Source: Cryomorphaceae bacterium 1068
GTDB lineage: Bacteria; Bacteroidota; Bacteroidia; Flavobacteriales_D; Cryomorphaceae
Assembly: GCA_027214385.1 (NCBI GenBank)
Contig: JAPVXR010000005.1
Coordinates: 124,001-188,000 of the forward strand
DNA: 64,000 nucleotides
Direction: 5' to 3'
Shown here one piece after another: positions 1 to 64,000 of the stretch. The notes below the pieces were generated by a model. The model saw only the letters and a program-made list of their open reading frames with translations. It did no database searches and was not told where the DNA came from. The position numbers and the translations under genes are program-made. Each line of letters opens with the position of its first letter. Positions within the stretch are counted from its first letter, which is position 1.

Positions 1-128
1 GACACTTGGGAACTATCAGGGGGTGATCCCATTCGACATACTTGTATTCTTGTTGATCAGAAGCGATGGGGAACTTGTCTTCCATGCTTCTTTTGAACGG
101 CTCAAACCTGATTTTCAATTCTATCAAC

Positions 129-1055
129 ATGAGAAAATATCCCTTTTTATTACTCCTAGTGCTGGCTGGATGCATTGGTACTGATGAAGTTGATGACCCC
201 ATTGTCGGCGAATCGATTGTATTGGATCAAGAACAGATTTCTCTTTTGATTGGAAATTCTGCTCAAGCCAATGCCACTTTTTACAATCGATATGGAATTG
301 AAGAAGATATACAGCTTATTTGGAGTTCATCGAATGAGTCTGTGGCAACAGTTGATATGGCCGGATTGGTAACAGGAGAAGGAAGTGGGCAAGCAAATCT
401 GACTTGTTCCGTCGGAAGCACTACTAGTCTTCCGCTGCTGGTAACTGTGGTTGAAGATGAACAAGATGTTGCTCAGGTATCCGTTTCGTCTCCGGTCGGG
501 AATCAAATCAGCATAGGGCAGGAAGTCACTCTTTCGGTGCAAGTGCTCAACGTTCTCGGTGATCCGATTGAAGGACTGGAAATTGAGTACACCGCTCTGG
601 ACCAGGAAATCCTTTCAGTCAATCAAAACGGAGTTGCCACAGGAGTTGCCAACGGATTTGGCCGTATCATCGCTACAGTCGAAGGTGTGCAAAGCAATAC
701 TCTCGGAATCCAAGTCGGTCAAACTAGCAGAACAGGAACTTTTAGCGGAGCCAATGGATACGACGCTGAAGGATCTACTGAATTGTTTTTGGCTGATAAT
801 GGAGATTTGATGCTCAGACTTGAAGACAACTTTGATACCGACTTTGCTTTAGGAACATTTATCTATTTGAGTAATTCTACCTCGGGTAGCGTCACTCGAA
901 ATGAAGGACTGGAAATACAAGAGGTCAGTTCAGGAGGAGCCTACCTTTTCAATGTTTCGTCAATTGATCCTACTGTGACTATCGATGATTTCAATTACGT
1001 CATTGTCCTGTGTAAACCTGCAACCATCACCTTCGGCTATGCCCAACTCAATTAA
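129..1055 (+). CDS. Lipoprotein with two Ig-like domains and a DM13 domain
   Basis: 308 residues. I chose the ATG at 129 because it gives a compact lipoprotein signal ending LVLAGC (Cys15); the frame stays open upstream to 66 but that adds a meaningless leader. Residues about 28-107 look like a bacterial Ig-like (Big_2) domain with the typical WSSSNESVATVDMAGLVTG pattern. About 115-198 is a second Ig-like repeat. Residues 200-308 match DM13, including the hallmark ending NYVIVLCKPATITFGYAQLN with its conserved Cys. DM13 is a proposed redox/electron-transfer module of secreted proteins, so an envelope redox or adhesion role is an inference. The stop is one base before the next gene, a beta-barrel, which suggests the two work together at the outer membrane. 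The 128 bases before it hold no feature I can support. Confidence 0.8.
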   Translation: MRKYPFLLLLVLAGCIGTDEVDDPIVGESIVLDQEQISLLIGNSAQANATFYNRYGIEEDIQLIWSSSNESVATVDMAGLVTGEGSGQANLTCSVGSTTSLPLLVTVVEDEQDVAQVSVSSPVGNQISIGQEVTLSVQVLNVLGDPIEGLEIEYTALDQEILSVNQNGVATGVANGFGRIIATVEGVQSNTLGIQVGQTSRTGTFSGANGYDAEGSTELFLADNGDLMLRLEDNFDTDFALGTFIYLSNSTSGSVTRNEGLEIQEVSSGGAYLFNVSSIDPTVTIDDFNYVIVLCKPATITFGYAQLN

Positions 1056-1056
1056 A

Positions 1057-1899
1057 ATGAAAAAGCTATTCTTACTTCTATTTCTGGGTTGTACTTCTGC
1101 ATCTGTCGTGGCGGGCGGTGGCTGGACGTACGTCAAAGGAAAAGGCTTTGTGAAAGTAAGCCAGAATGCCATCTACAGCGATCAACTCTTCAATCCTGAT
1201 GGAGAAATTATCGACATTACTACCATCGGCTACTATGCCACTTCTATATACGGAGAATACGGTCTGACTGACAAACTGACGGCTATAGCTTATGTGCCTT
1301 TCTTCACTCGCAATACACTCAACAAAACACGTTTTAATCAGTCGGGAATGGAAATCCCCGGCGATGAATTGAATTCTATCGGAGATATTGATTTGTCGCT
1401 ACAATATGGGTTTTACAAATCAGACACTTGGGTGGCTTCGGTGCGCGTTCTCTTTGGACTGCCCACAGGTGAAGTATCAGGTGGTGAGACTGGCATTCTT
1501 CAAAGTGGAGATGGCGAATTCAATCAGATGATCCGCTTTGATTTGAGTCGTCCTATCTCAAAGAATGCATGGATTTCAGTCTATGCGGGATTGAACAACC
1601 GTACCAATGATTTCTCTGACGAGTACCGTTTGGGTGCCGAAATCGGTTCTAAATTTTGGACCAGTTTTCTAGCTATCGCTAAAGTGGATGTGGTGCAGTC
1701 TTTTTTCAATGGCGATGCGGATCCATCTCAAGGAGGAACGATTTTCTCAAACAATACTGAATTTGTCAGTCCATCGCTGGAGCTTGCCTACGAAATGAAA
1801 AATGAGATAGGATTTTCGCTTTCCGCTGCAGGTGCTTTTGCCGGAAAGAATATTCTCGCTTCGCCTAACTATGGGGTAGGGATTTACAAGAAGTTTTAG
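1057..1899 (+). CDS. Outer-membrane beta-barrel protein (phenol-degradation MetA-like transporter type)
   Basis: 280 residues from the ATG at 1057, which leaves one base after the DM13 lipoprotein stop. Signal peptide about 1-20 (MKKLFLLLFLGCTSASVVAG). The mature protein begins GGGWTYVKGKGFVKVSQ and alternates polar and aromatic residues in strand-length segments. Phrases such as YGLTDKLTAIAYVPFF and SVRVLFGLPTGEVSGG are typical of the 'putative MetA-pathway of phenol degradation' barrel family. It ends in KKF, an aromatic C-terminus as expected of outer-membrane barrels. The family assignment rests on overall pattern and the substrate is unknown. Linkage with the DM13 lipoprotein suggests one transcript and possibly one complex. 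Confidence 0.65.
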   Translation: MKKLFLLLFLGCTSASVVAGGGWTYVKGKGFVKVSQNAIYSDQLFNPDGEIIDITTIGYYATSIYGEYGLTDKLTAIAYVPFFTRNTLNKTRFNQSGMEIPGDELNSIGDIDLSLQYGFYKSDTWVASVRVLFGLPTGEVSGGETGILQSGDGEFNQMIRFDLSRPISKNAWISVYAGLNNRTNDFSDEYRLGAEIGSKFWTSFLAIAKVDVVQSFFNGDADPSQGGTIFSNNTEFVSPSLELAYEMKNEIGFSLSAAGAFAGKNILASPNYGVGIYKKF

Positions 1900-1916
1900 A
1901 AGAGACTCGATTAGGT

Positions 1917-2843
1917 TTATGATGTGATCGGCAGCTTAGACGCTCTCCAAGCGTTTGGCGACATTCCTTCATACTTCTTAAACGTTCGAGAGAAATAATT
2001 TAAGCTTTGAAAACCACTTTCGAAGCAGGCCTGCGTTACTGTACGACGATTTTGGAGCATATGCCTCTTGGCCAATCTCAGCCTTTCACGATTTACAAAT
2101 TGCACTGGCGTCTCACCCATTTCACGTTGAAATTTTCGAAAGAATTGCGCTCGGGAGAGACATGCCTTATCGGCCAATTGTTCGATCGTTAGTTTGGAGG
2201 AGATATTCTGACGGATAAATTGAATTACCCCTGCAAGCCGATTTCGAGTCGAGAGCTCTTTCAGGTTTTCCAAAAGGAAATGACGCGCATTGGTCTGCAT
2301 AAGAGCAGCTATAAGTTCCCTAGTGGTATTCGAAGCCATCATTTGCTTTCCGAAATTATCCTGCACCATTACTCGTATCAGTCGGTTCAATCCATCTTGA
2401 ACTTGAAGATTGTTCATCAATAGAAAGTTGTCGTCAGTCCAATTCCATGTCCCCTTATCTACCTTCGGGAAATACTCATTGAGCCAAGCCATGGTGCTGT
2501 GCACAAACCCATGACTGATTTCCAGGGCCATACACTGGGTGGGATCATCTTGTTTTGCCTCAGGGAAATCGATATACATCAATTCCGAGGCGGGCATGAC
2601 GATTGTCTCTCCGGGTGTAAATTCAAAAGGATCTTTTTCCTTCAGGTGCATTACTTTCTTTCCTTGGATCATGCTCACCACTACTGGGTTGTCGAATTTT
2701 AAATCGAAGCTATGTGTGATTTTTCTTGTCTCAAACACATTGAGAACAGCATGGTCTGCATTGTGCGATGTGCGATGCTCCACCTCAGTAGTCGGGCTAC
2801 TGAAAATCTTGTGTTTCTCTTTTAAGTTAAATCGGTCAAGCAT
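1917..2843 (-). CDS. AraC-family transcriptional regulator
   Basis: 308 residues. The N-terminal ~190 residues resemble the AraC_N-type sensing domain. The C-terminal ~100 residues carry two helix-turn-helix motifs: LTIEQLADKACLSRAQFFRK and, near the end, VTQACFESGFQSLNYFSRTF followed by KKYEGMSPNAWR, the usual AraC/XylS signature. It is divergent from the aldehyde dehydrogenase gene across 156 bases, an arrangement common for AraC regulators that control an adjacent dehydrogenase. It probably senses an alcohol, aldehyde or related compound, but the ligand cannot be read from sequence. A cluster of TAGTC half-sites lies in the shared intergenic region. Confidence 0.9.
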   Translation of the reverse strand: MLDRFNLKEKHKIFSSPTTEVEHRTSHNADHAVLNVFETRKITHSFDLKFDNPVVVSMIQGKKVMHLKEKDPFEFTPGETIVMPASELMYIDFPEAKQDDPTQCMALEISHGFVHSTMAWLNEYFPKVDKGTWNWTDDNFLLMNNLQVQDGLNRLIRVMVQDNFGKQMMASNTTRELIAALMQTNARHFLLENLKELSTRNRLAGVIQFIRQNISSKLTIEQLADKACLSRAQFFRKFQREMGETPVQFVNRERLRLAKRHMLQNRRTVTQACFESGFQSLNYFSRTFKKYEGMSPNAWRASKLPITS

Positions 2844-2913
2844 TTCTCACGAAAATAATACGGTGTTAAATATACACATATGAGCCACCATTTGAAATTT
2901 TTTGGGAGTATGA

Positions 2914-2939
2914 GACTATTGTGCTAGTCGTTGCGACTA
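2914..2939. promoter_or_regulatory. Candidate operator: three TAGTC/GACTA half-sites
   Basis: GACTA (2914-2918), TAGTCG (2925-2930) and CGACTA (2934-2939) form two overlapping inverted repeats. The second is a perfect 6-bp dyad with a 3-base spacer. They sit midway between the AraC gene start (2843) and the aldehyde dehydrogenase start (3000). Binding by the AraC protein is inferred from position only. Confidence 0.4.
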
Positions 2940-2999
2940 ACGTCAAAAGGGCAAGGAGTGTTATCCCTGACATTGCAGTCGAACTAATAAATTAATGTA

Positions 3000-4532
3000 A
3001 TGTCAACACAAACAGCAGAAGCACCGAGCAGCACCGTACTGGCTCGGCCTGAATTTAAAGAGAAGTACGGCAATTACATCGGAGGAAGATTTGTAGAGCC
3101 CGCAGGAGGAGAATACTTCGATGCAATTTCTCCCATCGACGGAAAACCCTTTACGAAAGTAGCACGGGGAAAAGCAGCTGACATTGAAATGGCCATCGAC
3201 GCCGCCCACAAAGCATTCAAGACTTGGGGTAAGTCCAGCGCCACTTTTCGCAGCAATGTATTATTGAAAGTAGCCGACAGAATTGAAGAAAACCTGGAGT
3301 ATTTAGCTCGGGTAGAAACTGTAGACAACGGAAAGGCCGTTCGTGAAACCATCAATGCCGACCTCGCCTTAGTGGTCGATCACTTCCGTTATTTTGCGGG
3401 TGTCATCCGTGCTGACGAAGGTTCGGTTTCGGAACACGATGAATTAACGGTTTCCATGAACATCAATGAACCTCTCGGGGTAGTTGGACAAATCATTCCA
3501 TGGAATTTCCCATTGCTTATGGCCACTTGGAAAATAGCACCTGCACTGGCTGCCGGTTGCTGCACTATCGTTAAGCCGGCAGAGCAAACGCCCGCTTCGA
3601 TAATGGTGCTCATGGAACTCATCGGCGATCTTATTCCCGAGGGAGTGCTCAACGTAGTGAACGGTTTTGGACCTGAAGCTGGAAAGCCTTTGGCCCAATC
3701 TCCGCGCATTCAGAAAGTAGCCTTCACGGGTGAAACAACTACGGGTCGACTTATCATGCAGTATGCTTCAGAGAACCTCAATCCCGTGACCATGGAGCTT
3801 GGAGGGAAGTCACCAAACGTATTCTTTCCGTCTATCATGGAAGCCGACGACGCCTTTTTCGACAAGTGCATCGAAGGTGCGGTACTTTTTGCCCTCAATC
3901 AGGGAGAGGTATGTACCTGTCCGAGCCGAATGCTCGTTCATGAAAGCATTTACGACAAGTTCATGGATCGAGTGATCCAGCGCACCGAAGCCATCAAGAT
4001 GGGCAATCCGCTGGATACGACAACCATGATGGGAGCACAGGCCTCAAAAGACCAGTTCGACAAAGTGATGAACTACATGGACATTGGTAAGCAGGAAGGT
4101 GCGGAGATTCTTACCGGAGGAACTTCAGCCAATCTGAACAGCGGTCTGGAAACAGGATATTACATCAAGCCTACGATTATGAGAGGCCATAACAAGATGC
4201 GGGTATTCCAAGAGGAGATTTTTGGGCCCGTAACTTCCGTGACGACTTTTAAAGACACCGAAGAAGCCATCGAAATCGCCAACGACACGCTTTACGGTCT
4301 AGGAGCCGGTGTTTGGAGTCGCGATGCACACGAATTGTATCAAGTACCACGCGCCATTCAGGCTGGTAGAGTATGGGTAAATTGCTACCACAACTATCCC
4401 GCGCATGCGCCGTTTGGTGGTTACAAGCAATCGGGCTTTGGTAGAGAAAATCACTTGATGATGCTCAACCACTACCGTCAAAACAAGAACATGCTTATTT
4501 CTTACGACAAGAACAAGCTGGGTTTCTTTTAG
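3000..4532 (+). CDS. Aldehyde dehydrogenase (ExaC/AldB type)
   Basis: 510 residues, full length for the NAD(P)-dependent aldehyde dehydrogenase superfamily, oxidising aldehydes to acids in the cytoplasm. Visible motifs: the cofactor-site segment [10 protein letters not shown] (about 165-174), FTGETTTGR (242-250), the general base Glu266 in MELGGKSP, and the catalytic Cys305 in [11 protein letters not shown]. The variant [11 protein letters not shown] is characteristic of the ExaC/AldB branch, often linked to alcohol or acetaldehyde oxidation. The gene lies divergent from an AraC regulator and just before a DUF779 gene, a pairing repeatedly found with this branch. The exact aldehyde is not determined. 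Confidence 0.93.
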
Positions 4533-4563
4533 ACCACGTCTAAAGGTGACCATATAGTTGACA

Positions 4564-4600
4564 AAACTTCCCGATCCGTCATGCGCGAATCGGGAAGTTT
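4564..4600 (+). terminator. Hairpin between ALDH and DUF779 genes
   Basis: AAACTTCCCGAT (4564-4575) pairs perfectly with ATCGGGAAGTTT (4589-4600) around a 13-base loop, followed by GTATTTTACT. It lies 32 bases after the dehydrogenase stop and 32 before the DUF779 start. It may attenuate read-through or protect the upstream mRNA; the T-run is weak. Confidence 0.55.
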
Positions 4601-4632
4601 GTATTTTACTCTCTGACAAAAAAAGTGAATCC

Positions 4633-5016
4633 ATGCCATACCAAAGAATAGACATTACCAACGATGCCAAAGCCTTGATCGATCAAATCAAAGCCGATCA
4701 CGGTGAGCTTATGTTTCACCAAAGCGGCGGTTGTTGCGATGGTTCGACGCCCATGTGTTTTGCCAAAGGAGAATTCAAAACGGGTCCTTCCGACGTTCGC
4801 CTGGGCGAAGTATACGGATGTGAGTTTTTTATGAGTGCTTCCCAATTCGAGTATTGGAAACACACCCATCTCACCTTAGATTGTACAGAGGGTCGAGGCT
4901 CAAGCTTCAGCTTGGATATTCCTTACGGGAAAAGGTTTCTGATCAAGAGCCGTCTTTTTAATGAAGAAGAACAAAAAGACTTAGAGCCGACACTAAAAGG
5001 TGATGGGACCATGTGA
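4633..5016 (+). CDS. DUF779 family protein
   Basis: 127 residues from the ATG at 4633. An open frame reaches back to 4558, but that would run through the upstream hairpin, and known DUF779 proteins start near MPYQRI. Family hallmarks are present: GELMFHQSGGCCDGSTPMC near the N-terminus, LGEVYGCEFFMSASQFEYW in the middle, and GRGSSFSLDIPYGKRFLIKS toward the end. The conserved CC and later Cys residues suggest metal or redox chemistry. The biochemical function is unknown. It is repeatedly found beside ExaC-type aldehyde dehydrogenases, which supports a helper role for that enzyme (inference). Confidence 0.85.
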   Translation: MPYQRIDITNDAKALIDQIKADHGELMFHQSGGCCDGSTPMCFAKGEFKTGPSDVRLGEVYGCEFFMSASQFEYWKHTHLTLDCTEGRGSSFSLDIPYGKRFLIKSRLFNEEEQKDLEPTLKGDGTM

Positions 5017-5047
5017 TTTGTTCTGATTTTTTCAATAGTTTGGGAGG

Positions 5048-6121
5048 GTGATCAGAAGGGTTATCCTCTTTGTCTTTTTAGGCCTTTTGGCCAATGATGT
5101 ATTCGGTCAGAAACCTGACTCAAGCTCTGTAACCTTCGTCCCGCTTCCCGTTATTTTCTTCACTCCCGAAACCCGCTGGGGATTTGGTGCCTTTGCTTTT
5201 ACGTCCTGGAGATTTAAGGATGAATCAGCCGAATCTCGACCTTCACAATTTCAGTTGGGCGGTGCTTACACGCTGGAAGATCAAATATTGGCCTATCTAC
5301 CTTTTCAGCTCTGGTGGAAGGATGAAGAATACTCGGTTTTCGGGGAACTGGGTTGGTACCGCTACAATTACTTCTTTTTTGGAATAGGCAACGATCAACC
5401 ACAAGACTTTGATGAAATTTATGGAGTAGAGTACCCGCGTATTCGTCTGAGCGCTATGAAGGAAGTCTACAAGGACTTCTACGTTGGGGGACGCTTTATT
5501 TTGGATGATTTTACCATTACCGATTTAGATCCCGAAGGCCAATTGGCAAATCAAACCATCTCTGGAAACACGGGAGGCTTGAATACAGGTTTGGGCGTGT
5601 TGTTCAATTTTGACAACCGCGACAATTATTTTGAGTCCTACAAAGGCTGGTACGCTGAGTTCACCGTCGATCGACACGGCGGTTATATCGGCAGCGATTT
5701 TGATTACACTCGACTTCGATTGGATCTTAGGAAGTTTTTCGAGCTCAGTCCAAAGGATCATCTCGCTACGCGCTTTTTCTCGGAATCGATTCATGGCGAT
5801 GCGCCATTTATTTCACAAGCGTTATTAGGTGGTACTCGGTTGATGCGCGGCTTTTACGAAGGCCGCTACCGCGATGATAACTCGGCTGTGGTTCAAGCTG
5901 AATACCGACGGAAGCTATTTTGGCGCATCGGTGCGGTTGCCTTTGCCGCCACGGGTGCAGTAGCTCCCGAATATGGTGAGCTCGCGCTAAATAATTTGAA
6001 ATACACGTACGGAGCAGGCTTGCGCTTTTCTATCGACCCTGAAGACCGAATCAACATAAGGCTTGACATGGGATTGGGGGAGGAACCGAATTTTTATCTC
6101 ACCATCGGAGAGTCATTCTAG
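5048..6121 (+). CDS. Omp85/BamA-type outer-membrane barrel without POTRA domains
   Basis: 357 residues starting at GTG (5048), chosen because it opens a clear signal peptide (MIRRVILFVFLGLLANDVFG). The remainder looks like the C-terminal 'bacterial surface antigen' barrel of the Omp85 superfamily. It has alternating strands, the segment GGTRLMRGFYEGRYRD containing the (V/M)RGF lid-loop motif near residue 266, and a C-terminal Phe in the family pattern NFYLTIGESF. No POTRA repeats fit in the short N-terminus, so it is not BamA or TamA itself. Such stand-alone barrels occur widely in Bacteroidota with unknown roles. It stands alone between DUF779 and the convergent DUF547 gene. Confidence 0.75.
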   Translation: MIRRVILFVFLGLLANDVFGQKPDSSSVTFVPLPVIFFTPETRWGFGAFAFTSWRFKDESAESRPSQFQLGGAYTLEDQILAYLPFQLWWKDEEYSVFGELGWYRYNYFFFGIGNDQPQDFDEIYGVEYPRIRLSAMKEVYKDFYVGGRFILDDFTITDLDPEGQLANQTISGNTGGLNTGLGVLFNFDNRDNYFESYKGWYAEFTVDRHGGYIGSDFDYTRLRLDLRKFFELSPKDHLATRFFSESIHGDAPFISQALLGGTRLMRGFYEGRYRDDNSAVVQAEYRRKLFWRIGAVAFAATGAVAPEYGELALNNLKYTYGAGLRFSIDPEDRINIRLDMGLGEEPNFYLTIGESF

Positions 6122-6122
6122 T

Positions 6123-6881
6123 CTACTGCTCGTTCAACTCCCAGCTATAATCCAAGAAATCAACATCTGCGCTTGGTTTCGCTCTCACTTTACTATAACG
6201 ATTCACGTACTCCACTCGATTAGCGGCAATGTCTTTGAAGTCGCCCCAATACCAATCCATCAGTTTCGAGAGCTCCAGCTGATCGGTAGTAATCTTGTTT
6301 TTCTTGGGGTTATTAAAGAAGTATACCGCTTCTTCTTCAAGCTGAGCATCTAACTTTTCGGGAGTGAAAGCTTCATTTCGCAATCGAGGGCAACTTATGG
6401 CTGCGCAGACTAGAGCAAAGTGAATTCGGGGTTCGGAAAACTCCTTCCGGATAATGCCATGTTCCAAGTTATTCAGGTCGTAAGTCTCGCCTTCAATCTG
6501 AATGAACTTAATGTCCCAAGGGGTATTAATAAACGGTATTCCACCTGCGATGTCTTTGATCGATTCTACTGGATAATTTCGAATGATCAACCTCACGGTA
6601 AAGGCGTTATAGGCGTTGATCCAATACGCCAAGCGTTCGTCTTCACTCCAATTTTCCTTGTTGGGGTGATTTTTACTCAATAAGTCCAAGTATTTATTCA
6701 GCTCTAAGCTATCGCCAATCATGCCTTTGTAATTGACCATCCCAGTTTCGTCTACATGTTTTTTGAGAAGCATGTCCCAGGTGTCATGGCTTACGGGTTG
6801 AGAATCTGATTTTACATCACCAATGCCTGAGCAAGCGGTAACCAACAGTATGGCGAAAAGAAAAGAAAACAAGCGAGTCAT
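6123..6881 (-). CDS. DUF547 lipoprotein
   Basis: 252 residues. Signal MTRLFSFLFAILLVTAC ends in a lipobox (VTAC, Cys17). The body matches DUF547: VDETGMVNYKGM, the core SEDERLAYWINAYNAFTVRL, IHFALVCAAISCPRLRNEAF with a conserved Cys-Pro, and a tail ending VEYVNRYSK followed by FLDYSWELN. The conserved pair W/Y-INAYNA and H-A-L-V-C...S-C-P suggests an enzymatic site, but no reaction is established for the family. Its stop is one base from that of the convergent barrel gene. Confidence 0.88.
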   Translation of the reverse strand: MTRLFSFLFAILLVTACSGIGDVKSDSQPVSHDTWDMLLKKHVDETGMVNYKGMIGDSLELNKYLDLLSKNHPNKENWSEDERLAYWINAYNAFTVRLIIRNYPVESIKDIAGGIPFINTPWDIKFIQIEGETYDLNNLEHGIIRKEFSEPRIHFALVCAAISCPRLRNEAFTPEKLDAQLEEEAVYFFNNPKKNKITTDQLELSKLMDWYWGDFKDIAANRVEYVNRYSKVRAKPSADVDFLDYSWELNEQ

Positions 6882-6944
6882 AAATCTGAAGTGTTAAGTT
6901 GAACGTATTATAGTTACGTTCGCAAAGTCATAATAGATTTTAAA

Positions 6945-7652
6945 GTGGCAAATACCGTTCCCGAAATATCGATAATAATTCCAACGCTCAACGAAGAGGA
7001 GCATATCGGAAGGCTCATCCGTCATTTGACCGACAATGAGCGTAGCGTTGAGATCATCGTTGCCGATGGCAATAGCACAGATCGAACTGTAGAGATTGCA
7101 ACGAAATTGGGAGCACAAACAGTTGCCGTCCATGAACCATCGAGACCTAAACAACTCAATGCCGGCGCTGATTTGGCGAAAGCTGAACTGCTTTACTTCG
7201 TTCACGCAGATACGCTGCCACCGAGGGATTTTGCCGCGCAAATTCTTGATGCTGCGAAGGATGAAAATACATTTGGCTCGTTCCGTTTTAAGTTCAATTC
7301 TGATAGGCCGAATTTAAAATTCAACTCCTGGTGTACGCGACTTCCGGTTATGATGGTCCGTGGAGGCGATCAGAGTCTTTTCATTTCGCAAAAGCTTTTT
7401 ACTAAACTTGGTGGGTATCGAGAAGATCACATTGTCATGGAAGATTATGACATCATTCGCCGTGGTAAGAGAATTGCGAGATTTCAGCTTATACAAGACG
7501 ATGTCATTGTTTCGGCCAGGAAATATGAAGAGAATCCTTATTGGTGGGTAAACATTTCCAATTTCATCGTTTTCTCTCTGTACTATTTCGGTGTAAAGCC
7601 CGATAGCTTGAAACGGCTTTACCTGCGACTAATCAATCACCCAAAGGCATAA
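6945..7652 (+). CDS. Family 2 glycosyltransferase (TIGR04283-like)
   Basis: 235 residues from GTG (6945); no in-frame ATG lies before the catalytic domain. The N-terminus SIIIPTLNEEEHIGRLIRHL and IIVADGNSTDRTVEIA form the GT-A nucleotide-sugar fold. HADT (about residue 87) is the DxD-equivalent, and QSLFISQKLFTKLGGYRE with MEDYD is the acceptor/catalytic part. The short ~235-residue build and these motifs fit the TIGR04283 subgroup often found near other small-molecule glycosylation genes. The donor and acceptor are unknown. It is followed by a strong bidirectional terminator. Confidence 0.85.
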   Translation: MANTVPEISIIIPTLNEEEHIGRLIRHLTDNERSVEIIVADGNSTDRTVEIATKLGAQTVAVHEPSRPKQLNAGADLAKAELLYFVHADTLPPRDFAAQILDAAKDENTFGSFRFKFNSDRPNLKFNSWCTRLPVMMVRGGDQSLFISQKLFTKLGGYREDHIVMEDYDIIRRGKRIARFQLIQDDVIVSARKYEENPYWWVNISNFIVFSLYYFGVKPDSLKRLYLRLINHPKA

Positions 7653-7654
7653 AA

Positions 7655-7686
7655 AAAGGCAAACTGCTTGTGCGGTTTGCCTTTTC
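7655..7686. terminator. Bidirectional intrinsic terminator
   Basis: AAAAGGCAAAC (7655-7665) pairs with GTTTGCCTTTT (7676-7686) around a 10-base loop, giving A- and T-rich flanks on both strands. It lies between the convergent glycosyltransferase and SRPBCC-type lipoprotein genes and can serve both. Confidence 0.85.
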
Positions 7687-7706
7687 AATTTAAAGTATTG
7701 TGAATT

Positions 7707-8693
7707 TTACATTATCGGGTAGTATACGTGAGTGACCCACTTTGTAGAGTCAGGTTCCAAACCAGGGTCAGAAGCATATACTTCCCAAGGTGGACCTGCC
7801 ATTTGAAGGTTGTTTTCTTCCATATAAGCAGCTATCGCATTGTGTGGTTTATCACCTTCTTCGTAAGGACCTGTATAGACACATTTCACCGCTTTTCCAC
7901 CGTGAGACATTCCTTTCTTTATTTCTCCTTCTCCCTCTTTGTCCGACTCACAAGCCATCGCTACGGCAATTACTGCTTTATCATTTTCTTCATCCCATTC
8001 ATTGTAAACTGCCAGAGGCATTTCTAACATATTCTGAGAATCGGCTCCTAAGTAAGCGCCAATCTTGCCATACCGCTCTCCGTAAAAGTCACTGGACATT
8101 TCCGAAATCTTGATTTCGTCTTCGATGTAATAAATGGGCATGGCTTCCACTTCTACTTCTGAAATAGGCATATCAGGTGCAGCAGAAGCCTTTTCTTCAG
8201 CGACAAGTTTGAGTTGATCAACGCCTTCTTGAAAATCTTCTCCCATCATTTCTTCAGCATCCATCCAGAAAAGATATCCCGGAAATTCTCCGTTTACCGC
8301 CCATGTCGCTTTCACTCCATCAGGTGTTTCTTCAAAGTCCCATTCTACAATGGATTCAGATTCCCAAGGTGAGGTGAAGGTTAGCGTGGCCTTAATGTAT
8401 TCATTCGGAACACTTTCGGTTATCTCAAGGATTCCCGTTCCGACGCTATCGTTTCCAGTCCACTTATAAATGGCGCCAACTCCTGCCTCAGGGCCTTCGT
8501 AGGTTTTGTCCATATTGGGATCCATTTTTTCCCATGGACTCCATGCATCGCGCATTTTGTGGTTGTTCACTTGATCGAAGACCAATTTTGCGGGAGCATC
8601 AATTGTAGCGGATCGCTCAACGCGATACTCCGTAGGGCTGCAAGAAGCCATAAGGGCGACTCCTATGCCAGCAATGATTATTCTACTTTTCAT
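7707..8693 (-). CDS. Lipoprotein with SRPBCC and GyrI-like domains
   Basis: 328 residues. Signal MKSRIIIAGIGVALMASC gives a lipobox at Cys18. Residues about 22-170 resemble a polyketide-cyclase/START-type (SRPBCC) ligand-binding domain (VERSATIDAPAKLVFDQVNN, W-S-P-W-E, EWDFEETPDGVKATW). Residues about 175-328 resemble a GyrI/AraC effector-binding domain, ending with the typical DPGLEPDSTKWVTHVYYPI. Both folds bind small hydrophobic molecules. This fusion is common in Bacteroidota as soluble proteins; here it is anchored to a membrane. No substrate is known. It lies 70 bases beyond the start of the minus strand after hisIE. Confidence 0.8.
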   Translation of the reverse strand: MKSRIIIAGIGVALMASCSPTEYRVERSATIDAPAKLVFDQVNNHKMRDAWSPWEKMDPNMDKTYEGPEAGVGAIYKWTGNDSVGTGILEITESVPNEYIKATLTFTSPWESESIVEWDFEETPDGVKATWAVNGEFPGYLFWMDAEEMMGEDFQEGVDQLKLVAEEKASAAPDMPISEVEVEAMPIYYIEDEIKISEMSSDFYGERYGKIGAYLGADSQNMLEMPLAVYNEWDEENDKAVIAVAMACESDKEGEGEIKKGMSHGGKAVKCVYTGPYEEGDKPHNAIAAYMEENNLQMAGPPWEVYASDPGLEPDSTKWVTHVYYPIM

Positions 8694-8763
8694 GGTAAAT
8701 TAAGTTTAGTTTGTACTCAAAAGTAGAAAAATACTTCAACCTTACTACCTGAAAAGAAGTGCA

Positions 8764-9354
8764 TTAACCTTTTTGTCTACTTTGTAAAACGGCCTCTATA
8801 TCTTTTAAAGCAAAGCCCTTCGCCTCTAGTAGAATCAAAAAGTGATACATCAAATCAGCCGCTTCATTTTTGAAGAGATCATCGTTGTTGTCTTTCGCCT
8901 CAATCACCAGCTCCACTGCTTCCTCGCCTACTTTTTGCGCAATTTTATTCATGCCTTTTTCGAATAGCGATGTAGTATAGCTTCCCTCCAAAGGATTGTC
9001 CTTTCGGTCTTTGATTGTCGCTTCTAACTCATACATAAACCCCTTTGCCCCCTTGTCGCCAAAACAGGTCTCTGTCCCTTGGTGGCACACTGGACCAGAA
9101 GGAATGGCTTTAATCAAGAGCGTATCTCGATCACAGTCGAGCTTAGCCGAAACAAATTTCAAGTGGTTACCCGATGTTTCACCTTTTGTCCAGAGTCTGT
9201 TCTTGCTGCGGCTGTAGAAGGTAACAAGCCCCTCGGCTTTAGTTCGCTCAAATGCTTCATCGTTAATATAGCCGAGCATCAGCACTTCCTTGGTTCGGTC
9301 ATCTTGGATTACGGTGGGAATCAAGTCGTCGCCTTTCTCAAAATCGGGATTCAT
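8764..9354 (-). CDS. hisI: Bifunctional phosphoribosyl-AMP cyclohydrolase / phosphoribosyl-ATP pyrophosphatase
   Basis: 196 residues; last gene of the histidine operon (HisIE fusion). The N-terminal half is the cyclohydrolase: [15 protein letters not shown], the [16 protein letters not shown] block, metal ligands in DCDRDTLL and HQGTETCF. The C-terminal half is the MazG-like pyrophosphatase: [14 protein letters not shown] and [13 protein letters not shown]. It catalyses steps 2 and 3 of histidine synthesis. Its ATG overlaps the hisF stop by four bases, indicating translational coupling. Confidence 0.96.
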
Positions 9355-10097
9355 CGTATCGATATGTTTTGGGTTCTTAATGTCTTCTTTAATTCGGGAA
9401 TAGGTATTTCGCCAAAGTGGAAAATACTCGCAGCTAATGCGGCATCGGCAATCTGAAATATTTCGGTAAAGTCTTCGATCTTGCCCGCACCGCCCGAAGC
9501 GATGATGGGAATATTGGTCGCATGGCTAATGGCTTTGGTCAAGTCGACGTCAAATCCGCTCTTGGTTCCGTCCTTTCGCATCGAGGTAAGGAGGATTTCA
9601 CCCGCTCCGCGTTCTTCGGCTTCTTTGGCCCATTCTACGGCATCTCTCTCCGTGGGAGTGCGACCGCCGTGGGTAAAAACCACCCATCGGCCGTCCAGCC
9701 AATTCGCATCGAGCCCCAACACCAGGCATTGATTTCCAAATCGCTCGGAAATCTCGTTGAGCAATTCAGGCCGCTTCACCGCCGATGAGTTCACGCTCAC
9801 TTTATCGGCGCCTGCTTTCAATAGAGCGGCGACGTCTTCCACACTCGAAATTCCACCACCGACGGTAAACGGAATGTTGATGCGCTCACCGATTCGCTCC
9901 ACCAATTCAACAAGCGTTTTGCGCTTATCCACCGTCGCAGTAATGTCCAGAAAGACCAGTTCGTCTGCTCCTTCTTTAGAATAGGCTTCCGCCAATTCTA
10001 CGGGATCTCCCGCGTCGCGTAGATTGACGAAGTTGACGCCCTTTACGGTACGACCATCCTTGATGTCGAGACAGGGTATGATTCGTTTCTTCAGCAT
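9351..10097 (-). CDS. hisF: Imidazole glycerol phosphate synthase, cyclase subunit
   Basis: 248 residues, normal length. TIM barrel with the classic start [20 protein letters not shown] (catalytic Asp near residue 11), the phosphate-binding [10 protein letters not shown] and [12 protein letters not shown], and LGLDAN with the second catalytic Asp region. It uses ammonia from HisH to form IGP and AICAR. It overlaps hisA by seven bases and hisI by four. HisF and HisA are homologous half-barrel duplications lying side by side. Confidence 0.97.
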
Positions 10098-10807
10098 AAG
10101 TTCGAGAGGTCTTTCAGGTCAATGCGCCCTTCGTAAATGGCTTTGCCAATGATGGCTCCGTACATTCCCATTTCCCGCAGTTTTTCCAAATCTTCCATGT
10201 CTCTGACACCACCACTGGCAATCAGGTTGAGATTTTCGATTTCACCTAATAGCTTTTTGTACAACTCGAACGATGGCCCCTCCAGCATTCCGTCTTTGGC
10301 CACGTCGGTGCTGATCACGGTTTTAAATCCCTTCTCCAAATATTCTCTCACAAAGTCGAAGATGTACTCATCGCCCGTTTCCGTCCAGCCTGAGATGGCG
10401 ATTTTTTCTCCTTTTACATCCGCGCCAAGTATCAGCTTTTGATTTCCATAAATGCTGAGCCACTCTGTCACGAGCTCTCGGTTTTTGACGGCTACGCTTC
10501 CCACGGTTACTTTTTTCGCACCAGATTCAAAGGCGATTCGAATGGATTCATCCGACTTGATGCCACCGCCAAAATCTATTTCCAGCGGAGTCTTTGAAGC
10601 AATCTTTTCGAGCGTCTTGTGGTTGACCACCGCTCCCGTTCGGGCTCCGTCCAGATCCACCAAATGGAGGTAGCTCAGGCCTGCATCGGCAAAGCGCATC
10701 GCCATGTCGAGCGGATCGCTAGAATATTCTTTCTTCGTGCTGTAATCGCCTTTGGTTAAGCGCACACACTTCCCATCAATCAAATCGATAGCGGGTATTA
10801 TTTTCAT
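10091..10807 (-). CDS. hisA: Phosphoribosylformimino-5-aminoimidazole carboxamide ribotide isomerase
   Basis: 238 residues. TIM barrel starting [20 protein letters not shown] with catalytic Asp8, phosphate sites [13 protein letters not shown] and [12 protein letters not shown], and a central [19 protein letters not shown] carrying the second acid. It catalyses the fourth step, an Amadori isomerisation of ProFAR to PRFAR. It overlaps hisH by four bases (ATGA-type) and hisF by seven. Confidence 0.97.
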
Positions 10808-11388
10808 GGATTGATTTTTAAAAAATTCGATAGAATACGAGCACCTGCCTCTCCCGATTTCTCAGGATGAAATTGCACTCCATAGAAGTTGTCTCGTTGA
10901 AGCGCCGCCGTAAAAGAATGGCCGTAGCCGCTTTTCGCGGAAGTGTCGGAACCAAGCTCCACAAAATAGGAGTGGACGAAGTAAACGTCCGCTCGTTCGG
11001 ACAAGCCTTCGAATAATGGTCCTCTCATTTCTACCAGTTCATTCCAACCCATATGGGGCACGCGCTTGTCGGCTTCAAAGCGTTTTACCCTTTCGGGAAA
11101 AATGCCAAGGCAATCGGTATCTCCTTCTTCGCTGTGGCTGCACATGAGTTGCATGCCCAGACAGATACCGAGAAAGGGTTGGTGCAGTTCAAGCAAGATT
11201 TTGTCAAGACCTCGTTCTCTTAAATTCTGCATGGCAGGTTTGGCATTTCCTACACCAGGGAATATCACGCGGTCAGCTTTCTTCAATAACTCGGGGTCTG
11301 AGCTTACTTCAGCTTCCGCTCCCAATCGGTGTAGGGCGTTCAGCACCGAGCGAACATTTCCCGCATTGTAATCAACGATGGCGATCAT
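10804..11388 (-). CDS. hisH: Imidazole glycerol phosphate synthase, glutaminase subunit
   Basis: 194 residues. Class I glutamine amidotransferase: [19 protein letters not shown] at the start, the nucleophile Cys in [12 protein letters not shown] (about residue 76), and the His-Glu pair in [11 protein letters not shown] near the end. It releases ammonia from glutamine and channels it to HisF. It shares four-base overlaps with hisB and hisA, so the whole 3' half of the operon is translationally coupled. Confidence 0.97.
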
Positions 11389-12473
11389 AAGCTTCCTTTG
11401 GTACTGGGGATTCGGTAATCGCCGTTATCGGCAATGGCCATGCGAATGGCGCGCGACCAAGCTTTGAATATCGACTCGATCTTGTGGTGTTCGTTTTCTC
11501 CCTCGGCCTTGATGTTGAGGTTGCACATGGAGGAGTCTGCCCAACTTTTAAAAAAGTGTGAGAACATCTCAGTGGGCATTTCACCGATTTTTTCGCGCTT
11601 GAATTCGGCATCCCAAATGAGCCAAGGTCTTCCGCCAAAATCGAGAGCAACCTGAGCCAAACAGTCGTCCATCGGCAAAGTGAAGCCATATCGCGAGATT
11701 CCCTTTTTGGTTCCCAACGCTTTTCGGAAAGCTTCACCCAACGCTAGTCCGGTGTCTTCGATGGTGTGGTGTTCATCGACGATGAGGTCGCCCTGTACCG
11801 CTATTTCTAAATCGATTCCGCCGTGCTTGGCCAATTGCTCCAGCATATGGTCGAAAAACGCCAGACCGGTAGAAATTTTTGATTGTCCCGAACCATCGAG
11901 GTTCAAAGCAATCTTGATGTCGGTTTCCGTCGTCGCTCGTTTTACTTCTGCTCTGCGGAATCTTCCTTTCAAAAACTTGTAAATGACCTCCCAGCTTTTG
12001 GTCGTCAAAGCCGCTTTATCGTCTTCTTCGTCGGTGATGTAAATGGCCTGCGCTCCCAAGTTTTCGGCGAGTTGGATGTCGCTTTTGCGGTCGCCGAGGA
12101 CGTAGGAATTGGCCATGTCGTAATCGCCTTTCAAGTAGTGAGTGAGCATGGCCGTGCCAGGCTTCCGAGTGGGAGCATTGTCTTCGGCACGAGTTGGGTC
12201 TATGAGAATCTCGTCAAAGTGAATACCCTCGTCTTCCAAGATTTGGATCATCTTCATGTGAGGCGGCCAAAAGTTTTCTTCCGGGTGAGTCTCGGTTCCC
12301 AGTCCGTCTTGGTTGGTCACCATTACCAGCAGGAAATCGGTTTCACGCGCAATTCTGGCCAGATTGGTAATAGCTCCTGGGAGGAAACGAAGTTTTTCAA
12401 TGCTATCAATCTGCTCGTCGGCGGGCTCTTCGATGATGGTGCCGTCGCGGTCTATAAAGAGGATTTTTTTCAT
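11385..12473 (-). CDS. hisB: Bifunctional histidinol-phosphatase / imidazole glycerol phosphate dehydratase
   Basis: 362 residues. The N-terminal ~165 residues are an HAD phosphatase ([12 protein letters not shown] with nucleophile Asp, [29 protein letters not shown]). The C-terminal part is the dehydratase with paired His motifs [18 protein letters not shown] and [18 protein letters not shown] that bind manganese. It performs steps 6 and 8 of the pathway. It is separated from hisC by a 319-base hairpin-rich element, the only large gap in the operon. Confidence 0.96.
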
Positions 12474-12792
12474 TTGTCTTTTTCATGCAGCCTTAATAGG
12501 CTTAGTTTCTTTATGTTCTTTTCCCAAAGAAGAAAAGAACCAAAATTCATTTGTTTTCCTTAGGTGCGTCTTCGGTCGCTTCTAAAAAATGCAAGCGACC
12601 TTTTGACTCGCTCAGTCAAATTATTCGCTCCCTGTCGGTCGTCTGCATAATTTGCCTTGAGCTGCACTGGGGAAAACGTTGAGAATTCATCGGGCATCGA
12701 GCCGCGATGAATTTCATTTGGAATAGAGCGTGACAGGCAGAGTTCGATGTGATCAATTTGGTTCGTATTGAGCCTTGTAAGTGAGTTATACA
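12474..12792. repeat. Hairpin-rich intergenic element between hisC and hisB
   Basis: 319 bases with no credible gene inside an otherwise overlapping operon. It holds three perfect or near-perfect hairpins. GTTCTTTTC (12515-12523) pairs with GAAAAGAAC (12532-12540). TTTGACT (12602-12608) pairs with AGTCAAA (12614-12620). AATTCATCGGGC (12684-12695) pairs with GCCGCGATGAATT (12701-12713), with one bulged G and loop ATCGA. A 78-codon minus-strand frame spans the element but looks like chance. The CTTTTCCCAAAGAAGAAAAG segment reminds me of an interspersed repeat seen in other Bacteroidota genomes; that is memory, not a search. Only one copy is in this window. Confidence 0.5.
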
Positions 12793-13827
12793 TCATGCGA
12801 AGAATTTTTTAATGGCTTCTAATAATGTTTCGTTTTCCGAAGGAGTACCGATGGTTATGCGCAGGGCATTTTTGACTTGCTTTGAGCGATCGCGCACCAC
12901 GATTCCTTTTTCGGCGAGGTAATGGTAAAGCTCCGTGGCTCGATTGATTTCAATCAGCAAGAAGTTCGCTTCTGAAGGATAGATTTTTTTCACGACATTG
13001 AGTTTTTTCAATGCCACTTTCATTTCTGCTCGATCTTTTAGAATCATCTCAATTTCTGACTTTAAAGATTCTCCATCTTCCAGAGCTTCCAAAGCATAAT
13101 TTTGCGTGAGCCCGTTCACGTTGTAAGGCGGTTTTATTTTATTCAAGATTTCGATTACTACCTCATTGGCGAAAGCCATACCCAGACGAATGGACGCCAG
13201 ACCATATGCTTTGGACAGGGTTTGTAGCACAACCAGATTGGGAAATTCCTCGAGCCGTTTGGTCCAGGATTCTCTTTTTGAGAAATCGATGTAGGCCTCA
13301 TCCACAATGACCAATCCCTCGCTGTTTCGCAAGATGGTTTCCACAGCCTCGGTATTCATATCGTTTCCCGTCGGATTATTAGGGGAGCAAATGAAGGTGA
13401 GTTTGGCATCCACTTTCAGCGCCTTTTCCAAATCAATTTGAAAATCTGACTTGAGCGGAACTTCTACAGTTTCCACCGCATTAATATCGGCCGAAATGCG
13501 GTACATCCCGTAAGTGGGGGTGAAGGTTAGAATGGATTCTTCGCCTGGTTCACAGAAAGCGCGGATCAATAGATCAATCGCCTCGTCGCTGCCATTTCCC
13601 AAGAAGATCGACGACTCTTCAACGCCTTTTAAAGCGCTGATTTTTTGCTTGAGTTTCCGCTGATAAGGGTCAGGGTAGCGATTCAGCGATTGGTGATCAA
13701 ATGGATTCTCGTTGGCATCCAGACTGATCATTGCCTTTCCCGTAAATTCATCGCGGGCGCTACGGTAAGGCGAGAGTGCTTTCACATTCTCCCGAACCAG
13801 ACTCATTATGTCGAATGCTTTCTTCAT
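12793..13827 (-). CDS. hisC: Histidinol-phosphate aminotransferase
   Basis: 344 residues. Fold-type I PLP enzyme: ISLDANENPFD near the N-terminus, FLGNGSDEAIDLLIRAF, CSPNNPTGN, VIVDEAYIDFS, and the PLP lysine in LQTLSKAYGLASIRLGMAF. It transaminates imidazole acetol phosphate to histidinol phosphate (step 7). Its ATG overlaps the hisD stop by four bases; a second in-frame Met at codon 8 is an alternative start. Confidence 0.96.
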   Translation of the reverse strand: MKKAFDIMSLVRENVKALSPYRSARDEFTGKAMISLDANENPFDHQSLNRYPDPYQRKLKQKISALKGVEESSIFLGNGSDEAIDLLIRAFCEPGEESILTFTPTYGMYRISADINAVETVEVPLKSDFQIDLEKALKVDAKLTFICSPNNPTGNDMNTEAVETILRNSEGLVIVDEAYIDFSKRESWTKRLEEFPNLVVLQTLSKAYGLASIRLGMAFANEVVIEILNKIKPPYNVNGLTQNYALEALEDGESLKSEIEMILKDRAEMKVALKKLNVVKKIYPSEANFLLIEINRATELYHYLAEKGIVVRDRSKQVKNALRITIGTPSENETLLEAIKKFFA

Positions 13828-15104
13828 TTCAATCGCAGGCTTACCGCGTTTTTGTGGGCTTGCAGTCCTTCGGCTTCTGCCAATAGCTCTACCTCTCGAC
13901 CGATATTTTCCAGCCCTTCTCTCGTTACTTCTTGGAAGGTCACTTTCTTCACAAAACTATCCAGCGATACTCCCGAGTAGCTTCTCGCAAAGCCATTTGT
14001 CGGTAAGGTATGGTTTGTTCCACTGGCGTAATCGCCCAAGCTTTCGCAACTCCATTTCCCGATGAAGACGCTCCCAGCCGTTTCTACCATTTCCGCCAGT
14101 TCACGTGCATTTTCGGTGGAGAGGATGAGGTGTTCGGGGGCGTATCGGTTGGAGAAATTCATTGCCTCTTGATCTGATTTCATGATCACTGCCAGACTAT
14201 TTTGAAGTGCCTTACGAGCTACTTCTTGGCGTGGCAAAACTGAAACTTGCGATTCTACTTCTTCGAGAATTCCTCCCAATTTTTCCGAAGCATCACCTCG
14301 TTCTTCGCTCATCACCAAAACCACTTGGCTATCTGCGCCGTGTTCGGCTTGACTCAATAGATCAGCAGCGACAAAAGCCGCATTGCTTTCAGCATTGGCA
14401 ATCACCAAGACTTCGCTTGGACCGGCGGGCATATCGATGGCGGTTCCTTCTTGTTGCACCAGCTGCTTTGCGAGTGTGACAAATCGATTGCCGGGCCCGA
14501 AGATCTTATCCACTTTGGCAACTGTTAATGTTCCGTAAGCCATAGCGGCAATTGCCTGAGCACCTCCCATACGGTAGATTACTTTCAGGTCGAGCTTTCG
14601 CGCAATGTAACGAATGGCCGGGTGAATGGAACCGTCGCGGTTTGGCGGTGTGCAAACGATGATTTCGCGGCAGCCCGCTAGCTTGGCTGGTACACCCAGC
14701 ATCATCAAAGAGGAGAGGAGCGGTGCCGTTCCACCCGGAACGTAGAGTCCGACTTTTTCGATGGGCAGGCTTTTGCGCCAGCAAGTTACTCCTGGTGCAG
14801 TTTCGATCTTCTCGACCTCGTCGGTTTGGGCGCGGTGAAATCGCTCGATATTTTCGATCGCCAAGTTGATCGCTGCTTTCAGATCCTCGCTCAAGTCGTC
14901 TGTATCAGCTTCTAAATTTATTTTGATTCCATCGAGGTCTGCGTCGTCAAATCTGCGGGTGAAATTTAATACAGCAGCATCGCCGCCATTTTTAACCTCG
15001 GCCAGAATCTCCTCTACCGACTCTTTGATTCTGTCGTTTTCAAAATCGGGTCGCTGAATTAGCTCATTCCATTGCTCCTTGGCGGGAAATTTAACCGTTT
15101 TCAT
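13824..15104 (-). CDS. hisD: Histidinol dehydrogenase
   Basis: 426 residues from the ATG at 15104, whose ATGA overlaps the hisG stop; the frame continues to 15128 but the shorter start matches the family and the operon style. Visible signatures: GLYVPGGTAPLLSSLMMLG, FGPGNRFVTLAKQLV, the family signature DMPAGPSEVLVIA, AEHGADSQVVLV with the catalytic His region, RYAPEHLIL and YASGTNHTLPT. It is zinc dependent and oxidises histidinol to histidine by two NAD-linked steps, the end of the pathway. Confidence 0.96.
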   Translation of the reverse strand: MKTVKFPAKEQWNELIQRPDFENDRIKESVEEILAEVKNGGDAAVLNFTRRFDDADLDGIKINLEADTDDLSEDLKAAINLAIENIERFHRAQTDEVEKIETAPGVTCWRKSLPIEKVGLYVPGGTAPLLSSLMMLGVPAKLAGCREIIVCTPPNRDGSIHPAIRYIARKLDLKVIYRMGGAQAIAAMAYGTLTVAKVDKIFGPGNRFVTLAKQLVQQEGTAIDMPAGPSEVLVIANAESNAAFVAADLLSQAEHGADSQVVLVMSEERGDASEKLGGILEEVESQVSVLPRQEVARKALQNSLAVIMKSDQEAMNFSNRYAPEHLILSTENARELAEMVETAGSVFIGKWSCESLGDYASGTNHTLPTNGFARSYSGVSLDSFVKKVTFQEVTREGLENIGREVELLAEAEGLQAHKNAVSLRLK

Positions 15105-15952
15105 AGCACCATTTTTTCGATTGGACATACCAAAACTCCTTCGGCTCCAGCTGTTTTCAATTTATCAATCACTTCCCAGAATTCGTCTTCTTTCACTACC
15201 GAGTGCATACTGCTCCAGCCTTCTTTTGCCAATGGCAAAACCGTCGGACTTTTCATTCCCGGAAGGAGGGAAGAGATCTCACCAAGCGAAGAGTTGGGAG
15301 CATTGAGCAAGATGTACTTGAACTTGTCGGCTTTGTTTACCGCCCTGATTCGAAAGAGTAATTTCTCTACCAATCCGGCTTTCTCAGCGCTGAGATTCTT
15401 GTTTTGAATTAGCACGGCTTCACTTCGGTCTACAGTCTCGACTTCTTTGAGGCCATTCGCCAAGAGCGTACTGCCCGTGCTCACGATGTCGCAAACCGCA
15501 TCGGCCAGCCCGATGCTCGGCGCGATCTCCACGCTTCCGCTGATTTCTTCGATTTCAGCGGTCAGTCCTTTTTCGTCAAGGAAGGTTTTGACGATATTGG
15601 GATAGCTGGTAGCGATCTTTTTACCGTTGAACCAATCGAGTCCCGGATATTCCACTTCTCGTTGAACGGCCATGGAGAGGCGGCATTTGGCAAAACCCAA
15701 GGCCTCGGCCACTTCGACATCTTTCTTCTTTTCTTTAACCACGTTCTCACCCACGATTCCAAGATCGGCGACCCCATCGGCGACGTATTGAGGAATATCG
15801 TCATCTCTCAGGTAAAGTACCTCCAAGGGGAAGTTGGTAGCTTCGCTTCGTAACTTACCGCCGTTGGAAACTTTGATTCCACAATTCTTTAAAAGCTCCA
15901 CACTCTTTTCGCTTAATCTTCCGCCTTTTTGTACCGCAACTTTCAATTTCAT
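15101..15952 (-). CDS. hisG: ATP phosphoribosyltransferase (long form)
   Basis: 283 residues, first structural gene of the operon. The N-terminal catalytic part has KVAVQKGGRLSEKSVELLKN, RDDDIPQYVADGVADLGIVG and KIATSYPNIVKTFLDEKG; ISGSVEIAPSIGLADAVCDI binds PRPP. The C-terminal ~75 residues (from KYILLNAPNSSLGEISSLLP) form the regulatory domain of the long HisG class, so no HisZ partner is required and feedback inhibition by histidine is expected. Its ATG lies 22 bases after an intrinsic terminator that is part of an attenuator. Confidence 0.96.
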   Translation of the reverse strand: MKLKVAVQKGGRLSEKSVELLKNCGIKVSNGGKLRSEATNFPLEVLYLRDDDIPQYVADGVADLGIVGENVVKEKKKDVEVAEALGFAKCRLSMAVQREVEYPGLDWFNGKKIATSYPNIVKTFLDEKGLTAEIEEISGSVEIAPSIGLADAVCDIVSTGSTLLANGLKEVETVDRSEAVLIQNKNLSAEKAGLVEKLLFRIRAVNKADKFKYILLNAPNSSLGEISSLLPGMKSPTVLPLAKEGWSSMHSVVKEDEFWEVIDKLKTAGAEGVLVCPIEKMVL

Positions 15953-15970
15953 TCTTTCGATTTTTATTCA

Positions 15971-16004
15971 ATAAAAAAGCCCCTCCGAATTCGGAGGGGC
16001 TTTT
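15971..16004 (-). terminator. Attenuator terminator of the his operon
   Basis: Read on the minus strand, AAAAGCCCCTCCGAA (16004-15990) is followed by its perfect complement TTCGGAGGGGCTTTT (15989-15975), 15-base arms, then more T residues. This is a strong rho-independent terminator placed between the leader peptide and hisG. A competing pairing with the leader is visible: TCCGAA (16042-16037) with TTCGGA (15989-15984), and GAGG (16034-16031) with CCTC (15997-15994). That pairing would dissolve the terminator stem. Confidence 0.9.
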
Positions 16005-16027
16005 GTTCGTTTATATGCACAACACCA

Positions 16028-16084
16028 CTACCTCTGTTCGGAATCGAAGAGTAAAGTAAAATGATGATGTAAATGTGTTCTCAT
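16028..16084 (-). CDS. hisL: His operon leader peptide
   Basis: 18-codon frame ATG...TAG on the minus strand encoding MRTHLHHHFTLLFDSEQR. Four of the five codons 4-8 are CAT (His), a density expected only of a regulatory leader peptide. The stop lies 24 bases before the attenuator stem. If ribosomes stall at the His codons, codons 15-18 stay free to pair with the terminator and transcription of hisG continues. If histidine is plentiful, the ribosome reaches the stop, covers those codons and the terminator forms. The functional claim is inference from sequence, but the layout is complete. Confidence 0.85.
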   Translation of the reverse strand: MRTHLHHHFTLLFDSEQR

Positions 16085-16094
16085 TATGCGAGTG

Positions 16095-16126
16095 CAAAGT
16101 AATTGCATTTGGTCTTAACCAACAAA
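16095..16126 (-). promoter_or_regulatory. Candidate promoter of the his operon
   Basis: Minus strand: TTTG (16126-16123) and TTACTTTG (16102-16095) are separated by 20 bases. This approximates the Bacteroidota -33 (TTG) and -7 (TAnnTTTG) boxes with one mismatch. Transcription would start about 16090, only a few bases before the leader-peptide ATG at 16084. Confidence 0.5.
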
Positions 16127-16246
16127 TAAAGTTGATGAAGGTTTTGAATCGATCGTTTTTATTATCAATCGTGAAGCATTAGGTGACTTAAATCATCTTT
16201 TTCACTTACGATTTTGTTTAACTTCGAAAGTACCTCAACCAGTGTT

Positions 16247-17059
16247 ATGCAAAAATCTAAAAACCTAACAACGACATTATCGTCGATAATGGGAATTGTC
16301 GTTATCGTCGTATCTCTGATCGCTTCCTACTTTATTTATTTCAATGTTCTCGGACACCCTGACAACTTTGTGGGAGGCGATCCATCAAACGAACCTGTCG
16401 AAGGGAACTACCTTGGTGTGATATACAAGGGAAGTAGTATTGTCATCTTGCAACTTTCCTTCATTATCATTCTGATTACTTATACCGTGGAAAGGGGAAT
16501 CAATTTGGCCCGTGCCAATGGCAAGGGAAAAAACAAAGAGTTTGCTCGCAATATCAAGCTCCTCTTGGGTCGTGGCGATATAGATGCCATTCATGAAGCT
16601 TGCGAAAAGCACAAGGGTTCCGTTGGAAACGTAGTCCGCAAAGGAATCGATTCCTACTTGCAGATTGTCAAGGTCGAGAAACTACGGCCCGAAGAGAAAG
16701 CCTTCCGACTGAAAAGGGAACTCGAAGAAGCGACTCACTTGGAACTACCACATTTGGAACGAAATATGGCCATCATTTCGACCATTGCTTCTGTAGCTAC
16801 TCTGATTGGATTATTAGGTACGGTAACGGGGATGATTCGCGCCTTCAGTGCTTTGGCCCGGGCAGGCTCTTCAGATGCAGTCGGACTTGCAGGTGGTATC
16901 TCACAAGCTTTGGTCACAACGGCTTTGGGGATCAGCACTGCCGCGATAGCTATCGTGGTTTTCAATTTTTACAATACGCTGATTGATCGCATCACTTACG
17001 CGGCAGATGAAACCAATTACGCTCTAATGAGTCGATTTAAAGAAGAAATCGATAGCTGA
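16247..17059 (+). CDS. exbB: ExbB/TolQ/MotA-family proton channel protein
   Basis: 270 residues from the ATG at 16247; the longer frame begins with a TTG at 16214 and adds an unlikely leader. An N-terminal membrane segment (GIVVIVVSLIASYFIYFNVL) is followed by a second (IVILQLSFIIILITYTVERG). The MotA/TolQ/ExbB core is NMAIISTIASVATLIGLLGT with VTGMIRAF, and ALVTTALGISTAAIAIVVFN. It forms the stator channel that uses the proton gradient to energise TonB. It heads exbB-exbD-exbD-tonB and is divergent from the his leader. A TAACTTCG box (16219-16226) could be its -7 element. Confidence 0.92.
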   Translation: MQKSKNLTTTLSSIMGIVVIVVSLIASYFIYFNVLGHPDNFVGGDPSNEPVEGNYLGVIYKGSSIVILQLSFIIILITYTVERGINLARANGKGKNKEFARNIKLLLGRGDIDAIHEACEKHKGSVGNVVRKGIDSYLQIVKVEKLRPEEKAFRLKRELEEATHLELPHLERNMAIISTIASVATLIGLLGTVTGMIRAFSALARAGSSDAVGLAGGISQALVTTALGISTAAIAIVVFNFYNTLIDRITYAADETNYALMSRFKEEIDS

Positions 17060-17661
17060 TGGCAATGATGCGCAACATAAAGACGAAGCCAAAACTCGAC
17101 ATGAATCCGATGGTCGACATGGCTTTTTTGTTGGTAGCTTTTTTTATGATGACTACAACATTTCGCCCTGAGCTACCCGAAGAAGTCCTCATTCCGCCGT
17201 CATCGGCGGAGGTGAAGCTTCCCGAGCGACATTTAGCAACTATCACAATTACCAAGACGGGAGTGGTCTTTTTTGGAATTGACAATAAGTTTGATCGAAG
17301 AGAGCTACTGGGCCGAGTGGGGCGAGAGTTTGGAGTCTTTTTCGACGAAAGTCAATTAAATACCTATTCACTCATAGCTACCGCAGGCGTTCCCGTGGAA
17401 AAGATGGGGGAATTTCTGGATGCAAAGGCAAGCAGAAGGCCATTTGCACAGCAGGGGATTCCATTAACGGAAGACTCTCAATTGTTCTATTGGATTAGGA
17501 ATGCCCGCGCGGTCAATCCCAATTTGCGTTTTGCCATCAATGCCGATGGAGAGACAAAGTATCCCGTGATTCACGAAGTGTTTGAAACACTTCGCGAACT
17601 GGGAGTGACGCGATTCAATTTGGTAACCGAAAAAACGGAAGAAGATGTTACCAAATCTTGA
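17059..17661 (+). CDS. exbD: ExbD/TolR-family protein, first copy
   Basis: 200 residues; ATG overlaps the exbB stop by one base (TGATG). The short cytoplasmic tail leads into LDMNPMVDMAFLLVAFFMMT, the single membrane helix with the proton-binding Asp in PMVDMAF. The periplasmic part (about 42-200) is ~60 residues longer than in the second copy, with an inserted segment around residues 95-130. In Bacteroidota two ExbD proteins commonly follow ExbB and may form a mixed dimer. Confidence 0.93.
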   Translation: MAMMRNIKTKPKLDMNPMVDMAFLLVAFFMMTTTFRPELPEEVLIPPSSAEVKLPERHLATITITKTGVVFFGIDNKFDRRELLGRVGREFGVFFDESQLNTYSLIATAGVPVEKMGEFLDAKASRRPFAQQGIPLTEDSQLFYWIRNARAVNPNLRFAINADGETKYPVIHEVFETLRELGVTRFNLVTEKTEEDVTKS

Positions 17662-18160
17662 AGATATCGATATAGACAAAATCCACGGTCGCGACGACGA
17701 TGCTCGTAAAAAATTGAAGCGGGAAGTCGATGTGGACATGAATCCAATGGTGGATTTGGCTTTTCTCCTTTTGACATTTTTCATGTTGGCAACGACTTTC
17801 AGCAAACCACAGGCAATGGAAATACTCGTTCCGGCCAAAGCAAAAGACACGGCAGAAATCAAGGAGACTCCTGTCAAGGAATCCAAAACAATGAGCTTGG
17901 TTCTAAAGGAGAATGAGATAGTGTGGTACAGAGGGATTACTGAACCTGAAACTTTTGAAATTGACTATCAAGAAAAGGAGCTCCTAAAAATTTTGGCAGA
18001 AGCCAATGCGAATACCACGGATCTTGTGGTGCTGATCAAGCCGCTACCTTCCAACGAATACGCAGACTTGGTGCTGGTGCTAGACGTTTTGAGTTACTCG
18101 GGTGTAGAGCGCTACTCCTTGATCGAGCCTTCTGAATTTGATATGGAAATGGAGGAATAA
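17645..18160 (+). CDS. exbD: ExbD/TolR-family protein, second copy
   Basis: 171 residues, overlapping the first exbD by 17 bases. A charged N-terminus (EDIDIDKIHGRDDDARKKLK) precedes the membrane helix MNPMVDLAFLLLTFFMLATT with its Asp. The periplasmic domain ends in a TolR-like DLVLVLDVLSYSGVERYSLI. It shares the Asp-helix motif with the upstream copy but differs strongly afterwards, so the two are old paralogues rather than a recent duplication. Confidence 0.92.
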   Translation: MLPNLEDIDIDKIHGRDDDARKKLKREVDVDMNPMVDLAFLLLTFFMLATTFSKPQAMEILVPAKAKDTAEIKETPVKESKTMSLVLKENEIVWYRGITEPETFEIDYQEKELLKILAEANANTTDLVVLIKPLPSNEYADLVLVLDVLSYSGVERYSLIEPSEFDMEMEE

Positions 18161-18921
18161 TGGACGCTGCCAAGACATATGGAGCTGAAGAATTGGAACG
18201 GAAATATCCGATGTCTGCCCTTATTTCTTTGGGGATTGCTCTTTTGCTGGTCACGGCTGCAGTGGTTTATCCGCTTATTGTGGATCGGTTAAACCGTAAA
18301 AGCGAAGAGGCCATTTCGGTAAAAGTGAAAAAGGTGATCAACTACTCCGAGCTCAAAGCTCCGCCACCCATCGATTTGGAGAAAGTACAACCACCCGTGT
18401 TAGAGGCAAAGCCAAAGGCCAAAGTGATCAAATACCTACCGCCAAAACCGAAAAAAGATGAAGATGTGATCGATGAGGATATTATCCCAACGATGGACGA
18501 GTTGAGTCAGGATTTTATTGGAACGGAGAATATCGAAGGCTTAGACAGCATTATGATTGACAGTGAGGAGGTAGAGATTGTATCCGAAAAGCCGGAGGAA
18601 GCCGTTGAGGTTTTTGAATTTGTGGAAGTGATGCCCGAATTTATCGGTGGAGTTGAAGCGATGAACACATATTTGAAGGACAATCTGCGTTACCCGTCAA
18701 TGGCGAAGGAGGCCAAGATCCAAGGTCTCGTATACGTCTCTTTTGTAGTGACTGATAAAGGAACTATTGAAGAGATTCAAGTTGTACGAGGAGTCCATCC
18801 CTCATTGGATGAAGAGGCCGTGAGAGTCATTTCAGGCATGCCGCCATGGAAGCCAGGACTTCAAAACAGGCAAAAAGTAAGCGTGCGGTTTACGTTGCCG
18901 ATTAGGTTTGTGTTGAAGTAA
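18160..18921 (+). CDS. tonB: TonB energy transducer
   Basis: 253 residues; ATG overlaps the exbD stop by one base. One N-terminal membrane helix (about 18-42, MSALISLGIALLLVTAAVVY). A Pro/Lys-rich periplasmic spacer follows (KAPPPIDLEKVQPP, KYLPPKPKK), then an acidic linker. The C-terminal TonB domain covers about 155-253 (MPEFIGGVEAMNTYLKDNLR, GLVYVSFVVTDKGTIEEIQV, and SVRFTLPIRF at the end). It transmits ExbB/ExbD energy to TonB-dependent receptors; none of those are in this window. Confidence 0.94.
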   Translation: MDAAKTYGAEELERKYPMSALISLGIALLLVTAAVVYPLIVDRLNRKSEEAISVKVKKVINYSELKAPPPIDLEKVQPPVLEAKPKAKVIKYLPPKPKKDEDVIDEDIIPTMDELSQDFIGTENIEGLDSIMIDSEEVEIVSEKPEEAVEVFEFVEVMPEFIGGVEAMNTYLKDNLRYPSMAKEAKIQGLVYVSFVVTDKGTIEEIQVVRGVHPSLDEEAVRVISGMPPWKPGLQNRQKVSVRFTLPIRFVLK

Positions 18922-18948
18922 GGTCATTAATCACTTTGCTTTAACATT

Positions 18949-20724
18949 TCACTTGTCGACGACTACCTTCCCGTGGTAAATGGATTGATCTGCTTGCACT
19001 TGAATCAGGTAGATTCCATCAGCCAGATCAGATATGTCGATGCGTTGCAATCCCGAATTCAAGAATTCTTGTCGCACCACTTTTCCCGTAATGTCAATCA
19101 TAGTGAGTTGCGCCGCGTTTTCATTTAATTCAAATGAAATGCTGCTGCTGCTCGGGTTCGGGAATACCTTCAGTGGTTTTCTTTCTTCGGCTCGATCAGT
19201 AGAAAGCACTATTGCAGGCAGGGGATCGCATTGCATTCCTTCCACTTCATCGGCAAAGCGTTGGAGGGTTTCAATTACAGTTTCTTCATCATCGAAAGAT
19301 TCGCGTGCGAATATGTAGGCGAGGTCGATGTATTGCACATCGCCGGGAGCGAAGGTGAAAGGGCCTGAGGAGCCGATCATGCGACGATCTTGGGCGGGAA
19401 ACCCTTCATTTTCTTCGGTCCACGAATAGTTCGGATTAATTCCATTGGTCCCTGCGAACAAAGGATCTGATTCCCCTGGAAACATATAATCAGTCATTTG
19501 ACCAATTGATTGTGGCGTATAACCAGTTCCGCCAAATTTAAGCGGAGTACCATCCCGCCATATTCCGCGCATGTAATGATAATACTCTATTCCACTCTGA
19601 GGTCCCCATGTCGCTATGGGGCCATCTGAATTATTATACGACACAGATTTCGATAATCCCAATCGCTCGTTATCTAAAGTGCCGTCACTGTATCCACTTG
19701 TTTCGTTAGCATAGAATTCTAGATATTCAGCTTCATCATCGGCGCCGTTTGCAGGCGTCAGAGCGCCTGAAAGAACTTTTACACCCATGGCTGGCACATC
19801 GGAGCCATAACCAGGGCCAGCATCACTGCTTCCGTCAAATGGGCTGCCATTGTAACCGTAGAACATACTTCTCCCAACATCGGTGGCGACATAATCATCT
19901 GAGTAATTCCCAATATCAAAATCAGTCCAGAATCCTGTGTAGGTATCTGTTAGTGCGAAAGACCCCCTGTTAATTAGTTTGTGTTGCACGAACAGTGTAT
20001 TAAATTCTGAACCTTGTTCTGAATTATAACCATAAACCGTCGTGTGTACTTCGAGTCCAATTTCATTTCCGTCAGAAGAAGCGCCATTTGCTCCGAGATC
20101 ATTCCAAATGGCATACGAAGAAAAATCACCGCAAACTGCGGGATAATCGCCATTCTCAGGATCATAAACCCCATTGCTATTGTAATCCGTGTAGGGTGCC
20201 AGGTTTTCTGTAAAACCTAGCCCACCTTCGGCAGGCCATGAAATAAAATCTTCGGGTATTTCGTAGTTCGGAAATTCCAATGATTCGTCGCAAGAAGGGT
20301 TATTCATGCATTCTGCAAAAGCAATATGAGCTGCAATTTGATCATTGGTCACAAACCAAATCTTATTGTAATCCTCAACTTCTTCAGGAGTTGCCAAAGA
20401 TCCATCAAGCTTAAGTGGGCCCCAATTCTCATAGCAGTTCTCATTCTCGTTTTGACAAAAGCGTCTAAAGGATATTTTAAGTTCATTACTCGCATCTATC
20501 CCTCCAACCCATAGGGCAGAGGCAAACATTGTGTGATTGAGACTATCAATAGGAACTTCTAAACCCTGCATCCCCTCTGACTCTTTGTAAAAAAGGCTCC
20601 CATTAGTGGTTTGTGTCCACCTAAAATTATTCCCTTCGAATACAAAGGTGTTCGCTTGTTCTTGTGCCAGCGCAGTCGAACTGATAGCGATGAATAAAAC
20701 GACACAGAGTTGAATTGGTCTCAT
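18949..20724 (-). CDS. Secreted T9SS cargo protein of unknown function
   Basis: 591 residues. Signal peptide MRPIQLCVVLFIAISSTALA. The body includes HTMFASALWVGGIDASNEL, a phrase I associate with large secreted Bacteroidota proteins, a possible Ca-binding turn (DYNSNGVYDPENGDYP), and a Tyr/Gly-rich central region. The last ~80 residues are a type A T9SS sorting domain: KVFPNPSSSSISFELNENAA, ITGKVV, ISDLADGIYLIQVQ, KVVVDK. It should therefore be exported by the Por/T9SS system and attached to, or released from, the cell surface. No catalytic domain was recognised. It is convergent with tonB. Confidence 0.8.
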   Translation of the reverse strand: MRPIQLCVVLFIAISSTALAQEQANTFVFEGNNFRWTQTTNGSLFYKESEGMQGLEVPIDSLNHTMFASALWVGGIDASNELKISFRRFCQNENENCYENWGPLKLDGSLATPEEVEDYNKIWFVTNDQIAAHIAFAECMNNPSCDESLEFPNYEIPEDFISWPAEGGLGFTENLAPYTDYNSNGVYDPENGDYPAVCGDFSSYAIWNDLGANGASSDGNEIGLEVHTTVYGYNSEQGSEFNTLFVQHKLINRGSFALTDTYTGFWTDFDIGNYSDDYVATDVGRSMFYGYNGSPFDGSSDAGPGYGSDVPAMGVKVLSGALTPANGADDEAEYLEFYANETSGYSDGTLDNERLGLSKSVSYNNSDGPIATWGPQSGIEYYHYMRGIWRDGTPLKFGGTGYTPQSIGQMTDYMFPGESDPLFAGTNGINPNYSWTEENEGFPAQDRRMIGSSGPFTFAPGDVQYIDLAYIFARESFDDEETVIETLQRFADEVEGMQCDPLPAIVLSTDRAEERKPLKVFPNPSSSSISFELNENAAQLTMIDITGKVVRQEFLNSGLQRIDISDLADGIYLIQVQADQSIYHGKVVVDK

Positions 20725-20811
20725 AGGCTTTGATTTGACAGATTAACAATTTCAAACCTAATGGGGATAAAAAGGAAAGCCAAATCGAATTCGGGCAATA
20801 CTTAACAAGTC

Positions 20812-20847
20812 AAAAAAAAAGCCGTCCCAATTTCTTGGGACGGCTTT
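20812..20847 (-). terminator. Intrinsic terminator after the 547-residue FAS1 gene
   Basis: AAAGCCGTCCCAA (20818-20830) pairs with TTGGGACGGCTTT (20835-20847) around TTTC. On the minus strand the stem is followed by nine T residues (20820-20812). Confidence 0.9.
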
Positions 20848-20870
20848 CAATTGAATGAGTGGATTCGAAA

Positions 20871-22514
20871 TTATCTTACCACTTGTACTTTAACTGTTCC
20901 TTGAGTCGCTCCAACAGTAAGGTTCATGAAGTAGATTCCCTCGCTGAGGTCATTTACGTCAATGTACTCTCTGTTAAGACCGGCAGAACGTGTACCAAGA
21001 TCTACAGACTTTACTACCTGACCAACGATGTTGATTAAGTCAACCGTCACTCTTTCAGAAGCATTAAGCTCGATGTCAAGTGTGAATTGGTTGTTTGTCG
21101 GGTTAGGGAATACATCAAGATCATTTGAAAGCACGAAATCGGTGCTTGAAAGAGGGTCTGTACAAGTCATGTATGGGAAACCATTGTCAGTTCCAGTGTT
21201 ATCTGATTGGTTTCCACAAAGACCTTCCTCTTGAATGATCCAGATGTAGTCACCATCAGCAGGACATAGCCATGTGATGCTCAAACCTTCAGTTTCAGAA
21301 GCGATAACTTCTCCTGTAGCTGCATCGATAATTACGAAAGCAGGATCCCATGCGCCTGAAGCACCATCTTGCAATCCGAACTCGTAAGTAACTCCTTCTA
21401 CACAATCAGCGGCAATATATCCTTCACTTGCCCAGTTTTCAAATGCGTCAATGGCGTTTACAGGACAAACTCCGTTTTCTTCTACCGGAGCACCGCCGAA
21501 AGCAGTAGTAAAGTCGTTGTAAGGACCACCCGCAAATACTGTGCACGTAGAAGGAACTAATACTGCGTCAATTACGTGAACAACTCCGTTGTCAGCAGGA
21601 ATATCAGCCATAGTTACTTCCGCACCGTTAATGGTAATAACCGATCCGTTTATAGCAACAGTTACAGTCTCTCCTTGAAGTGTAAGAACCTCTTGACCAT
21701 CAGATAAGTCACCGCTTAATGCAGTTCCTGCAACTACGTGGTACAATAATACATTTGCCAATGCACCTGTTGGGTCCATAAGCAATTCGTCAACAACCTC
21801 TTGGATTGCAGAAAATGCAGCATCCGTTGGAGCGAAAACCGTTAAGTCGGCTTCTAAATCTTCCAATGGAGCATTTAGTCCTGAAGCGAGAAGAGCTGTT
21901 TCTAAAGTGTTGTGGTCATCACTGTCAGCGATAATAGAGAAAACAGACGTTTGAGCTCCTTCTGCAATAGAAAAAGTACCCGCTAAGTCTGCTGCAGGAT
22001 CTGAGAATTGATCACCACTTGCGAAAAAGTCACCTGTTTGCTCGCCCGAAATTCCAGCGTCTACAGTTACGTTGATTGTGAAGTTGTAAGTCCCTGGTGC
22101 AGCAATACCACCCCAGTTGTTATCATTATCTCCCCAAGTTACCGTTTGCCCATCGATTCCATTAAATTCCTCATCATCAAAATTAGGATCGTCGAATAGA
22201 AAGAATACGTCATCGTTAGACACACTATTGATTGTGAAACCAGCAGGGAAGGTGATTGACAATGAATCAACCCACTCGTCATCAAGATTGGTGATGTCTA
22301 ATACAAATGGGATATCTAAGGTCATATCTGCCTCATAGCCATTTGCGGTAGATAATGTACCCGTTACTGTTTTTTCTTCTGATGTCCCTTTTTTAGCATT
22401 CTCAAAACGGTTGAAAATTGAATAGGTCTCATCGACATGCTTTGTACTCTGAGCCATTGCTGTTCCAGCGAAAAGGGCTGCAACCAATGTTAAAGAAGTA
22501 AAGTTTAATTTCAT
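20871..22514 (-). CDS. Secreted fasciclin-domain protein with T9SS sorting domain
   Basis: 547 residues. Signal peptide 1-21 (MKLNFTSLTLVAALFAGTAM). Residues ~45-180 are an Asp-rich beta domain of unknown family, shared with the next gene. Residues ~190-325 are one fasciclin (FAS1) domain with LTVFAPTDAAF, ANVLLYHVVAG and GVVHVIDAVLVP. Residues ~326-455 are a Cys-containing beta domain (FAGGPYNDF, GDYIWIIQEEGLCGNQ). A type A T9SS domain ends the protein (VFPNPTNNQFTLDIELN, DLSEGIYFMNLTVG). FAS1 domains mediate adhesion in many secreted proteins, so a surface adhesin or matrix role is likely. It is a close paralogue of the gene downstream in coordinate order. Confidence 0.88.
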   Translation of the reverse strand: MKLNFTSLTLVAALFAGTAMAQSTKHVDETYSIFNRFENAKKGTSEEKTVTGTLSTANGYEADMTLDIPFVLDITNLDDEWVDSLSITFPAGFTINSVSNDDVFFLFDDPNFDDEEFNGIDGQTVTWGDNDNNWGGIAAPGTYNFTINVTVDAGISGEQTGDFFASGDQFSDPAADLAGTFSIAEGAQTSVFSIIADSDDHNTLETALLASGLNAPLEDLEADLTVFAPTDAAFSAIQEVVDELLMDPTGALANVLLYHVVAGTALSGDLSDGQEVLTLQGETVTVAINGSVITINGAEVTMADIPADNGVVHVIDAVLVPSTCTVFAGGPYNDFTTAFGGAPVEENGVCPVNAIDAFENWASEGYIAADCVEGVTYEFGLQDGASGAWDPAFVIIDAATGEVIASETEGLSITWLCPADGDYIWIIQEEGLCGNQSDNTGTDNGFPYMTCTDPLSSTDFVLSNDLDVFPNPTNNQFTLDIELNASERVTVDLINIVGQVVKSVDLGTRSAGLNREYIDVNDLSEGIYFMNLTVGATQGTVKVQVVR

Positions 22515-22651
22515 GAAATTAGATTTTTAGTTTCCACAAATTTAGACAGACTAAACAACTTTGCATTCACTATTGTGGTAAATTCTCACAACGTCCTCTT
22601 TATAACTTGAAATCCGTTAAAGTAAACTCAACCTCTTCGCTTTAAAGACTC

Positions 22652-22690
22652 GAAAAAAAAGCCATATCGATCATTGATCGATATGGCTTT
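22652..22690 (-). terminator. Intrinsic terminator after the three-FAS1 gene
   Basis: AAAGCCATATCGATCA pairs with TGATCGATATGGCTTT (arms ending 22673 and starting 22675). On the minus strand a T-run of eight (22660-22653) follows. It lies directly after the stop at 22713. Confidence 0.88.
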
Positions 22691-22712
22691 CGCAATAACT
22701 ATTTGTGTTGGC

Positions 22713-25688
22713 TTATCTAACCACTTGAACTTTTACAGTTCCTTGTGTTCCTCCAACAGTAAGGTTCATGAAGTAAATTCCCTCGCTGAGATCATTCACA
22801 TCAATGTACTCTCTGTTAAGACCTGCAGAACGTGTTCCCAAGTCAATGGATTTAACCACTTGACCAACGATGTTAATCATATCAACAGTCACTCTTTCCG
22901 AAGCGTTGAGCTCGATGTCAACCGTGAATTGATTGTTTGTCGGGTTAGGAAATACCTTTAATTCGTCAACAGAAGTGAGATTGTCAACACTGCTTAGTGT
23001 TGGAAGCAATACTGCATCAATTACGTGAATTACTCCGTTTGAAGCGATTAAGTTGGCAACGATGACCTCTGCTACAACACCCGTTGCAGATGTGATTGTT
23101 ACCACTCCTTCTCCATCGATACCTACGGTTACGTTTTCTCCCTGAAGGGTAGGAATGGATTGTCCATCTGTAAGATCAGTTGAATATACCGTTCCGTTTG
23201 CAACATGGTGAGTTAGAATGGTAGCTAGATCTCCTGTTGGGTCTTCTAGCAAATCATCCAACAAACCATCAGGCAATAGATCGAAAGCATCGTCAGTTGG
23301 TGCGAATACGGTGAAAGGACCTTCACCTGCCAGTACGTCGGCGAGCTCTGCTTCAATTACAGCAGTTTCCAAAGTGTTGTGAATCTCGCTAGCCACAACA
23401 ATGTCAGTAATAGTCACATCGCTTTCACATGTCATGTAAGGGAATCCATTATCTGTATCAGCATTTTCAGTCTGGTTACCACAGAAACCTGCTTCTTGAA
23501 TAATCCAGATGTAGTTTCCGTCTGCAGGTGCAGTCCAAGTGATGCTATTACCTTCAGTTTCGCTGGCTACGATTTCTCCCGTCAAGGCATCAATGATGAT
23601 AAAGTCAGCATCCCATGCGCCAACAGCTCCACCTGAGAGACCGAATGTGTAAGTTGAACCACCTACGGCATTGTCAGCAAGGTATGCTTCACTAGCCCAA
23701 GACTGGAATCCCGTAATTGCGTTGAATGGGCAAATACCATCTGCTGCAACCGGAACTCCTCCAAATGTAGTCGTAAAGTTGGTGTAAGGACCTCCTGCAA
23801 ATTGTGTACACAATTCAGGTACCAATACCGCATCAATTACGTGTACAACTCCGTTAGAAGCGGGGATGTCTGCAATAATTACTTCAGCACCGTTGATAGT
23901 GATTACACTACCGTTAATTGCTACGGTCACTGTTTCTCCTTGCAGGGTAAGTACTTCCTGACCATCAGATAAGTCGCCGCTAAATGCTGACCCACCAACA
24001 ACGTGGTATAGAAGAACATTTGCCAAAGCTCCTGTCGGATCATCCAACAAAGACGTCAATACACCATCAGGAAGCGCATCAAATGCTTCATCAGTAGGAG
24101 CAAATAGTGTTAAGTCTACTGCAGGGTCATTAGTCACACCATCCAAACCAGAGGCGAGAAGTGCCGTCTCTAAAGTCTCGTGAACATCGCTAGCCTCTAC
24201 AATTTCAAAAATAGTTGGATTTTCTGTTCCTCTAATGTTATCAGCGTAGAAGGTGTCATCCGTGTTGTTCAAGTCAAGATTGAAGAAAACAACGCAACGA
24301 ACAAATTCATTTCCGATGTTGGCGTCATCTGAGAAATCGAAGGTTAATGTTTCCCATGCCCCTGTAACGGTTGTGTTTACAGTTCTTTGCATTCCTGCAG
24401 AAGCGGGATCATTGTTTGCAATTTCAAATCGAATGGTTACCTCCGTTAAGTCTTGTGGAGTCCAAACGTCCATTGCTACTAGTCCTGACTCAGAAAAATC
24501 AACAGGAACATTTAGGTCAATAACAGCACCTGCGAAGAGTTCAGCTGTATTTGCTGCATCTTGTGTTTGTTGCCAAACATTATCGCTGGTGTTTACCCCA
24601 GACGGATCAGGATTAGGAATTACTGAAGTATTCTGAGCTCCTCCAAATCCAATTATGTTGTAATTTTCAACAGGTAATTCGAAATCGAGTGGCAAAGAAA
24701 CCACAGCAGGTGGAAGAAGAACACCATCAATAGCGTGAACGACGCCATTGCTTGCATCTAAGTTGGGAACAACTACTTCCTCTCCATTGATGAAGATTTG
24801 AGGATCAACTATCGACACGGTAACTGCAAATCCATTTGCTTCGAGTGTTTCGATTTCTTGACCATCAGTCAAATCGCCTGAAAATGCTTCAACATTGGCA
24901 GCGTGATATAATAGGATGTTACCAAGAGTTTCGGGATCATCAAGAAGATCGGCTATAATACCAGGGTTTGCAGCCTCTAGTTCGTCAAATGCTGCATCTG
25001 TTGGAGCGAATAGAGTCGTAGGGTCGAGATTTGCAAGAGCTACGAAAAGACCTGCAGCGTTTATTGCAGCTTCCAGAGTATTATGCACTTCACTGTTTAC
25101 AACAATACCGTAAACAGATAGGCCTTCTCCAAGAGTCAAAGAACCTGCCAGATCTGCCGGGTTTGCAAACTGATCTCCGCTAGCGAAGAAATCTACTGTT
25201 TGATCTCCGGTCACACCGGCATCAACTGTTACTGTTACTGTGAAAAGGTAAGAGTTTGGAGCAGCAATACCCCCCCAATTGTTGTCGTTATCTCCCCAGC
25301 TTACAGTTTGACCGTCTATACCGTTGAATTCTTCATCGTCAAAGTCTGGACTTTCGAAAGCGAAGAATACATCATCGTTTGAAACAGAAATAGGCGTAAT
25401 TCCTGCTGGAAAAGTAATTGAAAGGGAATCAACCCATTCGTCATCTACGTTTGTAAGATCGAAGAAAAATGGAATTTCAACTGTTGCGTCGGCATCATAA
25501 CCTGTTAAAGCGGTCATTGTACCTTCTACCGCTTTAGCATCTCCCAAAGCTGTTGCCTTCTGCTTTTCCGCTTTGTACAAGCTAGTGAACGGGGAGTAAT
25601 CCGCTACTGATGTTTTGGCATTCTGCGCGTTTGCCGTAGTCAGCAAAAAACATGTCAGAAGTGTTAAAAGAGTAAATTTGGTTTTCAT
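22713..25688 (-). CDS. Secreted protein with three fasciclin domains and T9SS sorting domain
   Basis: 991 residues from the ATG at 25688; the frame is open to 25724 but only this start opens a signal peptide (MKTKFTLLTLLTCFLLTTAN). Order: Asp-rich beta domain (~50-180), FAS1 (~193-328), a jelly-roll or carbohydrate-binding-like region (~335-490), FAS1 (~495-625), Cys-containing beta domain (~626-755), FAS1 (~760-897), type A T9SS domain (~908-991). The middle FAS1 shares more than 30 consecutive identical residues with the single FAS1 of the neighbouring 547-residue protein (DNA 23880-23990 versus 21605-21715), and the sorting domains differ by few residues. A role in adhesion or matrix is inferred from the domains. 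Confidence 0.88.
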   Translation of the reverse strand: MKTKFTLLTLLTCFLLTTANAQNAKTSVADYSPFTSLYKAEKQKATALGDAKAVEGTMTALTGYDADATVEIPFFFDLTNVDDEWVDSLSITFPAGITPISVSNDDVFFAFESPDFDDEEFNGIDGQTVSWGDNDNNWGGIAAPNSYLFTVTVTVDAGVTGDQTVDFFASGDQFANPADLAGSLTLGEGLSVYGIVVNSEVHNTLEAAINAAGLFVALANLDPTTLFAPTDAAFDELEAANPGIIADLLDDPETLGNILLYHAANVEAFSGDLTDGQEIETLEANGFAVTVSIVDPQIFINGEEVVVPNLDASNGVVHAIDGVLLPPAVVSLPLDFELPVENYNIIGFGGAQNTSVIPNPDPSGVNTSDNVWQQTQDAANTAELFAGAVIDLNVPVDFSESGLVAMDVWTPQDLTEVTIRFEIANNDPASAGMQRTVNTTVTGAWETLTFDFSDDANIGNEFVRCVVFFNLDLNNTDDTFYADNIRGTENPTIFEIVEASDVHETLETALLASGLDGVTNDPAVDLTLFAPTDEAFDALPDGVLTSLLDDPTGALANVLLYHVVGGSAFSGDLSDGQEVLTLQGETVTVAINGSVITINGAEVIIADIPASNGVVHVIDAVLVPELCTQFAGGPYTNFTTTFGGVPVAADGICPFNAITGFQSWASEAYLADNAVGGSTYTFGLSGGAVGAWDADFIIIDALTGEIVASETEGNSITWTAPADGNYIWIIQEAGFCGNQTENADTDNGFPYMTCESDVTITDIVVASEIHNTLETAVIEAELADVLAGEGPFTVFAPTDDAFDLLPDGLLDDLLEDPTGDLATILTHHVANGTVYSTDLTDGQSIPTLQGENVTVGIDGEGVVTITSATGVVAEVIVANLIASNGVIHVIDAVLLPTLSSVDNLTSVDELKVFPNPTNNQFTVDIELNASERVTVDMINIVGQVVKSIDLGTRSAGLNREYIDVNDLSEGIYFMNLTVGGTQGTVKVQVVR

Positions 25689-25724
25689 AAATTTTGATTT
25701 TAGTTTTTGATCATTCGGCGTCAT

Positions 25725-26102
25725 AACATGATCGGTTTGGTAATTGTTCTTTTTATGACCAAAGGATTTTTAAACTTCTTGGAGTCCTAGAAAACCTGAG
25801 TATTTGACTGTAGCTCACAGAAGGAGATGAGCAAATACTGAAGATGAGAACTCTTCGTGAAAACACCCTTGAATATCAGTGGAATATGATTTTTGTCTAC
25901 AGGGAATAATCCCTACTTCTTTGGTGAAGAGATTTCGGCCAATGTTGTATTTTAATGATGAATAAGTTTTTTTAGACAACGTTTCGGGAAATCCTTTTCG
26001 GTTTTTTCGAGGCTAGTTAGAACTACTCATCGTCCCTATGCCTGGAAAGCCAAGTCTGGTAAAATTGGGTACTCTTATAGTGTCTTGACTACTTGTCTTG
26101 AC
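25725..26102. other. Intergenic region, no gene seen
   Basis: Between the start of the three-FAS1 gene and the stop of the next minus-strand gene. I see no credible frame. A small hairpin AGGGA-ATAA-TCCCT lies at 25901-25914. The right part is presumably 3' flank, the left part the FAS1 promoter; no clear -33/-7 pair was found. Confidence 0.4.
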
Positions 26103-26909
26103 TCATTGATCTATTTTCCCCGTGTTGAATCCTTCCAATGTTTTGTACTTATCGTCGAATGAGTCGACAAAACGCACGCTGTCATCTTGTAAGCCTAGCA
26201 GCAATGCAATAGAGTGTTTTAGCTGTGTCTTTAATATGGAAGTAATAGCTTCAAGTTCTTCAGGACCTTGTTTCACCTCTTCGTGTGTTCTCTTTTGAAG
26301 TCGCTCTTTGATTTTATTGGCCTCCAATTCCAACATAGGGTTGGTGCGCCGATGGTTGCCACCGAGGTAGGGCTTTTTATGCTCTAGTACTTCGCTAATG
26401 ACCCAATTGTAATTGAGATCAGTAAACGATAGTGACTTGAGATGCATATTGGCGATTAGGACTTCGTCACCTTCCGTTTTGATGCGAAGGTCCTTGAGGT
26501 CTACGCCATACTTTGCAATAATATCCACCTTGAGGGCACCAATGAACTGGACGGTTTTACCCATGTCGGTGATAATCTCCTCATTCCAAGTGCGGGTGAA
26601 GTTGGTATCGAGTTCAAATAAACCCACATCGAGAATCTGCCTGATCGCCGAAACATTCAACTTGCGAGTACGAAGCTCTTGGTTCTCTTCTTTGACTTTT
26701 TCGAGTTGATCTTCTTCTTGGTTGAGTTTTGCCTTGAGCTGGTCTATTTCGGCATCTTTCGTTTTGAGAAAGGCATGGTACAACCCATAGAAAACGATCA
26801 TGGCTCCGACGAATATTGCGGAATAGGCTAGGAATTCGTTAAAGATAATGGCCAAGGCTATTGCTACCGCAGCCATTATCAATAAAGCATTTCTAAGGTT
26901 TTTCATCAT
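26103..26909 (-). CDS. Membrane-anchored coiled-coil protein, possibly DUF4230-like
   Basis: 268 residues. Two adjacent hydrophobic segments at about 6-25 and 27-48 suggest a membrane hairpin. A charged coiled coil follows (~50-85, AEIDQLKAKLNQEEDQLEKV). The soluble part (~88-268) contains GVDLKDLRIKTEGDEVLIAN and TQLKHSIALLLGLQ. The mix of an anchor, a coiled coil and a 'vDLxxLxIxxxgdxvxIxxP-like' segment faintly recalls DUF4230, but I am not certain. It stands alone, flanked by secreted-protein genes. Function unknown. Confidence 0.6.
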   Translation of the reverse strand: MMKNLRNALLIMAAVAIALAIIFNEFLAYSAIFVGAMIVFYGLYHAFLKTKDAEIDQLKAKLNQEEDQLEKVKEENQELRTRKLNVSAIRQILDVGLFELDTNFTRTWNEEIITDMGKTVQFIGALKVDIIAKYGVDLKDLRIKTEGDEVLIANMHLKSLSFTDLNYNWVISEVLEHKKPYLGGNHRRTNPMLELEANKIKERLQKRTHEEVKQGPEELEAITSILKTQLKHSIALLLGLQDDSVRFVDSFDDKYKTLEGFNTGKIDQ

Positions 26910-26948
26910 ACCACAAAGGTACCCAATTCGTCGTGAGTGATGGTTAGT

Positions 26949-28073
26949 CTAGTCACGCAATAGTTTGGACAATCCGAAAACTTTGCCGTTTACGGCAGTC
27001 TCAATCAAGTAAAGTCCTTTTTCCAATTGACCGGTTTCAATCTCCACTGTTCCTGTTGCCAAAACACTCGTTGCGCTCACCACGCGACCTTGAAGGTCCA
27101 AAATTCTGATGCTAAGGTTTTGACCAATATAAGTGGTAGGTATTTCGATATAAACCTGATCGGTAGAAGGGTTGGGGTAAAGTTTTAACTGCTCTGGACG
27201 ATTTTGATCAAAAACGCTCAAGAACTTTCCTTCGAAAGAGTTGGCCTCGAGGATTATTCCAGAGTCTAATGCAGTATCGACGGCATCGCAAATCGCAAAT
27301 TTAATATGGTAGGTTTCGTTCTGCTCAACCTCAACAAAGGCTTCCAAATTCACTGTGAAACCATTAAACATAACATTGCTCACTACGTTTCCCGCATTCT
27401 CAATAAAGTACTGGCTGTCTTCTATCCAGTTTGGGTTGGCTTCTTCGCAAAATGTTGGATCAAAACCACTTGCGGTGCCCGAGTTCACGGTATTTATTGC
27501 AATAGGTGTATCACTTCCCGGAATAAGGGCAATGTTTATAGCTCCATTTTCGAAAGGGCCTGAAATACCCGGACCACTTATGAAAAGGCCGAAGGCATCA
27601 TTAAACTGGGAGCAAGTAAAACTCTGGTATTCAATAGATGCAAATGTAAAATTGAATGCTAACGCTTCAGCCAGATTGAGGACGTCAAATTCCAGTACCG
27701 CACAGTCGTTCACATTAAAACCTGAAATGGCGATGATGTCAGGATCATCGGGTGTATCGCCCACAAAAAAACTACCTGTTTCGTTGGTGAAGAGACTAAC
27801 CATATCTCCTGTGGTCATTGCAAATCCCGAGTCTACTGGCAATCCGTCGCTAAACCCATTTCCGAAGAGGCCGATTTGTATACTGGTCAAGGTGTCATCA
27901 GCAGGAAGTCCGTTAAAAGTCACATTTGATACCTCAACAAAAGTTCCTGTATTGAAAATTTCGTTTACCAATGTGCTTATGGGAATGGTATTGTCGGCAT
28001 TGATTTGAGCTGAAAGCCCCGTGGCAGTTAAAAATGAAAGAAATAGAATCCCGATTTGGTAAAAGTGCTTCAT
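26949..28073 (-). CDS. Choice-of-anchor L domain protein with T9SS sorting domain
   Basis: 374 residues from the ATG at 28073, which begins the signal peptide MKHFYQIGILFLSFLTATGL; the longer frame to 28100 is not convincing. Residues ~30-260 match the choice-of-anchor L family: STLVNEIFNTGTFVEVSNVT, DSGFAMTTGD, AVLEFDVLNLAEALAFNFTF, QFNDAFGLFISGPGISG, INIALIPGSDTPIAINTVN. The C-terminal ~85 residues are a type A T9SS domain (KLYPNPSTDQVYIEIPT, LEKGLYLIETAVNGK). Expected at the cell surface; the binding partner is unknown. It is divergent from the glycosyltransferase at 28170. Confidence 0.85.
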   Translation of the reverse strand: MKHFYQIGILFLSFLTATGLSAQINADNTIPISTLVNEIFNTGTFVEVSNVTFNGLPADDTLTSIQIGLFGNGFSDGLPVDSGFAMTTGDMVSLFTNETGSFFVGDTPDDPDIIAISGFNVNDCAVLEFDVLNLAEALAFNFTFASIEYQSFTCSQFNDAFGLFISGPGISGPFENGAINIALIPGSDTPIAINTVNSGTASGFDPTFCEEANPNWIEDSQYFIENAGNVVSNVMFNGFTVNLEAFVEVEQNETYHIKFAICDAVDTALDSGIILEANSFEGKFLSVFDQNRPEQLKLYPNPSTDQVYIEIPTTYIGQNLSIRILDLQGRVVSATSVLATGTVEIETGQLEKGLYLIETAVNGKVFGLSKLLRD

Positions 28074-28169
28074 GGCTAATTGGTTTTTGATTGTCAACAA
28101 GGTAAAAAGAAAAGCTTGCGTTGTAGAATGAACATGTCATTTTTGCGGTTTCCTTACCTTCGCGACCAC

Positions 28170-29123
28170 ATGAAGCTCTCACTAGTCATCACCCTAATGA
28201 ATGAGGAGGATAACATCGCTCCTCTATTGGAAAGTATCAGCGCTGCTCTCCACTCTTATTCGTACGAAGTAATTTTAGTAGACGACGGTTCCACGGATCA
28301 TACCGTTAAACGAATAAAGGAACTTGCCGACGAGCACGTGAAGTTGGTCGTTTTTCAAAAGAATTTTGGCCAAACCACGGCCATGCAGGCGGGTATCGAT
28401 CACGCTCAAGGAGAATTTATCGTAACATTAGATGGCGATCTTCAAAACGACCCTTCTGATATTCCGATGATGCTGGATCTCCTCGAAAGAGAGAATTGGG
28501 ACGTCGTTGCGGGAAACCGCAAAAACCGAAAGGATGGAATGTTTTTACGTAAAGTTCCAAGCAAAATTGCCAATTCAATGATCCGAAATTTGACAGATGT
28601 TCACATTCAGGATTATGGCTGCACCTTGCGTGTTTACCGCTCGCATATCGCAAAAGGAATGGAGCTTTATGGGGAGCTTCACCGATTTATTCCTGTGTTG
28701 GCAAAACTCCAAGGAGCCAGCATAACCCAAGTCGATGTAAAGCATCACCCTCGAATTCACGGTGAATCTAAGTACGGGCTCAGCCGCACCTTTAAAGTAT
28801 TGAGCGACTTGATTCTCATGATTTTCATGCAGAAGTATTTTCGCCGCCCGATTCACCTTTTTGGCCCCATCGGGCTTATTACCTTTGGGGTTGGTGTACT
28901 CATCAACTTGTACCTCTTGGGATTGAAAATTTTTGGATACGACATTTGGGGTAGGCCACTGCTTCTTTTAGGGGTAACCCTCGTTTTGGCGGGAATTCAA
29001 TTCTTGGTATTCGGATTGATCGCCGAGTTGATGCTGCGTATTTACTACCAGTCTCAGAACAAAAAGACCTACACCGTAAAAGAAGTTTTCATTGGCAAAG
29101 CCCAACGCGAAGTCAGCGCTTAA
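28170..29123 (+). CDS. Membrane glycosyltransferase, family 2 (polyprenyl-phosphate type)
   Basis: 317 residues from the ATG at 28170; the longer frame would overlap the divergent gene's promoter. Catalytic domain 1-220: SLVITLMNEEDNIAPLLESI, ILVDDGSTDHT, VTLDGDLQNDP (DxD), RIHGESKYGLSRTFKV. Two C-terminal membrane helices (~235-262 and ~270-298) match the dolichyl-phosphate-mannose-synthase-like/GtrB group, which transfers a sugar to a polyprenyl phosphate at the inner membrane. A TACCTTCG box (28155-28162) could be a -7 element. It overlaps the next gene, a flippase-like protein, suggesting a joint envelope-glycosylation task (inference). Confidence 0.88.
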   Translation: MKLSLVITLMNEEDNIAPLLESISAALHSYSYEVILVDDGSTDHTVKRIKELADEHVKLVVFQKNFGQTTAMQAGIDHAQGEFIVTLDGDLQNDPSDIPMMLDLLERENWDVVAGNRKNRKDGMFLRKVPSKIANSMIRNLTDVHIQDYGCTLRVYRSHIAKGMELYGELHRFIPVLAKLQGASITQVDVKHHPRIHGESKYGLSRTFKVLSDLILMIFMQKYFRRPIHLFGPIGLITFGVGVLINLYLLGLKIFGYDIWGRPLLLLGVTLVLAGIQFLVFGLIAELMLRIYYQSQNKKTYTVKEVFIGKAQREVSA

Positions 29124-29991
29124 GTTTCTTGTCAAGATAGCCCTTTCGGCTCTTGCCATCTATCTGGTTTTCTCAAAGATTGAATTGGATGAGGTTTGGA
29201 GCTTGGTAAAGGAAAGCAATCCTTTCTACTTACTGGGTGCTTTGATTTTTTTCAATCTTTCAAAATTTATCAGCGCACATCGACTCCTCATTCTTTTTCG
29301 AGCAATAGGCGTGAGTATTTCGAGCAATTACAACTTACGCCTTTACTACATCGGGATGTTCTACAATCTCTTTCTGCCGGGAGGAATTGGTGGAGACGGC
29401 TATAAGATATTTCACCTGAATAAGAAAAGTGCAATCTCAAAACGAGAATTGCTGAGTGCCGTGCTTCTCGACAGAATCAGTGGAGCAGCACTGCTGGCTT
29501 TCTTAGCCTTAGCTATTGCCTCTTTTCAAGAGAGTATACTGGAGCTCTTTCCTTCCTTTTGGACGTTTCTGGTTTACATCGGGGCCGTTCTGGCCATTCC
29601 TGCTTTGGCCGTTTTGATTCGTTTGGCTTTCGCCAAATTCAAATCTGTCACCTTTCAAGCTATTCATTGGTCGTTATGGGTGCAGTTGTCACAATTGGTA
29701 TGCGCTTGGTTTATTTTGTCCGCTTATGGAGTTCATGATCATTTCGCTATCTATTTCGTTCTTTTTCTTGTCTCCAGTATTGCCGCCATGTTGCCCATTA
29801 GCTTTGGAGGTGTGGGTTTGCGCGAGTTGGTCTTCCTTTATGCTTCGCAAGAATTGCCCATTGACGAAACGGCAGCCGTCGCTCTTGGACTAGTCTTTTT
29901 CCTGATTACCGCCCTGAGTTCTTTTATCGGCGTATTTTTGCGCTTGCCTTCCGGCGATTCCTTAAACAAGGAGGAGTCTTCGGGGTTTTAG
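29092..29991 (+). CDS. Flippase-like / lysylphosphatidylglycerol synthase membrane-domain protein
   Basis: 299 residues starting at TTG (29092), overlapping the glycosyltransferase by 32 bases; no upstream ATG fits. About eight hydrophobic segments. Family phrases of the LPG_synthase_TM/UPF0104 group: YLLGALIFFNLSKFISAHRL, YNLFLPGGIGGDGYKIFHL, LLSAVLLDRISGAALLAFLA, MLPISFGGVGLRELVFLYA. No lysyl-transferase domain is present. Proteins of this type are thought to act with family 2 glycosyltransferases in moving or modifying lipid-linked sugars; the substrate is unknown. Confidence 0.82.
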   Translation: MAKPNAKSALKFLVKIALSALAIYLVFSKIELDEVWSLVKESNPFYLLGALIFFNLSKFISAHRLLILFRAIGVSISSNYNLRLYYIGMFYNLFLPGGIGGDGYKIFHLNKKSAISKRELLSAVLLDRISGAALLAFLALAIASFQESILELFPSFWTFLVYIGAVLAIPALAVLIRLAFAKFKSVTFQAIHWSLWVQLSQLVCAWFILSAYGVHDHFAIYFVLFLVSSIAAMLPISFGGVGLRELVFLYASQELPIDETAAVALGLVFFLITALSSFIGVFLRLPSGDSLNKEESSGF

Positions 29992-30000
29992 ATTGGCGTT

Positions 30001-32115
30001 TTGAAATACTATCCCGAAAATACCTTACAGCGATTTGAGTTTCCAAAAGTCTTGGCTCAAGTTGAGAAGCGTTGCAACAGCGAAAGAGCAAAGCGCTATG
30101 TGGAGGAGTTGCGTCCTACTGACGAGGTGGATTCTATTGTTCGCTTCCTCGAAGAAACGACCGAAGCAAAGTCCATTGCCGAAAATGGATTGTATTTTCC
30201 TGAAATCGCTTTCCCTAACATCAGCCGAGAACTTGGTATGTTGGGCATTGATAATGCTGTATTGGATGGACAGCAAGTCATTAAGTTCCGAAAAGTAGCC
30301 GAGGTTGCCGCGACGGTAATTCGCTTCCTCGGAGAGAAAAAAGAACTCTACCCACGACTTAGAGGAATTGTAGAAGGTTTGTATGCAAGCAAAGACTTAA
30401 TCGCCTTAATCGACGAAATCTTAGAGCCCAATGGATTTGTAAAGACCTCTGCGAGCAAAGAGTTGGGAAAGGCGCGAAAAGCATTGGCAGAAGCTAAGCA
30501 GAAAGCAAATAAAGCCTTTGAGGCAGCTGTGCGGAAATACAAGAAGCTGGGCTGGTTGCGCGACTACGAAGAGAGCGTATACAACGATCGCCGCGTACTG
30601 GCAGTAACTGCTGAGAACAAGCGAAAGATAGAAGGAACCCTTCACGGTCATTCGGAAAGTGGAAATACAAGTTTTGTAGAACCCGGAAATCTGGTGAATC
30701 TTAACAATGACGTGGCAGAGTCAAGACAGTGGGAGCAACGAGAAGAGTACCGAATTTTACGGGAATTGACGCAGAACTTAAAATCCTATAAGGCCATATT
30801 AGAATCGTACGAAAATGCTCTGGGCTTTCTGGAATTTACCTTTGCCAAAGCGCGGTACGCCATGCACATTGATGCCGTTAAGCCCATTCTTTCGCGGGAG
30901 AAGGACCTTGAGCTGATGAAGGCTTATCACCCTGTCCTCCTTGAGCAGAATAGGAGTGAAGGGAAGTCGACGATTCCGATGAACCTATCATTGGATCACG
31001 AGAAGCGAATTTTGGTAATCAGTGGGCCCAATGCAGGAGGGAAATCAGTTTCCTTAAAGACTTTCGGCTTATTGCAAATCATGTTTCAGTGCGGGATGCT
31101 CATTCCCGCCGAAGGGCACAGCCGCATGGGTGTCTTCCGACAAATATTCGTCGACATTGGAGATGACCAAAGCATTGCTTACGAGCTGAGTACTTACAGT
31201 TCTCGATTGGTTAAGATGAAGCATTTCCTCTTTCACGCCAATAAGAATACGCTCTTCTTCATTGATGAATTTGGAACGGGTTCTGATCCGGAACTGGGTG
31301 GAGCCATTGCTGAGACCATCTTGGAAGAGTTGGGCAAATCCAAGGCATTCGGGGTTATTACGACACACTATGCCAATCTCAAAATTTTGGCAGAAAACAG
31401 TTCTATGATGCTGAATGGCTGCATGCTTTTCGATGAGGAAACACTGTTGCCTAAATACAAATTGGACATTGGTCAGGCTGGTAGTTCCTACACATTTGAA
31501 GTAGCTCAAAAAATCGGGCTCGACCCCGATGTGATTGAAGGCGCCAAGGCCAAGCTGGATGACAAGAAAGTGAATCTGGACAAATTGCTCATCACCCTCC
31601 AAACCAAGAAGAACCAGCTCAATAAGGAAACCCACATTCTGCAAACGGAGAAGTCGAGAATCAGAAAAGAAATAGAAGCTTCCAAACGGGAGGCACAGAT
31701 TTTCAGAGAGAAACAGGAGGATCTCAATTTCAGTGAAAACAAGCGATTAATCCAACAAGGAAAAAAGTATGAATCCCTTTTAAACGATTGGAACGACCGC
31801 AACAAACGAAAGGAGATCGTAAGAAGACTCACCCTGACGAGCGAAAAAGAGGCTGCCAAGAAGAAAGAGAAAGATCTGACTGAACAGATGCGCGACAAGA
31901 AAGAGCGCATCAAAAAACAGAAAGAAAATCGCAGGAAAAACAGACAAGAGAGTAAGGAGTTGGCGGCTAAGCCGATAAACATCGGTGATAAGGTACATAT
32001 GCCTGGGACCAAGGAGCCCGGGGTGGTAGAAGAGATCAATAAAAACAAGGCTACAGTGGTATTCGGGATGATTCGAACAATTGTTCCGATAAACAAGCTA
32101 AGATCGGCCGGTTAA
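30001..32115 (+). CDS. mutS2: MutS2-family ATPase lacking the Smr domain
   Basis: 704 residues from TTG (30001), nine bases after the preceding stop; MKYYPENTLQRFEFPKVLAQ aligns with family N-termini. MutS2-type clamp and lever region 1-310, then the ATPase: Walker A ISGPNAGGKSVSLKTFG (~342-358), DIGDDQSIAYELSTYSSRL, Walker B LFFIDEFGTGSDPELGGAI (~418-436), TTHYANLKILA. A long basic coiled coil spans ~505-655. The protein ends in a short KOW-like beta segment (INIGDKVHMPGTKEPGVVEE) and stops where an Smr nuclease domain (about 80 residues) normally follows. MutS2 acts in ribosome rescue and recombination control in other bacteria. Confidence 0.9.
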   Translation: MKYYPENTLQRFEFPKVLAQVEKRCNSERAKRYVEELRPTDEVDSIVRFLEETTEAKSIAENGLYFPEIAFPNISRELGMLGIDNAVLDGQQVIKFRKVAEVAATVIRFLGEKKELYPRLRGIVEGLYASKDLIALIDEILEPNGFVKTSASKELGKARKALAEAKQKANKAFEAAVRKYKKLGWLRDYEESVYNDRRVLAVTAENKRKIEGTLHGHSESGNTSFVEPGNLVNLNNDVAESRQWEQREEYRILRELTQNLKSYKAILESYENALGFLEFTFAKARYAMHIDAVKPILSREKDLELMKAYHPVLLEQNRSEGKSTIPMNLSLDHEKRILVISGPNAGGKSVSLKTFGLLQIMFQCGMLIPAEGHSRMGVFRQIFVDIGDDQSIAYELSTYSSRLVKMKHFLFHANKNTLFFIDEFGTGSDPELGGAIAETILEELGKSKAFGVITTHYANLKILAENSSMMLNGCMLFDEETLLPKYKLDIGQAGSSYTFEVAQKIGLDPDVIEGAKAKLDDKKVNLDKLLITLQTKKNQLNKETHILQTEKSRIRKEIEASKREAQIFREKQEDLNFSENKRLIQQGKKYESLLNDWNDRNKRKEIVRRLTLTSEKEAAKKKEKDLTEQMRDKKERIKKQKENRRKNRQESKELAAKPINIGDKVHMPGTKEPGVVEEINKNKATVVFGMIRTIVPINKLRSAG

Positions 32116-32156
32116 GTGCGGGAATGTTTTAATTTTGCCTTCCAAATCTGATTTCC

Positions 32157-32579
32157 ATGGAAGAAACGATCATAAGTAAAGAAACTCTCGAGAGCATTGA
32201 TGAGCTAAGAGCATTTGTTCAGAAAAACGGTATCGTGAAAAGCGACGTCGTAGATAAACTATTGGCGCTTAGACCACATTTTATTGAGCACAACCAGCCG
32301 TTGGTTACACGCGTCATCCGAATGACAGCAGAATACATTGAGCACTTTGGCTACTTTAACTTGAATCTCCTCGCTGAAGAAATAGAGGCTGAGGACGACG
32401 AAGAAGGCGAAGCAATAGAAGTGGATGAAGAAATCGATATGGATGGTGAAGACAGTTTTACGGAGTCCAAAGAAAACTTCCTTTACTTGTTAGATCTTTT
32501 TGCTCACCCTGATAATCAGGTAAACAAAGAAGAACTCACCAGAGTGAAGCACTTGTACCTCGACCGTGATCTCTTTTAA
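32157..32579 (+). CDS. Small acidic protein of unknown function
   Basis: 140 residues, ATG at 32157. Mostly helical, with a highly acidic stretch at ~77-105 (EAEDDEEGEAIEVDEEIDMD) and an N-terminal helical part (ETLESIDELRAFVQKNGIVK). No signal peptide or membrane helix. A TAATTTTG box (32130-32137) matches the Bacteroidota -7 consensus, so the gene may have its own promoter 20 bases upstream. It overlaps the following lipoprotein gene by 14 bases. I do not recognise the family. Confidence 0.7.
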   Translation: MEETIISKETLESIDELRAFVQKNGIVKSDVVDKLLALRPHFIEHNQPLVTRVIRMTAEYIEHFGYFNLNLLAEEIEAEDDEEGEAIEVDEEIDMDGEDSFTESKENFLYLLDLFAHPDNQVNKEELTRVKHLYLDRDLF

Positions 32580-33327
32580 ATCTCTTTTTTGGGCAGCTGG
32601 ATTAGCTGCCTTTTTCTTTTCCTGTTCTGAAAGCACTACGGAAGGCCGCCCGATATCAAGAGGCGAGGCTATTGTCGATAGTGCCATTGCCTGCCACGGC
32701 GGTGAACTCTATGAGAATGTCGATCTCTCATTTGGATTTCGAGGAAGAAACTATCAAGCCATTCGTCAGAACGGGAATTTCGAATACACGAACACTTATC
32801 GAGATTCATTGGGGAATCACCTGCGAAGATTGACAAACGACGGGTTCACCCAAGAGTTGAACAATGAGCGAATTCAACTTTCTGTAAAAGATAGCACAGC
32901 TCGCGCAGCATCGGTGAATTCCGTGATTTATTTTGCTCTCCTTCCGGGAATGCTCAAAACCGAGGCAGCAAAGAAAGAATTCGTCGGAAAGGAAGAAATT
33001 GAAGGAAATGAGTGCTTCAAGGTGCGCGTCACTTTTTCTCAAGAGGGCGGGGGCGAGGACTTCGACGATGTTTTCCTCTATTGGTTTTCAACTGATAATT
33101 ACGCAATGGATTACATTGCGTACAGCTACCTCGAGGATGAAGGAGGCACCAGATTCCGCAAGGCATACAATCGCCGTTCAGTCAATGGACTGGTATTTCA
33201 GGATTACCTGAATATGGCAGGTCCTACTCCTGATTCGCTCTCGTTTGTTTCCGACATGTTCAAATCGGGACAGTTGGATACGCTTTCACGGATTGAGGTG
33301 GATCGGTTGGCGGTGAGTCCTTTCTAG
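32566..33327 (+). CDS. Lipoprotein of unknown function (DUF6503-like)
   Basis: 253 residues from GTG (32566). Signal MISFKSLFWAAGLAAFFFSC with a lipobox (FFSC, Cys20). The region AIVDSAIACHGGELYENVDL followed by a long antiparallel beta domain with EGNECFKVRVTF and VFLYWFSTDNYAMDYIAYSY resembles outer-membrane lipoprotein-sorting-like domains such as DUF6503, where an 'ahGG' motif opens the mature part. The ending NRRSVNGLVFQDYLNM fits too. Family call is from memory and tentative. It is followed by a cluster of hairpin repeats. Confidence 0.7.
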   Translation: MISFKSLFWAAGLAAFFFSCSESTTEGRPISRGEAIVDSAIACHGGELYENVDLSFGFRGRNYQAIRQNGNFEYTNTYRDSLGNHLRRLTNDGFTQELNNERIQLSVKDSTARAASVNSVIYFALLPGMLKTEAAKKEFVGKEEIEGNECFKVRVTFSQEGGGEDFDDVFLYWFSTDNYAMDYIAYSYLEDEGGTRFRKAYNRRSVNGLVFQDYLNMAGPTPDSLSFVSDMFKSGQLDTLSRIEVDRLAVSPF

Positions 33328-33339
33328 AATTCCGAAGTT

Positions 33340-33816
33340 GGATTACTCTCCTTTCTGCTTAGAGATCTCTGTCGCTCCGAATTCCGAGAGGGTTAAAACC
33401 CTCGATGACAATCGAGGGTATTCTCATTTATAGAAACCATTGACTAAGAGACATTGGGATTACTCTCCCTTTGGTCGAGTGATCCCTTTCGCTCCGAATT
33501 CCGAGAAGCTCAAAACCCTCGATTGTCATCGAGGTGTTTTTCCGTTCATATCCATACGCTCGAGCAAGCTTTGGGAGTTGTGACTTCTTTAAAATCTCTT
33601 TGTTTTTCCACTGGGATTATCCTCCTTTCAGTCGGATGATCCCTTTCGCTCCGAATTCCGAGAAGCCAAAAACCCTCGATTGTCATCGAGGGTATTCTCA
33701 TTTTTAGAAACCATTGACTAAGAGACATTGGGATTACTCTCCCTTCGGTCGAGTGATCCCTTTCGCTCCGAATTCCGAGAAGCTCAAAACCCTCGATTGT
33801 CATCGAGGTGTTTTTC
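33340..33816. repeat. Cluster of four double-hairpin repeat units
   Basis: Each ~80-base unit has hairpin A, a constant CGCTCCGAATTCCGAGA segment and hairpin B. Hairpin A arms: unit 2 GGGATTACTC (33456-33465)/GAGTGATCCC (33477-33486); unit 3 GGGATTATCC (33613-33622)/GGATGATCCC (33634-33643); unit 4 GGGATTACTC (33730-33739)/GAGTGATCCC (33751-33760); unit 1 (from 33340) is degenerate. Hairpin B is CCCTCGAT-loop-ATCGAGGG: at 33398-33419, 33515-33535, 33672-33693 and 33789-33809. Units 1+2 and 3+4 are spaced 116-117 bases and joined by the same ~36-base linker, so the cluster is a duplicated dimer. Units differ in spacing and have no CRISPR-like spacers. No protein is credible here. Confidence 0.85.
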
Positions 33817-33818
33817 CT

Positions 33819-33860
33819 TATCCAATAACCCTTTCAAGCAAGCTTAAGGGCTATTGGATA
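33819..33860. repeat. Long imperfect hairpin
   Basis: TATCCAATA (33819-33827) pairs with TATTGGATA (33852-33860), continued by CCCTT (33829-33833) with AAGGG (33846-33850) across one mismatch, and an inner AAGC/GCTT. It directly follows repeat unit 4 and precedes a separate terminator. Confidence 0.7.
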
Positions 33861-33862
33861 CG

Positions 33863-33894
33863 AAAAAACCCATCACATTCGTGATGGGTTTTTT
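33863..33894. terminator. Bidirectional intrinsic terminator
   Basis: AAAAAACCCATCAC (33863-33876) pairs with GTGATGGGTTTTTT (33881-33894) around ATTC. T-runs occur on both strands, so it can end the plus-strand lipoprotein operon and the minus-strand tRNA transcript. Confidence 0.9.
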
Positions 33895-33905
33895 GCTTCT
33901 CTTAG

Positions 33906-33979
33906 TGACCGCGCAGGGATTCGAACCCCGAACCTCCGCATCCGTAGTGCGGTGCTCTATCCAGTTAAGCTACGCAGCC
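33906..33979 (-). tRNA. tRNA-Arg (anticodon ACG)
   Basis: 74 bases on the minus strand, read from GGCTGCGTAGCTTAACTGG. Acceptor GGCTGCG pairs with CGCGGTC (two wobble pairs), discriminator A. D-loop AGCTTAACTGGATAGAGC; anticodon stem CCGCA/TGCGG with loop CTACGGA, giving anticodon ACG (read as ICG for CGU/CGC/CGA after deamination). T-arm GGGGTTCGAATCCC. CCA is not encoded. Confidence 0.96.
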
Positions 33980-34026
33980 ATTATTGGGAGTGCAAAGATA
34001 ATTATTTTTCTAGTTTGAAGAAGAAT

Positions 34027-34968
34027 TTACATGTAAATAGCTCGCAAGACGAATTGATGTTGTAAGCCGATCTCAGAAACTTCTCCGAGATTTATTTGCT
34101 GAAGATTCGCTACGTACCCAAAATCGATAGTAAATTTTCGGCCTAGAGTAAGTTGCAGTCCTACTGAGCCAAATCCGCCAAGTCCTACCCCGGTAAGTAC
34201 ATTCGCTTGGTTGTAAACTGAACCATCTACATTTCTTTGAATGGAAAGATCGACAATCGGATTAAAGAATTCGACGTTGTTTGTTCCCAAATCCAAATTA
34301 ATGAAATTCGCCTCATACTTTGTGAATGTCAAAGTCCCGCCAAGATCAATGTATGGAAGAATTGATGGATTTTTCCCTTTCCTTTCTGCGGCTTCTCGTC
34401 CTAATACCTTGTGCATACCTATATTTATAATAAGGCGCTGTTCTTCACCACGGATAGCGAATGTTTCTAATATGTCATTCTGAATTCCTGTGTTATTGGT
34501 TCTTGTAATGGTAAACTCTCCGACAGTAACGGGAAAGGTTCCGCCCATTTCCATAAAAAAACCGAAATCGGAATTCAACATATATCGAAAATGTACATTG
34601 AATAAGAAGGAGGGGCGATAACGCATAATTCCAGGCATATCCGACTCGGTAAAACTCCATTCTCCGTCAGCTGCATTCATGGCATCATTTGTCCGCTGTT
34701 TGTTCTGGATAGGAGGTCCATTGATGGCGAAATTGAGCCAAGAGTTTTCAAAATTATTTAGAAATCCATCCCTTTGATAGCCATAGCCTCCATAAATTTG
34801 AGCTGTATTTTTATTGGCAAAGTAGGCCCCTATGGTTCCGCCAATATAAAACCCCTTGACACTATCAGGTGGGGTAGGTCCTTCGCCGTCGGCGTAATTG
34901 TATACTTGAGCTTTTCCCGAAAGGGTAAAGAGCAAGACGCCAATTATTAAAACGAGTCTCTTATTCAT
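34027..34968 (-). CDS. Putative outer-membrane beta-barrel protein
   Basis: 313 residues from the ATG at 34968, overlapping the upstream SGNH gene by eight bases. Signal peptide MNKRLVLIIGVLLFTLSGKA. The mature N-terminus has DGEGPTPPDSVKGFYIGGTI; alternation typical of barrel strands follows (RYMLNSDFGFFMEMGGTFPV, YIDLGGTLTF, GSVGLQLTLGRKFTIDFGYV), ending VLRAIYM. The EGPTPP stretch also appears near the mature N-terminus of the preceding lipoprotein. No named family recognised. Probably co-transcribed and located in the outer membrane. Confidence 0.65.
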   Translation of the reverse strand: MNKRLVLIIGVLLFTLSGKAQVYNYADGEGPTPPDSVKGFYIGGTIGAYFANKNTAQIYGGYGYQRDGFLNNFENSWLNFAINGPPIQNKQRTNDAMNAADGEWSFTESDMPGIMRYRPSFLFNVHFRYMLNSDFGFFMEMGGTFPVTVGEFTITRTNNTGIQNDILETFAIRGEEQRLIINIGMHKVLGREAAERKGKNPSILPYIDLGGTLTFTKYEANFINLDLGTNNVEFFNPIVDLSIQRNVDGSVYNQANVLTGVGLGGFGSVGLQLTLGRKFTIDFGYVANLQQINLGEVSEIGLQHQFVLRAIYM

Positions 34969-35692
34969 ATAGCTTTGCTTTAACTTCTTCCAATATTTCA
35001 TTCACCCAAAGTTCGTACATATCTCCTGATGGATGCAAATTATCCGGGGCGATCAAAGACGGATTGTCTTGAGCCATTCTGGATATCTCAGTTATATTGA
35101 AATATTTAACTGCATAAGATTCTGTGATATCTCGATTGATATCATTGTAAATGTCTATCTCCTGCGAAACGTCGGGATAACCTTGCCCAAAAGGAGTTAC
35201 GCCGTAATCAGGTATGCTGAGAACAAAAATACGGTCGGTATCATTTCCGGCAAACTGAATGGCTGTTTGCAGCAGTTGCTCAAACTCCATCCCATATACA
35301 TCAAGGGGTTGATTTTGGAACTGGTTGTTTACACCAATGAGCAGTGAAACAAGATCATATTCTCCAGCCAAATCAGCTATTTCTATGGCGCTGATGAGCT
35401 GATCTGTGCGCCAACCACCAAAGGCAACGATGTCGGGCTCAGAGCCCTCAAGAAGACTGTCTTCATTTAACCTGCCTACCAATTGGGTCGGATAGTTGCG
35501 ACTGCTGTCAGGTAGGGCTGTACCTATGGTATAGCTGTCGCCAAGAGCCAGATAGCTGAAGCGAATCGTATCCTGCATGGGAGCGGTATCGGCTGGTGGG
35601 GTTGGACCTTCTTTATCATTGCAAGAGGCCAGGCTCATCAGGATTATAAAGATCAGTCCCATGATTCGACTATGTTTGAAGAACTCCAACAT
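34961..35692 (-). CDS. SGNH/GDSL-family lipoprotein hydrolase
   Basis: 243 residues from the ATG at 35692, which gives a basic n-region and the lipobox LMSLASC (Cys24); an ATG at 35662 is an alternative. SGNH blocks visible: I, YLALGDSYTIGTALPDS (nucleophile Ser); II, Gly in FGGWRTDQL; III, LLIGVNNQF (Asn); V, APDNLHPSGDMY (Asp and His). It is likely an esterase or acetylhydrolase on the periplasmic side of an envelope membrane. The start overlaps the carboxylase stop, and the next gene is a barrel with a shared EGPTPP motif. Confidence 0.85.
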   Translation of the reverse strand: MLEFFKHSRIMGLIFIILMSLASCNDKEGPTPPADTAPMQDTIRFSYLALGDSYTIGTALPDSSRNYPTQLVGRLNEDSLLEGSEPDIVAFGGWRTDQLISAIEIADLAGEYDLVSLLIGVNNQFQNQPLDVYGMEFEQLLQTAIQFAGNDTDRIFVLSIPDYGVTPFGQGYPDVSQEIDIYNDINRDITESYAVKYFNITEISRMAQDNPSLIAPDNLHPSGDMYELWVNEILEEVKAKLYE

Positions 35693-37313
35693 TGTAAGGT
35701 TTTTCAGCCGGTGAATTGTTGGCAGCTTCAATTCCCATAGCGATATGTTTTCGTGTTTCTGCAGGATCGATGATGGCATCTAGCCAAAGGCGAGAAGCGG
35801 CGTATTCCGGCTTGGTTTGTTCATCGTAACGGTTTTTGATCTTATCAAAAAGTTCTTTTTCTTTCTCTTCTGTGATTGTCGTTCCCTTTGATTTTTGTGA
35901 AGCTACTTCAATACTGAGCAGGACCTTTGCTGCTTGCTCTCCACCCATTACCGCTACTCGGGCGGTTGGCCACCCAACGATTAGCCTAGGGTCGTATGCT
36001 TTTCCACACATGGCGTAGTTTCCAGCACCGTAGCTGTTGCCCATCACGATGGTGAATTTGGGTACGACCGAGTTGCTCATGGCATTCACCAATTTGGCTC
36101 CGTCCTTTATGATTCCTCCGTGTTCACTTCGGCTACCTACCATAAATCCGGTAACGTCTTGTAAAAAAACGAGAGGGATGTTTTTCTGATTGCAGTTCAT
36201 AATAAATCGTGCGGCCTTATCGGCAGAGTCGCTGTAAATCACTCCACCAAACTGCATTTCGCCTTTTGCACTTTTCACGATACTACGTTGATTGGCAACG
36301 ATCCCAACCGACCATCCGTCGATTCGCGCATAAGCGCATACGATGGTTTGACCAAAGCCTTTTTTGTATTCGGTCATTTTACTTTCGTCCACGATGCATT
36401 TAATCACCTCACGAACGTCGTATGTTTTTCCTTTATCCGTTGGGAAGGCACGGTAGATTTCGCTGAGTTTTACTTTGGGCATTGTTGGCTCAGCACGATT
36501 GAAACCAGCCTTTTGGTTGGTCTCTCCAATCTTATCGACCAAGTCTCGAATGGTCGACAAACACTCCTGATCATCTTCAACCTTATAGTCCGTAACACCT
36601 GAAATTTCGCTATGCGTAGATGCTCCTCCCAAAGTTTCATTGTCAATGTTTTCGCCTATGGCTGCTTTTACCAAATAAGAACCAGCCAAGAAGATGGTCC
36701 CTGTTTTATTCACGATCAGCGACTCATCGCTCATAATGGGCAAGTAGGCACCACCAGCCACACAGCTACCCATCACGGCTGCTATTTGAGGGATGCCTCG
36801 GCTTGACATCACGGCGTTGTTGCGGAATATTCTTCCGAAGTGTTCTTTGTCGGGGAAAATCTCGTCTTGCATCGGGAGGAACACTCCGGCACTATCTACG
36901 AGATAGATGATGGGGATGTGATTCTCCATGGCGATTTCTTGAGCTCGGAGGTTTTTCTTTCCCGTTATGGGAAACCATGCACCAGCTTTTACGGTAGCAT
37001 CATTGGCTACCACGATGCACTGGCGACCCTTGACATAACCCATCACTACTACCACACCTCCTGAGGGACAGCCTCCATACTCTTCGTACATTCCGTGTCC
37101 GGCGTATGCACCTATTTCAATGCGATCTGCGTCTTCGTCCAGCAGTAGGTCCACTCTTTCCCTTGCGGTGAGTTTACCCTGTTTATGCTGCTTTTCAATT
37201 TTTGCTTTTCCTCCTCCGAGGTAGATTTTTTCGAGTTCCCTTCTCACTTTCGACACCATTAATCGCATGGTGTCTTCATTTTTATTCAATTCCAGTTCTT
37301 TCGTATTCGCCAT
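35670..37313 (-). CDS. Biotin-dependent acyl-CoA carboxylase, beta (carboxyltransferase) subunit
   Basis: 547 residues from the ATG at 37313; an extension would start at TTG 37346. Crotonase-fold carboxyltransferase with N-half YGGCPSGGVVVVMGYVKGR, GSCVAGGAYLPIMSDE and GGASTHSEISGVTDY, and C-half DVTGFMVGSRSEHGGIIKDG with GNSYGAGNYAMCGKAYDPRL. The C-half motif resembles methylcrotonyl-CoA carboxylase rather than propionyl-CoA carboxylase. It transfers CO2 from biotin to an acyl-CoA, as in leucine breakdown. The biotin-carrying alpha subunit is not in this window. Confidence 0.9.
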   Translation of the reverse strand: MANTKELELNKNEDTMRLMVSKVRRELEKIYLGGGKAKIEKQHKQGKLTARERVDLLLDEDADRIEIGAYAGHGMYEEYGGCPSGGVVVVMGYVKGRQCIVVANDATVKAGAWFPITGKKNLRAQEIAMENHIPIIYLVDSAGVFLPMQDEIFPDKEHFGRIFRNNAVMSSRGIPQIAAVMGSCVAGGAYLPIMSDESLIVNKTGTIFLAGSYLVKAAIGENIDNETLGGASTHSEISGVTDYKVEDDQECLSTIRDLVDKIGETNQKAGFNRAEPTMPKVKLSEIYRAFPTDKGKTYDVREVIKCIVDESKMTEYKKGFGQTIVCAYARIDGWSVGIVANQRSIVKSAKGEMQFGGVIYSDSADKAARFIMNCNQKNIPLVFLQDVTGFMVGSRSEHGGIIKDGAKLVNAMSNSVVPKFTIVMGNSYGAGNYAMCGKAYDPRLIVGWPTARVAVMGGEQAAKVLLSIEVASQKSKGTTITEEKEKELFDKIKNRYDEQTKPEYAASRLWLDAIIDPAETRKHIAMGIEAANNSPAEKPYNVGVLQT

Positions 37314-37356
37314 GAGCGCTTCGTGGTTTTTTTCAGTGGTGTCCAAATATACGGTT

Positions 37357-37977
37357 TCAACCCTTTAAGACAGACAGCGAGGCAGGGCCTTCGTTAAAGA
37401 GCAAGTCGAGAATCGATAAATTGGGTTGAAAGTCAAAGCGATCGCTAAAAACTTGAAGATACTTTTTAGATTGAAACTCAGCAGGAAACTGGTCCGGACT
37501 CTTGATTCGTGTCCTGAGATCATAATCAGCGTCGATTTCAACGTACTTGTCTTGGATGGAAAAGTTTGGTTCGAATTTGAGCAGTCTGAGCCACAGGTTT
37601 AAGCTTTCGCGAAAGAAGGCGCCGAAATCGGGATGTCGCGCTTCGAAAAGATTGATCACCTTAGGATAATAGTGATCGAAGAAAGGAGAGGAGCGATACG
37701 ACGATTCCAGGGCTCGCTTGTGCAATCGTATCCACGGCTCATCATAGTCGATAAGAATATTCCCGGAAGGAGTTTTTTCGCCCTTTTGTCCGACCACATT
37801 AATGGTTAATGTTTGAACTCCGTTTGCCGAAAGAATGTGATACCGATTGCGTATGGTTTGCTTCACGTAATTCTCGGCGGTATCAAAATATACCTTGTGG
37901 CCTTTCGCCATAGCGACAAAAAGTCCAATAGGCGGAATCAAGCTTAACGGTGAAACGATGAGAAGCTCATCACTCAT
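37357..37977 (-). CDS. WbqC-family protein
   Basis: 206 residues from the ATG at 37977, overlapping lepB by eight bases; the longer frame begins with TTG. Matches the WbqC-like family: PPIGLFVAMAKGHKVYFDTA, YVKQTIRNRYHILSANGVQT, LTINVVGQ, SSYRSSPFFDHYYPKVINLF, and a C-terminal YLQVFSDRFDFQPNLSILDL. Proteins of this type are found in O-antigen or glycan loci and sometimes predicted to be amide- or aminotransfer enzymes, but the activity is unproven. It is a usual partner of lepB in Bacteroidota. Confidence 0.85.
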   Translation of the reverse strand: MSDELLIVSPLSLIPPIGLFVAMAKGHKVYFDTAENYVKQTIRNRYHILSANGVQTLTINVVGQKGEKTPSGNILIDYDEPWIRLHKRALESSYRSSPFFDHYYPKVINLFEARHPDFGAFFRESLNLWLRLLKFEPNFSIQDKYVEIDADYDLRTRIKSPDQFPAEFQSKKYLQVFSDRFDFQPNLSILDLLFNEGPASLSVLKG

Positions 37978-39505
37978 GGCCCACAAGCGAGAATAATCTA
38001 CTCCAGCGAATTCCCGTTTCAGGATCTTTGCTAAACCAGATAAATACTGCTTTTCCCACGATGTGATCGAAAGGAACGAAGCCCCAAAACCGTGAATCGG
38101 CGGAATTGTGGCGGTTATCTCCCATTAGGAAATAGTAATCTTGCTTGAAGGTGTAGTTTGAAGCTACTTCTCCGTTGATTAAAATGGAACCGTCTTTTAC
38201 AGCTAAATCATTGTGCTCGTAAACATCGATGACTCTGCGATAAAGTGGTAAGTTTTCCATCGTGAGATCAATGGTTTCTCCTGCTTTTGGAATCCATAGA
38301 GGACCGAAATTATCTTCTGTCCAACTGTAGTTGGGATGATTAGGAAAGATGTGCAAGTCAGCTTGTGGCCTTTTCATTTCGATTGTCACCGAGTCCACTG
38401 AAGACATTCCTTCGACGATCTCCTTCTCTCGATCGGTCAACGGCATTCGGTAAAACCGATTCGAAGCATAAAATTGACGTTCTGCATCTGTTATGTAGAT
38501 GTCGTATTTCTCTTGAAGTACTTCCACGGAAAGCGCAGATTTGGTATACACTTCATATACGAATTGAACACCATTAGGTCTGCGAATCTGCTCACCATCG
38601 ATGTGAACGCGTCGATCTATCACTTGGATTTCGTCGCCGGGAAGGCCAATTGTTCGTTTAATGTAATTCTCCTTTTTATCTAGTGGTCGAACGGTAATTC
38701 CACCTGTTTCGGCCATTCTACCTTCTTCGGTAATGAATCTCTCTTTCTGTAAGTTTTCTCGACCGAATTGTCGAGCGAGTTGGTAGTAGCTGCTTTCTTG
38801 AGCATTTACCACCACGGTATCTCCTTCGGGGAAATTGAAAACCGTAGCATCATAGCGGTTAACATCTCCGAAGCCGGGAAGCCTCATGTAGGGGAGTTTC
38901 TGCCATTCAACGTACGACTTGGTGTTGATCACAGGAATCGTATGGTGAGTAAATGGAAAGGTAAGCGGAGTCATCGGCAATCGAGGACCGTAGCTCAGTT
39001 TGCTGACAAAAAGATAATCTCCCACCAACAAAGATTTTTCCATCGATGGAGTGGGGATGGTAAATGCCTCAATAGTGAATGTGCGGATGATGGTAGCTGC
39101 AATAACTGCAAAGACGATGGCTTCGGCCCACTCTCGGCTTCTGCTTTTCTTTTCGGCTTTGTAATCAGGTAGGCCAATATATTTGATATCATCCTTAAAA
39201 GCGATCATTCCTAAAGCTAGGAATGGCAAGAAGATCGCGATCAAATAGTCCTTTGTCGTTCGCATGCCGAAAGCTCTTACCAGCTCTACATGCATGGCTC
39301 CAAGCAAAACAAAATTCACCCCAGGTACTATCAGAATCAATAGCCACCACCATGGTTTATTAATGACCTTGAGCCAAACGAATAGATTGTAGATGGGAAT
39401 GAATCCTGCCCAACTCGGCTCACGGTCGGCCTTTTTGAAAATTTTCCAAAGGCAGACAAAATAGGAGAGGATAGTCAGATAAAAAATACCGTATGCTATG
39501 ATCAT
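37970..39505 (-). CDS. lepB: Signal peptidase I with N-terminal membrane domain
   Basis: 511 residues, far longer than the usual 200-320. The N-terminal ~110 residues carry three hydrophobic segments and WAGFIPIYNLFVWLKVINKP, a DUF5684-like domain. A further helix (~125-145) precedes the S26 protease: Ser154 in FTIPTPSMEKSLLVGDYLFV and Lys283 in NYIKRTIGLPGDEIQV, followed by FLMGDNRHNSADSRFWGFVP near the end. A ~100-residue insert lies between the Lys box and the GDNR box. It removes signal peptides in the inner membrane. It overlaps dapB by four bases. Confidence 0.93.
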   Translation of the reverse strand: MIIAYGIFYLTILSYFVCLWKIFKKADREPSWAGFIPIYNLFVWLKVINKPWWWLLILIVPGVNFVLLGAMHVELVRAFGMRTTKDYLIAIFLPFLALGMIAFKDDIKYIGLPDYKAEKKSRSREWAEAIVFAVIAATIIRTFTIEAFTIPTPSMEKSLLVGDYLFVSKLSYGPRLPMTPLTFPFTHHTIPVINTKSYVEWQKLPYMRLPGFGDVNRYDATVFNFPEGDTVVVNAQESSYYQLARQFGRENLQKERFITEEGRMAETGGITVRPLDKKENYIKRTIGLPGDEIQVIDRRVHIDGEQIRRPNGVQFVYEVYTKSALSVEVLQEKYDIYITDAERQFYASNRFYRMPLTDREKEIVEGMSSVDSVTIEMKRPQADLHIFPNHPNYSWTEDNFGPLWIPKAGETIDLTMENLPLYRRVIDVYEHNDLAVKDGSILINGEVASNYTFKQDYYFLMGDNRHNSADSRFWGFVPFDHIVGKAVFIWFSKDPETGIRWSRLFSLVGHE

Positions 39506-40215
39506 AGTTGAATAAGGTTGTTCATGGAGTAAAAACCGGGTTTCTGTTTAACGAGAAATTCCGCGGCCATTATCGCTCCGAGGGCAAAGCCATCACGCGA
39601 AAATGCTTCGTGTTTTATTTCTATTGAATCGATTTCGGACTTGAACCGAACAATATGGGTTCCTTTTACATCTCCTTCGCGGTAAGCCGCAATAGGGAGT
39701 GAGCCTTCTTTAGTTTCTTCACCTTTGAGGTGATAGGAAGTGTAGTTTTTGTTCTCGGAAATGACTTCTTTTGCCAGTGTTGTAGCCGTTCCGCTTGGGG
39801 CATCTTTCTTTCCGGTGTGATGCCATTCTTCAATTTCTGACGTATAATTGAAGTCATTCATTATTCGCGAAAGCTCGGCAGTAAGATGATGCGTAATGAA
39901 CACTCCCGGCGAAAAATTGGAGGCATAAAAAAAGCGGCCATTCAATTCGACACAGTTCTGTTCTACTTCATTCATTTCATCATACCAACCGGTAGTGCCT
40001 GTAACCAATGGAATAGACTGTTGGAGCACTTCTTTGAAATTTTCAATGGCTGAATTCGGTTGAGTAAATTCAATAGCAGCGTCACAAGAAGGAAGATTGT
40101 TGATCTCTGATTTATTTTCAGAAGTAATGGTAGCCACGATTTCGTGACCTCTGTCCTTCGCCAGTTCAGCAATTCGCTTACCCATCCGTCCGTAGCCGAT
40201 TAGTGAAATTTTCAT
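39502..40215 (-). CDS. dapB: 4-hydroxy-tetrahydrodipicolinate reductase
   Basis: 237 residues. Rossmann start KISLIGYGRMGKRIAELAKD, VTGTTGW, the catalytic segment EEWHHTGKKDAPSGTATTLA (His and Lys), and GTHIVRFKSEIDSIEIKHEA. It makes tetrahydrodipicolinate for lysine and meso-diaminopimelate, a peptidoglycan precursor. Four-base overlap with lepB; 24 bases after the DUF5683 gene. Confidence 0.95.
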   Translation of the reverse strand: MKISLIGYGRMGKRIAELAKDRGHEIVATITSENKSEINNLPSCDAAIEFTQPNSAIENFKEVLQQSIPLVTGTTGWYDEMNEVEQNCVELNGRFFYASNFSPGVFITHHLTAELSRIMNDFNYTSEIEEWHHTGKKDAPSGTATTLAKEVISENKNYTSYHLKGEETKEGSLPIAAYREGDVKGTHIVRFKSEIDSIEIKHEAFSRDGFALGAIMAAEFLVKQKPGFYSMNNLIQL

Positions 40216-40239
40216 AGAGACGATTCCAAGCGGTCGAAG

Positions 40240-40848
40240 TTACAATTTAAGAGATAATGTTATTCCCGTTACCGGTTGAAGTGACGGAGTAACGAAAGGT
40301 TGAATATTCATCGTCAAATCTTCGCCCACATCGAAGTAAAACAAATGAGCATCGACATTTGCATCTATGATATTCAAAACATAGATCGCTCCAATGGCGA
40401 TGTAGGAAAGATCGCGCCAAGTCTTGTATTGACTGATCAACTCTTCGAGTTGTGTACTTGTGAAACCTGTTCCGTTTTCAGTGGTGGGATCACCATCTGT
40501 TTCAGCTTTAAACGCGTCTTTGTAAAGGTCGATTTGCTTGAGGTTGTCGTTCAGGTACCAACCCGCTACTGCAAATCCACCATATATGATCGGCACTTTC
40601 CAGTATTTCTTGTTGTAAATCTGCCCTAGTCCAGGCAGGGCAGCAGACATGATGGTAGCTTTTTTAGGACTATGAGGTTTTAATTCTGATTCGGTAGCGA
40701 CTTCAGCAACCGTACCCTCGATTGTGCCACGCTCTACTTCAAGTTCTACCTCCGTAGTATCTGTTTGAGCAAATACCATACTCGCACAGAAAATGATGAG
40801 AGTGGAGAGAAAAATGCGTTTTATGAATCTAGTCTTCAAGTGAATCAA
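40240..40848 (-). CDS. DUF5683 membrane protein
   Basis: 202 residues starting at TTG (40848, or TTG at 40839), overlapping parB by 10-20 bases. Signal-like helix RIFLSTLIIFCASMVFA. Then KATIMSAALPGLGQIYNKKY with WKVPIIYGGFAVAGWYLNDN, the hallmark of DUF5683, a second helical pair (RDLSYIAIGAIYVLNIIDAN) and a beta ending LQPVTGITLSLKL. It is nearly always found between parB and dapB in Bacteroidota. Function unknown; a link to envelope growth or chromosome segregation is inference from context. Confidence 0.88.
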   Translation of the reverse strand: MIHLKTRFIKRIFLSTLIIFCASMVFAQTDTTEVELEVERGTIEGTVAEVATESELKPHSPKKATIMSAALPGLGQIYNKKYWKVPIIYGGFAVAGWYLNDNLKQIDLYKDAFKAETDGDPTTENGTGFTSTQLEELISQYKTWRDLSYIAIGAIYVLNIIDANVDAHLFYFDVGEDLTMNIQPFVTPSLQPVTGITLSLKL

Positions 40849-41710
40849 TGATGCGTCTTAGTTGATCATCTGAGGCAAAGGTAATCTCAATTTTTCCTTT
40901 TCCTTTCTGATCGCGCTTGATGTCAACTTTTGTGCCAAATCGATCCATTAAATCAGACTTTATCTTTTGGTGTTCAAAGGAAAGAGGCGCAGGTTTTTTC
41001 TTCGCTTTTTTACTTTTAGATTCTTTTCCAAAATCTTCAACTTGTCTTACAGACATCCCGTCTGCCAGAATCTTATCAAATGCAATTAGTATTTCCTCTT
41101 CACTGTCAAAAGCCAAGAGAGCGCGGGCATGGCCCATGGTTATCTTTGATTCCCTCAGCGCCATTTGCACTTGAGGAGGAAGTTTGAGCAATCGCAAGTA
41201 ATTGCTAACCGTGGCTCTTTTTTTGCCGACTCTTTGGCTCATGGCCTCTTGGGTAAGGTTGCATTCTTCGATCAGTCTTTGGTAGGAGATGGCAATCTCG
41301 ATAGGATCGAGATTCCTGCGTTGGATGTTCTCAACGAGAGCCATTTCGAGCATGGCTTGATCGTTGGCGACTCTGATGTAAGCCGGAATCTCCGTGAGTC
41401 CTGCTATTTGAGAAGCACGAAACCTTCGTTCACCACTGATCAACTGAAATCTATCGTGACCAAGTTTCCTGACCGTTACGGGTTGAATGATACCGAGCTG
41501 TTTGATGGATTGAACCAACTCCATAAGCGGCTCCTCTTCAAAAACTGTACGTGGCTGGAAAGGATTGGCTTCGATGGACTCTACAGGAAGCATAGCTACA
41601 GAACCAAGAACGCGTTCAGCACTTTCGGATCTTACTCCGGAGGTGATGTCGGTTTCGACATTCTCCAATAAAGCACTTAGCCCTCGCCCTAAACCTCTTT
41701 TTTTACTCAT
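40829..41710 (-). CDS. parB: Chromosome-partitioning protein ParB
   Basis: 293 residues from the ATG at 41710, overlapping parA by eight bases. The start MSKKRGLGRGLSALLENV is the ParA-interaction region. The CTPase/partition box is NPFQPRTVFEEEPLMELVQS with LISGERRFRASQIAG and VENIQRRNLDPIEIAISYQR. The HTH for parS is LTQEAMSQRVGKKRATVSNY; a C-terminal basic dimerisation part ends IRRIIDSLED-like. It spreads on DNA around parS. No parS-like TGTTNCACGTGAAACA site was found in this window. Confidence 0.95.
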   Translation of the reverse strand: MSKKRGLGRGLSALLENVETDITSGVRSESAERVLGSVAMLPVESIEANPFQPRTVFEEEPLMELVQSIKQLGIIQPVTVRKLGHDRFQLISGERRFRASQIAGLTEIPAYIRVANDQAMLEMALVENIQRRNLDPIEIAISYQRLIEECNLTQEAMSQRVGKKRATVSNYLRLLKLPPQVQMALRESKITMGHARALLAFDSEEEILIAFDKILADGMSVRQVEDFGKESKSKKAKKKPAPLSFEHQKIKSDLMDRFGTKVDIKRDQKGKGKIEITFASDDQLRRIIDSLED

Positions 41711-42515
41711 TTTCCAGTTCAATCATTTTATCCTCAGTCTTAATGCGAGTCAGATCATTCTTTTGAAGAATTTCCCTGGCGAGGTTGAGGTAGTTGATCG
41801 ATCCTTTGCAAGAAGCATCGTGCATGATGATGGTTTCTCCATGACTAGGTGCTTCACCAAGTCTGGTATTTCTATGGATGACAGTATTGAATACCAGCTC
41901 CTGAAAGTGCATTTTCACTTCTTCCACCACTTGGTTGGCCAGTCTCAATCGACTATCAAACATGGTGAGTAGTATACCTTCGATAGCCAAATCAGTATTT
42001 AAACGCGACTGAACGATTTTAACGGTATTCAATAGCTTACCCAAACCCTCAAGAGCAAAGTACTCGCATTGAACCGGTATGATGACAGAGTCTGATGCTG
42101 AAAGAGCATTGACGGTAATCAAGCCCAGTGATGGTGAACAGTCTATGATGATAAAATCATATTCCTCTTTCAATTCTTGCAAGGCGTGCTTCATCATCTT
42201 CTCCCTATTCGGAAGGCTGATCATTTCAATTTCGGCACCTACCAAATCGATGTGAGCAGGGATAAGGTCCAAGTTGGGATTATCCGTATGTATGATGATA
42301 TCCTTTGGGTCTACCTCGTTGATCAAGCATTCGTAAATGCTGGTCTTGATCGTTTTAGGATCTATGCCTACGCCGCTGGTGGCATTGGCCTGAGGATCGG
42401 CATCGACCAAAAGGGTTTTGTGCTCCAGCACACCTAAGCAGGCGGCCAGATTGATAGCTGAAGTGGTTTTTCCTACTCCACCTTTCTGATTGGCAATTGA
42501 AATTATCTTTCCCAT
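41703..42515 (-). CDS. parA: Chromosome-partitioning ATPase ParA
   Basis: 270 residues from the ATG at 42515 (the longer start is TTG). Deviant Walker A GKIISIANQKGGVGKTTSAI, Walker A' FIIIDCSPSLGLITVNALSA, and VDADPQANATSGVGID. No N-terminal HTH, so it is the chromosomal (Soj) type. It drives origin segregation together with ParB. It begins two bases after the UPF0173 stop, in the long minus-strand gene run. Confidence 0.95.
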   Translation of the reverse strand: MGKIISIANQKGGVGKTTSAINLAACLGVLEHKTLLVDADPQANATSGVGIDPKTIKTSIYECLINEVDPKDIIIHTDNPNLDLIPAHIDLVGAEIEMISLPNREKMMKHALQELKEEYDFIIIDCSPSLGLITVNALSASDSVIIPVQCEYFALEGLGKLLNTVKIVQSRLNTDLAIEGILLTMFDSRLRLANQVVEEVKMHFQELVFNTVIHRNTRLGEAPSHGETIIMHDASCKGSINYLNLAREILQKNDLTRIKTEDKMIELENE

Positions 42516-42517
42516 AT

Positions 42518-43198
42518 TCAAAGTTCGATCGATTCTCCTATATCCATTATCTTCAAGTCCAAACCGGCTTGAGTAAATTTATTTTTGGCTTCCTCCAAAT
42601 CAATCGTGATCGGAGGAAAAGTATTGTAATGCATCCCAATAATGTTTTGCACATCCACAAATTCGCTTGCTACGATGGCGTCATCTACTCCCATAGTAAA
42701 GTTGTCGCCTATGGGCAAAAAAGCCCATTTGACATCAAACTCACGAGCGATCAGCTTCATATCATAAGTCAACGCCGTGTCACCTGCGTAGTAAATGCAA
42801 AGGTCTCCGAATTCTATGACAAATCCTCCGGGGTTCCCCATGTAAGTGCCATTGTCCAGAGATGAACTGTGAACGGCGTTTACATATTTCACTTTTCCAA
42901 ATGGCTGTTGTACTGCGCCCCCGTGATTCATTGGGTGCACGTTATCTACTCCTTGATTTCCTAACCATTGATAAATTTCAAAATTCGTAATCACTTTTGC
43001 ACCCGTTCTTTTGGCAATACTCACGGCATCGGCAATATGGTCCATGTGACCATGGGTGATCAAAATGAAATCGGCTTCGACTTTTTCAACATCTATATCT
43101 GCGGCCAAAGGATTCGGACTAATGAATGGATCGAACAAAATTCGACTATCATTGTGATTAATCCCGAAACAAGAATGGCCGTAATACGTTATCGTCAT
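42518..43198 (-). CDS. UPF0173 metal-dependent hydrolase
   Basis: 226 residues. Metallo-beta-lactamase fold: YYGHSCFGINHNDSRILFDP at the start, the metal motif ITHGHMDHIADAVSIA (HxHxDH), VHSSSLDNGTYMGNPGGFVI, YYAGDTALTYDMKLI, and a final His in IGMHYNTFPPI. Length and motifs match the UPF0173 family (YtkL type), whose natural substrate is unknown. First gene of the run leading into parA-parB. Confidence 0.92.
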   Translation of the reverse strand: MTITYYGHSCFGINHNDSRILFDPFISPNPLAADIDVEKVEADFILITHGHMDHIADAVSIAKRTGAKVITNFEIYQWLGNQGVDNVHPMNHGGAVQQPFGKVKYVNAVHSSSLDNGTYMGNPGGFVIEFGDLCIYYAGDTALTYDMKLIAREFDVKWAFLPIGDNFTMGVDDAIVASEFVDVQNIIGMHYNTFPPITIDLEEAKNKFTQAGLDLKIMDIGESIEL

Positions 43199-43308
43199 GA
43201 AATCTCTTTAACGAGGTTTAGGAAATTTAAAAGTACTTCATTTCGGCTTTTCAAATGGAGAATTCCAAGCCTTATTTTGCACAGTTTTTTGTTAATCCAG
43301 ACATCCAA

Positions 43309-43830
43309 ATGATCACCATTTTCAGTGCTACAAATCGTTCAGATAGCAACACCGAATTGATTGCTAGAAACTACAGGAAACTCGCTGAAGATCAGGGTTT
43401 CGAGGCCCGGGTATATTCTTTTTGTGACTTGCCTGGAGATTTCCTTTTAGCTGAAAATTACGGAGACTCTCCGGAAAGTTTTTCACAAGTTTTGAAGGAG
43501 ATGATACAACCTGTTGATCGTTTTGTCTTCATTATACCCGAATACAACGGGAGCTATCCGGGAGTGACAAAGTTGTTTTTAGACACCATTAAGCCAAGTG
43601 TATGGCAAGGTAAAAAAGCTGCTTTGGTTGGTGTTGCGACTGGAAGGGCAGGAAATTTGAGAGGCATGGACCATTTGGCAGCTGTGCTCAACTACCTGAA
43701 AATGGAAGTGTATAGCCAAAAAATACCGCTTTCGTCTGTGCATCAGCACTTAAACGAAAGCGGTAAAATAGCTCTTGAGGAATACAATGACTTACTTTCC
43801 CAACAAATCAAGGGTTTTCTGAAGTTTTAA
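43309..43830 (+). CDS. NADPH-dependent FMN reductase
   Basis: 173 residues from the ATG at 43309, which begins directly with the flavodoxin-like strand MITIFSATNRSDSNTELIAR; the frame extends to 43255 but without similarity. FMN-phosphate loop SATNRSDSNT, FIIPEYNGSYPGVTKLFLDT, and GVATGRAGNLRGMDHLAAVL are typical of the FMN_red/YieF group of quinone or flavin reductases. A single-gene unit, divergent from the UPF0173 gene. Confidence 0.9.
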   Translation: MITIFSATNRSDSNTELIARNYRKLAEDQGFEARVYSFCDLPGDFLLAENYGDSPESFSQVLKEMIQPVDRFVFIIPEYNGSYPGVTKLFLDTIKPSVWQGKKAALVGVATGRAGNLRGMDHLAAVLNYLKMEVYSQKIPLSSVHQHLNESGKIALEEYNDLLSQQIKGFLKF

Positions 43831-44226
43831 TTAGCGCTTGTCGAGATCGTCGAAAGAAATATCAGTGAACGATTCAACAGGAGACTCTTCTTTTATTTCT
43901 TCCTGTTTTACTTCAGGATGATATTCTGAATGCTCTTCATCTGCAGGGTCAATAAATTCATTGTTCCCTGAACGGATATCTTTAATCTTGTCGATGGCCT
44001 CTGTCAAGCCATCTCTGAATTTTTCAAAGTCTTCTTTGTAAAGGAAGAGTTTGTGCTTCTCGTAAGAAGGCTCCCCATTTTTAAATTGTTTTTTACTCTC
44101 GGTAATGGTGAGGTATAAGTCATTTCCTCGCGTGGACTTGACATCAAAAAAATAAGTCCTTTTTCCGGCTCGTACCGCTTTTGAGAAAATGTCGTCTCGA
44201 ATCGAATCGTCGTGTTCCGTTGACAT
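43831..44226 (-). CDS. PUR-family nucleic-acid-binding protein (DUF3276)
   Basis: 131 residues. The PUR-alpha-like repeat: SKAVRAGKRTYFFDVKSTRG, DLYLTITESKKQF, YEKHKLFLYKEDFEKFRDGL. An acidic unstructured tail follows (~90-131). Bacterial PUR proteins of this kind bind single-stranded DNA or RNA. Stop is one base from the convergent FMN reductase stop. Standalone in Bacteroidota; role not known precisely. Confidence 0.9.
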   Translation of the reverse strand: MSTEHDDSIRDDIFSKAVRAGKRTYFFDVKSTRGNDLYLTITESKKQFKNGEPSYEKHKLFLYKEDFEKFRDGLTEAIDKIKDIRSGNNEFIDPADEEHSEYHPEVKQEEIKEESPVESFTDISFDDLDKR

Positions 44227-44287
44227 AGGTGATAGAAATTAGATTAGTAGTAGTGTAGTGCTGCAAATATACAATTTCAGGTAGAAC

Positions 44288-46168
44288 CTATGAATCTACC
44301 GCCTTTTTCTCCTCTAGGAGCTGCTTCTGATAAAGGTCGCGGTATTCGCCATCAAGGGCCAAGAGCTCCTCATGGCTACCTTTCTCAACTACCCTTCCAT
44401 GATCAAGCACAATGATCTGATCTGCCAACTTTACGGTAGAAACGCGGTGACTGATGAGAAGGGTTGTTTTGCCTTTCATTATCTCTCTGAGGTTGCCTAG
44501 TATGATTTCCTCCGTCTCAGTATCAACAGCTGAAAGGCAATCGTCAAAAATGAGAATGTCAGGCTCTCTGGCAATAGCTCTGGCAATGCTCACTCGTTGC
44601 TTTTGTCCACCCGATAAGTTGATCCCCCTTTCTCCCAGAATGGTCTCAAATTTCTTTGGAAACTCATCAATATTGTGCTTAACATATGCCCGTTCGGCAG
44701 CCTGCTTAATGATTTCAGGACTTACATCTTCAGGGTTGAGCCCAAAACCGATATTGTTTGCAATGGTATCGCTGAATAGGAAAACATCTTGGGGTACGTA
44801 ACCGATTGAACTTCTCAAGCTTTCAAGATTCAGGGAGTTGATCGGTTCATTGTCTACCAGCAATTGACCTTGATTAACATCAAAATTTCTGCAGATCAAA
44901 TTGGCAATTGTACTTTTTCCTGATCCGGTTCTCCCTATAATGGCAAGGGTAGAGCCTTGAGGAATGGTGAAACTAACGTCATGCAAAGCTTCAATCCCGC
45001 TATCTGGATAAACAAAGTAGACATTTTTAAAATCGATTTTTCCCGAAATGTTGTCTTTATCGTTTCCGGGGTTGGCGATTTCGGGTTCGGTATGGAGAAA
45101 TTCATTAATCCTTTCCTGAGAAGCAGCAGCTCTCTGAACCAATGAAGTGACCCATCCCACACTGGCAAATGGCCAAGTGAGCATATTCACATAAATCACA
45201 AACTCGGCTATATTTCCGATGCTGATTTCTCCTTGTATGGCTTTAATCCCGCCGACGTAGATGGTAATAATAGTACTCAACCCGATTAAGAGAATGATCG
45301 CAGGCATAAAAAGAGCGTCAACTTTTACTTGTGAAAGGGAGAGTACCTTATACGTATTGCATTCTCTGGTGAAATCCTTTTGAATGAAACTTTGACGATT
45401 ATAGGCCTTGAGAACTCGTATTCCCGAAAAGGCCTCCTGTGTTAAGGTCGAGAGTCGAGATTGCTGTCGTTGTACCTTTTCGCTCCTTTGATTGATGATT
45501 TTGCTGACGTAGTATATCGAGATAGACAATAAGGGCAAGGGAAGCAAAACATATAGAGTGAGCTCGACATTGACTCTTAGCATGGCGCCGATGGCCAATA
45601 TGGCGAGGACTACAAGGTTGATGCTGTACATTATCGCCGGGCCGAGGTACATTCTCACCTGACTTACATCCTCGCTAATCCTGTTCATTAAATCGCCTGT
45701 GTTATTCCGACGGTAAAAGGCTAAGCTCAGTTTTTGATAGTGATCAAAAACTTCATTCTTCAGATCAAACTCTATCAATCGTGACATGACTATAATGGTC
45801 TGTCGAGTAAAGAAAAGAAACACTCCTTTTAGAACGGATACTCCCAAGTAGATGACTGCCAATATGAGCGATAATCGAGTAATCAACCCTGCCAAAGAAC
45901 TCTTTTCGTTAATGTTGCTGAACACGCTGCTATCGAATCCAAACAGGTCGTTAATCACTTTTACGGAGTAAGGCACCTCTATGGAGTAATCAGAAACCCC
46001 ATCCCCTTGATAGGCTGCCATGGTTTCAGTCACCAAATTGAATGCCTCTCTTATGAGCACAGGAGCGTAAATTCCAAATAGATTGGATAGAACAATAAAC
46101 AGCGTCCCAAAGACTATGTGCCATTTATATTTCCAGAGGTACTGATTAAGATGAGCAAGTGCTCTCAT
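44288..46168 (-). CDS. ABC exporter, MsbA/multidrug type (fused permease-ATPase)
   Basis: 626 residues, a complete half-transporter. Six membrane helices in ~1-340 with the family phrase RRNNTGDLMNRISEDVSQVR. ATPase: Walker A IIGRTGSGKSTIANLICRNF (~410), Q-loop YVPQDVFLFSDT, signature LSGGQKQRVSIARAIA, Walker B ILIFDDCLSAVDTET, H-loop LLISHRVST. Probably a homodimer exporting a lipid or drug; lipid A flipping is possible but not shown. An N-terminal ~50-residue insert (TMAAYQGDGVSDYSIEVPYS) lies between helices 1 and 2. Confidence 0.9.
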   Translation of the reverse strand: MRALAHLNQYLWKYKWHIVFGTLFIVLSNLFGIYAPVLIREAFNLVTETMAAYQGDGVSDYSIEVPYSVKVINDLFGFDSSVFSNINEKSSLAGLITRLSLILAVIYLGVSVLKGVFLFFTRQTIIVMSRLIEFDLKNEVFDHYQKLSLAFYRRNNTGDLMNRISEDVSQVRMYLGPAIMYSINLVVLAILAIGAMLRVNVELTLYVLLPLPLLSISIYYVSKIINQRSEKVQRQQSRLSTLTQEAFSGIRVLKAYNRQSFIQKDFTRECNTYKVLSLSQVKVDALFMPAIILLIGLSTIITIYVGGIKAIQGEISIGNIAEFVIYVNMLTWPFASVGWVTSLVQRAAASQERINEFLHTEPEIANPGNDKDNISGKIDFKNVYFVYPDSGIEALHDVSFTIPQGSTLAIIGRTGSGKSTIANLICRNFDVNQGQLLVDNEPINSLNLESLRSSIGYVPQDVFLFSDTIANNIGFGLNPEDVSPEIIKQAAERAYVKHNIDEFPKKFETILGERGINLSGGQKQRVSIARAIAREPDILIFDDCLSAVDTETEEIILGNLREIMKGKTTLLISHRVSTVKLADQIIVLDHGRVVEKGSHEELLALDGEYRDLYQKQLLEEKKAVDS

Positions 46169-46353
46169 TGATTTTCCTTGATTTTCCTCGGTTGAGGTTG
46201 ATCGAAAAAGCTTACTTTTGAACCTTTAACGGTCTGCAAAGCTAAGTCTAATTGAACCGATAAAAAACACCGAAGTACAGGCAAAGTTCATTCCTTCAAT
46301 TTTGAAAGAAACAAAGTTCGCTTTCGATTTTCTCTTTGATTCTAAGACTAATC

Positions 46354-46385
46354 TTGGTCTTAACAGAGAACTTTGTATAGTTTTG
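46354..46385 (+). promoter_or_regulatory. Candidate promoter of the nusB operon
   Basis: TTG (46354-46356) and TAGTTTTG (46378-46385) are 21 bases apart, matching the Bacteroidota -33 and TAnnTTTG -7 pattern. The -7 box is 51 bases before the nusB ATG (46437). Confidence 0.6.
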
Positions 46386-46436
46386 CCGGCTGAATTTATT
46401 CTCGACATTTTCAAATCAGTTTAAGGGAAAACGGAC

Positions 46437-47384
46437 ATGCTCAACCGCCGACACATCCGAATTAAAATTTTGCACATGCTTTACGCTATGGGTCAGTCCG
46501 GTGGCAAAACTGTGGCAGCAGCAGAGAAAGAATTATTCCTCAGCATAGAGAAGATGTATGAAATGTATATCTACTTGATGTCGGTAATGACATACGTTAG
46601 GGATGTAGCTGAGAAGAAAATTGAGGACAACAAGAAAAAACGTCTTCCTACTGAAGAGGACCTGAATCCAAATATGCGTTTCGTTCAGAATCGCTTTTTG
46701 AAGCAGCTGGATGTAAATAAGAGTTTAAATGCAGCTTCTGAAAAAAAGAAAGTTTCTTGGACGGGTGAAGGAGAGTTGATTAGAAAGTTTTACCGCATAC
46801 TCTTGGAAAGTGAAGAGTATCAGAACTACATGTCGGCCGAAGAGGACAGTTACGCAGCAGATAAGGAACTCGTTATTCGTTTTTTCAAACGTCACTTGAT
46901 TAATTTGGAGTCTTTCCAATCGTTCTTTGATGAAAAGAGCATTTTTTGGTCAGATGATTTGGATATCGTGGCCTCAATGGCATTGAAAACGTTCAAAAGT
47001 TTCGAAGAAGATTCTGATGAATTCACCCCCATTCTTTCACTTTGGAAGGATCCTGAAGATGAGATTGAGTTTGCCAAAAACCTTTTCAGGAAGACTCTTT
47101 CTCAAGCGGCAGAGCACAATAAGCTCATAAAAGAACACACAGAGAATTGGGAGATCGAACGAATAGCAATGATGGATATGATTCTCATGCGGATGGCTTT
47201 GACAGAAGCTCGTGAATTTAAGCAAATACCGCTGAAAGTAACGCTGAACGAGTACATAGAGATTTCAAAATATTACAGCACTCCAAAGAGCAGCAATTTT
47301 ATAAATGGTGTTTTGGATAAACTGTTTGCTCAACTAAAAGAAGAAGGAACCATCGCCAAGGTGGGAAGAGGTTTGATCCAATGA
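46437..47384 (+). CDS. nusB: Transcription antitermination factor NusB (long Bacteroidota form)
   Basis: 315 residues, about twice E. coli NusB. It begins MLNRRHIRIKILHMLYAMGQ, the RNA-binding Arg-rich helix; a long insert covers ~40-215. The canonical C-terminal half is EIERIAMMDMILMRMALTEA, IPLKVTLNEYIEISKYYSTP and SSNFINGVLDKLF. With NusE/S10 it binds boxA to aid rRNA transcription. First of nusB-DUF1573-yajC-coaE; its stop overlaps the next start (ATGA). Confidence 0.94.
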   Translation: MLNRRHIRIKILHMLYAMGQSGGKTVAAAEKELFLSIEKMYEMYIYLMSVMTYVRDVAEKKIEDNKKKRLPTEEDLNPNMRFVQNRFLKQLDVNKSLNAASEKKKVSWTGEGELIRKFYRILLESEEYQNYMSAEEDSYAADKELVIRFFKRHLINLESFQSFFDEKSIFWSDDLDIVASMALKTFKSFEEDSDEFTPILSLWKDPEDEIEFAKNLFRKTLSQAAEHNKLIKEHTENWEIERIAMMDMILMRMALTEAREFKQIPLKVTLNEYIEISKYYSTPKSSNFINGVLDKLFAQLKEEGTIAKVGRGLIQ

Positions 47385-47845
47385 AAGTAAAGTATTTAAT
47401 AGCTTTTTTTATAATCGGACTTTTCGCTAGCTGCGAAGAAAGTGAAAACCGTGCGGTAGGCACGGAGGTGATAGATATACCGGTTCAGGAAGACGGGAGT
47501 TATGATGAAGACGAGATCGCAGTCATCAACTTTAGTGAAAAAACAATCGAAGCAGGAAAAATAACACAAGGAGAACTTATTACACACAAATTTGCATTTA
47601 CGAATACGGGAAATGTGCCTTTGCTCATCTCAAATGTTGACGGCTCTTGTGGTTGTACGATTCCTCGCAGCTACCCAAAAGGAAAAGTGATGCCTGGGGA
47701 AGGCGGAGAAATTGAAGTAGAGTTTAATAGCGACGGCAAGGTGGGTTTTCAAAACGTAAGCATTATCGTTTCGGCGAATACCATACCCGCTGCAACGCAA
47801 CTCCTTATTAAAACAGATGTTGTCGTTCCTGACAACATGAAGTAA
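47381..47845 (+). CDS. DUF1573 lipoprotein
   Basis: 154 residues. Signal MKVKYLIAFFIIGLFASC with lipobox Cys18. DUF1573 Ig-like fold with the diagnostic THKFAFTNTGNVPLLISNVD followed by GSCGCTIPRSYPKGKVMPGE. The conserved CGC pair is typical. These proteins are common in Bacteroidota between nusB and yajC; the role is unknown, perhaps protein-binding in the periplasm. Confidence 0.92.
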   Translation: MKVKYLIAFFIIGLFASCEESENRAVGTEVIDIPVQEDGSYDEDEIAVINFSEKTIEAGKITQGELITHKFAFTNTGNVPLLISNVDGSCGCTIPRSYPKGKVMPGEGGEIEVEFNSDGKVGFQNVSIIVSANTIPAATQLLIKTDVVVPDNMK

Positions 47846-47859
47846 AATCAAGAAACAAT

Positions 47860-48147
47860 ATGGAACAAGGTGAATTAATCAATATTCTTTTCTGGGTCGG
47901 TATTATTGCCGTCTTCTACTTTTTCATGATTCGTCCGCAGGCCAAGAGAGCCAAGGATGCCAAGAAATTTCGCGAAGCACTGGGAAAAGGTACCAAAGTG
48001 GTAACCATTGGAGGAATCCATGGTAAGGTGCTGGAAGTTCAAGAAAAGACGGTTTTAATTGACACCATGACCGGTACAAAGCTGAAGGTTGAAAAATCTG
48101 CCATCTCTCCTGATGGTGTCAGTGAAGAAGCCATTGCCAAAAAGTAA
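47860..48147 (+). CDS. yajC: Preprotein translocase subunit YajC
   Basis: 95 residues. One membrane helix near the N-terminus (LINILFWVGIIAVFYFFMIR), then the signature PQAKRAKDAKKFREALGKGT and VVTIGGIHGKVLEVQEKTVL. It assists the SecDF complex. Fourteen bases after the DUF1573 gene and overlapping coaE. Confidence 0.95.
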   Translation: MEQGELINILFWVGIIAVFYFFMIRPQAKRAKDAKKFREALGKGTKVVTIGGIHGKVLEVQEKTVLIDTMTGTKLKVEKSAISPDGVSEEAIAKK

Positions 48148-48736
48148 ACCTCTTCGTGTTGGGATTACAGGCGGTATTGGCGCAGGAAAGTCTGTTGTAG
48201 CAAAGGTGTTTTCCGTTCTTGGTGTTCCCGTTTTCAATGCAGATGCTATTGCAAAGCAAATTCTCACTTCAGATCCTGAAGTGGTCTCTGCGGTGCGCGG
48301 TCATTTCGGAGCAGGAGCATATCGCGATGGCGTACCCGATCGCGACTATTTGGCTCGAGTCGTTTTTAGCGACTCGTCCCAGAGAGAAACCCTCAATTCA
48401 ATTATCCATCCGGCGGTAGGGACGGCTTTTGAAGAGTTTTGTGCCGCTAATGAGCAATTACCATACGTGCTGAAAGAAGCTGCAATTTTAGTCGAGACAG
48501 GCGGTTATGAGCAGCTGGATGCTTTGATATTGGTTACAGCTCCTGAGGCCTTAAGGATCGATAGAGCCTTGAGCAGAGATAAGACTGATCGCGCATCGGT
48601 TGAAAAAAGAATTTCTGCCCAGCTCAGCGATGAAGAGAAACGACCTCACGCCCATTTCGAGATTGAAAACGACGATAAGAATCCTGTTATCCCAAAGGTT
48701 TTACAAATTCATAACGCAATACTGCGCTCAGCTTAG
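48113..48736 (+). CDS. coaE: Dephospho-CoA kinase
   Basis: 207 residues from the ATG at 48113, overlapping yajC by 35 bases in another frame; the extension to TTG 48089 is unlikely, and GTG 48116 is possible. P-loop LRVGITGGIGAGKSVVAKVF, NADAIAKQIL, LNSIIHPAVG, VETGGYEQLDALILVTAPE, and RISAQLSDEEKR are all present. It catalyses the last step of coenzyme A synthesis. Confidence 0.94.
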   Translation: MVSVKKPLPKSKPLRVGITGGIGAGKSVVAKVFSVLGVPVFNADAIAKQILTSDPEVVSAVRGHFGAGAYRDGVPDRDYLARVVFSDSSQRETLNSIIHPAVGTAFEEFCAANEQLPYVLKEAAILVETGGYEQLDALILVTAPEALRIDRALSRDKTDRASVEKRISAQLSDEEKRPHAHFEIENDDKNPVIPKVLQIHNAILRSA

Positions 48737-48774
48737 ATGCTAAAGATTATTTTCGCAGCCATAAAATTCAACCC

Positions 48775-50421
48775 ATGAATAAAGTATTTACTCTTTTTAC
48801 CTTCCTATTCATTCTTTCAGTTTCCGCTCAGGTAGTAGAAACTTCTGTTACCACTGTAGATTTTGAGATGGTCGATTACGGTGAGCCCGAAAACATTTCA
48901 ATTGAACTTATCAATTTGTCAAATGAAGAAGTTCTAATAGAGGAGATACTGTTTTTTGATATTTACGAGAGTTCTCCCTTTCAAATCAGCGATATTCCAA
49001 GTTCTATTCCTGCAAGTAGTATGGTCACCCTGGAGGTCGTATTTGATCCCGTTCACAATATTGACCATAATACCGAGATGATTATTAAAACCTCGGGAAA
49101 CAGAGGCGCAATTGCCGTAGACTTAAGAGGTGTATGTGATTACCCTGGTGATTACTACGATGACACTTTTGATGAAATAGACGAAGATTTGAAAGAAGCT
49201 TTGAGCGATATTTTGAGTGATGGGTACATTACTTTAGGCTATGGCTTAGCTCGCGACAAAATGTACATGGAAATCGATAATCAACGGTTGAATGGACAAG
49301 GTTCTGTCCAGAATCGCCTTACCCGATCATATATTGGTACAGATGCAGTAGGCTACACAAGCCGCCAAGACGCTCAGAACAATTATAATCTAAATACGGA
49401 ACATACCTTTCCCCAAGGAAATTTCAACAGTGCTGATCCAATGGTATCAGATATTCACCATCTTTTTGTGACTGATGTCAACGCTAATTCGACTAGAGGT
49501 AATCTTCGGTTCGGAAATGTGGTGAGCGGAGTAGACTGGAGTGAAGGCGGGAGCCAAAGAGGATTTAATGCATCGGGTGAGCTGGTTTTCGAACCGCGTG
49601 ATGAACAAAAAGGTTTGTCAGCGAGAGCCATACTTTATTTTGTCACCAACTACCAAAATTTTGGAGGGCACCTTTCTGCAGATATGGAAAATGCTATGAG
49701 AGAATGGCATTTTGAATTTCCTCCGACTGAGGTTGACCTTCAGCGTAGTGAAGATATATTCGCCTACCAGAATAACCGAAATCCCTTTGCTGAATATCCG
49801 CAGATGGTGAATAGAATTTTCTCCTTTCGTACTGACCAAAATCGACCAAATGTTGGTGAGCTGGAGATCAGTCATACCGAAGTCAATTTTGGAACGGTAG
49901 TAGGAGAGTCTGCTGATTTTAACATTGTGTTGGCCAATACAGGCGAGCGATTTTTCAGCGTATCGGATATTGAAGTGGGTGGTGAAGGGTTTAGTTTGGC
50001 TGATGGGCAGGACGTGAGCTTTGTAATCAGTCAGGGAGAATCTGCTGAAATTAAAGTCAATTTCAATCCTTCAATTGTTCAAGGTCTGTCAAACGGGGCG
50101 TTGGTTTTCAATACTAATTTACCAAACTCCGAACCCGTCACTATTCCTTTGACTGCTGACGGTGTTCTTGGCTTGAGCAACCTGACTGACTTAGGCATTG
50201 TTCTTCACCCGAATCCCGCTCAAGATGTTTTCCGTCTAAGCGGAAATACTAGCGACATTCAAGCGGTTCAATTGCTGGACATCAGAGGTCGAGAAGTGAT
50301 GGCTTATGCCACCCCTTCTTCAGTTTATCCTTTGGAATCAGTTGCGAATGGAATCTACCTCGTGAAGGTATATTTCAAGAATGGTTCGTATGGTATTCAG
50401 AGATTGGCAGTAGGCCGCTAG
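48775..50421 (+). CDS. Secreted endonuclease I-family protein with T9SS sorting domain
   Basis: 548 residues. Signal peptide MNKVFTLFTFLFILSVSA. Residues ~20-120 form a choice-of-anchor-D/ASH-like Ig domain. Residues ~130-345 match endonuclease I: LNTEHTFPQGNFNSADPMVS and DIHHLFVTDVNANSTRGNLR with the His-His motif, plus FEPRDEQKGLSARAILYF. A second Ig domain spans ~360-455 (NFGTVVGESADFNIVLANTG). The T9SS domain ends it (VLHPNPAQDVFRLSGN, ANGIYLVKVYF). Probably degrades extracellular DNA or RNA for nutrient supply or matrix control. Confidence 0.9.
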   Translation: MNKVFTLFTFLFILSVSAQVVETSVTTVDFEMVDYGEPENISIELINLSNEEVLIEEILFFDIYESSPFQISDIPSSIPASSMVTLEVVFDPVHNIDHNTEMIIKTSGNRGAIAVDLRGVCDYPGDYYDDTFDEIDEDLKEALSDILSDGYITLGYGLARDKMYMEIDNQRLNGQGSVQNRLTRSYIGTDAVGYTSRQDAQNNYNLNTEHTFPQGNFNSADPMVSDIHHLFVTDVNANSTRGNLRFGNVVSGVDWSEGGSQRGFNASGELVFEPRDEQKGLSARAILYFVTNYQNFGGHLSADMENAMREWHFEFPPTEVDLQRSEDIFAYQNNRNPFAEYPQMVNRIFSFRTDQNRPNVGELEISHTEVNFGTVVGESADFNIVLANTGERFFSVSDIEVGGEGFSLADGQDVSFVISQGESAEIKVNFNPSIVQGLSNGALVFNTNLPNSEPVTIPLTADGVLGLSNLTDLGIVLHPNPAQDVFRLSGNTSDIQAVQLLDIRGREVMAYATPSSVYPLESVANGIYLVKVYFKNGSYGIQRLAVGR

Positions 50422-51728
50422 TCGAAGTAGAGCATTTTTTGATACCGCCCTTTTTCTGTGTACTTGCGTATAACGAGCTCCAATTCGGGTAGATGTTCGA
50501 ACGTTTTGATAAGATCATCTTCACTGATGTATCCATCGTTGTTTTCGCTATCCACAAACCCGTAGCCCACCACATGGGTTCCTCTTACGTATACTACAGA
50601 GTTCTCGGAGGCTGAACGTCCTTCGTCTACGATGAGGTATTCGGTCTCAGGGAATATGGATTTACCTTCGCCTTCGAACGCCGAGGTCAAATCAAGAGTG
50701 GGGGTGTTGTGCTTTCCATTCTTGATATAATCAATTTCGATACCCGAAGTGCTCGAGAGCTCTTTAAAATAATCCAAACCTTCAAAAAAGCTCGTGAAAT
50801 AAAGTTCGGCTTTTTGATCTTTCCTGATTTTCTCCAAGGTAAGTTTGACTACCTCTGCTTCTGACTTTAGGTAAGCCGCAAATCTAGGCTTGATGCTAAA
50901 TTTGCCTGCATTGAATTGAGGTTTTTCGTTCAGAACTTCATAAGCCTCGTCAAGCTGAGAAAGCAGGTCGCTACCAAGTGGAGACCAGTCAATGCGGTGA
51001 AGATCTTTAAGAAGGTCTTGACCCGATTTACTGTCAACTTCCGAGAGTTTTTTGCACACATCGGTTAGCATATGTTGAGAGCGCTTTACGTAGACCACCT
51101 CGTCTTTCTGATTGTAAAATCTAAATACACCACTTTCATCGGGAATGGAATCAATCAGTTCTTCGTCAATAAGCGGACTCGCAATCATTGCGAAATCAGG
51201 TTTTCCAAAATTGAGATCAAACAGATCTTTTTGACTCTCCTTTTGGATGATTTTCTCAAAAAGTATGGTAGTTGCTTTTGCATCTACACCAGCCCTATGA
51301 TGACCTTCCAGAGCGATAGAAAGTTCAGCAGTTATTTTACCCAAACTATACGACGGTAGTCCGGGGAATGCTTTTCGGCTCAACTGAACCGTACACATTT
51401 TACGGCGGCTAAACTCCATACCGATTTTGCGAAATTCCTCTCGAATAAAACGATAGTCAAAGTTTACGTTGTGAGCTATGAAAATTGTATTCGCTGTAAA
51501 ACGGTCAAATTTTTCCGCTATCTCGCTGAAAAGCGGAGCATCTGCAACCATTTTATCAGAAATGCCCGTCAAGCGCTGTACGAATGGAGGTATCGGACGT
51601 TCTGGATTAACCAGGGTTTCGAAAGTGTCAATTACTTTCTCACCATCATGTTTAATAGCGGCTATTTCGGTGATCCGACCCGTGTTTTTATTTCCACCTG
51701 TCGTTTCAATATCTACAATTACGTACAT
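50418..51728 (-). CDS. DnaQ-type 3'-5' exonuclease with degenerate GIY-YIG region
   Basis: 436 residues from the ATG at 51728, where the exonuclease begins MYVIVDIETTGGNKNTGRIT (Exo I Asp6/Glu8). Exo II is IAHNVNFDYRFI and Exo III HHRAGVDAKATTILF, so the nuclease is intact over ~1-170. From ~205, SIPDESGVFRFYNQKDEVVY followed by VKRSQHML aligns with a UvrC-type GIY-YIG domain, but GIY reads GVF, YIG reads YVK, and the catalytic Arg is not evident. The C-terminus is of unknown fold. Stop overlaps the convergent endonuclease gene by four bases. Likely a DNA repair or RNA exonuclease. Confidence 0.85.
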   Translation of the reverse strand: MYVIVDIETTGGNKNTGRITEIAAIKHDGEKVIDTFETLVNPERPIPPFVQRLTGISDKMVADAPLFSEIAEKFDRFTANTIFIAHNVNFDYRFIREEFRKIGMEFSRRKMCTVQLSRKAFPGLPSYSLGKITAELSIALEGHHRAGVDAKATTILFEKIIQKESQKDLFDLNFGKPDFAMIASPLIDEELIDSIPDESGVFRFYNQKDEVVYVKRSQHMLTDVCKKLSEVDSKSGQDLLKDLHRIDWSPLGSDLLSQLDEAYEVLNEKPQFNAGKFSIKPRFAAYLKSEAEVVKLTLEKIRKDQKAELYFTSFFEGLDYFKELSSTSGIEIDYIKNGKHNTPTLDLTSAFEGEGKSIFPETEYLIVDEGRSASENSVVYVRGTHVVGYGFVDSENNDGYISEDDLIKTFEHLPELELVIRKYTEKGRYQKMLYFD

Positions 51729-51803
51729 CTCTTTAATCAGTGCAAAGGTATTTAATCCGGGCATCCTTGGCGTAACTCTTGTTAATTTTCGGTTCTTTGC
51801 CCT

Positions 51804-52370
51804 ATGATAAGTGCATTGTTTACGCAGTTATGTGTTTGGTGGTTCAAATTAAGTGGATGGGGTTTCAAAGGAACAATTCCTGCAGACAAAAAGCAGTATG
51901 TCCTTGTAGTGGCTCCTCACACCAGCAATATTGATTTTTTCGTAGGGGTGGCAGCGAGAAAACTACTCAAGATCAACGTGAAGTACTTGGCAAAAAAGGA
52001 ACTATTTAAATTCCCATTTCGTGGTCTTTTCTTGGGGCTCGGTGGCTATCCAGTTGATCGATCAAAGAATAATTCATTGGTAGATCAGGTCGTTGGGTTC
52101 TTCAATGGCTCCGACGATTTTGCTCTTTGTGTTACTCCTGAAGGAACCCGTCAAAAGACGGACACGTTGAAGACCGGGTTTTATGTCATGGCGCAAAAAG
52201 CAAAGGTGCCTATTGTTCTGGTTGGGTTCGATTTTGCCTTGAAAAAGGTAGTAATCAGTGAGTTTTTTGAGCCCGCCGGGAATATGGAAGAGGATTTGAA
52301 CCATATGCGGGAATTTTTTGAAAAGATTACTCCCAAGCACCCCGAACTGACCATGTATCAACAATCTTGA
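51804..52370 (+). CDS. 1-acyl-glycerol-3-phosphate acyltransferase-like protein
   Basis: 188 residues. PlsC-type acyltransferase with the HX4D catalytic motif in VVAPHTSNIDFFVGVAARKL, LAKKELFKFPFRGLFLGLGG, YPVDRSKNNSLVDQVV and the CVTPEGTRQKTDTLKTGFYV acceptor motif. It probably acylates a lysophospholipid or a related membrane lipid. Single gene, divergent from the exonuclease with 75 bases between starts. Confidence 0.9.
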   Translation: MISALFTQLCVWWFKLSGWGFKGTIPADKKQYVLVVAPHTSNIDFFVGVAARKLLKINVKYLAKKELFKFPFRGLFLGLGGYPVDRSKNNSLVDQVVGFFNGSDDFALCVTPEGTRQKTDTLKTGFYVMAQKAKVPIVLVGFDFALKKVVISEFFEPAGNMEEDLNHMREFFEKITPKHPELTMYQQS

Positions 52371-52578
52371 TCAAAATTAGGTTGCAGAAATTCAGGCTGT
52401 TATAGACGTATCGGTTTTTGCAAGGCCATTTTATCAACATGGATTTTTTATTCACATTACGCATATGTTAGCATCGTGTTGAGTACTTTTAAAGCATACT
52501 TAATGTTTAAGTAACACGAACTTGAAACCAGTGTCTCTCTCGGAGACAGATTTCTTTAACCCAATAAATCACTTTGCA
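52371..52578. other. Short intergenic region
   Basis: Contains no gene I can support. The start of the following protein was placed at the ATG 52579; the preceding in-frame TTG at 52522 would add a non-matching leader. Confidence 0.4.
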
Positions 52579-52842
52579 ATGGATAGATACGACAGTCTTA
52601 TTTTGGAAATCATACAGGAGCACAAACGACAGACGACAGACAAATCCAAAATTAGGTTGCGGAGCTTAGAGACAAAGTTTTGGAAGGAAGTAGAATCTCA
52701 TTCAGATTTGAGCTTAGGCCAAGGACGAGTGGGAGAGAGGATCACCAATTTATACCTGAAAGGACTTATTGAAAACAAAGGTGGGTATGGTTTGACCCGA
52801 AAGGGAAGAGCTCAGTTGGAGACTGCTAACACCCACGCTTAA
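52579..52842 (+). CDS. Small winged-helix-like protein of unknown function
   Basis: 87 residues from the ATG at 52579. It has no signal peptide or membrane segment and is basic. The pattern ITNLYLKGLIENKGGYGLTR followed by KGRAQLE is what a winged helix-turn-helix wing and recognition helix look like, suggesting DNA binding. The N-terminal part (SLILEIIQEHKRQTTDKSKI) could be a dimerising helix. Fold assignment is weak. It is followed by an intrinsic terminator. Confidence 0.6.
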   Translation: MDRYDSLILEIIQEHKRQTTDKSKIRLRSLETKFWKEVESHSDLSLGQGRVGERITNLYLKGLIENKGGYGLTRKGRAQLETANTHA

Positions 52843-52867
52843 CACGCATAGATACTAGCGCATTTCG

Positions 52868-52895
52868 AGGCTGTCCTTTATAGGGCGGCCTTTTT
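52868..52895 (+). terminator. Intrinsic terminator
   Basis: AGGCTGTCC (52868-52876) pairs with GGGCGGCCT (52883-52891, including G-T pairs) around TTTATA, followed by TTTTT. It ends the winged-helix gene and marks the left edge of the structured gap. Confidence 0.75.
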
Positions 52896-52929
52896 CATTT
52901 CTCATACCTTTTCTATCCATCGATTATTA

Positions 52930-53452
52930 ACAGTCGTTTATAAGTGTTGTGAATAGCTTGTGAGAAACACCACCAATGAATTTCTTGCTATTCCCGTATC
53001 CATTCCTACCTTAGTGTCAGTCAACGAAGAGATAGTTGGTTTACCAAGCGAGGTAAGACTTTCGTTGAAGTAGTTGAAAGTGAGAAATCACTGCTTTAAT
53101 TAGCTTTTCGACTGGTCTGCGATACATGATGAAAGGGTTTGACTTCGGTGAAATCTGAAACGATTAAGTTCGCAAAAGTCATTATCAGAAGGAGTAATCC
53201 TGCGAAGGATGTCTCCGATAGACATTTTCTCTTTTGAAAGAAGTGCGCTTTGAAATCTACGGATAGAGAAGCACCCATAACACTTCCTATGCGGCCTGGC
53301 CATTGGCGAAGTCGCGATAAAGAAGAAATCTTCGATTGAAGTTAGATCATGGCTCTTAGGGGCATATGTGAAATTAATGAACTGTTAGTTGGCCATTGAA
53401 AAAGGCTAAGGCTTTTTTGAATGAGGCGGAACAAAGATTCTTTGTTCCGCCT
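52930..53452. other. Structured intergenic region, candidate noncoding RNA
   Basis: The ~670 bases between the terminator and phoH contain no believable gene; two overlapping 60-67-codon frames on the minus strand lack known features. Hairpins: TCAACGAA (53021-53028)/TTCGTTGA (53061-53068) enclosing TTACC (53041-53045)/GGTAA (53052-53056); AGTGA-GAAA-TCACT (53079-53092); GGAG..ATCC/GGAT..CTCC (53191-53216); and AGGCGGAACAAAG (53424-53436)/CTTTGTTCCGCCT (53440-53452), a perfect 13-bp stem with a 3-base loop. No match to tmRNA, RNase P, SRP or 6S was recognised. Strand and extent are unknown. Confidence 0.45.
53424..53452. terminator. Strong hairpin upstream of phoH
   Basis: Perfect 13-bp stem with loop ATT (53437-53439). 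On the plus strand it is followed by TACTGTTTTA, a weak T-run, so termination is possible but not certain. Confidence 0.5.
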
Positions 53453-53562
53453 TACTGTTTTATAGCCCCTGATACTTTCCACGCTTTCTTGTGAATAAGT
53501 GGGTTTTGCATTCGGCTCAACCCGAGCTGATGCTTCTACCTTTAAAGCAGATAATGATCTAG

Positions 53563-54918
53563 ATGGCTACACGAAAAACCACCCCTACCAAAGGTAAGAG
53601 CAAGAAAATTTTTGTACTTGATACCTCCGTCATTCTATACGACAGCAATGCGATCAAGAACTTTGAGGAGAATGACATAGCCATTCCGATTCAAGTATTG
53701 GAAGAGCTCGATAATTTTAAAAAGGGAAACGAGACCGTAAACTTCGAAGCGAGGGAATTTATCCGATTTGTAGATGATATAGCCAAAGAGAAACTGATCA
53801 ATGATTGGGTTCCTCTAAATGGAAGAACAACGGGTAATTTTAAAGTAATACTTCACACACAAAAGAGCCGGATTAATTCTGAAACCGTTTTTGACGATAG
53901 CAAATACGACAATAAAATTCTCGATTGTGCTTTGAGTCTTAAGGATGAAAATCCCGATAAGAAGGTGATCTTGGTATCTAAGGATATATGCCTCAGGCTT
54001 AAAGCAAAAGCACTTAACCTTGCCGCGGAGGACTATGAGACCGGAAAGGTGAAAGATGTCAAAACGATAGATCAGAGACATCTTCAAGTCGATAAGGCAA
54101 GTGAAGCGTTAATCGATAAGCTTTATGCTGCGGGTATCGGAGATCCCAAGCAACTGAAGAAAAAGAAGCTATATGCCAATCAGTATTTTATTCTAAAGCA
54201 CAGAAGCAAGTCAGTGCTTGCGCATTATAACAAGGACGAGTCGATTCTAGAACGCGTAAAGGATGAAGAAGCTTATGGAATAAAGGCATTGAACGCAGAG
54301 CAGAGCTTCGCTTTGAACGCTTTAATGAATCCATCGATAAAACTGGTTACTATTCAAGGTATGGCAGGTACAGGAAAGACGCTCCTCGCTCTTGCAGCTG
54401 CGCTAGAACAGCGTTCCGATTATCGCCAAATTTTCGTTGCCAGACCGGTCATCCCTTTGAGCAATAGAGATTTGGGGTATTTGCCGGGAGATATCAAGTC
54501 AAAACTTGATCCTTATATGCAGTCGCTTTGGGACAACTTGAATTTTATCAAAGGGCAATTCAAGCCGACTGATAGGAATTACAAGCGCATTGAAACCATG
54601 TTAGAGACTGAAAAAATTGCCATTTCACCTTTGGCTTATATCCGTGGTAGAAGCTTGGTAAAGATTTTCTTCATCATTGACGAGGCTCAGAACTTGACCC
54701 CACACGAAATTAAAACCATTATTTCCAGAGCGGGTGATGATACCAAGATTGTCTTCACCGGTGATATTCATCAAATTGATACACCATATCTTGATGCTCA
54801 AAGTAATGGTCTATCGTATTTGATAGACAAAGTAAGAGATCATCCAATCGCCGCTCATATTGCTCTTCAGAAAGGAGAGCGGTCCGAATTAGCTAACGTT
54901 GCCAACGAATATTTATAA
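53563..54918 (+). CDS. phoH: PhoH-family PIN-domain/P-loop protein
   Basis: 451 residues. The N-terminal PIN nuclease (~14-150) has VLDTSVILYDSNAIKNFEEN, PIQVLEELDNFKKGNETVNF and conserved acids. The C-terminal PhoH-like P-loop domain has Walker A IQGMAGTGKTLLALAAALEQ (~263-282) and Walker B FFIIDEAQNLTPHEIKTIIS with IVFTGDIHQID. The PIN-PhoH fusion (PhoH2/YlaK-like) combines RNase and helicase-type activities in other bacteria. Preceded by the structured gap and followed by a cyclophilin gene two bases away. Confidence 0.93.
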   Translation: MATRKTTPTKGKSKKIFVLDTSVILYDSNAIKNFEENDIAIPIQVLEELDNFKKGNETVNFEAREFIRFVDDIAKEKLINDWVPLNGRTTGNFKVILHTQKSRINSETVFDDSKYDNKILDCALSLKDENPDKKVILVSKDICLRLKAKALNLAAEDYETGKVKDVKTIDQRHLQVDKASEALIDKLYAAGIGDPKQLKKKKLYANQYFILKHRSKSVLAHYNKDESILERVKDEEAYGIKALNAEQSFALNALMNPSIKLVTIQGMAGTGKTLLALAAALEQRSDYRQIFVARPVIPLSNRDLGYLPGDIKSKLDPYMQSLWDNLNFIKGQFKPTDRNYKRIETMLETEKIAISPLAYIRGRSLVKIFFIIDEAQNLTPHEIKTIISRAGDDTKIVFTGDIHQIDTPYLDAQSNGLSYLIDKVRDHPIAAHIALQKGERSELANVANEYL

Positions 54919-54920
54919 TC

Positions 54921-55550
54921 ATGAAAAAAAGTCTTGTCCTATTCGCAATCATGGGTATTTTTGCTGCTTGCACGGAAAACAATACACCTCAAAAAACTGA
55001 GGAGCCTGCTGAAGTGCAACCTGAAAAATTAATCGAAGAAGAAACTCCTGAACCTATACCTATGGAATACGTCGTAATTGAAACCAATAAAGGAAATATT
55101 AGCCTAGAGCTAGACCCCAATAAAGCACCTATTACGGTTGCTAATTTCATGGCTTATGTGGATGCCGGCTTTTATGACAATACTGTATTTCATCGTGTAA
55201 TCGATGGATTTATGATTCAAGGCGGAGGCTTCACAGACGAAGGAGATAGAAAAGAGACCAGAGACCCAATCATATTGGAAAGCGAAAACGGTCTCAAGAA
55301 TGACGTAGGCACCATTGCCATGGCACGCACAAATGCACCAAACAGCGCTACTGCACAGTTTTTTATTAATCTGAAGGACAATGGATTTTTGAATTATGCA
55401 CCGGGAAATGCAGGATATGCTGTTTTTGGTAAGGTTACCTCAGGAATGGACGTTGTGAATGAGATTAGAAAAGCTGAAACAACTGTGAAGAAAGGCATGA
55501 GTGACTGGCCGGAAGAGGAAGTTATCATGACAAAAGTCTATCGAGAATAA
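54921..55550 (+). CDS. Cyclophilin-type peptidyl-prolyl isomerase lipoprotein
   Basis: 209 residues. Signal MKKSLVLFAIMGIFAAC with lipobox Cys17, then a Pro/Glu-rich spacer (~20-50). Cyclophilin domain ~53-209: ANFMAYVDAGFYDNTVFHRV, IDGFMIQGGGFTDEGD, MARTNAPNSATAQFFINLKD, FGKVTSGMDVVNEIR; the catalytic Arg is in FHRVIDGF. It is a periplasmic folding helper. Two bases after phoH. Confidence 0.92.
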   Translation: MKKSLVLFAIMGIFAACTENNTPQKTEEPAEVQPEKLIEEETPEPIPMEYVVIETNKGNISLELDPNKAPITVANFMAYVDAGFYDNTVFHRVIDGFMIQGGGFTDEGDRKETRDPIILESENGLKNDVGTIAMARTNAPNSATAQFFINLKDNGFLNYAPGNAGYAVFGKVTSGMDVVNEIRKAETTVKKGMSDWPEEEVIMTKVYRE

Positions 55551-55591
55551 AAGTTTCTTGGTTATTTCGCGTTTCCTTTAGAAACAGCTCA

Positions 55592-56116
55592 ATGAAATAC
55601 CTTCTGCTCTTTCTTTCGCTGACAGCCACTTTCGGAGTGGTGTTGGCTCAAAATTCTTTTCCTGCCGTTACGACAGAAACCATTCATGGCGAAACAGTTA
55701 ATGTACCTGGAGCTTTTGAGGGAAGCTTTGTTCTAATAGGGGTAGGGACGGGCAAAAAAGCAGAAGATGACCTCAAAACTTGGCAAGTACCCATTTACAA
55801 CAAGTTCATAGCCAAAACAGGACTTATGGACGGTTTGTATGATGTAAAAGTTTGTTTTCTTCCCCTTTTTACCGGAGCCATGAAAATGGCCAAGAACCAA
55901 GTGGTCCAAAAGCTGCAGGAGAACAATGAGAAGCTAGTACTAGATCATGTTTACGTCTATTCAGGCGAGCGCGAACCTTTCATTGATTTCGGAATAGAAG
56001 ATAAAAAGCAGCCCTATTTCTACCTTTTAAATCCCAAGGGGGAGATCGTTTGGAAAGGGGTAGGTGCTTTTAAACAGTCCTATTTTGATAGGATGGAAGA
56101 AATTCTTTCTCAATAA
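55592..56116 (+). CDS. Secreted thioredoxin-fold protein
   Basis: 174 residues. Signal peptide MKYLLLFLSLTATFGVVLAQ. The order VNVPGAFEGSFVLIGVGTGK, LKTWQVPIYNKFIAKTGLMD, DHVYVYSGEREPFIDFGIED and PYFYLLNPKGEIVWKGVGAF is a thioredoxin-like or ATP10-like arrangement, but there is no CxxC, so it is not a disulfide oxidoreductase. Function unknown; a binding role in the envelope is possible. Confidence 0.65.
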   Translation: MKYLLLFLSLTATFGVVLAQNSFPAVTTETIHGETVNVPGAFEGSFVLIGVGTGKKAEDDLKTWQVPIYNKFIAKTGLMDGLYDVKVCFLPLFTGAMKMAKNQVVQKLQENNEKLVLDHVYVYSGEREPFIDFGIEDKKQPYFYLLNPKGEIVWKGVGAFKQSYFDRMEEILSQ

Positions 56117-56118
56117 AA

Positions 56119-56140
56119 AACCCGACTGATCAGCCGGGTT
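56119..56140. terminator. Intrinsic terminator
   Basis: AACCCG (56119-56124) and CTGA pair with TCAG and CGGGTT (56135-56140) around a tight loop, with one A/C mismatch. A-run before, weak T-run after. It lies between the thioredoxin-fold gene and the convergent 49-residue gene. Confidence 0.65.
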
Positions 56141-56148
56141 CTAATATT

Positions 56149-56298
56149 TCAATCGATGATTACTGCATCGGGAAACTTTTCTTTCCAGAACTCATACTTA
56201 GTCATATCTCTGACAGTAATTATCGTTTTATGATCAAGTCTAACTTTTATCTTTGGCTTGAGTTCCTTTATCTTATCTGTTTTCTTTCGTCTTGCCAT
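56149..56298 (-). CDS. Small basic protein of 49 residues
   Basis: ATG at 56298 to TGA at 56149, reading MARRKKTDKIKELKPKIKVR and ending KEKFPDAVIID. Eleven Lys and four Arg near the N-terminal half make it strongly basic; the second half (ITVRDMTKYEFWKEKF) could form a compact beta-alpha unit. Frame, start and codon use look like a real gene. I do not recognise a family but small basic proteins of this kind occur in Bacteroidota. Possible nucleic-acid or ribosome binder (inference). Confidence 0.65.
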   Translation of the reverse strand: MARRKKTDKIKELKPKIKVRLDHKTIITVRDMTKYEFWKEKFPDAVIID

Positions 56299-56378
56299 TT
56301 GAACTATCTTTATCTTAATAACGTGTTAATAACCAACATGTTTTTGGATTTACCAAAACTTTAACAACTTTTTAAGTA

Positions 56379-56993
56379 TTAATCATTCTTTTTGAAAATA
56401 TAACTTCCCTTTTCAGCACCCCATACTTGGTTTCCTTCTTCATCATAACCTCTGTCCCAGCTTTCTAAAACACCCTTTATAATCTTAACTTCAGAGGTGG
56501 CATAACTCGCACCTCGAAGGCTGCTTTTGCATGTTCCTTTATTTGTACTTCCTGAATATTGAAAACCATCATAATTAAGAAAAACGGCGCATCCATCTTT
56601 GTACTTTAGGTCAAACTGATCCATTTCCGCGAATGGTGAAACATCTTTCCAGGCACCTATGAATTTTTCTTCTTCTGGAATCATATAAATATCACTGCTA
56701 AATTGACCGTCTCCCATTTCTCTAACAAAGTAAACTCTTTGCCGGTATGGTTCATCAGGGGTAGAAGCTAAGGCCTGCTCAACATAGACCCATGCTCCTG
56801 TTTTCTTTTCAGGCCATATGCGCGTCATTTTTAAGCTGATATCAAAATAGGCCGAATCTTCAGCTGCTTGCTCAGCACTGGAAAACTCACCCGTCATCCA
56901 TTGGAGTAGCTGATTGAAGTCTTCGCTTTGTTCTTGACTAAAACCAAACGATACACAAAGAATTAATAATGCCGAGATTGCACTCTTTTTCAT
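56379..56993 (-). CDS. CpeT/CpcT-family protein
   Basis: 204 residues with signal peptide MKKSAISALLILCVSFGFSQ. The mature protein matches CpeT/CpcT: LLQWMTGEFSSAEQAAEDSA, GAWVYVEQALASTPDEPYRQ, RVYFVREMGDGQFSSDIYMI, KDGCAVFLNYDGFQYSGSTN followed by KGTCKSSLRGASY, and SWDRGYDEEGNQVWGAEKGS. In cyanobacteria these lyases attach bilins to phycobiliproteins. Nothing in this window suggests phycobiliproteins, so a different ligand (a lipid or pigment) is likely. Confidence 0.88.
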   Translation of the reverse strand: MKKSAISALLILCVSFGFSQEQSEDFNQLLQWMTGEFSSAEQAAEDSAYFDISLKMTRIWPEKKTGAWVYVEQALASTPDEPYRQRVYFVREMGDGQFSSDIYMIPEEEKFIGAWKDVSPFAEMDQFDLKYKDGCAVFLNYDGFQYSGSTNKGTCKSSLRGASYATSEVKIIKGVLESWDRGYDEEGNQVWGAEKGSYIFKKND

Positions 56994-57039
56994 TACTTAG
57001 TATTTTCAGTAGTTCGGAAAGATAACAAAAGAGACGACA

Positions 57040-57603
57040 ATGAATGAGTTGGTTCTAGGTGTGTTTTGGATGATTTATTACGTTATGCACAGTGCTATGG
57101 CTACTTCGCGATTTAAGCTATATCTGAAGCTGACGGTCCCTACTTTTTATCCATACTACCGATTCGTTTATTCTACGTTTGCTTCTGTTAATTTTCTGCT
57201 CCTTCTTTGGTTACACCTCATTGTATCGTCAGAATCGATCTTCGATACGGGCAATTTGCGATTCGCAGGTTACGCCTTCTGTTTGGCTTCAGCAATAGTT
57301 CTGGCTATTGCCGGTAAAGCCTATGGCTCGGGATTTCTTTTTCGAGAGGAGAAGAATAAGTATTTGATTCGATCGGGACTAAACGCCTATGTTCGACATC
57401 CGCTTTATTTCGGAATACTCCTTTTTCTAGTTGGTATTTTTTTGATTGCACCCAATTGGAAAAACCTGGTCTTTGCGGTGATTAGCACGCTCTACTTAAT
57501 CGTTGGGACTTTGCTAGAAGAACGCAAGCTAATCGATGAATTTGGCGAAGAATACCTGAATTACCGTAAGGAAGTGAAAATGCTAATCCCTTGGGTTTTC
57601 TGA
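57040..57603 (+). CDS. Isoprenylcysteine methyltransferase-type membrane protein
   Basis: 187 residues with about five membrane segments. The C-terminal motif LNAYVRHPLYFGILLFLVGI with EERKLIDEFGEEYLNYRKEV and LIPWVF is the SAM-binding core of the ICMT/PEMT membrane methyltransferase group (NnrU-like relatives). The methyl acceptor is not known. Its 3' end overlaps the msrB gene on the opposite strand by 21 bases. Confidence 0.82.
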   Translation: MNELVLGVFWMIYYVMHSAMATSRFKLYLKLTVPTFYPYYRFVYSTFASVNFLLLLWLHLIVSSESIFDTGNLRFAGYAFCLASAIVLAIAGKAYGSGFLFREEKNKYLIRSGLNAYVRHPLYFGILLFLVGIFLIAPNWKNLVFAVISTLYLIVGTLLEERKLIDEFGEEYLNYRKEVKMLIPWVF

Positions 57604-57990
57604 GTCAAAGTCGATCGAAACCGAATTAACACAGTACCGCAATCCCGTCTCAGTGGGTCCGTCATTGAATACATGCCCCAAATGGCTTCCACAATTTCCG
57701 CAAAGTATTTCTGTACGAATCATACCGTGAGTTGTATCTCTTTTGGTCACCACGGCATTTTCGCTTACCTGATTATCAAAGCTCGGCCATCCGCAGCCTG
57801 ACTCAAATTTACTCTCCGAAGTGAAAAGCTCGTTGTCGCAGGCACGGCACTTATACAAGCCATCTTTAAAGTGAAGATTGTATTTACCTGTAAAAGCTCT
57901 TTCAGTTCCTTTTTCTCGAAGAACTCGAAACTCTTCTGCACTTAACTCTTTTCTCCAGTCTTCCTCAGACTTGTCAACTTTATATTCCAT
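57583..57990 (-). CDS. msrB: Peptide-methionine (R)-S-oxide reductase
   Basis: 135 residues. Zinc-binding Cys pairs YKCRACDNELF and ILCGNCGSHLGHVF; SGCGWPSFDNQV; catalytic Cys in GLRYCVNSVSIDF. It reduces methionine-R-sulfoxide in the cytoplasm (no signal peptide). The start lies 17 bases after the DEAD-box helicase stop, so the two may be co-transcribed. Confidence 0.95.
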   Translation of the reverse strand: MEYKVDKSEEDWRKELSAEEFRVLREKGTERAFTGKYNLHFKDGLYKCRACDNELFTSESKFESGCGWPSFDNQVSENAVVTKRDTTHGMIRTEILCGNCGSHLGHVFNDGPTETGLRYCVNSVSIDFDSENPRD

Positions 57991-58007
57991 GTTTTAGTAA
58001 CACTTTG

Positions 58008-59246
58008 CTAGCGTCGAGGTTTATTCCTATTTCCACTGAACTTTTTTCGTTTACCCTTAAATGGTCTCTTGCCTTTGCTTCGCCCTGCAGAAGGGTTATA
58101 GGTAAAGCTATTGCCAACCTCCTCAGGAACGGGCTGCTTTCTAATTTCGCTACCTATCAGGGCTTCGATTCTGGAAAATTTCTGCTGCTCGTCAGGTGAA
58201 ATGAATGTGATCGCCATCCCCGTTGAGTCGGCACGGGCTGTTCTACCCACTCGATGCACGTAATCTTCTGCTTCATCAGGTACGTCGTAGTTGATGACAA
58301 GCTTCAGTTCCTTTACGTCAATTCCACGCGATACAATATCAGTGGCAACGAGAACTTGTACTTTTTTAGCTTTGAACTTTCGCATGACTTCTTCTCGCTC
58401 AGTTTGAGCCAGATCACTATGCATTTCCTCAATATGAAGCGGGGTAGACTTCAGGCGTCTGGCTATCTGCTTCACATTGTTTTTTGTCCTTGAGAATATC
58501 AGTACACCTTCCAGCCCTTCTTTGTCGAGCAAGTTTTTGATCAGCTTAGGTTTATCATCAGGATACACCATGTATGCCACTTGAATTACCCCTTCCGCGG
58601 GTTTAGAAAGGGCTAAGGTGATTTCATCGGGATTGTGCAGAATGCTCTTTGCTAAATCCCTGATTTTTGGAGGCATAGTGGCTGAGAACATAAGGTTCTG
58701 TCTTTTTTCCGGAAGGAAGGAGACAATGCGATTCAAGTCTTCCACAAAACCCATATCGAGCATTCGATCAGCTTCATCAAGAATTAGAAACTCCAGATTT
58801 TTCATATTCATGTAGCCCATGTTCAAATGGGATATGAGCTTTCCCGGAGTGGCAATAACCATATCTGTTCCCGATTCGAGCGCTTTTTTCTGTTGATTGA
58901 AGTCGGCACCGTCACCTCCACCATAAAGTGCGATGGAACTGACATCAGCGAAGTAAGAAAGTCCCATAACCGATTGGTCAATCTGTAAAGCCAGTTCTCT
59001 AGTAGGCACGATCACAAGGGCTCGGATGGAGTTGTCATCACGCCGATTGGACATCAATCTTTGCAATACGGGCAAAACAAATGCTGCGGTTTTACCTGTT
59101 CCTGTCTGCGCACATGCTATGAGATCCTTATTGTTCAGAACCTTTGGTATTGCCTCTTCTTGAATAGGAGTGGCTTTCTCAAAACCCATAGCGTCCAGGC
59201 CCTGCAATAGTTCTTCTCCTAATCCTAATTCTTTAAATGTTGCCAA
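58008..59246 (-). CDS. DEAD-box RNA helicase
   Basis: 412 residues starting at TTG (59246); MATFKELGLGEELLQGLDAM matches family N-termini and no ATG lies nearby. Q motif GFEKATPIQEEAIP, Walker A ACAQTGTGKTAAFVLP, DEAD in FLILDEADRMLDMGFV, SAT in MFSATMPPKIRD, and HRVGRTARADSTGMA. The C-terminal tail is basic (GRSKGKRPFKGKRKKFSGNR). It unwinds RNA during ribosome assembly or mRNA decay (RhlE-like). Confidence 0.94.
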   Translation of the reverse strand: MATFKELGLGEELLQGLDAMGFEKATPIQEEAIPKVLNNKDLIACAQTGTGKTAAFVLPVLQRLMSNRRDDNSIRALVIVPTRELALQIDQSVMGLSYFADVSSIALYGGGDGADFNQQKKALESGTDMVIATPGKLISHLNMGYMNMKNLEFLILDEADRMLDMGFVEDLNRIVSFLPEKRQNLMFSATMPPKIRDLAKSILHNPDEITLALSKPAEGVIQVAYMVYPDDKPKLIKNLLDKEGLEGVLIFSRTKNNVKQIARRLKSTPLHIEEMHSDLAQTEREEVMRKFKAKKVQVLVATDIVSRGIDVKELKLVINYDVPDEAEDYVHRVGRTARADSTGMAITFISPDEQQKFSRIEALIGSEIRKQPVPEEVGNSFTYNPSAGRSKGKRPFKGKRKKFSGNRNKPRR

Positions 59247-59342
59247 ACTGAATATTTTAAAATTACCAAGTTATAATAATTAGGCGTTTCTCACTGTGTT
59301 GTTAACTTTGCCGCCGTTTCAGAGAATACACTATTCTGACAA

Positions 59343-60143
59343 ATGATAGCATTACTTTCACCAGCAAAGAGTCTCGATTTTGAGTCAGTTCCGCCTTATG
59401 AAAAAAGATCAGACTTGATCTTTGCCAAAGAAGCGGAATATTTAGCAAATAAGCTCAAGAAGTTTTCAGCTAAAAAATTGAAAACCATGATGAGCATCAG
59501 CGATGACTTGGCCCAACTCAACGCCGAGAGATATGCTCATTGGACTTTACCCTTTACGAATGATAATAGTAAACAGGCTGTATACTCGTTTAACGGCGAT
59601 GTCTATCAGGGTTTAGATGCCACTGCACTATCCAAAGTTGAAATGGACTACGCTCAGGATCACCTAAGGATACTTTCGGGGCTCTACGGTGTCCTGCGCC
59701 CGCTTGATAGTATTCAACCTTACAGGCTGGAAATGGGTACTTCTTGGGCGATCACTCCTAAAAAGAATAGCCTTTACAGGTATTGGAAATCAACGGTTAC
59801 TGATCGATTGAAAGAGGATATTGAAACGGTCGATGCCAAGTTTATCCTCAATTTAGCCTCTCAAGAGTATGCTAAAGTCATAGATTTTAAAAGCGTAGAT
59901 CTGCCGATCATAGCGCCTGACTTCAAAGAAGAGCGTGGCGATAAGTTTCAAATGATCTCCTTTTTTGCTAAAAAAGCAAGAGGCTTAATGGCGAAATATG
60001 CCATCGAAAATAAAATTACTAACCCTGAAGAACTAATGGGTTTCGACTACGAAGGCTATCACTTCAACGAAGCACTATCGGATTTATCTAAAAACAAATG
60101 GGTGTTTACCCGCAAATACGAATCAAATCAAATCAAGAAATGA
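59343..60143 (+). CDS. yaaA: Peroxide stress protein YaaA
   Basis: 266 residues. MIALLSPAKSLDFESVPPYE start, FNGDVYQGLDATALSK, LRILSGLYGVLRPLDSIQPY with RLEMGTSW, NLASQEYAKVIDFKS and FDYEGYHFNEALSD are all hallmarks of the DUF328/YaaA family, which limits iron during peroxide stress. A perfect TAACTTTG -7 box sits at 59303-59310, 33 bases before the ATG. Its stop overlaps the FKBP start (ATGA). Confidence 0.94.
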   Translation: MIALLSPAKSLDFESVPPYEKRSDLIFAKEAEYLANKLKKFSAKKLKTMMSISDDLAQLNAERYAHWTLPFTNDNSKQAVYSFNGDVYQGLDATALSKVEMDYAQDHLRILSGLYGVLRPLDSIQPYRLEMGTSWAITPKKNSLYRYWKSTVTDRLKEDIETVDAKFILNLASQEYAKVIDFKSVDLPIIAPDFKEERGDKFQMISFFAKKARGLMAKYAIENKITNPEELMGFDYEGYHFNEALSDLSKNKWVFTRKYESNQIKK

Positions 60144-60853
60144 CGAAAGCAATAAAAAGAATCGGTTTTTTCGCAGGAGTTTTGATCCTTCTGGGGTCGG
60201 GAGCTTGTGCCCAAAAGAATAGTGGGAGCGCAGGAGCTGCTGTTTCTCTAGACAATGAAATGGACTCAATTTCTTACATCATGGGAGCCAGTTTGGCTGC
60301 CAATATCACTCAAGCCAATATAGAAGGAGTCGATTTAGACCGATTGATGATGGGTGTTAAGGACGGAATGGAAGGAGATTCCAATTTGGTAATTAACATG
60401 AACGATGGTAATCAGTACATCATGGCTTTTATGCAGAAAATGCAGGCTGAAGCTGCTGAAGCTGCAGTAGCAGAGGCGCAGGCTTTTATTGATGAGCAAG
60501 AAGCTACAGGTGAATACCAGAAAATGGAGAATGGCATCCTTTACCAAGTTATTGAGGCGGGTGATGGTCCGATGCCTGCTGTTACTGATGTGGTAAAAGT
60601 GAACTATGAAGGCACCAATAAGGAAGGTGATGTTTTCGATAGTAGCTACGAAAGAGGTACACCGGCTGAGTTTCCGTTGAACCGTGTGATCAAAGGGTGG
60701 ACTGAAACACTTAAGATGATGCCTGTAGGTAGCACTTGGAAAGTAGTAATTCCTCCTGGATTGGCATATGGAGAGCGTGGTTCGCCCCCTAAGATTGGTC
60801 CGAACGAGCCTCTTACATTCAAGATTGAATTGATTGAGATCGTAGAGAAATAA
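60140..60853 (+). CDS. FKBP-type peptidyl-prolyl isomerase (Mip/FklB-like)
   Basis: 237 residues from the ATG at 60140, overlapping yaaA by four bases. Signal ending GVLILLGSGACAQ; cleavage by signal peptidase I at ACA-Q is as likely as a weak lipobox. The N-terminal dimerising helical domain (~45-130, SYIMGASLAANITQANIEGV) and the C-terminal FKBP domain (VVKVNYEGTNKEGDVFDSSY, NRVIKGWTETLKMMPVGSTW, GLAYGERGSPPKIGPNEPLT) match Mip/FklB proteins. It folds envelope proteins. Overlaps kdsC by one base (TAATG). Confidence 0.93.
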   Translation: MTKAIKRIGFFAGVLILLGSGACAQKNSGSAGAAVSLDNEMDSISYIMGASLAANITQANIEGVDLDRLMMGVKDGMEGDSNLVINMNDGNQYIMAFMQKMQAEAAEAAVAEAQAFIDEQEATGEYQKMENGILYQVIEAGDGPMPAVTDVVKVNYEGTNKEGDVFDSSYERGTPAEFPLNRVIKGWTETLKMMPVGSTWKVVIPPGLAYGERGSPPKIGPNEPLTFKIELIEIVEK

Positions 60854-61503
60854 TGCTCTTCGAAAACATAAACTTTCTTCTCCACGAAAGAGGGGCTCCC
60901 TCTCTTTCGGGAGAAGATTTTTTAGCTTTAAATCCCGATGAACTATGGGATTTGGTATCTCAGTTGGGATACCCCTTCGAGACGCTGAATCAAATTGATT
61001 TGGCCAAGCGCGTCGAATTGGCCAAATCAAAATCAATTAAACTCGTCGTTCTAGACGTTGATGGTGTTTTTACTGACGGTGGATTGTACTATTCATCTGA
61101 TGGGGAGGATGCCAAGAAATTTAACGTGAAAGATGGCATGGCCATAAAGAAGGCCGCAGACAAGGGGCTTGAATTTGGAATCATCAGTGCTTCGTCAAAG
61201 TCGGAGGTTGTGAAAATCCGCGCTGAAATTTTGGGAATACAAAACGTTTACGTAGGTACTACTCCCAAACTCGAAATACTTGAGTCTTGGCTTTACCAAA
61301 AAGGTATAGGCTTTGAAAATGTAGCTTATATCGGAGATGATATCAACGATGTTCCTATTTTGGAAAAGGTAGGGTTGGCCGCAGCGCCAAGAGATGCTGT
61401 TCTGCAAGCAAGGCAAGCCGCTCATATTGTGACGCAGCGCGGTGGCGGAGAGGGGTGCATTAGAGAATTAGTCGAAGGTTACCTCATATCTATTACCGAC
61501 TAA
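60853..61503 (+). CDS. kdsC: 3-deoxy-D-manno-octulosonate 8-phosphate phosphatase-like HAD protein
   Basis: 216 residues. The HAD core starts at residue ~63 with VVLDVDGVFTDGGLYYSSDG (nucleophile Asp-x-Asp), KDGMAIKKAADKGLEFGIIS, VYVGTTPKLEILESWL and AYIGDDINDVPILEKVGLAA. KdsC is normally ~180 residues; here an extra N-terminal helical segment of ~60 residues precedes the core. It completes Kdo synthesis for lipopolysaccharide. Related GmhB-like or MurNAc phosphatases are less likely because the DVDGVFTDG motif is KdsC-typical. Confidence 0.88.
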   Translation: MLFENINFLLHERGAPSLSGEDFLALNPDELWDLVSQLGYPFETLNQIDLAKRVELAKSKSIKLVVLDVDGVFTDGGLYYSSDGEDAKKFNVKDGMAIKKAADKGLEFGIISASSKSEVVKIRAEILGIQNVYVGTTPKLEILESWLYQKGIGFENVAYIGDDINDVPILEKVGLAAAPRDAVLQARQAAHIVTQRGGGEGCIRELVEGYLISITD

Positions 61504-61535
61504 ATTGGATTAATAGGATGTTAAATAGATGAATA

Positions 61536-62399
61536 TTAGTCTCGTCTTAGCATACTCTGCTTTTCTTCTTTCTCTTTTTTCTTCTCCTCAATAAAGTCGT
61601 GCTTTTCAGCGACGTTGGCCGTTTTTTGGTCGAATTCCAATTGAAGATCATCCGCTTCTGATTGCCGTTCCGAGATTCGCTTTTCGTATCCGTTCAGCTC
61701 CTTTTCTATGATCTTTGGATCGTTCATCTCCATCTGTCGCTGTAGTTCATTCATTTGAGTTTCCAGGCTTTCAGCCTTCGAGGTGTACTCAGTAAGTTGG
61801 GTTGTGGCTTCTGTCTTCAGCTCAGTATATTTCTCTATAGCCTTCTCGTGCTTTTTCGCATTTTTCGTGTGCCCACTTACCGTTTTTTCAATGTCTTTAT
61901 CTTTCGATGCGTGTGCTTTCTTAGCATCAATACCAAGTGAATCCGTATTGGTGGAGCGATGTTGACTCAAGTTGGTTTCAGCATCTGATCTTGATTTTTG
62001 TGCAATGGCTGCTTCCGATGTAGAAGCACTGATTTTTTCTTCTGATTTGGAGATAGTCTTTTCCGCCTTTTTTTTACTCTTTTCAGCTTTGCTGAACTCC
62101 TTTTTTAAACTTTTGTATTCTGCTTTTTTGCTTGGGTAATCAAAAGCATCGGCGGAAGCTTTTATACTATCTCTTCTTTCTTCAAGTAAGCTTACATCCC
62201 TTTTTGCTTGCTCCAGTTCAGGCCTTACAGTAGACAATGACTTTTCGATTTTTTCAACCTCTTTGATTTGATCTTTGATCAGTTTGTCAAGGTCTTTAAT
62301 CTCCGATTTGATAACAGATTTATCTTGTTTCTCATTCTCTTGAGCTGAAACGCCAAGAGTTAAAAGACTGATAAGAAGGAGAATAGCTATTCTTTTCAT
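61536..62399 (-). CDS. Secreted coiled-coil protein
   Basis: 287 residues. Signal peptide MKRIAILLLISLLTLGVSAQ. Nearly all the rest is a Lys/Glu-rich coiled coil (EVEKIEKSLSTVRPELEQAK, SKAEKSKKKAEKTISKSEEK, YTELKTEATTQLTEYTSKAE), with a short Ser/Thr break near 145-155. No outer-membrane or peptidoglycan-binding motif was seen. Possibly a periplasmic spacer or structural rod; family unknown. Convergent with kdsC, separated by 32 bases. Confidence 0.65.
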   Translation of the reverse strand: MKRIAILLLISLLTLGVSAQENEKQDKSVIKSEIKDLDKLIKDQIKEVEKIEKSLSTVRPELEQAKRDVSLLEERRDSIKASADAFDYPSKKAEYKSLKKEFSKAEKSKKKAEKTISKSEEKISASTSEAAIAQKSRSDAETNLSQHRSTNTDSLGIDAKKAHASKDKDIEKTVSGHTKNAKKHEKAIEKYTELKTEATTQLTEYTSKAESLETQMNELQRQMEMNDPKIIEKELNGYEKRISERQSEADDLQLEFDQKTANVAEKHDFIEEKKKEKEEKQSMLRRD

Positions 62400-62413
62400 T
62401 TCGATCGATTTGG

Positions 62414-63025
62414 TTAATCCAACGAGCGAAAGATATGCAAAAGTTCGGTCTTTAACGTCTCATTTTTATCCTTGGCATACCAGCTATGAATGACTTCAGC
62501 GAACTTATCAAAGGGAAGCTTTTCGTGATCCAAAAGATCTTTGTATTCCATTACCATTTTTTGGACAGGGAGAGGTCTGGGGCCCCAAACAAAAAGTTCA
62601 TTCCCTGTACTTTCATCAAAAGCAATAAACTTGGGAATACTTCTGGAACCATTGGTTAGATACATGTCCATGAAGTCAATATTTTCATCTCGATAGACCA
62701 GTCGCATTTCTACATTTGATGCTTGTTCTGCTAATTGGGCTATGAAAGGGATGTTTTGTGCCGCGTCTCCACACCATGCTTCCGTAATCACGACCCAAAC
62801 CATTTTATTCCCTTGCGCTTCAACCAGGCGAACTAATTCATCGTCCATGATGATGGTTTTATTAAGTCGAGCCATTCTACGAAAGTTTAGATGGGTGTAG
62901 TTGACCAAACTTTCAGACTGATTCTGACCAGAAGTTGCTTTCTTATTAACCATATCGCTCACTTTTCGTACATATTGATCGTAGGTCAGGGCATTTTCAG
63001 GTAGAACTTTCAATGAATTGTTCAT
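62414..63025 (-). CDS. Thioredoxin-family protein (Thioredoxin_9 type)
   Basis: 203 residues from the ATG at 63025 (the longer frame starts 15 bases upstream). The thioredoxin-fold region ~75-165 has VVITEAWCGDAAQNIPFIAQ, a WCGD motif with a single Cys, then RLVYRDENIDFMDMYLTNGS and SIPKFIAFDESTGNELFVWG. This pattern belongs to the Thioredoxin_9 group, not to classical CxxC thioredoxins, so it may act as a redox sensor or binding protein. No signal peptide. Confidence 0.85.
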   Translation of the reverse strand: MNNSLKVLPENALTYDQYVRKVSDMVNKKATSGQNQSESLVNYTHLNFRRMARLNKTIIMDDELVRLVEAQGNKMVWVVITEAWCGDAAQNIPFIAQLAEQASNVEMRLVYRDENIDFMDMYLTNGSRSIPKFIAFDESTGNELFVWGPRPLPVQKMVMEYKDLLDHEKLPFDKFAEVIHSWYAKDKNETLKTELLHIFRSLD

Positions 63026-63040
63026 GTTTGCAAGGTACAT

Positions 63041-63910
63041 TTGTATGCTAAACGACTACAGTACATCTTTGTTTTGATAATAAGCCATTGGATCTATACA
63101 ATTCCACTATTGCTGATCGCCATTTACGTGGGGGTCTGCATTTTTTATTATGTCTTTCAAGAACGTTTCATTTTTGTGCCATTGGGCACATTAAGGGAAG
63201 ATTTTCCGATAGAACTGGGAACTGACTTCAGTGAAGTATTTTTGGATGGGGTAGAAGGTGGGCGCATACATGCCTTGCATATTAAAGTAGCTAACCCAAG
63301 AGGTTGTATTCTGTATTTCCATGGTAATACCGGGCACATTACTCGTTGGGGACCGATTGCTGAAGAACTCACATCTTTTGGTTTTGATGTATTAGTTCCC
63401 GATTACAGAGGCTATGGGAAGAGCCACGGAATAAGATCACAAGAGACACTTTGTGCTGATGCATTGCTTTGCTATGATTATCTAAAAAAGAGTTATCCCG
63501 AAAATATGATTTGTCTGTATGGCCGTTCGCTGGGTTCTGCCATGGCTTCTTGGCTGGCAGGTAGGACAAACTCAGGCGGTGTCATTCTAGAAACACCGTT
63601 TAACAATCTTCGAGATGTGGCAGCCTACCACACAAAGATTATTCCTGTCGGTGTTTTGTTGAAATATGGTTTTCGAAACGAGCTTCATTTAAAACACTGC
63701 AAGTCACCCATCTTAATTGCTCACGGAACAAAGGACATTATTGTTCCTTACCGTTGTGGATTTTCACTCTTTAAAACTGCGAAGCCACTAGCAGAGATGG
63801 TGACGATTCCCGGAGGACACCATAGCGATTTAAATGGTTATCCACTTTTCAGAGAAAAACTGCAAGCATTCTTTGATAAGTACTTTTTTGAAAAAGAAGA
63901 AGAGGAATAA
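63041..63910 (+). CDS. Membrane-anchored alpha/beta hydrolase
   Basis: 289 residues if it starts at TTG 63041; a TTG at 63074 is an alternative because a TACATTTG box at 63036-63043 could be its own -7 element. One N-terminal membrane helix (IPLLLIAIYVGVCIFYYVFQ). Then ERFIFVPLG, oxyanion motif ILYFHGNTGHITRWGPIAEE, DYRGYGKSHG, nucleophile Ser in CLYGRSLGSAMASWLAGRTN, Asp in IAHGTKDIIVPYRCG and His in GGHHSDLNGYPLF. Resembles the ABHD13/YfhR group of esterases; substrate unknown. Divergent from the thioredoxin-like gene. Confidence 0.86.
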   Translation: MYAKRLQYIFVLIISHWIYTIPLLLIAIYVGVCIFYYVFQERFIFVPLGTLREDFPIELGTDFSEVFLDGVEGGRIHALHIKVANPRGCILYFHGNTGHITRWGPIAEELTSFGFDVLVPDYRGYGKSHGIRSQETLCADALLCYDYLKKSYPENMICLYGRSLGSAMASWLAGRTNSGGVILETPFNNLRDVAAYHTKIIPVGVLLKYGFRNELHLKHCKSPILIAHGTKDIIVPYRCGFSLFKTAKPLAEMVTIPGGHHSDLNGYPLFREKLQAFFDKYFFEKEEEE

Positions 63911-63929
63911 GCTTCTTGGAAGCTGATAT

Positions 63930-64000
63930 CTATTCAAGTATGAACTTGATAACGTGCTCTTTTTCTCCTCGAATTTGAGCCAAGTAGAAGCCCTTATCCA
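63930..64000 (-). CDS. C-terminal end of a T9SS sorting-domain protein (partial)
   Basis: Only the last 23 codons lie in the window, ending TAG at 63932-63930. The frame reads DKGFYLAQIRGEKEHVIKFI then LE. This is the end of a type A T9SS domain (GxYxxxI....xxxKxIxx), so the protein to the right of the window is probably secreted by T9SS. Nothing else can be said about it. Confidence 0.6.
   Translation of the reverse strand, partial: DKGFYLAQIRGEKEHVIKFILE

Follow-up and report, generated by a model that had tools for sequence, protein, structure and literature searches.

A probable histidine-responsive transcription attenuator upstream of hisG in Cryomorphaceae bacterium 1068, with similar leaders in sampled Bacteroidota

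What sets the expression of the histidine operon of Cryomorphaceae bacterium 1068? A short reading frame rich in His codons and a terminator-like inverted repeat lie just upstream of hisG, and a first-pass annotation of this DNA read the arrangement as an attenuator. The his attenuator of E. coli consists of a short leader with His codons and three helices. Here we analyze the locus within its window (the whole 64-kb stretch of DNA studied) and compare it with hisG upstream regions from related bacteria.

RESULTS

The leader and the his operon

Direct reading of the sequence confirmed the 18-codon frame of the first-pass annotation, which runs on the minus strand from 16084 to 16028 and has four His in codons 4 to 8. 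The features of the operon and its upstream region are as follows.

16028..16084, minus strand: leader peptide frame MRTHLHHHFTLLFDSEQR and stop, 18 codons, read from the sequence
16061..16075, minus strand: sensor codons, His 4, 6, 7, and 8 (CAT TTA CAT CAT CAT), from the sequence and shuffles
15975..16004, minus strand: intrinsic terminator, regions 3 and 4, from sequence reading and folding, with a T run to 15973
15101..15952, minus strand: hisG, the first gene of the operon, above the cut-offs of TIGR00070 and TIGR03455
8764..15128, minus strand: hisD, hisC, hisB, hisH, hisA, hisF, and hisIE, each passing the cut-off of one or more NCBIfam models of the same name

The frame begins with ATG at 16084-16082 and ends with TAG at 16030-16028, and all 4 His among its 18 codons are encoded by CAT. 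It is thus a short frame rich in codons for the amino acid that the operon makes. We shuffled the 250 nt before hisG, preserving dinucleotides, and scored frames that started with ATG, were 8 to 60 codons long, and had at least four His within five codons; such frames appeared in 4 of 20,000 shuffles. At least four of any single residue within five codons appeared in 103 of 5,000 shuffles of the same 250 nt.

On the minus strand the order is leader, terminator, and then a complete hisGDCBHAF(IE), so that an intrinsic terminator lies between the leader and the first structural gene. The terminator is a perfect 30-nt inverted repeat, AAAAGCCCCTCCGAA/TTCGGAGGGGCTTTT, at 16004-15975, and the ATG of hisG begins at 15952, 20 nt past the repeat with its T run. 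The first-pass annotation had placed the terminator correctly and followed it with hisG; its distance of 24 bases from the leader stop is 23 nt by our count, and as RNA the element folds into a 13-bp stem with a 4-nt loop. Divergent from the operon, on the plus strand at 16214-18921, is a cluster that begins with a TolQ/ExbB-like protein, which scores below the cut-offs of those models; two ExbD-like frames and a TonB-like protein, named by eye, follow it.

His leaders upstream of hisG in relatives

We searched 60 genomes, including the window's own, and found a hisG match (E ≤ 1e-20) in 17. A relative was credited with a leader if it had a small frame with at least three His in eight codons. 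All 17 hisG-bearing genomes, the window's own included, have such a leader and an intrinsic-terminator-like hairpin before hisG. The weakest cases are L007 and L009, with three His each, and L008, whose frame runs through the terminator owing to two unread bases. L012 and L013 share an identical leader, and the nearest named relative, L020 (Flavobacteriales bacterium), has 82% HisG identity.

The sample was then widened by contigs of named genomes and 90 further loci, 4 of which had no recognizable hisG start. Removing duplicates and partial loci left 175 hisG upstream regions. This sample is not random, since 60 loci were hand-picked, one per genus among the matches listed, and 30 were the best scoring. 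A His-rich leader was found in 147 of the 175 regions, versus 201 of 3,500 shuffles (5.7%), and a leader together with a terminator in 113, versus 5 of 3,500 shuffles. Because only His-rich frames were sought, these values measure enrichment for His and do not rank it against other amino acids. Leaders arising by chance would number about 10 among the 175 regions if the shuffle rate applied; that of L093, a Prevotella-like locus, is probably such a case. Among the 113 regions with both elements, the terminator begins 20 to 76 nt past the last His codon, and in 96 of them the distance is 47 to 59 nt. The His leader before hisG is therefore real and widespread, not a one-off.

The first-pass annotation held that relatives without the His codons would count against attenuation. 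None of the 17 hisG-bearing genomes is of that kind; in the wider sample, 28 of the 175 regions have no His leader. These are mainly Prevotella-like and rumen Bacteroidales loci. No leader was found in any sampled locus of families f25, f29, f36, and f58 (six loci) or in one of the two loci of f40, and two of the 28 leaderless regions, L024 and L049, contain unread bases. The Prevotella-like and rumen Bacteroidales regions without a His leader (L069, L071-L082, L084, L089, and L091) possibly represent loss.

A further 34 of the 175 regions have a leader and no terminator by the criteria used, among them the leaders of Marivirga and family f19, which end FHHSSF or HHFHHSS, and those of family f34, such as HHAHHGHHH. 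These 34 may be translational or Rho-dependent switches, or the terminator rule may have missed their terminators. Seven loci with leaders ending FHHSSF/HHFHHSS and no intrinsic terminator found upstream of hisG (L041, L042, L048, L098, L100, L125, and L150) can, by eye, form a small hairpin, TTCCTC...GAGGAA, from their last codons and stop; control there is possibly translational or Rho dependent. In another group of His leaders with no intrinsic terminator detected (L101, L106, L111-L114, L118, L120-L122, L124, L157, L159, and L160), the stop lies 57 to 81 nt before hisG, and many have repeats of the HHAHHGHHH type.

Folding of the window leader

The 131-nt leader folds more stably than its shuffles (z = −5.19), presumably mostly due to the terminator. 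We folded nascent RNAs of growing length, with ribosome positions masked, for the window, L004, L005, and L066; each locus gave three states, according to whether the ribosome was absent, stalled on a His codon, or at the stop. In addition to the terminator, three segments of the window leader take part in the predicted structures.

16045..16051, minus strand: region 1, CTCTTCG, predicted by folding to pair with CGAACAGAG and form the 5′ side of the inner protector hairpin
16031..16042, minus strand: region 2, antiterminator strand TCCGAACAGAGG, codons 15-18, from mask folding and marginal versus shuffles
16018..16029, minus strand: AGTGGTGTTGTG, outer protector strand, predicted by folding to pair with the His codons without a ribosome

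With no ribosome present, the His codons are predicted to pair with GUGGUGUUGUG directly past the stop, and inside this helix CUCUUCG pairs with CGAACAGAG. The resulting long hairpin holds region 2, and the terminator then forms. The folding thus yields a protector (1:2) hairpin without translation, and the earlier statement of a single competing helix without a pause hairpin of its own was not supported. In the folds with the ribosome stalled at a His codon, the outer protector helix is lost. While only the 5′ arm of the terminator has emerged, the inner 1:2 hairpin remains the most favorable structure (window and L066); once the loop has emerged, the antiterminator is the best fold, in the window at nt 101, where UCCGAA pairs with UUCGGA. 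With the ribosome at the stop codon, the terminator alone is possible.

These results bear on the alternative pairing proposed in the first-pass annotation. Its pairing of TCCGAA (16042-16037) with TTCGGA is indeed in the best structure of the 101-nt stalled nascent RNA; that of GAGG (16034-16031) with CCTC is approximate. Exposure of the antiterminator by a stalled ribosome agrees with the folding, and its covering by a terminating ribosome corresponds to a value of zero that the mask itself imposes.

In the window, the expected number of antiterminator pairs is 10.1 with a stalled ribosome versus 0.06 in free RNA; shuffles give 2.8 (p = 0.05), and the energy of the antiterminator duplex has p = 0.045 versus shuffles. 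The antiterminator is best at nt 101 and is lost to the terminator by nt 104, and it would therefore depend on kinetics. A portion of region 2 pairs with the 3′ arm of the terminator; in the textbook case the partner is the 5′ arm. We rejected the window antiterminator as sole proof of attenuation, with p values of about 0.05 and 0.045 being too weak for that purpose. Because it is marginal and short-lived, the case for the window rests on its relatives.

Antiterminator pairing in relatives

Ribosome-mask folding was applied to 112 of the 113 loci with a leader and a terminator. The median number of expected antiterminator pairs was 11.5 with a stalled ribosome, 1.3 in free RNA, and 0 with the ribosome at the stop codon. 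At least six antiterminator pairs were predicted in 103 of the 112 loci when stalled and in 34 when free. In 109 of the 112, the stalled value was above the mean of the locus's own shuffled tails (overall shuffled mean, 6.9). Taken singly, only 34 of the 112 loci reached p ≤ 0.05 for the antiterminator, and only 9 of 64 reached p ≤ 0.01 for duplex energy. L004, from the same genus as the window, and L005, from the same family, have the antiterminator with other letters; that of L005 is no better than shuffles (p = 0.41) and also forms without a ribosome at intermediate lengths.

In most relatives region 2 is CUCAGGCG or near it, lies in the last codons (ending SQAR before the stop), and pairs with the terminator segment CGUCUGAG. 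In L006 and L022, region 2 is CUCAAGCG and its partner is CGUUUGAG. Pairing was examined in 38 aligned rows, selected for a significant duplex with the fifth segment described below, and partners slid out of register served as controls. Regions 2 and 3 were paired in 292 of 302 cells (slid partners, 37.5 to 48.7%), with changes on both sides at 3 of 8 positions (slid, 0 to 2). Regions 3 and 4 were paired in 320 of 338 cells (slid, 32.0 to 47.8%), with both-side changes at 2 of 9 positions (slid, 0 to 1). Both-side changes of the kind expected from the terminator-antiterminator covariation that the first-pass annotation had suggested looking for are present in these rows. For regions 1 and 2, 164 of 185 cells were paired (slid, 38.4 to 53.5%); both-side changes, at 1 of 5 positions, fell within the slid range (0 to 3), and that count is uninformative for the 1:2 helix. 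Taken together, the sequences of the relatives appear to give good support to a mutually exclusive antiterminator.

We considered whether this could be a leader RNA with a terminator at which read-through is governed by a factor other than stalling at His codons, such as a leaky constitutive terminator, a protein, or the general coupling of translation to transcription. The marginal window antiterminator would fit, as would the 34 of 147 leader-bearing relatives without an intrinsic terminator by the criteria used. It is nevertheless very unlikely, given antiterminator changes on both sides at 3 of 8 positions and His-rich frames in 147 of 175 loci versus 5.7% of shuffles, although the latter is an enrichment only.

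Slightly less likely still is that the His-rich frame encodes a small functional peptide, for example a metal binder, and that the terminator merely ends its transcript. Clusters of three to seven His could bind metal, and we counted this capacity in favor of the peptide. However, apart from its His codons, the peptide either varies or tracks the RNA helix. The frames of L059 and L061 stop early, with an intact CTCAGGCGAG directly after the stop, so region 2 is conserved as RNA and not as peptide. In L031 the stop falls inside a slightly altered region 2. That 147 of 175 loci have a His-rich leader at this position, before hisG, also argues against a free-standing peptide.

Promoter and 5′ end of the leader RNA

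The −7 promoter consensus of the Bacteroidetes is TAnnTTTG, and in the Bacteroidota transcription starts a few nucleotides downstream of the −7 box. Two candidate elements precede the window leader.

16120..16126, minus strand: weakly supported candidate −33 element TTTGTTG, from sequence reading
16095..16102, minus strand: candidate −7 box TTACTTTG, one mismatch to TAnnTTTG, 10 nt 5′ of the leader ATG

The TTTG at 16126-16123 precedes the candidate −7 box by 20 nt. Among 111 leaders of the family, 74 have an exact TAnnTTTG 2 to 28 nt upstream of the leader start, versus 2.5% of shuffles. The distance from box to start peaks near 18 nt, and a second group of 18 of the 74 has it at 4 to 10 nt; L004 (7 nt) and L005 (9 nt) belong to this group. 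If transcription starts a few nucleotides past the inexact box of the window, its leader mRNA would have about 7 nt before the AUG. The suggestion that this mRNA is nearly leaderless is thus plausible in view of the 18 exact-box leaders, with the window's own box being inexact.

A fifth segment in relatives

Where the spacer after the U tract is long (at least 26 nt), the relatives often have in it a stretch complementary to the 5′ arm and loop of the terminator. This segment 5 was scored at p ≤ 0.01 versus shuffles and was found in 40 of 70 long-spacer loci, of which L006, L010, L019, L034, L066, L139, and L145 are examples, and in none of 41 short-spacer his leaders; L014 and L130 were left out of the scoring for having too little spacer. 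In 39 of the 40 loci its end is 11 to 18 nt upstream of the hisG start, and in L137 it is 31 nt upstream. The window, L004, and L005 are without segment 5, in the window because the spacer is too short. Such complements as a general feature of terminators were rejected, there being none after 29 other terminators (window and loci L021-L095).

The terminator loop bases pair with segment 5 in 171 of 186 cells (91.9%; slid partners, 35.5 to 50.3%), with both sides changed at 4 of the 5 positions (slid, 2 to 3) and 14 further pair types (slid, 6 to 8). The percentage paired is clearly above the slid controls; the both-side changes and pair types are only moderately so. When partners were swapped among loci, the average duplex energy went from −24.2 kcal/mol for the cognate to −18.6 kcal/mol for the swapped partners, no swapped partner did better than the cognate in 17 of 40 loci, and the fraction of loop bases paired went from 0.92 to 0.73. 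The good pairing of swapped partners weakens the case for segment 5. Replacement of the terminator hairpin by segment 5 at equilibrium was rejected: in finished read-through RNAs, region 3 prefers segment 5 in only 5 of the 40 loci, and the terminator hairpin prevails in the other 35. From the alignments, segment 5 seems to change together with the loop, a coupling that a terminator by itself would not require in order to function.

Comparison with known RNA families

No described Rfam family matched the window element at its gathering score, and all matches in permissive scans were below threshold. For RF00514 (His_leader; gathering score, 49), the window reached just 18.5 bits, on the opposite strand; over the nine loci scanned, among them L003, which is the window's own copy, L038 reached 33.6 bits and L027 reached 31.9 bits, both below 49. 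The two matches, at 2353-2453 in L038 and 1539-1642 in L027, are full length. Matches in the window to Phe_leader (31 bits) and Thr_leader (24.2 bits), versus gathering scores of 55, look like generic attenuator shape and were set aside. A tRNA-binding T-box or a metabolite riboswitch has almost no likelihood: his genes are under His T-boxes in Firmicutes, according to PMC9413887, but no Rfam family reached its gathering score here (the sole such match in the window is a tRNA at 33906-33979), and no T-box was among the 31 matches of a permissive Rfam scan of 15900-16250.

For Bacteroid-trp RNA (RF01692; gathering score, 49 bits), which PMC2864571 lists, there was no match in the window or, under stricter filters, in the window's own genome. 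Three loci (L186, L187, and L188) carry Trp attenuators of this kind, one leader being MKNLKLNNYWWWSTKHNVS; only L186 is above the gathering score. These are from the same phylum as the window element and likewise have an amino-acid-rich leader (in this case Trp), followed by a hairpin resembling a terminator and by the start of a gene; they differ from it in amino acid, operon, and sequence.

DISCUSSION

We put the probability at roughly 0.9 that hisGDCBHAF(IE) is controlled by a ribosome-mediated transcription attenuator that responds to how much charged tRNA-His is available. The same parts recur in relatives in the same order and with similar spacing while their sequences change. The first-pass annotation had this as its core reading, and it gained support from the comparison with relatives, from pairing kept through sequence change, and from the mask folding, whose alternative structures are computed predictions.

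We propose that with ample histidine, a ribosome translating the leader would pass the four His codons, reach the stop, and cover region 2, so that the 3:4 terminator forms and transcription ends before hisG. With too little charged tRNA-His, the ribosome would stall at codons 4 to 8 and remove the outer helix, formed by the His codons and GUGGUG. The inner 1:2 hairpin would then be transient, replaced by a helix between region 2 and the terminator sequence as it emerges, and RNA polymerase would continue into hisG. If the leader is not translated, the outer and inner protector helices would sequester region 2 and the terminator would form. At this locus, then, the leader is probably translated, with stalling that would raise expression of the operon.

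The window element works like the enteric his attenuator, but by score it is outside both RF00514 and Bacteroid-trp. The attenuator of E. coli, Salmonella, and their relatives (RF00514; PMC9413887) likewise lies immediately upstream of hisG and has His codons in a short leader, along with protector, antiterminator, and terminator helices. The window leader differs from it in having 4 His in 18 codons and a Bacteroidetes-type promoter box. Firmicutes also have His leader peptides, upstream of hisZ/hisS* in PMC2965389 and of his operons in PMC9413887; they share with the window element runs of His codons and a terminator and, in PMC9413887, an antiterminator. They are from another phylum, and we liken them to the window leader by their descriptions. 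PMC2965389 finds no similarity between its Firmicutes leaders and those known from Proteobacteria and states (in 2010) that its authors knew of no leader peptide system, ermC apart, shown outside the Proteobacteria and Actinobacteria before their Firmicutes case. The first-pass remark that His leaders are best known from Proteobacteria is fair as history; yet they are common in the sampled Bacteroidota, and an element from the Flavobacteriaceae is in print.

That element was found in Flavobacterium psychrophilum. PMC9723704 reports a structured element 5′ of hisG, common to other Flavobacteriaceae and without an Rfam match, and strong clues for leader-peptide attenuation before amino acid operons in this species. 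Its position and lack of an Rfam family are those of the window element; the His leader and helices are not spelled out in the section that reports it. The general finding is therefore partly in print. The main text of PMC8305728, on the his genes of this superphylum, lacks the word "leader" and mentions attenuation once, for enteric bacteria. In the literature that we searched, we found the hisG 5′ element of Flavobacteriaceae and no description of the phylum-wide extent of His leaders or of segment 5; an earlier description is possible, with Lopatovskaya 2010 a likely place for earlier Bacteroidota attenuators.

We think it rather more likely than not that many of the sampled Bacteroidota his attenuators have a fifth segment, changing along with the terminator loop, that acts as a read-through lock or a second layer of control. 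As a lock, segment 5 would nucleate on the free loop as it emerges from the polymerase, displace the antiterminator, and block the terminator from re-forming. As a second layer, it would act on hisG translation in cis or, in a trans form, the released terminated leader RNA would pair just upstream of the hisG start. Either way of working, if true, would take the attenuator beyond the four segments of the textbook design.

These results suggest that histidine biosynthesis in much of the Bacteroidota, a phylum whose regulation has been studied less than that of the Proteobacteria, is run by ribosome-mediated attenuation. Since the parts keep their roles while their letters change, the phylum is a natural series for the evolution of attenuators, containing loci that have a terminator, loci in which none was detected, loci with a fifth segment, and loci that lack a leader altogether.
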